A stretch of DNA of 37,288 nt, from the NCBI GenBank assembly GCA_022561985.1, contig JADFQE010000012.1, positions 1 through 37,288 of the forward strand. Reading direction: 5' to 3'. Source of the DNA: Chloroflexota bacterium (GTDB taxonomy: Bacteria; Chloroflexota; Dehalococcoidia; Lucifugimonadales; Australimonadaceae). Position numbers and translations under genes: made by a program. Under the pieces are notes generated by a model that saw only the letters and a list, made by a program, of their open reading frames with translations, was not told the origin of the DNA and ran no database searches. Below are positions 1 to 37,288 of the stretch, in pieces (positions within the stretch are counted from its first letter, which is position 1; each line of letters starts with the position of its first letter).

Positions 1-1099
1 TAACAGGGTCCGGCTCACTCTCTTTTTCGTTTGCGTACTTTGGTGTTCTAACGAATGGGCTTTGATACCTAAAGAGTGCTTCGATTGCTGCCTTGGTGTT
101 TAAGACGTTTATACCCACACCGACAGCCATAAGCGCAGGCAGTCTAAGCAAGGTTCGCCACAAGCTGAGTCCTTGCGCACATTGAGAAACAACGTAAAAC
201 GTGCAAGCAGCAATCATTCCAAGTACGAGGAAGAGTCCTCCCAAGGCAAGTGCGATTGTTGGCTGCATTTCGTAGACAGGAAGCGCTACATATAAACCCG
301 GCAGGGCTAAGAGCACCAACATCAGAACTGCAAGGTAGGGTACCGGTGATGTTAAATGAAAAAACGCTTCGATCTTTGTTGCCAGCGGAATCTTACTGCG
401 GAATATTTGAGGCAGAAGCTTGATGCCGGTTTGCATTAACCCTTTGTTCCAACGATGTTGTTGACTCATAAATGCGCTAACGGTTGGCGGCAGTTCGCCC
501 GGGCATGTTACGTTTTGTAAGTACTTGAATTTCCATCCAGCAAGTTGAGCACGATAAGAAAGATCGGTATCTTCAGTAAGAGTATCGTGCTGCCAACCGC
601 CCGCTTCTTCGATGCACTTGCGTCGCCATATTCCTCCGGTTCCGTTGAAGTTAAACCATCGACCTCTTGCTGCTCGTGCGGTTTGTTCAATAACGAAATG
701 GCCATCGAGGAGTATTGCCTGAACTTGTGTTAAAAGTGACTGGTCTCGATTGAGATAAGACCAGCGAGTTTGCACCATGCCGATCGATGCATTTGTAAAG
801 TGGTGGATGGTGTTTCTTAGAAAATCACTCGGAGGCACAAAGTCCGCATCAAATACGGCTATGAATTCGCCTGTGACCGATGACATTGCATCTTCCAGCG
901 CGCCACCCTTAAAGCCGTGGCGATTATCGCGATGCACATACTGAACATCATTGCCTGCTTGGACCATTCGCTCGCAGCAGCGCTTGGCGATCAATGCGGA
1001 CTCATCTGTTGAATCGTCCAGTACCTGAATTTGCAGAAGTTCGCTTGGGTAGTCCAATTTGCAGCAAGTCTCGATTACTCGCTCAGCTACGTGCCGTTC
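1..1099 (-). CDS. Glycosyltransferase family 2 (cellulose synthase/CsLA-like), partial at both ends
   Basis: Reverse-strand frame is open across the whole segment: ERHVAERVIETCCKLDYPSELLQIQVLDDSTDES...GEFIAVFDADFVPP...GTGGIWRRKCIEEAGGWQHDTLTEDTDLSYRAQLAGW...QQHRWNKGLMQ...VRTPKY. It has the DDS, DAD, TEDTDLS and QxxRW motifs of processive GT2 enzymes. It is absent from the ORF track because it lacks a start and a stop inside the window. Confidence 0.88.
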
Positions 1100-3340
1100 A
1101 ACACGGGCGTCAACCCGTTCACGCAGACCATCGAGATCAAGGTGGACGAGGACGGCCCGGAGGTGGACGGCCTCGTTCCCGACGACAAGGACTTTATCGA
1201 CGACGAGGACGTCACGTTCCGCGCCGACGCGGTCGACGAGGAGTCCGGACTCGGTAAGGACGAAGACGAGGCCGGCGCCGCAGGCCTCGGGACGCTCATC
1301 ATCACCTGGCGGAAAGCCGCGAATACGGATGACAAGGTAGACGACGCGCTGATCGACGCAGACGAGGATGGGATCCTGGACGGTGATTTCGACCTTGCGG
1401 GAGTCGCCACCGCACCGCTTGACCAGAACATCAAGATCCCGGCGAACCTGCTGGATGCGATCGAGGACGCAGACGAGGACGTCATCGGGTTCTCCTTGGG
1501 CGCGACCCTGCCCGTCGGCGCCAACGCTCGCTTCTTCTGGCAGTTGGTCGCGACCGACCTGGCCGGCAACCGGACGTTCAGCGACATCAACCGTTTCGAC
1601 GTGGACGACAAGGACCCCGTCATATCGGAGAACGATTCGAAGACAGGCATCAAGTACGACTCCGTGAAGGAGAAAGAGAAGGACGCCCGGGACTGGATCC
1701 GCATCCAGTTCAACGGTGGCAGTGCGTCTGGTCCGCCCGACACCATCGATGAGAGCACCGTTTCCGAGGCTGACTTCCTCGTGGATGGCGTCCAGCCCAA
1801 GGAGGTCGTCGTCGTCGAGGACGAAGGGCGGATCTACCTGAAGCTGAACGACGACCTGGCCCCCGACGCGGAGCCCGAGGTGAGCCTCGTGGGGACGATC
1901 CGCGACCTGGCGGGCAACGCGGCTGACCTCAACTCCATCGATCCCCCCGATGGGATCGCGCCGGAGCTCAACGTGACCCTGGGTGGTCAGCCCAGTGGCG
2001 ACATCCTCGTCAGCCTCGACGAGATCACCATCAACATCACCTCGGATGAGGCGACCACAGCGGCTCCCGACGTCCTCATCTTCCTGGTGCGGGTGTCGAG
2101 TTCCACGGACGATGGGGAGTTCACCGTCGCCCAGACCTCGGGCCCAGCCGTGACGATCGACGGGAGCGACCTCGAGGAGACCTCGGCCGACACCGCGTGG
2201 ACGGTCGACGTCGACCTCAAGGATGACCTTGGCAACGTCGAAGGCCTCTACGTGATCTCAGTCGTCAACGCGAATGACGAGACCGACAACGAAGGGACGT
2301 TCGGACCGGAAGCCGGCGACGAAGTCGACGTGGACGAGGACGACGATGTCTTCTTCGAGGTAGACCTGTTCCTCAACGACGCCGACGAGGACATCATCAC
2401 GCTCCCCGACGCGAGCAACGACGACGGCGACGAGACCGACTCGACCAGCCCCGTCATCAAGATCGAGTTCGGCAAGGAAAGCAAGGAGTACACGGCTACA
2501 GCGGAGGGACTCGAGGACGATGTCAAGGTTGACACCCACAAGCAGGTGGACCTGATCAAGGTCGAGTTCGGCCCCAAGGGCGACACCGAGGACGTGACGG
2601 ACCAGGTGGCCCGGAGCGGCAAGAACGAGTTCTTCTACCGCCCGTTCGGCCTCGATGAAGACACCGTCTACGAGATGGTCGTGACCGCGGTGGACGAGGT
2701 GGGCAACGTCTCGACCTCGAGCGCGGGTGAGGACGATGAGGACGACGCGACCGAGTTCGAGTTCGAGTTCACCGTGGTGGAACGGGAGGCGTACGAGGTT
2801 GGACTGGCACCGGGCTGGAACCTCATCTCGCTTCCTGGCACGCCCATCGAGCCAGGCCTGGACGACGTGTTGCCTGACGACCTTGAGGCATCCAGGATCC
2901 TGCAGTGGGTGAACGGTGCATTCGAGGTCAACGAGCGCCAGAGCGACGGCACTTGGGACCCGAGCGGTGGCGTGACCGAGATGGTCGCCGGACCGGGCTA
3001 CTGGGTCTTCTCGACCGTCTTCGAAGACATCGAGACACTGCTTTCCCTGCGTGACCCGGCGGATGTCCTGCCGACCGTGGAGATCGTCGGCGGGTGGAAC
3101 CTGATCGGTGTCGTGGACATCAACGAGAACGAAGCCGGGACAGGACCTGGAGCGGGTGAGAACGAGGATGCCGACGATTACCTCGCCAGCATCGAAGGTT
3201 GGCTGATCGCCTACTCGTACAACGCCGAGACGCTCCAGTGGACGAGGATCGTTCCGGACAGTGACTCTTCCGCGAACGCGATCTTCAACGGCAAGGGCTA
3301 CTGGGTCTGGGCAGGCGAGTCAGGCACGCTGGTCCCATAA
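1085..3340 (+). CDS. Secreted acidic Ig-like/cadherin-like repeat protein with C-terminal GWNLISLPG...GYWV tandem modules (5' truncated)
   Basis: ORF 1031..3340; residues after ~1085 are Asp/Glu-rich with repeated 'DLAGN/DEVGN' Ig-like motifs. The C-terminus has two GWNLI...GYWV repeats. The stretch 1031-1085 belongs to the foreign AT-rich segment. Confidence 0.75.
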   Translation, partial: SYVPFNTGVNPFTQTIEIKVDEDGPEVDGLVPDDKDFIDDEDVTFRADAVDEESGLGKDEDEAGAAGLGTLIITWRKAANTDDKVDDALIDADEDGILDGDFDLAGVATAPLDQNIKIPANLLDAIEDADEDVIGFSLGATLPVGANARFFWQLVATDLAGNRTFSDINRFDVDDKDPVISENDSKTGIKYDSVKEKEKDARDWIRIQFNGGSASGPPDTIDESTVSEADFLVDGVQPKEVVVVEDEGRIYLKLNDDLAPDAEPEVSLVGTIRDLAGNAADLNSIDPPDGIAPELNVTLGGQPSGDILVSLDEITINITSDEATTAAPDVLIFLVRVSSSTDDGEFTVAQTSGPAVTIDGSDLEETSADTAWTVDVDLKDDLGNVEGLYVISVVNANDETDNEGTFGPEAGDEVDVDEDDDVFFEVDLFLNDADEDIITLPDASNDDGDETDSTSPVIKIEFGKESKEYTATAEGLEDDVKVDTHKQVDLIKVEFGPKGDTEDVTDQVARSGKNEFFYRPFGLDEDTVYEMVVTAVDEVGNVSTSSAGEDDEDDATEFEFEFTVVEREAYEVGLAPGWNLISLPGTPIEPGLDDVLPDDLEASRILQWVNGAFEVNERQSDGTWDPSGGVTEMVAGPGYWVFSTVFEDIETLLSLRDPADVLPTVEIVGGWNLIGVVDINENEAGTGPGAGENEDADDYLASIEGWLIAYSYNAETLQWTRIVPDSDSSANAIFNGKGYWVWAGESGTLVP

Positions 3341-3376
3341 GGACCTGCGACCCGGACCCCTGGCACAAGGAACTTC

Positions 3377-3413
3377 GAGCCCCCCTCCCAGCCTGGGAGG
3401 GGGGCTCTCTTTG
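3377..3413 (+). terminator. Rho-independent-like terminator after the Ig-like protein
   Basis: gagcccccctccca-gcc-tgggaggggggctc hairpin, 14-bp stem, followed by tctttg. Confidence 0.75.
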
Positions 3414-3452
3414 TGGGGGCTCGTGGGGGAGCTAAACGAGGACCGCTGGTAC

Positions 3453-3546
3453 TTCGACAGGCTCGGCACGAGCGGGTCCCTTGCTCAACACGACCCGCCT
3501 TGTGAGCAACGCTCCCCTCCCCCTTCGACGGGCGCAGGGTGAGCGG
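3453..3546. repeat. Two copies of a TTCGACRGGCKCRG...GAGCGG dispersed repeat plus a TTGCTCA/TGAGCAA inverted repeat
   Basis: ttcgacaggctcggcacgagcggg (3453-3476) and ttcgacgggcgcagggtgagcgg (3524-3546) flank the hairpin TTGCTCA-N15-TGAGCAA (3481-3509). Confidence 0.6.
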
Positions 3547-3692
3547 ACGGGCCGTCGGTCACGGTCGTCGCGAGCCTGCTGGGATGCGGGCTTGCCGCCG
3601 GGGGGCGGTCGAGACGGCCGTGGGCGGCGGAGGCGGCATCGGGGGCGAGGGGTCGGGTGCTGGTTGGGGGGCCGGGGGTGCCGTCGATGCGG

Positions 3693-4388
3693 CTAGAGCA
3701 TGGAGGCGGCCGGCTGCAGCAGGGAGAGCTTGGTCTCCTCCGGCAGCGTGGCGCGGGTGACGGTGAGGCGGTTCTGGGCCTCGGGGCGCTTCTCGCCGAG
3801 CTCGTCGAGGAAGGGCTTGAGCTCGCGCAGGCCGGCCTTGTTGCCGGGGTGGGCGAAGAGCATCGGCACGATGATGCGGGGAGCGATGGCGTTCACGAGC
3901 TCGACCGCGGCCTCCGCTGAGAGGCCGGTGGGGCTGCCGACGGGCAGCAGCAGGACGTGCGGAGTGCCGAGCTCCTCGATCTGGCGGTCCGACAGCAGCC
4001 GCTCCGGATCACCGAGGTGGCAGAGGACGATCCCCTCCGCCTCGACGACGAAGATCGTGTTCCAAGCCTGAGGCTTGTCCTCCCCCTCGTTCTCGCCTTC
4101 GCCCTCGCTCTGGGCCCCCCCGGGGTTGCGGGTCGTGCGGATGCCTCGCATCTGCAGGCCGGAGGCTTCGTACTCACCGGGGTCCGAGAACACCGTTGGT
4201 GGCTTGTCGCCGCTCACGGTGTCGGCCGCGGCGTGGTGTGCGTCATCGCTGCTCATCGTGACGACGTTCGCCTGTGCCTGGGCGGGCGGGACCGCGAGCC
4301 CGAGGCCGGGCCCGAAGGGGTCCATGATGAGGGCCGTGCTACCGGTGCGTATGCGGAAGGCCGCGTGGCCGAGCCAGGTCAGCTCCAC
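3693..4388 (-). CDS. MBL-fold metallo-hydrolase (UPF0173-like)
   Basis: MELTWLGHAAFRIRTGSTALIMDPF...GIVLCHLGDPERLL...VLLLPVGSPTGLSAEAAVELVNAIAPRIIVPMLF. Confidence 0.85.
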   Translation of the reverse strand: MELTWLGHAAFRIRTGSTALIMDPFGPGLGLAVPPAQAQANVVTMSSDDAHHAAADTVSGDKPPTVFSDPGEYEASGLQMRGIRTTRNPGGAQSEGEGENEGEDKPQAWNTIFVVEAEGIVLCHLGDPERLLSDRQIEELGTPHVLLLPVGSPTGLSAEAAVELVNAIAPRIIVPMLFAHPGNKAGLRELKPFLDELGEKRPEAQNRLTVTRATLPEETKLSLLQPAASML

Positions 4389-4392
4389 AGGT

Positions 4393-5088
4393 TCAGCTCC
4401 GTCTGCGGCCGACGAGTGCCCATGCTCCGGGCAGCGCGATGGCCGCGATGTAGAGTTTGATGAGGTCGCCGGCGATGAAGGGGTACAGCCCGAAGACGAG
4501 GGCGTTGTCGAAGGAGCCGATCTTGTATCCGAGCCAGAGCAGCCCGGGCACGTAGATGAGCACGTTCGCGATGAGCATGGCGACGGTCACGTACCAGCCG
4601 CGGTCCCAGCCGCGCTCGGACAACCGCCCGACCACGTATGCCGCGGCGATGAAGCCGACGATGTACCCGCCGCTCGCGAGGCTCCAGACCGGGTCCCCCG
4701 TGCCCGCCCAAGGGAAGATGAAGTGGACGAGCTCGCCCTCCACGGCCTCGGCGCCGGGCGCGAAGACCGGGATGCCGATGCTCCCCCAGATGGCGTAGAG
4801 CCCGAGGCTCGCCGCGCCCCGCCATGCACCGAGTGCTCCGCCGGTCAGCAGTACCGCGAGGGTCTGTCCGGTGATCGGCACGGGCGTGAACGGCAGACGG
4901 ATCACGATCTGGGCGAAGACGGCCACCAGGAGGCTGAATCCCACCACCAGCGCCACGTCGCGCAGGATCCCCTTCCCAGGGATCGCGACGTCGATGAGCG
5001 TGGGGGCGCGGTGCGTTGCTTGCACGGAGGGATGGACCTCTCGGGGGCGGGCTGCGCCTCGGGGGTGGGCTGCGTCGAAGTATAGCAA
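4393..5088 (-). CDS. bioY: BioY biotin transporter substrate-binding (S) component
   Basis: Hydrophobic protein with RLPFTPVPITGQTLAVLLTGGALGAWRGAASLGLYAIWGSIGIPVFA...SGGYIVGFIAAAYVVGRLSERG, characteristic of BioY. Start uncertain. Confidence 0.88.
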   Translation of the reverse strand: MLYFDAAHPRGAARPREVHPSVQATHRAPTLIDVAIPGKGILRDVALVVGFSLLVAVFAQIVIRLPFTPVPITGQTLAVLLTGGALGAWRGAASLGLYAIWGSIGIPVFAPGAEAVEGELVHFIFPWAGTGDPVWSLASGGYIVGFIAAAYVVGRLSERGWDRGWYVTVAMLIANVLIYVPGLLWLGYKIGSFDNALVFGLYPFIAGDLIKLYIAAIALPGAWALVGRRRS

Positions 5089-5310
5089 TCAAGCGTGGTG
5101 CGATGCAGTGCCATGCTGCGCGTGATTGCGCGGATCGGGGTGCCCATCCGGGTACGGGTGCGGGTGGCTTGGGGGCTGGGACTAAGGGTTAGCCCGTTCT
5201 TGAATTGCGTGCGGGCAACGTGTGCGGCCCCGGAGGCCGCCGCTACAGTGGGAGGGGAGAGAGCCCTGGCGCTGCTGCTCGCCCGGGGCTGCTGCTCGAA
5301 GGAGGCAGGT

Positions 5311-6051
5311 ATGGCTGCGACGATGACGATGAGGGTGGGGCGCTTCGACGCACGGATGGCGCTCATTGCCGTGGTGACGGCGTTCTACGCACTCACCTTC
5401 GTGCCGCTCTACGACGAGCTTGGGCCGGGCGTCGTCTCGCTCTCCGTCGTGCCGGTGGCGCTGGCCGGGTGGCTCTTCGGCCTGCGCGCCGGCTTGTTGG
5501 CGGGTGCGATAGCGTTCCCGCTGAACACGGTCCTCCTCGGCTTGGAGGACGGCGCGGACCTCGACCGCGTGGTCTGGGGCGGGGCCGTCGCCGGGTCCGC
5601 CGCGCTCATGGTGGGGTCGGTGGCCGGCACGCTGCGCGACGTCACGGAGCGGCTGCACGAGGAGCTGGCGCGCCGGTGGGACGCCGACGGCACGCTCCGC
5701 GCGTCCGAGGCCACGCTCCGCGAGCTCGTCGAGCATGCGCCGGCCATGATCATGGCGGTCGCTGGGGACGGCACGGTCACCTACGCGAACCGGTCCATCG
5801 GTGGGCTCGACCCAGACTCCGTGCGGGGCGCGAACGTCTACAACTTCGTCCCTCGTCAGCACCGGGACCTGTTCCGGACCGCGCTGGAGCGGGCGTTCCG
5901 CGAGGGCGGCGAGACGGGATACGAGATCGCGGGAGATGCCGACGACGAGCACCCGGTGCTGCACGTCCTCCGGTTCGGACCCGTGAAGAAGGACGGGCGC
6001 GTCATCGCAACCACGCTGCTGAGCATCGACGTGTCGGAGAGCCGCGGCTGA
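5311..6051 (+). CDS. Membrane protein with C-terminal PAS domain, no visible output domain
   Basis: In-frame ATG at 5311 preceded by ggaggcaggt; N-terminal TM helices, then HAPAMIMAVAGDGTVTYANRSIGGLDPDSVRGANVYNFVPRQHRDLFRTAL (PAS). Confidence 0.75.
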   Translation: MAATMTMRVGRFDARMALIAVVTAFYALTFVPLYDELGPGVVSLSVVPVALAGWLFGLRAGLLAGAIAFPLNTVLLGLEDGADLDRVVWGGAVAGSAALMVGSVAGTLRDVTERLHEELARRWDADGTLRASEATLRELVEHAPAMIMAVAGDGTVTYANRSIGGLDPDSVRGANVYNFVPRQHRDLFRTALERAFREGGETGYEIAGDADDEHPVLHVLRFGPVKKDGRVIATTLLSIDVSESRG

Positions 6052-6106
6052 CGCCGGCCGGCCCCTCGCCCCGCCACACGCCCGACACGGTGCACGTTTG
6101 GCACGT

Positions 6107-6136
6107 TTGACACGTTTTTCGGGCCCACCGTAAAAT
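6107..6136 (+). promoter_or_regulatory. Sigma70-type promoter for the DUF151 gene
   Basis: TTGACA (6107-6112), 18-bp spacer, TAAAAT (6131-6136). Confidence 0.65.
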
Positions 6137-6173
6137 GAGTCACCCTTGAGGCGATGGTGAGGACGGCTCTGTC

Positions 6174-6869
6174 ATGCTGGAAATGGTCATCGACAGCATC
6201 CGAGTTAGCTTGATGAACTATCAGCGCGTCGTTGTCTTGAAGGAGCGCGGCGCCGACCGGTTCCTGCCGATCTGGATCGGCTCGCCCGAGGCCGAGGCGA
6301 TCGCCGTCAAGCTCCAGGACGTCACGCCCCCGCGGCCGCTCACCCACGACCTGCTCGGGTCCGTCATCAGCACGCTCGGCGCGACCGTCGATCACGTGGT
6401 CGTCACCGACCTCACGAACGACACCTTCTACGCGAAGCTCGTGCTGAACCTCGACGGCGGCGGGCAGACCGAGGTCGACTGCCGTCCGAGCGACGCCATC
6501 GCGATCGCGGTGCGCGGAGGCTACGCGGTCACGGGCTCCGACGGCGAGGAGCACTGGTTCCCCTCGCACGACGAGGCCCAGAAGTTCCGGGAGACCGCCG
6601 GGCTCGACGACGCCGACGAGCGCTACGAGATCCGGGCCAAGGTGCCGATCCTCGTCGACGAGAGCGTCTTGGAGAAGGCCGGCATCGTGATGGACAAGGA
6701 CGGCGCCAAGGAACCCTCCAACGAGGCCGGCGCGCCTCCCCTGACCACGCAGGCGCCCAAGGGGTTGTCGGCGGAAGAGATCGAGCGCATGTCCGCCTTC
6801 TCCGAGTTCCTCAAGGACCTGCCCGGCCTCGATGACCTGGGCAAGCCGCCTCCTCGCCCCGAAGCCTGA
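6174..6869 (+). CDS. Bifunctional nuclease family (DUF151) protein
   Basis: MLEMVIDSIRVSLMNYQRVVVLKERGADRFLPIWIGSPEAEAIAVKL...DCRPSDAIAIAVR, with a C-terminal extension. Confidence 0.88.
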   Translation: MLEMVIDSIRVSLMNYQRVVVLKERGADRFLPIWIGSPEAEAIAVKLQDVTPPRPLTHDLLGSVISTLGATVDHVVVTDLTNDTFYAKLVLNLDGGGQTEVDCRPSDAIAIAVRGGYAVTGSDGEEHWFPSHDEAQKFRETAGLDDADERYEIRAKVPILVDESVLEKAGIVMDKDGAKEPSNEAGAPPLTTQAPKGLSAEEIERMSAFSEFLKDLPGLDDLGKPPPRPEA

Positions 6870-6905
6870 AGCCGGCTTGCGCCAACGCACCGTTCCGTCG
6901 TCCAC

Positions 6906-6945
6906 GGCCGTCGGCGCACTCGCCCGCCGCGGCCACGCCTTTTTT
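6906..6945 (+). terminator. Terminator between the DUF151 gene and the ATP synthase operon
   Basis: ggccgtcggcg...cgccgcggcc stem with one bulge, then acgccTTTTTT. Confidence 0.65.
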
Positions 6946-6946
6946 G

Positions 6947-6976
6947 TTGACCGTGGCGGAACGCCCGTGATAGCCT
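6947..6976 (+). promoter_or_regulatory. Putative ATP synthase operon promoter
   Basis: TTGACC, 18-bp spacer, TAGCCT, ending 20 bp before the first ORF at 6996. Confidence 0.55.
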
Positions 6977-6995
6977 TCGCCGAGGCGCACCCCTT

Positions 6996-7244
6996 ATGAA
7001 CGGCAGGCCGTGGTGGGTTACAGCGGCCCAGTTCACAGGCATCGGCTGGTACATGACAGCCGCCATCGTGTTGCCGACCCTCGCTGGTGTGTGGCTCGAT
7101 GAGCGCGCAGGAACATCGCCGCTCTTCGTACTGCTGGGGATCCTTCTCGGAGTCATAGTGGCGTTCTACGGCACGTATCGCATGGTGGTCTCTTTCTTGA
7201 TCGGCAGCCGTGACGCTGATGACGGTGAGGGCCCCCGGTCATGA
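6996..7244 (+). CDS. AtpZ/AtpI-like small membrane protein
   Basis: Two TM helices (GIGWYMTAAIVLPTLAGVWLDERAGTSPLFVLLGILLGVIVAFYGTYRMV), directly upstream of atpB. Confidence 0.8.
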   Translation: MNGRPWWVTAAQFTGIGWYMTAAIVLPTLAGVWLDERAGTSPLFVLLGILLGVIVAFYGTYRMVVSFLIGSRDADDGEGPRS

Positions 7245-8167
7245 TTCGCGCTCTCTTCCAGAAGCTTCCCGTGCTCGTGATCGCCGGATTGGCGCTGGGC
7301 GGCCTGGCCCTGGGTGCCGTCGGCTCGGCGCTGCTCGGCAACGAGCCCTTCATCCGCGTCCCCGAGGTGCACCTGGCTCCCCAGGAAGTGTTCACGGTCG
7401 GCGGTTTCGTGGTCACCAACACGCTGCTGTCGGCCTGGCTGACCACCGTGGTCGTGCTGCTGGTGTTCGGGCTCGGTTCGCGCAAGGCGGAGCTCGTGCC
7501 GGGCCGCCTGCAGGGCGCCATCGAGATCCTCTTCGAGGCCCTCTACGGCTTCATCAAGGGGGTCGTTGGCGAGCCGTACGCGCGCCGCTTCTTCCCGATC
7601 CTGGCCACCATCTTCATCTTCGTCTCCTTCAACGCGTGGATAGCGCTGCTGCCCTTCTACCCGACCGTGGGTTTCAAGGAGGAAGGCGCGGGCTACGTGA
7701 CGACGCACCTCCTGCGCTCGGCCGGCACGGACATCAACATGCCGCTGGCCCTCGCGATCATCTCCTTCGTCTTCGTGGAGACGTGGGGGTTCAAGGCGCA
7801 CCGGCTCGGATACCTGGGAGAGTTCTTCAGGGGGGGGCGCGCGATCGTGATGGGCGTTGTGCGGGGGCGTCCCGGTAGCGTTTTCGGCGGCGTGATCGAT
7901 GGGTTCGTCGGTCTCCTGGAGCTCATGAGCCACTTCATCCGGCTGCTCAGCTTCACCTTCCGTCTCTTCGGCAACATGATCGCCGGTGAGATCATCCTGG
8001 TCATGATCACGTTCCTGCTGATCTTCATGTCCCCCATCGCGTTCTACCTGCTTGAGATACTCGTCGGCGGGGTCCAGGGACTGATATTCATGGGTCTGAC
8101 GTTGGTCTTCGCGTTCATGGCGGTGTCTCCGCATGAGGCGGACCACAAGGAAGCGAACTCCCCCTAA
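7241..8167 (+). CDS. atpB: F0F1 ATP synthase subunit a
   Basis: SHFIRLLSFTFRLFGNMIAGEIILVMITFLL conserved subunit-a region, operon position. Confidence 0.95.
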   Translation: MIRALFQKLPVLVIAGLALGGLALGAVGSALLGNEPFIRVPEVHLAPQEVFTVGGFVVTNTLLSAWLTTVVVLLVFGLGSRKAELVPGRLQGAIEILFEALYGFIKGVVGEPYARRFFPILATIFIFVSFNAWIALLPFYPTVGFKEEGAGYVTTHLLRSAGTDINMPLALAIISFVFVETWGFKAHRLGYLGEFFRGGRAIVMGVVRGRPGSVFGGVIDGFVGLLELMSHFIRLLSFTFRLFGNMIAGEIILVMITFLLIFMSPIAFYLLEILVGGVQGLIFMGLTLVFAFMAVSPHEADHKEANSP

Positions 8168-8203
8168 GGCCGCGGAGCCGGAGGGGACAGAGGAGGAAGT
8201 CTG

Positions 8204-8449
8204 ATGGAATCGGAAGCTCTGAAATTCGCGGAAGCTGCGAAGTTTTTGGGTGTGGGCCTCGCCGGACTGGGCCTTGCGGGCGCCGGTATCGGCCTGGGTA
8301 TCGTGGGGAACGGCGCTATGAACGCGCTGGGACGCAACCCGGAGGCCAAGGACGCCATCGCCCCGAACATGGTGCTCGCTCTCGCGTTCACCGAGGCGAT
8401 CGGCATCTACGGCCTGGTCACGGCGATCCTGCTGATCTTCGTCGCCTAG
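8204..8449 (+). CDS. atpE: F0F1 ATP synthase subunit c
   Basis: 81-aa hairpin, GLGLAGAGIGLGIVGNGAMNALGRNPEAKDAI...LALAFTEAIGIYGLVTAILLIFVA. Confidence 0.95.
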   Translation: MESEALKFAEAAKFLGVGLAGLGLAGAGIGLGIVGNGAMNALGRNPEAKDAIAPNMVLALAFTEAIGIYGLVTAILLIFVA

Positions 8450-8569
8450 AGACGACCCGGGCGGACGTCACACACGCCGTCCGCCCGTTCGGGTCCCCCC
8501 TCGGGGTCATCGAGGCCCATCGCCAACGAGGCCCTGTGGGAGGGCCATGGTAGGAAGGAGTCTGCTGAC

Positions 8570-9118
8570 GTGCTTGCGGCATCTGTCTTGGCCGAAGAGG
8601 CTACTGGTATCGGCGCGCTCGGCGTCGATCTGAATAGCCTCATCGTCTATGTGATCAACTTCGGGGCGCTCGCCCTGCTCCTCTACTTCGTCGCGTACAA
8701 GCGCATGCTCCGCGTGCTGGATGAGCGCTCCTCGCGTATCCGCGAGAGCCTCGAGGAGGCTGGGCGCGTGCGCGAGGCATCGGCTGAGGCCGAGGTCTCC
8801 ATGCAGCACACGCTCGATGAGGGCCGCGAGGCGGGCCAGCGCGTGCTGGCCGAAGCCCGCGAGGCGGCCGATCGCTATCGTGAGGAGCAGGCGGCGCAGG
8901 CGCGCGGCGAGGCTGAGTCGATGCTGGAGCGCGCCCGCGGCGAGATACGCCAGGAGCGCGATGCTGCGGTCGAGCAGGTCCGCGCGGAGTTCGCGGGTCT
9001 CGCGGTGACGGCGGCGGAGCGCATCATCCACCGCTCGCTGGACGCCAGCACGCACCGGGACCTGATCGACGAGGTCCTCGCCGAGCGCGAGTCGGCCGGC
9101 GGCCAGGGCCGGGGCTAG
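8570..9118 (+). CDS. atpF: F0F1 ATP synthase subunit b
   Basis: N-terminal TM then long coiled coil; GTG start after aaggagt; operon position. Confidence 0.92.
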   Translation: MLAASVLAEEATGIGALGVDLNSLIVYVINFGALALLLYFVAYKRMLRVLDERSSRIRESLEEAGRVREASAEAEVSMQHTLDEGREAGQRVLAEAREAADRYREEQAAQARGEAESMLERARGEIRQERDAAVEQVRAEFAGLAVTAAERIIHRSLDASTHRDLIDEVLAERESAGGQGRG

Positions 9119-9125
9119 GCTGGCC

Positions 9126-9668
9126 GTGGCCAAGGCACCGACGGCCCGACGCTACGCGGAGGCGCTGTTCGCGCTCGCCCACGAGCGCCGCGCCGAGGGG
9201 GCGTGGGCCGAGGCACTCGCCGGCGCGCGGGACGTCTTCTCGGAGCACACAGCCGTCCTGTACTTCAGCGAGCCGCGCATCTCCCGCGAGCGCAAGCTCG
9301 CGGCGATCGCCCTGCTCGCCGAAGGCTATGACCGGCTGATCGTGAACTTCCTGGGGTTGCTGGTCGGCCGCCAAGCGACCTCGCTGCTCCGGGAGATCGT
9401 GGCCGAGTTCGGTGCGCTGCTGGACGAGAGCGAGGGGCGCATCCAGGCAACCGTGGTGAGCGCGGCCCCGCTCTCGGACGAGCAGCGCGCACGGCTCACG
9501 GCGCTGCTCTCCGCCACGCTTGGCAAGACCGTGGCGCTCGATGCACGCGAGGACCCGGAGATCATCGGTGGGATGATCGTGCGGGTCGGGGACCAGGTTA
9601 TCGACGGGAGCGTCCGGACGCGCTTGGGCGCGCTCCAGCGCCAGCTTGCACATGGATCGCTGGCGTAG
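9126..9668 (+). CDS. atpH: F0F1 ATP synthase subunit delta
   Basis: ARRYAEALFALAHER...RISRERKLAAIALLAEGYDRLIVNFLGLLVGR...DPEIIGGMIVRVGDQVIDGSVRTRLGALQRQL. Confidence 0.93.
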   Translation: MAKAPTARRYAEALFALAHERRAEGAWAEALAGARDVFSEHTAVLYFSEPRISRERKLAAIALLAEGYDRLIVNFLGLLVGRQATSLLREIVAEFGALLDESEGRIQATVVSAAPLSDEQRARLTALLSATLGKTVALDAREDPEIIGGMIVRVGDQVIDGSVRTRLGALQRQLAHGSLA

Positions 9669-9692
9669 CGGGCACGTCCCGGCTGCGCCCCC

Positions 9693-9751
9693 GGCAGCAA
9701 CGCCCGGGGCAGCAATGCCCTTGGTAGCAATGCCCTTGGCGGCAATGGAGG
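9693..9751 (+). repeat. 15-bp-period tandem repeat immediately upstream of atpA
   Basis: ggcagcaacgcccgg / ggcagcaatgccctt / ggtagcaatgccctt / ggcggcaatggagg. Confidence 0.85.
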
Positions 9752-9758
9752 AGTGGGA

Positions 9759-11266
9759 ATGACGACCCGGGGACAAGACATCGCATCGGTCCTCAAGCGG
9801 CAGATCGAGGAGTTCGGCGGCGAGACCGCGCTCACCGAGGTGGGCACGGTCGTGCGCGTCGGGGACGGTATCGCCACGATCCACGGCCTCGGCAAGGTCG
9901 GCTTCGGTGAGCTGATCGCCTTCCCGAGCGGCGTGGCCGGCCTCGCGCTCAACCTCGAAGAGGACAGCGTCGGCGCCGCCATCATGGGCTCGGACGTCGA
10001 TGTGAAGGAGGGCGACGAGGTGAGGGCGACCGGGCAGGTCGCCCGCGTCCCCGTGGGCGATGCGCTGATCGGGCGGGTCGTGGACCCACTCGGCGAGCCG
10101 CTGGACGGCAAGGGCCCGATCAAGACCGACGCCACCCGTCCGATCGAGGTCGTGGCACCCAACGTCGTTGACCGCCAGGCGGTCAACACGCCGGTGCAGA
10201 CGGGGATCAAGTCCATCGACGGCATGATCCCCATCGGCCGCGGCCAGCGGGAGCTCATCATCGGCGACCGCATCACCGGCAAGACGGCCGTGGCGATCGA
10301 CACCATCATCAACCAGAAGGGTCAGGACCTCATCTGCATCTACGTCGCCATCGGCCAGAAGCAGGGCAAGGTGGCGCAGATCCAGGCGGTGCTCGAGGAG
10401 CACGGCGCGATGGAGCACACCATCATCGTCGCGGCCAGCGCGTCCGACCCGGCCCCGCTCCAGTACCTGGCGCCCTATGCCGGCTGTGCGATCGGCGAGG
10501 AGTTCATGGGCACCGGCCGCGAGGCACTCATCGTCTACGACGACTTGACGAAGCACGCCTGGGCCTACCGGCAGATGTCGCTGCTCCTGCGGCGGCCTCC
10601 GGGGCGCGAGGCGTATCCCGGCGACGTCTTCTACCTGCACAGCCGCCTGCTGGAGCGCTCGGCGCGCATGGACGCGGAGCACGGCGGGGGCTCGCTCACG
10701 GCGCTGCCGATCATCGAGACGCAGGCGGGGGACGTCTCCGCCTACATCCCGACCAACGTGATCTCCATCACGGACGGCCAGATCTACCTGGAGACGGACC
10801 TGTTCAATTCCGGCATCCGCCCGGCTGTGAACGTGGGGCTGTCGGTCTCGCGGGTGGGCGGCGCCGCGCAGACGCGCGCCATGCGCAAGGTCGCCGGCCG
10901 CCTGCGGCTGGAGCTTGCGCAGTACCGGGCGCTGGAGAGCTTCGCGCAGTTCGGCGCATCCGACCTGGACGCGGCGACGCGCGCACAGCTCGACCGCGGC
11001 CAGCGGCTCACGGAGCTGATGAAGCAGTCGCAGTACCGTCCGCTCACGCTCGCGCAGCAGGTCTGCTCCATCTACGCCGCGGTGAACGGCCACATGGACG
11101 ACGTGGCGGTCGAGCGCATCCGGGAGTTCGAGGCGGGGCTCATCAGCTACCTCGATACGTCGAAGTCCGATCTCATGCGCTCGATCGAGGAGACCAAGGA
11201 CCTCGACGATGCAGCGGAGGAGTCCCTCAAGGAGGGCATCGCCTCCTTCAAGGCGACGTTCTCTTA

Positions 11267-11267
<1 letters not shown>
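9759..11267 (+). CDS. atpA: F0F1 ATP synthase subunit alpha
   Basis: [63 protein letters not shown] after ggaggag. Confidence 0.97.
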
Positions 11268-13571
<2,304 letters not shown>

Positions 13572-13574
13572 CTC

Positions 13575-13994
13575 ATGCCGATGCGTCTCGAGATACTCAC
13601 CGCGGAGGGCGTCCTGTTCGACGGCGACGTCGACTCGGTGGTCGCGCCCGGCAGCGAGGGCGAGCTTGGCATCCTGCCGAGCCACGCCGCGCTCATGACG
13701 ATGCTCCAGCCCGGCGAGCTCCGCTACCGCACCGCGGAGGGCGAGAGCTACCTCGCGGTCCACGGTGGGTTCATGGAGGTGCGCAGCGACCACGTGATCG
13801 TGCTTGCGGACGCCGCCGAGCACGTCGATTCGATCGACGCGGAGCGCGCCGAGGAGGCGGTCAGGCGCGCCGAGGAGCGGATCGCGGCGCGGGGCGCGGA
13901 CATGGACATCGAGCGGGCGCTGGCCTCGCTACGCCGCGCTCAGGTGCGCGTGCGCATCACACGCCGCCGCCGCCAACAAGGGCACAGCCCTTGA
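13575..13994 (+). CDS. atpC: F0F1 ATP synthase subunit epsilon
   Basis: MPMRLEILTAEGVLFDGDVDSVVAPGSEGELGILPSHAALMTMLQPGELRYR; stop codon lies inside a dispersed-repeat end (..QQGHSP*). Confidence 0.95.
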   Translation: MPMRLEILTAEGVLFDGDVDSVVAPGSEGELGILPSHAALMTMLQPGELRYRTAEGESYLAVHGGFMEVRSDHVIVLADAAEHVDSIDAERAEEAVRRAEERIAARGADMDIERALASLRRAQVRVRITRRRRQQGHSP

Positions 13995-14012
13995 CCCACT
14001 CGGCGTAGCGCT
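13977..14012. repeat. Solo end of the 145-bp repeat family (copy D), between convergent atpC and rex
   Basis: caagggcacagcccttgacccactcggcgtagcgct; the GTAGCGCT adjacent sequence is shared with copy C. Confidence 0.8.
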
Positions 14013-14013
14013 C

Positions 14014-14646
14014 CTAGCGCCCGGTGCTGAGGTAGTAGGTCATCGACTGGAGTGCGACGACCGGGTCGACGTTTCGGATGCGCACGTTGGAGGGCGCCAT
14101 GGCTGATTTCGGCGCGTAGTTGAGGATCGCCTTCACGCCGGCGTCGACGAGCCCGTCGATCACGTCCTGGGCAGCCGCGGCCGGGACGGCCACCACCGCG
14201 ATGCGGACGCTTTCCGCGGCGGCGACCTTCTTGAACTCGCTGAAGTCGTGGATCATCAGCCCGCCGGCCCACTGGCCGACGACGTGCTTGTCCGAGTCGA
14301 AGGCACAGACGATGCGGAAGCCCTCGGGCTCGAAGCCGGGGTAGCTGATGATGGCGCGCCCGAGGCGCCCGATGCCGACCACCGCGACGTTCCACGTCTG
14401 GTCGAGGCCGAGGATGCTCCGGAGGTGTCCGAGCAGGTTCGAGATGCTGTAGCCGCGTCCCTGCTTGCCGAAACGGCCGAAGTAGCTCAGGTCCTTGCGG
14501 ATCTGTGCGGGGGTCACCTGCAGCAGCTCGCCGAGCTGCTGCGAGCTGATGATCTCGATCCCGCTTTCCTTGAGGTGCGCCAGCGCCCGCAGGTACTGGG
14601 GCAGCCTCTCCACGACGACTTCAGGGACGTCCGTTCGGGTGGCCAT
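14014..14646 (-). CDS. rex: Redox-sensing transcriptional repressor Rex
   Basis: RLPQYLRALAHLKESGIEIISSQQLGELLQVTPAQIRKDLSYFGRFGKQGRGYSISNLLGHLRSILGLDQTWNVAVVGIGRLGRAI. Confidence 0.95.
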   Translation of the reverse strand: MATRTDVPEVVVERLPQYLRALAHLKESGIEIISSQQLGELLQVTPAQIRKDLSYFGRFGKQGRGYSISNLLGHLRSILGLDQTWNVAVVGIGRLGRAIISYPGFEPEGFRIVCAFDSDKHVVGQWAGGLMIHDFSEFKKVAAAESVRIAVVAVPAAAAQDVIDGLVDAGVKAILNYAPKSAMAPSNVRIRNVDPVVALQSMTYYLSTGR

Positions 14647-14684
14647 GGCCCTCTTTGCGGCCTCCTCGCTGGTTCGTGGAGCCT

Positions 14685-14723
14685 TTGTGAAACGATAGTA
14701 TCCGGCGTCACAATCGCCGTCAA
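14685..14723 (-). promoter_or_regulatory. rex promoter with Rex-like half sites
   Basis: Minus strand TTGACG (14718-14723), 17-bp spacer, TACTAT (14695-14700); TTGTGA (14685-14690) and TCACAA (14708-14713) flank the -10. Confidence 0.6.
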
Positions 14724-14807
14724 TCGAGATGGCGGGCGGCGATGCGCGGGTCGTGGCGCGCTTGCGGGGCCGTGCTAGGATGGCCGTGCGATCCATCGGC
14801 GGCGAGG

Positions 14808-15107
14808 TTGGCCTTGCACATCGGCGCGGCCCGGCTCACGTTCCACCTGCACGGCAACGATTCGCTCAAGGGGAAGCGGCAGGTCTCCCGCTCGCTCATC
14901 GCCAAGCTGCGGGGGCGCTTCAACCTGGCCGCGGCCGAGGTGGACGGCATGGACCTCCACCAGACGCTCGTCATCGGCATCACGTGCGTGAGCAACCGGG
15001 CGGGGCACGCCGACGAGATGATCGACGCGGCGCTCAGGCTCGTGGAGGGACACCGCATCGACGCCGAGCTGGTGGACGTCGAGCGCTCGGTCCTGGACGG
15101 ACTTTAG
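14808..15107 (+). CDS. DUF503 family protein
   Basis: LHIGAARLTFHLHGNDSLKGKRQVSRSLIAKLRGRFNLAAAEVDGMDLHQTLVIGITCVSN; TTG start guess after ggcgagg (alternative ATG at 14742). Confidence 0.82.
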   Translation: MALHIGAARLTFHLHGNDSLKGKRQVSRSLIAKLRGRFNLAAAEVDGMDLHQTLVIGITCVSNRAGHADEMIDAALRLVEGHRIDAELVDVERSVLDGL

Positions 15108-15193
15108 GTGCAGGCACGCAGTCGTCGACGCCGGCGCCTCTGCTAAAATCCGGTGTCGGGGGGACGGGAACCCACCGGATAGCGGGGTGCTCC

Positions 15194-16375
15194 GTGGAAG
15201 AAACGAAGCTGGGGACGGGAGTTTCATCTCACCCGCTCGCGAGCGGTCATACGGACGGCTCACGAGCGGCGTACGTCTACTCCGATGCCCTCTCGACGCA
15301 TGTGTTGCGGAGCGACCATCCGATGCAGCCGGTGCGGCTGCGTCAGACCGCTGACCTGCTGCGGGCGTACGGGGCCTTCGACGCACCCCAGGGACGGCTC
15401 ATCGAGCCCCGGCCCGCCACGCGTGAGGAGCTGCAGACCTTCCACACGCCCGCCTACGTGGACGCCGTCGAGATACTCAGCGCGGGAAAGAGCGAGGGCG
15501 GCGCGCTGTTCGGCTTCTCCTCCGTCGGCGACAACCCCGTGTACGAGGGCATGTACGAGGCCGCGCTGCTCTCGACGGGGGCGTCGGTGCAGGCCGCGGA
15601 GCTCGTGGCCGACGGCACCGTGGCCGCCGCGTTCAGTCCGGCCGGCGGGCTGCACCACGCGATGGCGGGCTCCGCGTCGGGCTTCTGCATCTTCAACGAC
15701 CCCGTCGTGGCCATCAACGTGCTGCGCAAGCGCGGGCTCCGCGTGGCGTATGTCGACATCGACGTCCACCACGGCGACGGCGTGCAGGCGGCGTTCTACG
15801 GCGACGCGGACGTGCTCACGATCTCGACGCACGAGAGCGGCCGCTGGCTCTTCCCGGGCACCGGCCACGCCCGCGAGATGGGCGAGGGCGCCGGCGTCGG
15901 CTACGCCGTGAACCTGCCGATGTTCCCGTACACCGACGACGACGTGTTCCTGGAGGCCTTCGACGCGGTGGTGCTGCCGCTCATCAGGGCATTCGCGCCG
16001 GACGTGCTCGCGACGCAGCTCGGCGTCGATACGCACGTGAGCGACCCGCTCGCGCACCTGGGGCTGACCACACGCGGCTACGTCGCGGCGATCGAGCGCT
16101 TCGCCGCCCTCGGCTACCCCTGGCTCGCCTTCGGCGGCGGTGGGTACAACCTCGATGCGGTCGCACGCTCCTGGACGCTCGCCTATGGCGTGATGCTCGG
16201 GCAGGCGTGGCCCGACGAGCTGCCGGAGGGCGCGGCGGAGTTCCTGACGAGTGCCACGCTGCGGGATGCGCCCCCGGAGATCGACGAGGCGGTCCAGGCA
16301 CGCGCGCGGCGGTTCACGCAGGACCAGGTGGATGAGCTACGGCGCACCGTCTTCCCGCTCCACGGGATCGCCTAG
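15194..16375 (+). CDS. acuC: Acetoin utilization protein AcuC / class I histone deacetylase-like
   Basis: HPMQPVRLRQTADLL...AGGLHHAMAGSASGFCIFNDPVVAI...VAYVDIDVHHGDGVQAAFYGDADVLTISTHESG...FGGGGYN; GTG start inferred. Confidence 0.9.
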   Translation: MEETKLGTGVSSHPLASGHTDGSRAAYVYSDALSTHVLRSDHPMQPVRLRQTADLLRAYGAFDAPQGRLIEPRPATREELQTFHTPAYVDAVEILSAGKSEGGALFGFSSVGDNPVYEGMYEAALLSTGASVQAAELVADGTVAAAFSPAGGLHHAMAGSASGFCIFNDPVVAINVLRKRGLRVAYVDIDVHHGDGVQAAFYGDADVLTISTHESGRWLFPGTGHAREMGEGAGVGYAVNLPMFPYTDDDVFLEAFDAVVLPLIRAFAPDVLATQLGVDTHVSDPLAHLGLTTRGYVAAIERFAALGYPWLAFGGGGYNLDAVARSWTLAYGVMLGQAWPDELPEGAAEFLTSATLRDAPPEIDEAVQARARRFTQDQVDELRRTVFPLHGIA

Positions 16376-16384
16376 ACGAGTCTT

Positions 16385-16744
16385 ATGCCCATGAAGACCG
16401 GCGACACCATCGAGAAGCCCTGGGGCTGGGAGCGCATCCTCGACCTCAACGAGCACTACTGCGTGAAGCACCTGTTCGTGAGGAGCGGGCATCGCCTCAG
16501 CCTCCAATACCACGAGCGCAAGCGCGAGACGATGATCCTCATCTCGGGCGGCATCGAGCTCACGATCGGCGCGACGACCGCCACGACCCGCACCTTCGAG
16601 ATGGTCGCAGGCGAGCCCTACGTCATCGAGCCCGGTACCGTGCACCGGCTGCGTGGCACGTCGGCCGATGGCGGCCTCGTGCTGGAGGTCAGCTCGCCTG
16701 AGATCGAGGACGTCGTGCGGCTCGAGGACGACTACGGTCGGTAG
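16385..16744 (+). CDS. Cupin protein, mannose-6-phosphate isomerase type II C-terminal-like
   Basis: EKPWGWERILDLNEHYCVKHLFVRSGHRLSLQYHERKRETMILISGGIELTIG...VIEPGTVHRLRG. Confidence 0.82.
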   Translation: MPMKTGDTIEKPWGWERILDLNEHYCVKHLFVRSGHRLSLQYHERKRETMILISGGIELTIGATTATTRTFEMVAGEPYVIEPGTVHRLRGTSADGGLVLEVSSPEIEDVVRLEDDYGR

Positions 16745-17210
16745 CGGACTCGTCCTTGCTTGAGACGGCCGGCCGGCCGGGGCCGTGCTTGCGTGAATCC
16801 AGGACGACGAAGGTCTCCGTCTGGCGCACGCCCGTCACCGCGCCGATCCTATCGCGCAGGAACACGGCGAGTGCCTGCGCGTCCTCCAGGTTGACCCATG
16901 CGAGCACGTCGTAGCGGCCGGTGGTGATGGCCACGTGCTCCGTCTCCGGGAACGCGGCAAGCGCCGTCGCGACGGAATCGGCGAGCGCCGGCTCGGTGCG
17001 CAGTCCGATGACGGCGGAGAGGTGGAACCCGAGCTGCTTCGGCTCCGCGACGGCGACGACGCGGATGGTGCCCTCTCGGATCAGCTTGGCGAGGCGCCGG
17101 CGTACCGTGCCTTCGCTGATGTGCAGGGTCCGGGATATGCGCGCGTTCGGCGCACGCCCGTCCTGCTGAAGGATCTCGATGATGGTCCGGTCGAGGTTAT
17201 CCGTGACACT
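16689..17210 (-). CDS. Lrp/AsnC family transcriptional regulator (start unresolved)
   Basis: Reverse frame: NLDRTIIEILQQDGRAPNARISRTLHISEGTVRRRLAKLIREGTIRVVAVAEPKQLGFHLSAVIGLRTEP...VAITTGRYDVLAWVNLED. No clear ATG/GTG at the expected N-terminus. Overlaps the cupin gene 3' end convergently by 56 bp. Confidence 0.8.
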   Translation of the reverse strand, partial: SVTDNLDRTIIEILQQDGRAPNARISRTLHISEGTVRRRLAKLIREGTIRVVAVAEPKQLGFHLSAVIGLRTEPALADSVATALAAFPETEHVAITTGRYDVLAWVNLEDAQALAVFLRDRIGAVTGVRQTETFVVLDSRKHGPGRPAVSSKDESATDRSRPRAARRPRSQAS

Positions 17211-17437
17211 CTCCCATCCGGCGGTTCGTGTTGGTTGCAGGTCGTGGCACCGACGGAGATCCCGTGCGGAAGGAGCCCGTTCGGAGAGACCCGCCGTCTC
17301 AAGACCGTCTACAGGTTAGGGGGGAGTCGGTCAGACGCGCATCGGCCGAAAGAGTGAGAGGCTCCTGATCCGTGCATCTCACGGGTCACGGGGCGGTGGA
17401 TGGCCGGCGTCCGTGCGCCGGGCCACGGCCTGCTTGG

Positions 17438-19372
<1,935 letters not shown>

Positions 19373-19385
19373 ATCTCCTCCTCCA

Positions 19386-19415
19386 AACGGTCACACTGGC
19401 AACGGTCACACTGGC
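19386..19415 (-). repeat. Perfect 15-bp tandem duplication in the grpE-dnaK intergenic region
   Basis: aacggtcacactggc x2. Confidence 0.95.
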
Positions 19416-19456
19416 GGCGCGTGCCCTCCGCGCGTTCGCGCAAGAGCACGGGGGGT

Positions 19457-20047
19457 TCATGTGTCTATGCGAGCCTCGTCATCGGCCGCAGGCTCCGGCT
19501 CACGGGCCACGGCGACCTGGGCGGGGCGGAGCACCCGGTCCCCGGTGCGGTAGCCCACGCTCACCGTCGAGACGATGACCCCCGGGGGTTGCTCGGCGGT
19601 CGGCTCGTAGTAGACCGCCTCGTGCTGAGCGGGGTCGAAGACGTCTCCCGGCGCGGGCTCGAAGGCGCTGGCGCCCTCCGTAACGACCAGCGCCCGCATA
19701 TTCTGAAGGATCAGCGACACGCCGTCCGTCCACGAGGTGGGTGCGTCCTCGGGCACCCCGTCGACGGCCCGCTGGAGGTCGTCGATCAAGGGGAACAGCC
19801 GGGTGAGCACCTGCGCCGACGCCGAGCGGGCGATGAGCGTGCGCTCATCCTCCATGCGGCGTTTGTAGTTCACGAAGTCGGCCTGCGTGCGCTGGGCGAT
19901 CGCCCGAAGCTCGTCCCGCTCCCGCTCCAGGTCCGCACGCCCGTCATCGGCGGGCTGCTCGTCCCCGCCCGGCTCGTCCCCGCCCGGCTCGCCTCCGGCT
20001 GATCCAACGGCCGGCTCCGGCGGCGCCTCGTTCTCCTCGGGACCCAT
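19457..20047 (-). CDS. grpE: Nucleotide exchange factor GrpE
   Basis: ERDELRAIAQRTQADFVNYKRRMEDERTLIARSASAQVLTRLFPLIDDLQRAVDGVP...FDPAQHEAVYYEPTAEQPPGVIVSTVSVGYRTGDRVLRPAQVAVA. Confidence 0.92.
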   Translation of the reverse strand: MGPEENEAPPEPAVGSAGGEPGGDEPGGDEQPADDGRADLERERDELRAIAQRTQADFVNYKRRMEDERTLIARSASAQVLTRLFPLIDDLQRAVDGVPEDAPTSWTDGVSLILQNMRALVVTEGASAFEPAPGDVFDPAQHEAVYYEPTAEQPPGVIVSTVSVGYRTGDRVLRPAQVAVAREPEPAADDEARIDT

Positions 20048-20538
20048 CAGGCCGGTCGGCCTTGGAACAGCTCGAGGATGTCGTGCATGGCACGGTCGAA
20101 GGCGCGCGGGCGCCCCGAGGGGGTCCTGTCCATGTCGCTGCGGGCGGTGGAGAGCCGGTCGAACACGGCCATCGCCATCTCGACGCCGGCAAGGTTCAGC
20201 CGCAGCTCGTCCACCAGGTGCTTGATCATGCGGAGCTTCGCGATGTCGCGCTCGGAGTACAGGCGGAGCATGCCGTCGGTGCGCGATGGGCGCAGGAGCC
20301 CCACGCGCTCGTACTTGCGGAGCGTCTGGGGGTGCATCTGGAGCATGCGCGAGGCGACGCTGATGATGTAGAGGCCATCGCCGGCCTCCTGGGCCGTCTC
20401 GGTGCGGGGTTGGGGCTGCCCGGCACGCCGGGGCGGGCGCGCCGTTGCGTTCCGCCGCTGGCGGGTCGTCACGATGGCTTCGAAGAGCGATCGGACGGTC
20501 TCGGCACGGGTCGCTTGGTCGTCGGATCGCATGGACAT
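20047..20538 (-). CDS. hspR: HspR-like MerR-family heat-shock regulator
   Basis: GLYIISVASRMLQMHPQTLRKYERVGLLRPSRTDGMLRLYSERDIAKLRMIKHLVDELRLNLAGVEMAM; stop overlaps grpE start (TGATG). The ORF-track start at 20601 overlaps the -10, so a downstream start is chosen. Confidence 0.88.
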   Translation of the reverse strand: MSMRSDDQATRAETVRSLFEAIVTTRQRRNATARPPRRAGQPQPRTETAQEAGDGLYIISVASRMLQMHPQTLRKYERVGLLRPSRTDGMLRLYSERDIAKLRMIKHLVDELRLNLAGVEMAMAVFDRLSTARSDMDRTPSGRPRAFDRAMHDILELFQGRPA

Positions 20539-20596
20539 AGGCGGTGCTCTGCTCCTGCCGGACGCCCATCGGTTGCATACCGGCGGGTCATCGCTT

Positions 20597-20626
20597 ATCA
20601 TACCGACTTGATACGAGTCGTGTCAA
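20597..20626 (-). promoter_or_regulatory. hspR-grpE-dnaK promoter with HAIR-like inverted repeat
   Basis: Minus strand TTGACA (20621-20626), 18-bp spacer, TATGAT (20597-20602); inverted repeat TTGATAC-gagtc-GTGTCAA (20608-20626) covers -35 and spacer. Confidence 0.75.
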
Positions 20627-20819
20627 TGCACGTCACACGGAATGGAATGGGGGTAGCCCCCCACCGACATTGGGTGGAAGCCCTGACACCTTCGCACCCA
20701 AGACGTCATCTAATAGGGCGAGTGAGCAGCGCCGGATGGGGCCCTGGCACGTAGTTCCTGGATAGATCGGGTTTCAGGGTTCGGAAGTTCGTGAAGGTGT
20801 AGTGAGGTGCAAGGTGAGG

Positions 20820-20993
20820 ATGCTGTTGAGAGCTTGCCCGCGTTGTGGTGGTGACCTGCAGGCCACCGAGGACCTGTATGGGCCCTTCCACCAGTGCTTC
20901 CAGTGTGGTCATATCCAAGACCTGCCGGATGAGCGGTTGACCGTGAGCGCGAAGCGAGCCGTCGCCAAGGCGAAGGATAACGTAGCGGCGTAA
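20820..20993 (+). CDS. Small zinc-ribbon-like protein
   Basis: MLLRACPRCGGDLQATEDLYGPFHQCFQCGHIQDLPDERLTV: CPRCGG...CFQCGH pairs; terminator follows. Confidence 0.65.
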   Translation: MLLRACPRCGGDLQATEDLYGPFHQCFQCGHIQDLPDERLTVSAKRAVAKAKDNVAA

Positions 20994-21016
20994 GCCGAGC
21001 CTGCACGAGTGCGTGA

Positions 21017-21050
21017 GAAGCGCCCCGCCAGCCGGCGGGGCGCTTCTTCG
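21017..21050 (+). terminator. Rho-independent terminator
   Basis: gaagcgccccgcc-agcc-ggcggggcgcttc, 13-bp stem, then ttcg. Confidence 0.8.
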
Positions 21051-21064
21051 TCCCCACAAGGGCA

Positions 21065-21209
21065 CAAGGGCGCAGCCCTTGACCCACATGGGGTAGCGCT
21101 GCCGAAGGCGGGCCACCGCCGTCATGCATAGCGACCTGGCCAGCGCTCGATCAGCGGTCTTCGTGGACCGCGTTCTGCGCTGGCGAGTGGGTCAAGGGCC
21201 ACGCCCTTG
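21065..21209. repeat. Full-length 145-bp inverted-terminal-repeat element (copy C)
   Basis: Ends CAAGGGCGCAGCCCTTGACCCAC ... GTGGGTCAAGGGCCACGCCCTTG; interior aligns to copies A/B in reverse orientation (TCGCCAGC, GAGCGCTGGCC, GCGGTGCTACCC-like blocks). Confidence 0.85.
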
Positions 21210-21688
21210 TGTGAGCCTTCGGCGCGGAGCCACGCGCTCACGTCTTGGTGCAGCGCTTGTACGTCGAGCCCGGCGAACGCCGGCATGAACGGCGCGAGGT
21301 AGGCCAGGGCGTCGGTCAGCAGCTTCGTGGCGCCGCGGGGGTTGGCGCGCCGCGCGTGCTCGAAGCCGGCCCCAAGCTTGGTGAGCGCCAGGCAGAAGAG
21401 CCGGTGCGGGTATCCCGTTTCGCGCCAGAGCGCCTCCCACGTCTCGTGGCTCTCGAAGAACCTCCCGTCGTTGAACTCGGCCACCCCGCGCGCGAGCGTG
21501 CTGCTCCGCGTCAGCGCGGCGCCGTCGCCGACGCTGCCCCCGCTCCCACCGGAACGATCGAGGTAGGCGAGCCAACGACGGTCGAGCGCGGGCCGCTCGC
21601 CTGGAGCGCCGTGCTGTGGCGGGGGTTGCGTCACGTCGACGCGCCTGCGAGCTCCACCGCGTGCCCCCTGTCGTGGGTCAAGGGCCAC
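21122..21688 (-). CDS. DUF309 domain protein
   Basis: RGVAEFNDGRFFESHETWEALWRETGYPHRLFCLALTKLGAGFEHARRANPRGATKLLTDALAYLAPFMP. C-terminal ~30 aa are encoded inside repeat copy C; start uncertain. Confidence 0.85.
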   Translation of the reverse strand: MALDPRQGARGGARRRVDVTQPPPQHGAPGERPALDRRWLAYLDRSGGSGGSVGDGAALTRSSTLARGVAEFNDGRFFESHETWEALWRETGYPHRLFCLALTKLGAGFEHARRANPRGATKLLTDALAYLAPFMPAFAGLDVQALHQDVSAWLRAEGSHKGVALDPLASAERGPRRPLIERWPGRYA

Positions 21689-21694
21689 GCCCTA
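21673..21694. repeat. Solo end of the 145-bp repeat family (copy E) between ccmE and the DUF309 gene
   Basis: gtgggtcaagggccacgcccta, overlapping the ccmE stop codon. Confidence 0.75.
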
Positions 21695-22156
21695 GGTGGA
21701 GAGGTTCTCGACTTCGAGGGATTGGTATTTCGAGGGGCATTTGACGTAGACGCGGTCGGCCACGAACAGGCCGCCGTCCTCGTACGTGCCGCCAAGCACG
21801 ATCTCGGTGTGTGGGTTGAAGAAGAGGTCCGGCAGGACGCCGTCGTACGTCGCGCTCACCTGGACGCCGTTCTCCGTCAGCAGGAAGTGCGCGAGGGTGG
21901 ACGTGCCGCCCTCCCGCTTGAAGCTGTCGTCCACGAGCTTGCCCTTGACCTGCACGGACTGCGTGACGCCCGAGGGCCCGAGCTCGACGAGCTCGTCCAC
22001 GGTCAGGTAGAAGGACTGCGCGCTCTCGAAGGCGGTGTAGCCGAAGTAGCCGAACGCCGCCAGCATGATGGCGGCGAGGATCATCACCTTGCGCCCGCGC
22101 GTGAGCACGCTGGCGCTTCTGGGACCCTGGGGTGGCTCGGCGGGTGTGTACTGCAT
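21692..22156 (-). CDS. ccmE: Cytochrome c maturation protein CcmE (heme chaperone)
   Basis: FESAQSFYLTVDELVELGPSGVTQSVQVKGKLVDDSFKREGGTSTLAHFLLTENGVQVSATYDGVLPDLFFNPHTEIVLGGTYEDGGLFVADRVYVKCPSKYQ. Confidence 0.88.
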   Translation of the reverse strand: MQYTPAEPPQGPRSASVLTRGRKVMILAAIMLAAFGYFGYTAFESAQSFYLTVDELVELGPSGVTQSVQVKGKLVDDSFKREGGTSTLAHFLLTENGVQVSATYDGVLPDLFFNPHTEIVLGGTYEDGGLFVADRVYVKCPSKYQSLEVENLST

Positions 22157-22166
22157 GGTCCTTATC

Positions 22167-23270
22167 CTAACGCACTCCGACGAACTCGCCCATCTTTGAC
22201 ATGAGCCCGCGCCCCGCGAGCTCCGCCTCGTAGAGCCGGAGGATGCGTGGGTCCTCGTCCTCGTATTCGACCTGGCGCCCGCCGTCCTTCTCGGACCGGT
22301 CCATGTTCTCGTAGCCGACCATCTTCGAATCGAGCACGGGGTAGCGGGCACCGCCGAAGCCGAACACGAGGTACCGCGAGACGCCGTCCGACACGTTGAA
22401 GTGCTGGTGGTACGTGGGCCCGTCGGGCGGCGCGTAGAGCGTGCCCGGCTTCCAGTCCACGCGTACGGCATCGACCGGGTCCTCGCCGGCCTTCCACAGC
22501 AGCGAGTAGCCCTCGCCCGTCACGCAGAAGATGTGCGCGCCCGCGTTGTGGGCGTGCGCTTTTTTGTACGTGCCCTGCTGGAACTCCGAGATGTGGCAGT
22601 GCATGGAGCTGTCGCCCAGGAGGAACTGGATGTTGTTCCCCGCGGCGCCCCTGGCCTTCCAGACCGGCAGCTCGAAGTTGACGAGGTCCGGCACGAAGTT
22701 CGTCTCCCACTGGTGGCGCCCCGGCTTGACCTCGCGGAACTCGCCCTCGCCCTCGAAGTACCGCTCCACGCTCGCGCGCTCCGGGAACGTGAACGGGTTC
22801 TCGAAGATGAACTCCGGCCGGTGGAAGATGTTGAAGATGATGGGCAGGTCGGTGACCGCCGCCAGCCTGGCCGGCTCCGTCCCCGATCCGTTGAAGATCT
22901 GGTGCTTCGCGTTCATGGGGATGCCGAATATCGCCGTCGGCCCCCACTCGAAGGAGTGCTTCTTGCCGTCGGGCCCCTCGATCACGGTCGCGCCGCGGCC
23001 GGAGATCACGTGCATGAGCTCGTCGTGCATGTGCTGCTCGGGCTTGAGCTCCCCGCCCGGCGGTATCTCGACCACGTACGCGGACAGGAAATCGCTCTTG
23101 CCCGCCAGGTGCACGTAGGTGCCGAGCCCACCGAGGCGCTCCCACGGCTCGACGGCGATGGTGTGGCAGTCGATCGAGTAGGCCTCGACCACCGGGATGC
23201 CCTCTGTCTTGAGGAAGTCCCGGTAGGGGAACACGCCGTAATACGGGTTGAAGTCGATCTCGTCGCTCAT
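22167..23270 (-). CDS. Bicupin protein, copy 1
   Basis: MSDEIDFNPYYGVFPYRDFLKTEGIPVVEAYSIDCHTIAVEPWERLGGLG...PEQHMHDELMHVISGRGATVIEG...KKAHAHNAGAHIFCVTGEGYSLLW; two cupin-like halves. Confidence 0.82.
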   Translation of the reverse strand: MSDEIDFNPYYGVFPYRDFLKTEGIPVVEAYSIDCHTIAVEPWERLGGLGTYVHLAGKSDFLSAYVVEIPPGGELKPEQHMHDELMHVISGRGATVIEGPDGKKHSFEWGPTAIFGIPMNAKHQIFNGSGTEPARLAAVTDLPIIFNIFHRPEFIFENPFTFPERASVERYFEGEGEFREVKPGRHQWETNFVPDLVNFELPVWKARGAAGNNIQFLLGDSSMHCHISEFQQGTYKKAHAHNAGAHIFCVTGEGYSLLWKAGEDPVDAVRVDWKPGTLYAPPDGPTYHQHFNVSDGVSRYLVFGFGGARYPVLDSKMVGYENMDRSEKDGGRQVEYEDEDPRILRLYEAELAGRGLMSKMGEFVGVR

Positions 23271-23394
23271 CGCTGTTTGTCCTGACTGTGCGCCTACGCT
23301 ATCGCTCCGGCTCCGGACTGAAGCGGCACGCGCTGCTTCGGCTGTCTTGCCCGGCGCACGCCGACATCTGTCGGTCCCCGACGCCGCGCCCCTT

Positions 23395-24516
23395 TTATGG
23401 GTCAAGGGCTGTGCCCTTGCCCTCCATGAACTCGTGCATGCGCGAGCGGAGGCCCCGCTTCTCCAGCTCCTGCTCGAAGAGCACGTGGATGCGTGGGTCC
23501 TCGTCCTGGTACTCGATCTGCATCCCCCCCGCCGTCTCGGACTTGTCCATATTCTCATAGACCCACATCTTGGAGTCGAGCACCGGATACCGCGACCCTC
23601 CGAAGTCGAACACCAGGTAGCGCGACTGCTGTTCCGCCACGTTGAAGTGCTGGTGGTACGTGGGCCCGTCCGGCGGCGCATAAAGCGTGCCCGGCTTCCA
23701 GTCCACGCGCACGGCATCGACCGGGTTCTCACCGGCCTTCCACAGCAGCGAGTAGCCCTCGCCCGTCACGCAGAAGATGTGCGCGCCCGCGTTGTGTGCG
23801 TGCGCCTTCTTGTAGGTGCCTTCGAAGAACTGGGAGATGTGACAGTGCATCGAGCTGTCGCCGAGCAGGAACTGGATGTTGTTCCCCGCAGCCCCGCGGG
23901 CGATCCACGGCGGCAGCTCGAAGTTGACGAGGTCCGGCACGAAGTTCGTCTCCCACTGGTGCCGTCCCGGCTTGATCTTGCGGAACTCGCCCTCGCCCTC
24001 GTAGTACCGGTCGGTCTCCGCGCGCTCCGGGAACGTGAACGGGTTCTCGAAGATGAACTCCGGCCGGTGGAAGATGTTGAAGATGATGGGCAGGTCGGTG
24101 ACCGCGGCGAGCCTGGCGGGCTCCGTCCCCGATCCGTTGAAGATCTGGTGCTTGGCGTTCATGGGGATGCCGAATATCGCCGTCGGCCCCCACTCGAAGG
24201 AGTGCTTCTTCCCGCTCGGGTCCTCGATCACGGTCGCGCCGCGGCCGGAGATCACGTGCATGAGCTCGTCGTGCATGTGCTGCTCGGGCTTGAGCTCGCC
24301 GCCCGGCGGTATCTCGACCACGTAGGCGGACAGGTAATCGCTCTTGCCCGCCAGGTGCACGTAGGCCCCGAGCCCACCCAAGCGCTCCCACGGCTCGACG
24401 GCGATGGTGTGGCAGTCGACAGCGTAGGCCTCGACCACGGGGATGCCCTCGCTCTTCACGAAGTCCCGGTAGGGGAACACGCCGTAGTACGGGTTGAAGT
24501 CGGTCTCGTCGGCCAT
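23395..24516 (-). CDS. Bicupin protein, copy 2 (tandem paralog)
   Basis: MADETDFNPYYGVFPYRDFVKSEGIPVVEAYAVDCHTIAVEPWERLGGLGAYVHLAGKSDYLSAYVVEIPPGGELKPEQHMHDELMH; near-identical to copy 1 over most of its length. Confidence 0.82.
   Translation of the reverse strand: MADETDFNPYYGVFPYRDFVKSEGIPVVEAYAVDCHTIAVEPWERLGGLGAYVHLAGKSDYLSAYVVEIPPGGELKPEQHMHDELMHVISGRGATVIEDPSGKKHSFEWGPTAIFGIPMNAKHQIFNGSGTEPARLAAVTDLPIIFNIFHRPEFIFENPFTFPERAETDRYYEGEGEFRKIKPGRHQWETNFVPDLVNFELPPWIARGAAGNNIQFLLGDSSMHCHISQFFEGTYKKAHAHNAGAHIFCVTGEGYSLLWKAGENPVDAVRVDWKPGTLYAPPDGPTYHQHFNVAEQQSRYLVFDFGGSRYPVLDSKMWVYENMDKSETAGGMQIEYQDEDPRIHVLFEQELEKRGLRSRMHEFMEGKGTALDP
23397..23419. repeat. Solo end of repeat family (copy F)
   Basis: atgggtcaagggctgtgcccttg; encodes the bicupin-2 C-terminal GKGTALDP*. 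Confidence 0.8.
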
Positions 24517-24661
24517 GCTGAGCTCCTGACTGTGCGCCTACGCTTCGCTCCGGCTCCGGACTGAAGCGGCACGCGCTGCTGCGGCTGTCTTGCTCGGCGC
24601 ACGCCGACGCTCCTCGGTCACTCGCGGGCGCCGACATCTGTCGGTCTACGACGTGTGCCCC

Positions 24662-24964
24662 TTATGTGGGTCCAGGGCTGTGCCCTGGGGCTGTGCCCTG
24701 CTCGCGCGCGGCCAGGGTGTGCTGGAGCTCCTCGAGGTCTCGACGCAGCTCGCGGTTCTTCCGTCCGACGTAGAAGGCGTACGCGAAGAAGCCTGCCCAT
24801 GCGAGCGCCGTGCCGGCGAGCAGGAAGCCCAGGTTGCTCTCGCCGGGCGCGCCCTGCGGGGCGACTGCGGCAAGCGCGGTGAGCGGTGCGAGCGCCACGA
24901 GGGCGGTCACGTATGCGGCCGTGGTGAGTTTCCTGATCAACGTCGGTGTCCTCCTCTTTCGCAC
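24662..24964 (-). CDS. ccmD: CcmD-like small membrane protein
   Basis: ESNLGFLLAGTALAWAGFFAYAFYVGRKNRELRRDLEELQHTL, single TM, between ccmC and the bicupins; tail ..GTAPGHSPGPT* is repeat-derived. Confidence 0.65.
   Translation of the reverse strand: MRKRRTPTLIRKLTTAAYVTALVALAPLTALAAVAPQGAPGESNLGFLLAGTALAWAGFFAYAFYVGRKNRELRRDLEELQHTLAAREQGTAPGHSPGPT
24666..24690. repeat. Solo end of repeat family (copy G) with a partial internal duplication
   Basis: gtgggtccagggctgtgccctggggctgtgccctg; overlaps ccmD 3' end. Confidence 0.75.
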
Positions 24965-24982
24965 GGGCTCCGTCGCCTGGGG

Positions 24983-25696
24983 CTACCCCACGCGGGCCCG
25001 CAGCTCATCGAGCGCCTGCTCGTCCGCGCGCTGCGCGGTGCGCTCGCGGAACAGGTATGCGAACACGAGCATGAACGTGAGCGCGCTGAAGTACAGCGTC
25101 GTCCGCATCTCCGGCGCGAGTCCGCCTGATTCCGCGAAGGGCCCCGTGACGAGCTCGGGGTGCAGCGAGCGCCACAGCTCCGCCGCGTAGTACACGATCG
25201 GGACGTCCACGAAGCCGACGATGCCGACGACGGCCGCCCAGCGGGCGCCGCGGCGCTTGTCGGGAGCGTACGCGCGCACCATGAGATACCCGATGTAGAT
25301 CAGCCACAGCACGAAGGTCGTCGTCAGCTTCGCGTCCCACACCCACCACACGCCCCACACCGGCTTGGCCCAGATCGCCCCCGTGACCATCGCGACCGTG
25401 AGGAACAGCATGCCGACCTCGCCGGCGGCGTACGCGCGGCGGTCCCAGACCTCGGTGCGCTTCACCAGGTACATGATGCTGGAGACGAAGACGATGAAGA
25501 ACGCGAGGAACCCGACCCAGACGGTCGGGACGTGGAAGTAGAAGAGGCGCTGCACGATCCCCATGACGCGCTCGGTGGGCACGTACTGGAAGATCAGGTA
25601 CAGGTCGGTGAAGAGGAAGGCCGCGCCGACGATGAGCAAGGCGGGCTGGACGAGCCCCGTCTTTCCGGGTGCGCGAGTGGTTCCAACGGTCGCCAC
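24983..25696 (-). CDS. ccmC: Heme exporter protein CcmC
   Basis: QRLFYFHVPTVWVGFLAFFIVFVSSIMYLVKR...IWAKPVWGVWWVWDAKLTTTFVLWLIYIGYLMVR (tryptophan-rich WGVWWVWDAKLT motif). Confidence 0.93.
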   Translation of the reverse strand: MATVGTTRAPGKTGLVQPALLIVGAAFLFTDLYLIFQYVPTERVMGIVQRLFYFHVPTVWVGFLAFFIVFVSSIMYLVKRTEVWDRRAYAAGEVGMLFLTVAMVTGAIWAKPVWGVWWVWDAKLTTTFVLWLIYIGYLMVRAYAPDKRRGARWAAVVGIVGFVDVPIVYYAAELWRSLHPELVTGPFAESGGLAPEMRTTLYFSALTFMLVFAYLFRERTAQRADEQALDELRARVG

Positions 25697-25698
25697 AC

Positions 25699-26373
25699 TC
25701 ACTCCTCGAGCACGAACTCGAACGCCCAAGATGATAGCACAAGGAAGGCGATATCGAAGGCCAGCATCAGGCGCAGCCACAAGTCGATGTCCCCCCATCC
25801 ACCACCATCGAGCAGCAGCGACGTGGCCGAAACCGCGGCGATGATGACGGGAAGCGCGACGGGCAGGAACAGCACCGGCAGCAGCAGCTCCCGCGCCCGC
25901 GTGTGCACCGCGATCGCCGAGAACAGCGTGCCGACCGCCGCCATGCCCAGGGTGGCAAGCACCGCCGTGACCGCGAAGGGGAGCGAGAGGAACGAGAGGT
26001 CGTGGAGCACCACGAACACCGGGAGCATCGCGGCCTCGACCACGATCATGATCGTGAACGCCCCCAGCAGCTTGCCGAGATAGATGGCCTCCCGCGGCAC
26101 CGGCGCGAGCAGCAGCGCCTCCAGCGTCCCCCGGTCGCGCTCGAGCACGAAGGTGCGGTTCATCCCGACGATGCCCGCGAAGACGTAGGCGACCCACACC
26201 ATGCCGGGGCCGATCAGCGCGACCACCTGCGGCGCCGGGTCGAAGGTGAACTTGAAGATGAACGCGACGACGAGCGCGAACATGAATACACCGGAGAGCG
26301 TCTCGCGCGTGCGCGCCTCGATCATGACGTCCTTCCGGTAGATGGCCAGCGCCGAGCGGACGTACGCGCTCAC
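25699..26373 (-). CDS. ccmB: Heme exporter protein CcmB
   Basis: AIYRKDVMIEARTRETLSGVFMFALVVAFIFKFTFD...VFAGIVGMNRTFVLERDRGTLEALLLAPVPREAIYLGK. Confidence 0.9.
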   Translation of the reverse strand: MSAYVRSALAIYRKDVMIEARTRETLSGVFMFALVVAFIFKFTFDPAPQVVALIGPGMVWVAYVFAGIVGMNRTFVLERDRGTLEALLLAPVPREAIYLGKLLGAFTIMIVVEAAMLPVFVVLHDLSFLSLPFAVTAVLATLGMAAVGTLFSAIAVHTRARELLLPVLFLPVALPVIIAAVSATSLLLDGGGWGDIDLWLRLMLAFDIAFLVLSSWAFEFVLEE

Positions 26374-27116
26374 GGCGCCACCTCGGACTGGCGCGTGACG
26401 ATCGCGCGGACATCCGCCGGGGTCACGTCCGTCGATCGGCCCGCCAGCGCGACGCGTCCCTCCGCGAGCACGACGATCTGGTCGGCCAGCGCCAGGCCGC
26501 GCTCCATCCCGTGCGTGGTCATGACCACCGCCGCACCGCCGTCGCTGACGCCCCGGACCAGCCGGTCGAGCATCGCCAGTCCGGACACATCAAGCCCCGT
26601 TTCCGGCTCGTCCAGCAGCAGGACCGAGGGGCGGTGCAGCAGCGCCCGCGCGATCGCAAGGCGCTTCTGCATGCCGTTCGACAGCCCGCGGACCCGGCGG
26701 TCCGCCCACGCGCTCCCGCCGACGTCCTCCAGCACCTGGCCGATGCGCGCCCGCGCGTCCGCCACCCCGTAGAGCCGCGCGTAGAAGGCAAGGTTCTCCC
26801 CGGCCGTGAGGTCGTCGTAGAGCAGCGGCTGGTGGCCGACGTAGCCCACGATGGAGCGCAGCCGCGCCGCGTCCTTGGCGCGGTCGAAGCCGCCGACCAC
26901 GACGGTGCCGGCATCAGGCCGCGCGAGGGAGGCGATGACGCGCAGCAGCGTGCTCTTGCCGGCGCCGTTGTGGCCGAGCACCGCGAGGGTCTGGCCCCAC
27001 GCGACGCGCAGATCGACGTCGATCAGCGCCCGCGTCGTGCCGAAGGTCTTCGAGAGTCCGGAAACCGCGATGGCCATCGCGGGGCCGGCGGCAGCGGCCG
27101 GTGGTGTCTCTTGCAT
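26370..27116 (-). CDS. ccmA: Heme exporter ATP-binding protein CcmA
   Basis: ABC ATPase: GHNGAGKSTLLRVIASL, GLSNGMQKRLAIARALLHRPSVLLLDEPETGLD; overlaps ccmB. Confidence 0.9.
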   Translation of the reverse strand: MQETPPAAAAGPAMAIAVSGLSKTFGTTRALIDVDLRVAWGQTLAVLGHNGAGKSTLLRVIASLARPDAGTVVVGGFDRAKDAARLRSIVGYVGHQPLLYDDLTAGENLAFYARLYGVADARARIGQVLEDVGGSAWADRRVRGLSNGMQKRLAIARALLHRPSVLLLDEPETGLDVSGLAMLDRLVRGVSDGGAAVVMTTHGMERGLALADQIVVLAEGRVALAGRSTDVTPADVRAIVTRQSEVAP

Positions 27117-27251
27117 GAGCGGTGTGGTCCTGCAGGCGTGCGCCTGGCTTGGCGCCGCCCGCATAGTGTAGCGTGGAACCACGTCCAGCCGGTGCTCATC
27201 GGCCGCATGCCCCGCTGGCAGCATGCCCCACCATCGTACGGAGGAACCCCC

Positions 27252-27872
27252 GTGGAGTTACTGAGACAGATCGGGAACGCGCTCGGCATGCGCAACATCC
27301 CCGAGGGCATGGAGGACCGCGTGCCACCGGGGCAGTACGTCACGCCCAAGATGCCCGTGATGAACATGGGCTTCGTCCCCAAGGTGCCGGTCGAGACCTG
27401 GACGCTCCAAGTCTTCGGCCAGGTCGAGGAGCCGGTGGAGCTGGACTGGGAGGGGTTCTTGGCCCTCGCGCAGCAGACCGAGACCGTCGACTTCCACTGT
27501 GTCACGCAGTGGAGCCGGCTGAATGTCGGCTGGGAGGGCGTGCCGGCCGGCGTCGTGCTCGACCTCGCGCGGCCGAAGCCGGATGCGCGGTTCGTGATGC
27601 TGCACTGCGCCGACGGCTACACGACGAACCTCGCCCTCGACGCGGTGCGCGCCCCGGACGCGCTGTTCGCGCACCGGCGGGACGGCGCGCCGCTGGAGGC
27701 CGCGCACGGCGCACCCGTCCGGCTGGTGGTGCCGGCACGCTACGGCTGGAAGAGCGCCAAGTGGGTGACGGGCGTGGAGCTGCTGACGGACGACGCGCCA
27801 GGCTTCTGGGAGCAGAACGGCTACCACATGCGCGGCGACCCGTGGGCCGAAGAGCGCTTCGCAAGGGCATAG
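27252..27872 (+). CDS. Molybdopterin-dependent oxidoreductase (sulfite oxidase-like Moco domain)
   Basis: PVETWTLQVFGQVEEPVELDWEGFLALAQQTETVDFHCVTQWSRLNVGWEGVPAGVVLDLARP...HCADGYTTNLALD...VRLVVPARYGWKSAKWVTGVELL; GTG start. Confidence 0.87.
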   Translation: MELLRQIGNALGMRNIPEGMEDRVPPGQYVTPKMPVMNMGFVPKVPVETWTLQVFGQVEEPVELDWEGFLALAQQTETVDFHCVTQWSRLNVGWEGVPAGVVLDLARPKPDARFVMLHCADGYTTNLALDAVRAPDALFAHRRDGAPLEAAHGAPVRLVVPARYGWKSAKWVTGVELLTDDAPGFWEQNGYHMRGDPWAEERFARA

Positions 27873-28006
27873 CCCTTGACCCACTCGCCAGCTTGGAACG
27901 ACGGTTGTTCACGGGCGCGGCTGAGCGCTGGCCGGGATGCTGTTGGACGGCGACGGCACGCCACCATGAGCGGTGCTACCCGATGTGGGTGCGGGGCGGC
28001 GCCCTG
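27862..28006. repeat. Full-length 145-bp inverted-terminal-repeat element (copy A)
   Basis: caagggcatagcccttgacccac ... gtgggtgcggggcggcgccctg; interior nearly identical to copy B. Confidence 0.92.
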
Positions 28007-28007
28007 C

Positions 28008-28301
28008 CTAGCTAGCCGGGGGGTGGTCGGACTCGGCGGCGATCTGCGCACGGATGCGCTCACGCAGCTCCGGCGGGGCGGTCTTGGGCTCCAGGTCCTG
28101 CAGCGTCCTGACCGTTGCCTTGAACGTGGCGACGTAAGGGGGGCAGTCGGGGCAGTCGCGGACGTGGGCGTCGAACTTCTCTGCGTCGCGCTCGGAGAGC
28201 TCTTCGTCGACGTAGTCCGAGCAGTTCGCGAGCACGTCGCGACAGTCGAACTCGTCCTTCCCGACGAGCCTCCGAAACCAGCCGAAGGGACCTCTACTCA
28301 T
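28008..28301 (-). CDS. Zinc-finger anti-sigma factor (ZAS/HC2-type)
   Basis: FDCRDVLANCSDYVDEELSERDAEKFDAHVRDCPDCPPYVATFKATVRTL, HxxxCxxC motif; divergent from an ECF sigma gene. Confidence 0.82.
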   Translation of the reverse strand: MSRGPFGWFRRLVGKDEFDCRDVLANCSDYVDEELSERDAEKFDAHVRDCPDCPPYVATFKATVRTLQDLEPKTAPPELRERIRAQIAAESDHPPAS

Positions 28302-28353
28302 AGCTCTCACGGTGCGCCTCCGCATCGGCCGACCGTCAACGCGTGTCCCTCAT

Positions 28354-28377
28354 GTGGGTCCAGGGCTGTGCCCTGGG
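28354..28377. repeat. Solo end of repeat family (copy H) between divergent anti-sigma and sigma genes
   Basis: gtgggtccagggctgtgccctggg. Confidence 0.78.
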
Positions 28378-28508
28378 TGCGCAACGGTACGGCATCGCCG
28401 AACTCAACGGCACCCGGTAGAATACGGGCGTCGACTCCACGAACAGTGATTCGATGCCGCCAGCGCCACGGAAGGTGCATGCGGCCCAGCCTATCCCCGG
28501 GTGGCTCT

Positions 28509-29045
28509 GTGAACGACGAAACGTTCAGCTCCATCGTGGAGCAGTACACCAGCTACGCCTACAACATCGCGTACCGGATGATGCACGATCCGGCCGATGC
28601 GGACGACGTGGTCCAGGACGCCTTCCTGTCGGCCTACCGGGCGCGCGAGCGGTTCCGTGGCGACGCGCAGGTGACGACGTGGCTGTACCGCATCGTCGTG
28701 AACGCCGCCCTCCAGAAGATACGCAAGGAGCGCAAGCCGCAGCGCATGGCCCAGGCGTCCGTCGACGACGTCGAGATCCGCGATTGGAGCCCCGGCCCCG
28801 AGTCGCAGACGCTCAACGAGGAGCTGCGCGAGAAGCTCGAGGAGGCGATCGGCGAGCTGTCCGAGGACTTGCGAACGGCGGTCGTCCTCCGCGACGTGCA
28901 GCAGCTCACGACCGAGGAGGCCGCAACCATCGTCGGCATCAGCGTCCCCGCCTTCAAGGCGCGCCTCCACCGCGGCCGCGTCAACCTCCGCGAGCAGCTC
29001 GACACCTACGTCCACCAAGGCCAAGGGCAAGGGCACAGCCCTTGA
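28509..29045 (+). CDS. ECF-type RNA polymerase sigma factor
   Basis: DADDVVQDAFLSAYRARERFRGDAQVTTWLYRIVVNAALQKIRKER...ELSEDLRTAVVLRDVQQLTTEEAATIVGISVPAFKARLHRGRVNLRE; C-terminus ..GHSP* is repeat-derived. Confidence 0.93.
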   Translation: MNDETFSSIVEQYTSYAYNIAYRMMHDPADADDVVQDAFLSAYRARERFRGDAQVTTWLYRIVVNAALQKIRKERKPQRMAQASVDDVEIRDWSPGPESQTLNEELREKLEEAIGELSEDLRTAVVLRDVQQLTTEEAATIVGISVPAFKARLHRGRVNLREQLDTYVHQGQGQGHSP

Positions 29046-29172
29046 CCCACTCGCCGGCTGAGAACGGCGGTTGTTCACGGGCGCGGCTGAGCGCTGGCCG
29101 GGATGCTGTTGGACGGCGACGGCACGCCACCATGAGCGGTGCTACCTGATGTGGGTGCAGGGCTGCGCCCTG
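29028..29172. repeat. Full-length 145-bp inverted-terminal-repeat element (copy B)
   Basis: caagggcacagcccttgacccac ... gtgggtgcagggctgcgccctg; ends exactly at the korB stop codon. Confidence 0.92.
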
Positions 29173-30039
29173 CTAGAGGTCGTAGGCGGCTAGGAGGGTG
29201 GCGGTGTCCTTCTGGGATGCGCGCTTGTTGAGCTCGTCGGCGCCTGCGTCGAAGGACGGCCGGGACTTGTCCTGGTAGATCAGGCCCAGCGGCACGCCGC
29301 CTTGCTCGATGATCCCGCGGGCCTGGGCGCGGTCCGACGGGTCGTGGTCGGCGGGGATCGTCCATGCGGAGGGGTCGATGCCCTTCTTCTTGTTGCCCTT
29401 GAGGACCTCGAAGGTATCGTTGTAGGTCGTGCAGGGCGACTGGACGTGGACGATGGAGAAGCCCTGGTGCTCCATGCCGTCGAAGATCAGCTTCGCGAGG
29501 TCGCGCGGCTTGACGGAGTAGCTGGACGCGATGTACGTCACGCCGAGGGTGAGGTAGAGCGCCAGCGGGTCGATGGGCGTCTCGAGCTTCCCGTAGGGCG
29601 TCGAGCTCGTGACCGTTCCCTGGACGGTGGTCGGTGACGCCTGGCCCTTGGTGAGGCCGTAGACGCTGTTGTCCATGATCACGGTGCAGATGTTCAGGTT
29701 GCGGGCGGCTTGGGGCCCGATGTGCTCGGCGCCGATGCCGAGGAAGTCGCCGTCGCCGGCCACCGTCACCACGTTGAGCTCAGGCCGGGCCATCTTCACG
29801 CCGAGCGCGAGGGGCAGCGAGCGGCCGTGGATGCCGTGGAAGCCGTAGGGCTGGTCGCCCTCCAGCAGGTGCACGAGGTTGCCGGAGCAGCCGATGCCGG
29901 CGACCACGACGTTGTTGGCCATGGGCGTCTCGTACTTGACGTTCCATTCCGTCATGGCCAACTCAAGCGCGCGCCGCACGCCGAAGTCGCCGCAGCCGGG
30001 GCACCATGTGAAGTCGTATTCGGGGTTGTTCGCGCTCAT
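29173..30039 (-). CDS. korB: 2-oxoacid:ferredoxin oxidoreductase beta subunit
   Basis: DFTWCPGCGDFGVRRALELAM...GIGCSGNL...HGRSLPLALGVKMARPELNVVTVAGDGDFLGIGAEHI...MDNSVYGLTKGQASPT (TPP-binding). Confidence 0.9.
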   Translation of the reverse strand: MSANNPEYDFTWCPGCGDFGVRRALELAMTEWNVKYETPMANNVVVAGIGCSGNLVHLLEGDQPYGFHGIHGRSLPLALGVKMARPELNVVTVAGDGDFLGIGAEHIGPQAARNLNICTVIMDNSVYGLTKGQASPTTVQGTVTSSTPYGKLETPIDPLALYLTLGVTYIASSYSVKPRDLAKLIFDGMEHQGFSIVHVQSPCTTYNDTFEVLKGNKKKGIDPSAWTIPADHDPSDRAQARGIIEQGGVPLGLIYQDKSRPSFDAGADELNKRASQKDTATLLAAYDL

Positions 30040-31766
30040 GCCTTCACCGCTTGGGGGGTCTTGGATGCCGAGGCGATCATGGACCTGATCCGCTCGCTCA
30101 GCTTGCCTGCCTTGAAGGGCAGACCGGTGTATTGGGTGATGGGCTCCGCGTTGACGCGCAGCGACCGGAGCACGCTGGCGAACTGGCCCTGGTAGTTGAG
30201 CTCCGGCACGATCACGAGGTCCTTGGCTTGGAGCTCCTCCAGGAGCTTGGGGGGCAGTGGGTTCAGGAACATCGTGTAGAACCAGCCGATGTCCACGCCG
30301 TCTTCCCGCAGCAGCTCGTAGGCCTCGCGGACGGAGCCCTTGGAGCCTCCCCAGGGCATGACGGCGATCTTGGCGGCCGGCCGCTCGCTCTCGAACGTCC
30401 CGTCCTCCAGCAGCTTCATCTTGCTGAACCGGCGCTCCGTCATCTGCACGTGCCGGGCAGGCAGGTGCGTCGTGTCGCCGTAGGGGTCGTGCTCGCTCCC
30501 GTTCGCGGTATACGCGCCTGCGTGCCCGGGCACCGGCATCGGCGAGAGCTCCCACCCGTCGTAGCGCAGATAGCCGTTCTCGCCGCCGCCCTCCCCTCCA
30601 CTGTAGGTGAGGCGGCTCTCGACCGGCGTCGCGTCCAGGTCCGGCTTGGGTATGTTCTGCGCGCGCTCGGCCAGCGTGTGCTCGCTGAGGAGGACCACCG
30701 GGCACTGCGCGCGCTCGGCCCAGTTGAAGGCGGCGACGGTCGCGTAGAAGCACTCCTCGACGGTCCCCGGTGCGATGACGGGCAGACGCGAGTCGCCGTG
30801 GGCGGGGGTGAGCGCTGCGAGGAGGTCGGACTGCTCCGTCTTGGTCGGCAACCCCGTGGCGGGACCGCCGCGCTGGACGTTGACGATGACGCACGGCAGC
30901 TCCGCCATCCAGGCGAGCCCGATGCCCTCGGTCATGAGCGTGAAGCCCGGTCCCGAGGTGGCGGTCATCGCCTTCTTCCCCGCGAAGCTGGCGCCGAGCA
31001 CGCTCGTGATGGACTCGATCTCGGAGCTTGCCTGATACGCGAACCTGCCGGGGCCCACGAGGTGGCGCTCCATGTAGAGGAGGATCGGCGTGGCGGGCGA
31101 GATGGGGTAGCCCATGTAGAACTCGACGCCCGCGTGCATCGCGCCCAGGGACACGGCGTCGTTGCCCTTGATGAAGAGCTGCTTGTACTCGGGCGGCTCC
31201 GGCTCGCCGAGGTCGCTCACCGGCGCCTCCTCGGCCATGTGGGCGAGGCCAAGGTCGAGGGCCATGTGGTTCGCTTCGACGACCCCCTCGCGGCCCGCGA
31301 ACCGGGCGGAGACGAAGTCCTTGAAGTACTCGACCGGCATGTTCACCAGCCGCGACAGGCCGCCCATCACCACCATGTTGGCGGCGCGGGCCTCGCCGGT
31401 CTGCTTGGCCAGCTCGTCGAAGGGCACGACGATGCAGCGGTGGGCCGTGTCGCTGGCGTCGGGAGTGATGGAGGGGTCGATGAGGATGACGCCGCCCTCG
31501 CGCACGTCGCCGCGGTGCTCCTCGTAGGCGTTGGCGTTGAACGCGACGAGGATGTCGACGGTGTCGCCGGGGCTGAGGACGGGGTAGCGCGAGACGCGGG
31601 CCTGGGTCCAGGTGGGACCGCCGATGATCTGGGAGGGGAAGGTGGCGAAGGTGAGTGCGTGGAAGCCGACGCCGGCGGCCGCTCGGGCCATCATCTCCGC
31701 CGCGGTGACGACGCCCTGGCCGCCCTCACCCGCGAAGCGGACTACGATCTCACTTCGACCGGCCAT
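30036..31766 (-). CDS. korA: 2-oxoacid:ferredoxin oxidoreductase alpha subunit with fused N-terminal gamma domain
   Basis: VVRFAGEGGQGVVTAAEMMARAAA (gamma) ... KGNDAVSLGAMHAGVEFYMGYPISPATPILLYMERHL...SSEIESITSVLGASFAGKKAMTATSGPGFTLMTEGIGLA (alpha). Confidence 0.92.
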   Translation of the reverse strand: MAGRSEIVVRFAGEGGQGVVTAAEMMARAAAGVGFHALTFATFPSQIIGGPTWTQARVSRYPVLSPGDTVDILVAFNANAYEEHRGDVREGGVILIDPSITPDASDTAHRCIVVPFDELAKQTGEARAANMVVMGGLSRLVNMPVEYFKDFVSARFAGREGVVEANHMALDLGLAHMAEEAPVSDLGEPEPPEYKQLFIKGNDAVSLGAMHAGVEFYMGYPISPATPILLYMERHLVGPGRFAYQASSEIESITSVLGASFAGKKAMTATSGPGFTLMTEGIGLAWMAELPCVIVNVQRGGPATGLPTKTEQSDLLAALTPAHGDSRLPVIAPGTVEECFYATVAAFNWAERAQCPVVLLSEHTLAERAQNIPKPDLDATPVESRLTYSGGEGGGENGYLRYDGWELSPMPVPGHAGAYTANGSEHDPYGDTTHLPARHVQMTERRFSKMKLLEDGTFESERPAAKIAVMPWGGSKGSVREAYELLREDGVDIGWFYTMFLNPLPPKLLEELQAKDLVIVPELNYQGQFASVLRSLRVNAEPITQYTGLPFKAGKLSERIRSMIASASKTPQAVKA

Positions 31767-31856
31767 ACGCGGATCCCTCGAAGCTGGTACCCCGTGGTCA
31801 CGATTCAGGCGGGGGTCCGCGCCGGATCGTCCCGCCCTGCATCTCGTGCTTCTTCC

Positions 31857-31886
31857 AGCCTACGCGTCGGGTTCGAGGGGTGTCAA
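31857..31886 (-). promoter_or_regulatory. Putative korAB promoter
   Basis: Minus strand TTGACA (31881-31886), 18-bp spacer, TAGGCT (31857-31862). Confidence 0.6.
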
Positions 31887-32113
31887 TCGGCCTTTTTGGC
31901 GTTATTGTTCCAAGCAGGTGACCGTTTACCCGCTTAGCGGCCCCATTCCCGGCGGAATCATGCTCGCCCTTGCTGCCACGTGCAGGAACGGGCTTGTGTG
32001 CCCGGGAGTCCTCAACGCCCGCGCCGGACGCGGGGCCTGCGAGCGGCCGCTCGCGTCGTGGCCGCGTGGTGCTTCCGCGGCGCCGTGGGCGGTCCGGAGG
32101 GGGTTGCGCGGCG

Positions 32114-32143
32114 TTGACACCCGAAGCGCCCGGATGGTAGCAT
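32114..32143 (+). promoter_or_regulatory. Putative citrate synthase promoter
   Basis: TTGACA (32114-32119), 18-bp spacer, TAGCAT (32138-32143). Confidence 0.6.
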
Positions 32144-32405
32144 TTTTGAGACCGTTGACTGGGATCTGCGGTTTTTGCGGACACCGGAAAACCGGTAGGC
32201 ATCTGGCGCGGATGTCGCACTCTCGTCACCCTCGGTAGCTTCGTTCCGGCACCATCGATCGTGCCATCATCCGGTCCGGCGCCCGTCGCCAGACGTGCAC
32301 CGGAACCGTTCGAAGCGCATGCCGGAACGCCCAGGCGGACAGGGCGCGGGTGCCCCGGCGGGGCGCGTCTGGCGGTTGGGGGAGCGGTGTGCGGGGGAGA
32401 GCAAG

Positions 32406-33542
32406 GTGACCCAGCAGGTTGAGCTGAAGCGCGGCCTCCGGGACGTCTACTTCGAGACGACCGAGTCGAGCAACGTGATCGGCGACGTCGGCCGGCTGAT
32501 CTACCGCGGCTACGACATCCACGATCTGGCCGAGCACTCCTCCTTCGAAGAGACCGTCTTCCTGATGATGCGTGGGCATCTGCCCAAGCGGTCCGAGCTC
32601 GATCCCTTCGAAGCGAGCCTCCGGGACGCCCGAGCCATCCCGCCGGAGATCGTCGAGGTCATCCGAGCGGTGCGAAGCGCACATCCGATGGATGTCCTCC
32701 GCACCGGGATCTCCGCCCTCTCGGCCTTCGACCCCGATACCGAAGAGGTCACGCACGAGGCGACGCTGCGCAAGGGCATCCGCATCACCGCCAAGGCCCC
32801 CACCATCGTGGCGGCGCACCACCGGATCCGCCACGGCCTCGACCCCATCCCCCCCGATCCCTCCCTCGATCACGCAGGCAACTTCCTCTATATGCTCCTC
32901 GGCGAGAAGCCCGACGAGGACACCACGCGGCTCATGGGCAAGGACCTCATCGTCCACCTGGACCACGGCTCCAACGCCTCATCCTTCGCGGCCCGTGTCG
33001 CGGCGAGCACGCTCACCGACCTGCACGGCGCGATCGTCGCCGGCATCGCCACGCTCAAGGGACCGTTGCACGGCGGCGCCGCCGAGGGCGTGATGAAGAT
33101 GGCGCTCGAGATAGGCGACGTCTCCAACGTGGAGTCGTACCTGGCGGACAAGCACGAGAAGCGCGAGCGGATCATGGGGTTCGGCCATGCCGTCTACCGC
33201 GCCGAGGACCCCCGGGCCCGCCACCTGCGCGAGGGCTCCCGCCTCCTGGCCGAGAAGAAGGGCCAGCCCCAGTGGTTCCAGATCCTGAGCAAGGTCGAGG
33301 AGGAGATGCGTCCCTACGCCGAGCGCGGAATCTGCGTGAACGTGGACTTCTGGTCCGGCTCGGTCTACTACCTGCTCGGCATCCCCGAGGACCTGTTCAT
33401 CTCGATCTTCGCCGTGGCGCGCGTGCCCGGCTACGTCACTCAGGTCCTTGAGCAACAAGACAAGAACATGCTCATCCGGCCGCAGCTGCAGTACGTCGGT
33501 CCGACGGACGTGCAGTACGTGCCCATCGACGAACGGGGCTAG
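32406..33542 (+). CDS. gltA: Citrate synthase
   Basis: LIYRGYDIHDLAEHSSFEETVFLMMRGHLP...LDHGSNASSFAARVAASTLTDLHGAIVAGIATLKGPLHGGAAEGVMKM...RIMGFGHAVYRAEDPRARHL; GTG start. Confidence 0.95.
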   Translation: MTQQVELKRGLRDVYFETTESSNVIGDVGRLIYRGYDIHDLAEHSSFEETVFLMMRGHLPKRSELDPFEASLRDARAIPPEIVEVIRAVRSAHPMDVLRTGISALSAFDPDTEEVTHEATLRKGIRITAKAPTIVAAHHRIRHGLDPIPPDPSLDHAGNFLYMLLGEKPDEDTTRLMGKDLIVHLDHGSNASSFAARVAASTLTDLHGAIVAGIATLKGPLHGGAAEGVMKMALEIGDVSNVESYLADKHEKRERIMGFGHAVYRAEDPRARHLREGSRLLAEKKGQPQWFQILSKVEEEMRPYAERGICVNVDFWSGSVYYLLGIPEDLFISIFAVARVPGYVTQVLEQQDKNMLIRPQLQYVGPTDVQYVPIDERG

Positions 33543-33579
33543 TCCCTCAACGCTCACTCGGAAGGGGAGATTCGAGTTC

Positions 33580-33774
33580 ATGATGCAGCAAGAAACCGAG
33601 GCCGTGCAGTATGCCGAGTCCGATTGCAGTCACCACTGGGTGATCGATAGCCCCAACGGTCCCACGAGCACGGGGACGTGCCGCGCGTGCGGCGAGATAC
33701 GCGAATTCAAGAACTCTGTCCAGATCACGAGCTGGGAGTCCGAGGGGAACCACGTCAACCGCACCCGCACTTAA
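33580..33774 (+). CDS. Small Cys/His-containing protein
   Basis: MMQQETEAVQYAESDCSHHWVIDSPNGPTSTGTCRACGEIREFKNSVQITSWESEGNHVNRTRT; CxHH...CRACGE; followed by a terminator. Confidence 0.7.
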   Translation: MMQQETEAVQYAESDCSHHWVIDSPNGPTSTGTCRACGEIREFKNSVQITSWESEGNHVNRTRT

Positions 33775-33803
33775 AGCCCCCCCAAGCGAAGAGCGAGATT
33801 CAA

Positions 33804-33839
33804 GAGAGACCGCCCGAGAACGAGGGCGGTCTCTCTTTC
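33804..33839 (+). terminator. Rho-independent terminator
   Basis: gagagaccgccc-gagaacga-gggcggtctctc-tttc. Confidence 0.85.
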
Positions 33840-33915
33840 GCCCTTTTCCGTGAGGTCGATTGCTCTAGACTGGTGCCGACGGGGCGGCATCGACGGGGGC
33901 ATCATCGACGTGGGC

Positions 33916-35118
33916 ATGAAGGCCGTGGACGTGGGGGGCGAGCTGCGCCGGCGCATCGTCGAGCGCGGGCCGATCACGTTCGCCGAGTTCATGGACGTCG
34001 TCCTCTACTGGCCCAACGGCGGCTACTATTCGACCCGTGCGGCGCTCGGAGCGCAGGGCGACTTCTACACGGCGCCGCTGACGCACCCCGTCTTCGGCGC
34101 GCTGCTCGCCGCCCAGCTCGCCCAGATGTGGCGCGTCATGGGGTCGCCCCAGCCGTTCTGGGTGCTGGAGCCGGGCGCCGGCACGGGGACGCTCGGGCGC
34201 GATATCGCTCGATACGCCGCCGGTGCCGACCCCGCCTTCGCCGCCGCGCTGCGCCACGTGGGCGTGGACGTGCGCGCCGTGGCCGGCGGCGTGCGCTCGG
34301 ACCACCTGCCGTTCCGGGGCGTGCGCGGCGTGGTGCTCGCCAACGAGCTGCTGGACGCGATGCCGGTCCACCGCGTGACGGTGGCCGGCGGCGAGCTCCG
34401 CGAGCTGTTCGTCGGGCTCGACGGCGGCGGTGGCTTCGAGGAGCGCGTGGGCGAGCCGTCGACCCCCGCCCTCGCGCAGCGCCTCGACGCCCTCGGCGTG
34501 GAGCTGGCCGAGGGGCACCGGGCCGAGATCAACCTCGGCCTCGACGCCTGGTGCCTGGACGTGGCGGACGCTCTGGACGAGGGCTACGTGCTCGTGATCG
34601 ACTACGGCCACGAGGCCGCTGCGTACTACGACGCCGCGCGCCGTGCGGGCACGCTCCGCTGCTACGCCGGCCACACGCTGAACATGGACCCGTACCGGGA
34701 CCCCGGCGCGCAGGACATCAGCGTGCACGTCGAGCTCACCTCGCTCCGCAAGGCGGCCGAGGCGGCGGGGTTCTCGTTCGTGGGCTCGGCCTCCCAGGCC
34801 GGCTTCCTGCGGGGCCTCGGCTTCGAGGAGTACCGCGCCGACGTCGTCGCCCGGCGCGGCATCGCACCACGCGTGCGCACGGCGAACCTGCGCGCGCTCG
34901 ATACGCTGGTGGCGCCGGACGGCATGGGCGCCTTCTGCGTGCTCGCCTTCGGGGTGGGCGTGCCCGCCGCGCGCGAGGGCCTCGACGGGTTCGCGGCCCG
35001 CGCGTCGCGCACTCCTGGCGGGCCGCGCCTGAGCGCGCCGCTCGCCACGGCCGAGCACATGCCGCTCGGGCCCGCGCCGGAGCCGGCCATGCCGACCTGG
35101 GAGGAGCTGACGCGCTAG
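33916..35118 (+). CDS. SAM-dependent methyltransferase, MidA/NDUFAF7 family
   Basis: RRIVERGPITFAEFMDVVLYWPNGGYYSTRAALGAQGDFYTAPLTHPVFGALLAAQLAQMWRVMG...VLEPGAGTGTLGRDI...VLANELLDAMPVHRV. Confidence 0.88.
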   Translation: MKAVDVGGELRRRIVERGPITFAEFMDVVLYWPNGGYYSTRAALGAQGDFYTAPLTHPVFGALLAAQLAQMWRVMGSPQPFWVLEPGAGTGTLGRDIARYAAGADPAFAAALRHVGVDVRAVAGGVRSDHLPFRGVRGVVLANELLDAMPVHRVTVAGGELRELFVGLDGGGGFEERVGEPSTPALAQRLDALGVELAEGHRAEINLGLDAWCLDVADALDEGYVLVIDYGHEAAAYYDAARRAGTLRCYAGHTLNMDPYRDPGAQDISVHVELTSLRKAAEAAGFSFVGSASQAGFLRGLGFEEYRADVVARRGIAPRVRTANLRALDTLVAPDGMGAFCVLAFGVGVPAAREGLDGFAARASRTPGGPRLSAPLATAEHMPLGPAPEPAMPTWEELTR

Positions 35119-36665
35119 CCCGCGGCTCCTCCGTCTCCTTCGCCGCTCCGTGCCTGCTCCGGCGGATCGAACATCCGCACCCGCAGCCACCGGCCCCAGT
35201 AGTAGTAGGGCACGTAGATGACCGGCCGTGCCGCCATGGCGGCCAGCATGGCCCAGGCGACCCCGAACTGCCCCACGTCGGTCGATCGAGTGAGGTACCA
35301 AGCCAGGGGCAGCTCCAGACCCCACATGGTCCCCAGCGTGATCAGCATCACCATCACCGTGTCTCCCGCGGTCTGGAACGACTGCTGGGCGACCTGGCCC
35401 AGGGCGAGCCCGACGTATCCGACCGCCGCGATGACGAGCCACGTGCGCGCCACCTCCAGGAACGCAGGGTCGCGCGTGAATAGGGTGAGGAAGCCCACCG
35501 GGAAGGCGAGGAGCAGACCCGAGAACGCCGCCGTGATGATTGTCACGTACATGGCGGCCCACCGGATCGTCTCCTTGGCACGCTCCGGCTTCCCGGCCCC
35601 GAGGCTCTGGCCCACGATGATCCCCGAGGCCATGCCCAGGCCGCGCGATCCCATCTGGGCGAAATTCTCCACCCGCCGCGTGATCGAGAAGGCCGCCACC
35701 GCGACGTCGCCGAAGGGGGCAACCAGCCGCACCATGAAGAGCTGCGCCAGCGTTCGTTCCATCCCATTGATCGACGCGGGCCCGCCGATCTTCAGGAGGC
35801 GCCACACCGTGGCCCCGTCGAAGGAGAAGTCGCGGAGCCGGAGGTGCAGCCGGGAGCTGCCGCGGAACAGGGCGGAGAGCACGATGACGAGCGAGACCAG
35901 GTGCGAGAGCACGGTCCCCAATGCGGCGCCCGCCAGCCCCATCTCTGGCATGCCCACCAGCCCGAACATGAGCGTGGGGCTGGCGGCGAGGTGGATGACG
36001 CGTGCGACCACCGCCGCTCTCATGGGCGTGAAGGTGTCTCCGGCGGCCGACAGCGATTGGCCGGCCAGCGACTGGAAGCCGATGACCGTCTGCCCGATGA
36101 GCAGGATGCGCATGTACGTGGTCCCCTGGGCGACCACGGCGTCCGAGACGCCGAGCAGGCCAAGGAGGGATTCGGTCAGGAAGACGCCGATCAGGACCAT
36201 CAGGAGGGAGTAGCCCAGGGTGATGGTGGCCGCCTGGAAGACGACGTGCTCCGCCAGACGCGTGTCGCCCATCCCGATCGCCCGGGAGACCATTGCCCGC
36301 ATCCCGACGTCCAACCCCATGCGGGCGGTGAAGGCCATGCCCACGTACTGCTGGGCCACGCCCATCCCGGCGATGGCCAGCGACCCGAAGAACCCCGCCC
36401 ATACGAGGTCGGCCAGCTGGTCCACCGTCCGCAGCGCTCCGTTGACCGTCGCGGGCCATGCCAGGAACCAGAGGTTGCGGGGGATACTGCCGGTGGTGAG
36501 GTCGCGCGTGGCGTAGGCCGAGCGCCGTCCCCCCCTCTTCTCAGAGCGGCCTGAGGCGGAAGGGCCGGAGGACCCCCGGCCTCGCGGCTGGTCGCCCTCA
36601 ACCCCTACGGCGCGCGCGCGCACGGGCTCCGTCGTTCCGGAGGGGTTCTCTAACTCATCGGCCAT
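35115..36665 (-). CDS. MATE family efflux transporter
   Basis: 12-TM protein: NLWFLAWPATVNGALRTVDQLADLVWAGFFGSLAIAGMGVAQQ...ASINGMERTLAQLFMVRLVAPFGDVAVAAFSITRRVENFAQMGSRGLGMASGIIVGQSLGAGKPERAKETIRWA. Confidence 0.9.
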   Translation of the reverse strand: MADELENPSGTTEPVRARAVGVEGDQPRGRGSSGPSASGRSEKRGGRRSAYATRDLTTGSIPRNLWFLAWPATVNGALRTVDQLADLVWAGFFGSLAIAGMGVAQQYVGMAFTARMGLDVGMRAMVSRAIGMGDTRLAEHVVFQAATITLGYSLLMVLIGVFLTESLLGLLGVSDAVVAQGTTYMRILLIGQTVIGFQSLAGQSLSAAGDTFTPMRAAVVARVIHLAASPTLMFGLVGMPEMGLAGAALGTVLSHLVSLVIVLSALFRGSSRLHLRLRDFSFDGATVWRLLKIGGPASINGMERTLAQLFMVRLVAPFGDVAVAAFSITRRVENFAQMGSRGLGMASGIIVGQSLGAGKPERAKETIRWAAMYVTIITAAFSGLLLAFPVGFLTLFTRDPAFLEVARTWLVIAAVGYVGLALGQVAQQSFQTAGDTVMVMLITLGTMWGLELPLAWYLTRSTDVGQFGVAWAMLAAMAARPVIYVPYYYWGRWLRVRMFDPPEQARSGEGDGGAAG

Positions 36666-36707
36666 CGGCGTCAGTTGACCGCTCGCCGTGCGCCGGGGGC
36701 TCGGTTC

Positions 36708-37288
36708 CTAACGTGTCGCGTTGTACGCGTCCTTCGCGTACTGGAGCGCCTCGTCCCTCAGGACCGTGTAGGTCGGGTCGGAGCTGAAGAAGAAGTAGTC
36801 CTTGTCCGGGTCCCTGAGCTCGTGGGGCAGGGTGTTGCCCCAGTCGGTGATGTCGTTCCGGAGCGACGGGTTCGGGTCCGGCTCGCCCTTGGTGTGCATG
36901 ATCGTCTGGCCTTCCAGTGAAAGGAACCAGTTGATCCAGAGCTTCGCGCTGTTCGGGTTCGGCCGGTCGGCGGGGATCATCATGTTGCTCGAGCTGCCCG
37001 TGCCGGCCATCACGCCGCCCTCGATGAACTCCTTGACGCACACGTTGGCGACGGAGCACGGGAATCTTTCGACGGGCGCGCCGAGCGCTGCCAGTGCGTC
37101 GAGGTCGCGTCCCGCGGTCCCGATGGCGGTGCCGAAGTGGAACTGGCCCTTGGCGACGCCATCCACGATCTGCCGGAAGTCCTGGAGGAAGGTGACGTCC
37201 AGCGCCGGGTCCACGAACGCGTCGATCCACTCTCTGCCGATGTCCGGGTGCACGTACGCCTCGTAGAAGGTCCCGCCCGCCCCGCCGA
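36708..37288 (-). CDS. ABC transporter extracellular solute-binding protein (Fe3+-type), 5' end beyond the window
   Basis: GGAGGTFYEAYVHPDIGREWIDAFVDPALDVTFLQDFRQIVDGVAKGQFHFGTAIG...MMIPADRPNPNSAKLWINWFLSLEGQTI; reading frame open to the window edge. Confidence 0.75.
   Translation of the reverse strand, partial: GGAGGTFYEAYVHPDIGREWIDAFVDPALDVTFLQDFRQIVDGVAKGQFHFGTAIGTAGRDLDALAALGAPVERFPCSVANVCVKEFIEGGVMAGTGSSSNMMIPADRPNPNSAKLWINWFLSLEGQTIMHTKGEPDPNPSLRNDITDWGNTLPHELRDPDKDYFFFSSDPTYTVLRDEALQYAKDAYNATR

Follow-up and report, generated by a model that had tools for sequence, protein, structure and literature searches.

The locus described here raises the question of why two tandem bicupin genes lie within a cytochrome c maturation (ccm) operon, and whether their products take part in cytochrome c maturation or share the locus by position. 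The window (the whole stretch of DNA analysed, 37,288 nucleotides) comes from the 2.4-Mb MAG of a marine SAR202 bacterium (Chloroflexota); close matches were found in other SAR202/Dehalococcoidia Chloroflexota MAGs (among them SAR202 cluster bin16, which is MPMJ01, and OSU_TB62) and more distant ones in SAR202-VII-2. ORFs and profile searches showed the minus-strand order ccmA-ccmB-ccmC-ccmD-bicupinA-bicupinB-ccmE-DUF309, which bears out the order given in a preliminary description. All of the features below are on the minus strand. ccmA (26370..27116, start approximate) matches the Pfam ABC ATPase family and scores above the TIGR01189 cut-off, ccmB (25699..26373) matches PF03379 (3.9e-37), and ccmC (24983..25702, start approximate) matches Cytochrom_C_asm (2.4e-34) and lies below the TIGR01191 cut-off. 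The gene for a ccmD-like small membrane protein (24662..24964, start approximate), which had no match in a Pfam search of the window ORFs, was identified by its position and by homology to the ORF between ccmC and the bicupin gene or ccmE in relatives. ccmE (21692..22156) encodes 154 aa (Pfam CcmE, 2.7e-18), and the DUF309 gene (21122..21688, start uncertain) matches PF03745 (5.9e-17).

Between ccmD and ccmE, bicupinA (23395..24516) encodes 373 aa and bicupinB (22167..23270) encodes 367 aa that are 87% identical to bicupinA. Both ORFs match Cupin_2, the first domain above the cut-off, and both were placed in the tree, bicupinA in its A lineage. A 521-aa ORF that begins at 23732 is an upstream overrun of bicupinB, whose likely start is the ATG at 23270. 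The TAG of bicupinB and the ATG of ccmE are separated by 10 nt containing AAGGA, the spacing that had been estimated earlier. This junction supports the suggested co-transcription with ccmE for genus g1, in which the two genes are probably carried on one transcript.

The preliminary description had seen no ccmF or ccmH in the window; both were located on contig C107 of the same genome (ccmH, PF03918, 1.1e-28; ccmF, CcmF_C, 4.4e-59), and system I is therefore complete but split. There they adjoin the alternative complex III genes NrfD, ActD and cytochrome c (L082:6941-12189). In the heme motif of CcmE, Cys replaces His (KCPSKY), and this CxxxY type is a known bacterial and archaeal variant (PMC9084895). 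The CxxxY CcmE of this genome coexists with CcmD and CcmH, unlike the archaeal CxxxY systems, which lack both (PMC9084895).

The gene-neighbourhood survey showed that the order ccmD-bicupin-ccmE recurs in G001, G002, G004, G005, G006, G009, G013 and G014, with one to three bicupin copies in the interval over four genera (one in G002, one in G005 and three in G006). Since the same order with 78–93% identical bicupins recurs in related genomes, the embedding is not due to chance. The place of the bicupins in the ccm operon is a real gene-order feature, conserved within one bacterial family and only there, and the insertion can serve as a stable, family-specific gene-order marker. The gap between bicupin and ccmE is small in G005 and G006, and the 10-nt junction is found in three genomes of genus g1. 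Other members are looser or incomplete: the arrangement in genus g3 has kilobase gaps with other genes, G011 carries the ccmD, bicupin and ccmE parts on two contigs with a methyltransferase between bicupin and ccmE, G015 has a bicupin fragment adjoining ccmE at a contig end, and in G012 the bicupin lies 12 kb from ccmD, with ccmE far away.

G007, a family member with no strong bicupin, has ccmD and ccmE adjacent and no bicupin between them, and the same was seen in ten genomes of nine other families (adjacency in these 11 genomes meaning matched parts no more than about 140 nt apart); this is the arrangement of most bicupin-free relatives. Six further genomes have ccmE with no recognised ccmD nearby, and a methyltransferase occupies the ccmD-ccmE interval in G008. 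The adjacency in bicupin-free relatives suggests that a bicupin gene probably entered the ccmD-ccmE interval at an early stage of this family's evolution. Outside the family, G022 has a 60% ortholog at a distance of about 7.6 kb from ccmE (its ccmC is on a different contig), and a 64% ortholog in G080 stands beside another bicupin and transporter genes; neither is in a ccm operon. The situation that the preliminary description had set against its own reading, namely bicupins only in unrelated contexts with ccmD and ccmE adjacent there, thus does not hold within the family and largely holds beyond it. The Ccm system of the lineage often occurs without the bicupin: CcmE is present in 54 of 59 relatives, most of them without a ccm-type bicupin (E <= 1e-110), which was found in 11 of the 16 family genomes and in almost no others. 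In G010, ccmC, ccmE and the ccm-type bicupin are all missing together. This co-absence was considered as a sign of functional linkage and rejected, because CcmF is present there and one missing contig explains it equally well.

The repeat search showed that bicupinA and bicupinB are a tandem duplication of a unit of about 1.25 kb, which includes a 75-nt leader (24545..24619 for bicupinA and 23302..23376 for bicupinB, 91% identical). In the tree, the A and B lineages are older than the genera, with moderate support for the A clade (87/93). Patches of near identity between the two copies in their first halves (99–100% over 120–480 nt in G014 and 94–97% in the window genome) suggest gene conversion in this part of the genes. 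A regulatory RNA in the duplicated leader was also considered and rejected as a conserved RNA: the leader has no Rfam match, and just a short part of it recurs in G001 and none in other relatives. No sigma-70-like promoter was found in the region by a scan that is weak for this organism.

Two other kinds of repeat were observed in the window. A REP-like palindromic element, CAAGGGC-n-GCCCTTGACCCA, occurs at about ten sites (13977, 21065, 21188, 21674, 23398, 24667, 27862, 28355, 29028 and 29152), mostly intergenic or at gene ends, and a search of other contigs (180 kb) at a stricter setting gave nine matches. This element also codes for the final residues of bicupinA (GTALDP) and of ccmD. A 147-nt direct repeat (27861-28007 and 29027-29173, 95% identical) flanks a stretch with a zinc-finger (anti-sigma-like) gene and a sigma-factor-like gene.

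The search of the source genome showed that 61 stretches match the bicupin, corresponding to about 46 near-full-length proteins (43 that span 299 or more of the 373 residues and three in two pieces). Thus a 2.4-Mb genome holds some 46 bicupins of one family, several of them beside Rieske oxygenases (for example L188-L207), and several relatives have similar numbers of candidates. The ccm-linked bicupins form one clade of 21 sequences with full support (100/100). Because almost 50 look-alikes are scattered over the genome, the pair is more likely to lodge in the operon than to belong to the cytochrome machinery. Among the 42 immediate neighbours examined around 25 other bicupins of this genome are six Rieske/LigXa-type oxygenases, three each of dienelactone hydrolases and amidohydrolases, and one LigB. 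About one Rieske gene would be expected among the 42 if such genes make up about 2% of all genes, the value reported for MPMJ01, this being an estimate from the neighbours of 25 bicupins.

BicupinA is 84% identical to its counterpart in G009, compared with 57–64% for ccmA, ccmB, ccmC and ccmE and 79% for DnaK. High conservation was rejected as proof that the gene acts in Ccm: elsewhere in the same genomes the paralog L012, which has no ccm link, is 78–83% identical between genera and as widespread and conserved as the ccm-linked bicupins. Conservation therefore does not depend on the ccm position. The ccm-linked bicupin of G005 (L079:1186-2289, gene 43% GC) shares 92–93% protein identity with that of G009, from a genus of 66% GC, where DnaK is 76% and ccmA 43% identical. 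A recent transfer of this gene was rejected, since third positions agree at 26% and GC differs (43 versus 66%); an old transfer or extreme constraint may account for it.

The AlphaFold model of bicupinA (pLDDT 90.5) has two sets of barrel strands; together with the Cupin_2 matches and the fold matches to bicupins, it places the proteins among the bicupins of the cupin superfamily. Solved bicupins were matched at TM about 0.46 only (query-normalised TM-scores below 0.5 for the listed structures), with oxalate decarboxylase and MncA at the top. H239, H288 and H290 of the C-terminal cupin do not vary in the family alignment, and H241 and H246 are shared by every ccm-type copy and by most of the others. 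In the N-terminal cupin the aligned residues are E78, H80, E84 and H123, with H82 and H87 beside; both G014 copies have Lys at 84, and many paralogs carry Tyr or Phe at 123. The classical iron site of gentisate dioxygenases sits in the N-terminal cupin, and the alignment does not show its three-His set there. A single bicupin searched against PDB sequences gave nothing significant. The sequence-profile search gave gentisate 1,2-dioxygenase 3bu7 first (5.5e-9), followed by weak matches to the glyoxylate-induced protein 1sq4 (1.3e-5) and phosphoglucose isomerases. Among 52 family members, 33 match the 5-aminosalicylate 1,2-dioxygenase model weakly (best 1.2e-10) and four match (R)-mandelonitrile lyase weakly, and the scores against the NCBIfam gentisate/5-aminosalicylate 1,2-dioxygenase equivalog (27.1 and 31.3 bits) are far below its cut-off of 650 bits.

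Taken together, the bicupins are, on balance, probably cytosolic metal-dependent catabolic enzymes of a ring-cleavage type that share the ccm locus by position and are not Ccm components. The two products would be cytosolic and belong to an extensive set of catabolic paralogs in SAR202 group VII. A divalent metal, presumably Fe or Mn, would be held in the C-terminal cupin by the His cluster and would support an O2-dependent ring-opening or related step on an organic acid, as in gentisate-type dioxygenases. A single ancestral insertion between ccmD and ccmE early in the family would have been followed by duplication into the A and B copies and their retention under strong purifying selection. 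The bicupin would share the locus with ccmE, and in genus g1 probably the transcript, with no part in cytochrome c maturation. A catabolic ring-opening or related role is favoured because of the 3bu7 and aminosalicylate profile matches, the catabolic neighbours and the ring-cleaving dioxygenases of SAR202-VII-2. The earlier proposal of a metal-dependent dioxygenase therefore holds as a candidate function. Against it, gentisate-type dioxygenases are matched weakly, and mostly within a single cupin domain. The ccm linkage has also outlasted genus-level divergence and the G022 ortholog is still near ccmE, which counts against a strict passenger, since such a gene need not stay.

The same profile data bear on a catabolic enzyme of other chemistry, a decarboxylase, hydrolase, lyase or isomerase with Mn or Zn, which we regard as rather unlikely: the top fold matches and the weak matches to 1sq4, phosphoglucose isomerases and (R)-mandelonitrile lyase would fit it, but in sequence-profile comparisons gentisate and aminosalicylate dioxygenases score best, and the paralogs have Rieske, LigB and dienelactone hydrolase genes next to them. 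It is likewise unlikely that the genes are neutral passengers at an insertion-tolerant site, with their own promoters and no transcriptional link to ccm. The methyltransferases of G008 and G011, the gaps of genus g3 and the leaders duplicated along with the genes would agree with this, whereas the 10-nt spacing in genus g1, the small gaps in G005 and G006 and the negative outcome of the weak promoter scan argue against it. This reading overlaps the favoured one, which takes no position on transcription beyond g1.

It is very unlikely that the bicupins were recruited in this family as dedicated accessories of cytochrome c maturation, handling iron or heme in the cytosol beside CcmABCD, for example. 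The position kept in four genera with one to three copies, the close ccmE junction in genus g1 and the joint absences in G010 could be read in this way, but G010 is equally explained by a missing contig, most CcmE-bearing relatives have no ccm-type bicupin, foreign genes occur in the same interval, the arrangement is loosened in genus g3, and the non-ccm paralog L012 is as conserved. The heme- or redox-linked accessory role raised in the preliminary description is likewise not supported, given the roughly 46 paralogs, the aromatic-catabolism neighbours of copies outside the operon, the nearest orthologs in other families outside ccm operons, the distance between bicupin and ccmE in G012, and inspection by eye, in which no signal peptide or membrane segment was apparent. 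Highly improbable, too, is the recruitment of a catabolic bicupin into the operon to serve CcmABCD and CcmE as a partner in the cytosol, related to iron or heme, with its two specialised copies (A, SQFFEG; B, SEFQQG) kept functionally separate. The locus is a true conserved gene-order feature, and its cause is likely an ordinary one.

The little-noticed part is the bicupin expansion itself, and the locus is best used as a pointer to a large uncharacterised family. Genomes of SAR202 group VII contain tens of bicupins, frequently next to Rieske oxygenases. These bicupins could provide a second arm of the proposed attack on resistant dissolved organic matter, in which rings are opened once hydroxylation or demethylation has taken place. 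Proof of ring cleavage by a single member would give dozens of marine genes per genome a probable function. For SAR202-VII-2, ring-cleaving dioxygenases, the gentisate type among them, have been reported (PMC6123686).

Compared with known systems, the genome resembles cytochrome c maturation system I (CcmABCDEFH) in having ccmA-F and ccmH, and differs in holding the ABCDE and HF parts at two loci; described system I includes no bicupin. With oxalate decarboxylase and MncA, the proteins share the bicupin architecture and the best fold matches, but identity is 13–16%, and one of the 52 members matches TIGR03404, weakly. They are like gentisate/5-aminosalicylate 1,2-dioxygenases (3bu7, NF049978) in their two barrels, similar length, His-rich metal motifs, best profile matches and the aromatic-catabolism neighbours of the paralogs, and unlike them in that the strongest His cluster is C-terminal and the first cupin has E78/H80/E84/H123 in place of the 3-His set. 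The group VII paper describing the sponge symbiont MPMJ01 (G013), with 62 ring-hydroxylating dioxygenases (PMC6946804), does not name a cupin expansion, since a full-text literature search for SAR202 and cupin together gave PMC6123686 only. The bicupin family nevertheless parallels that ring-hydroxylating dioxygenase expansion (PMC6946804): it belongs to the same lineage, and its members often stand beside Rieske oxygenases.
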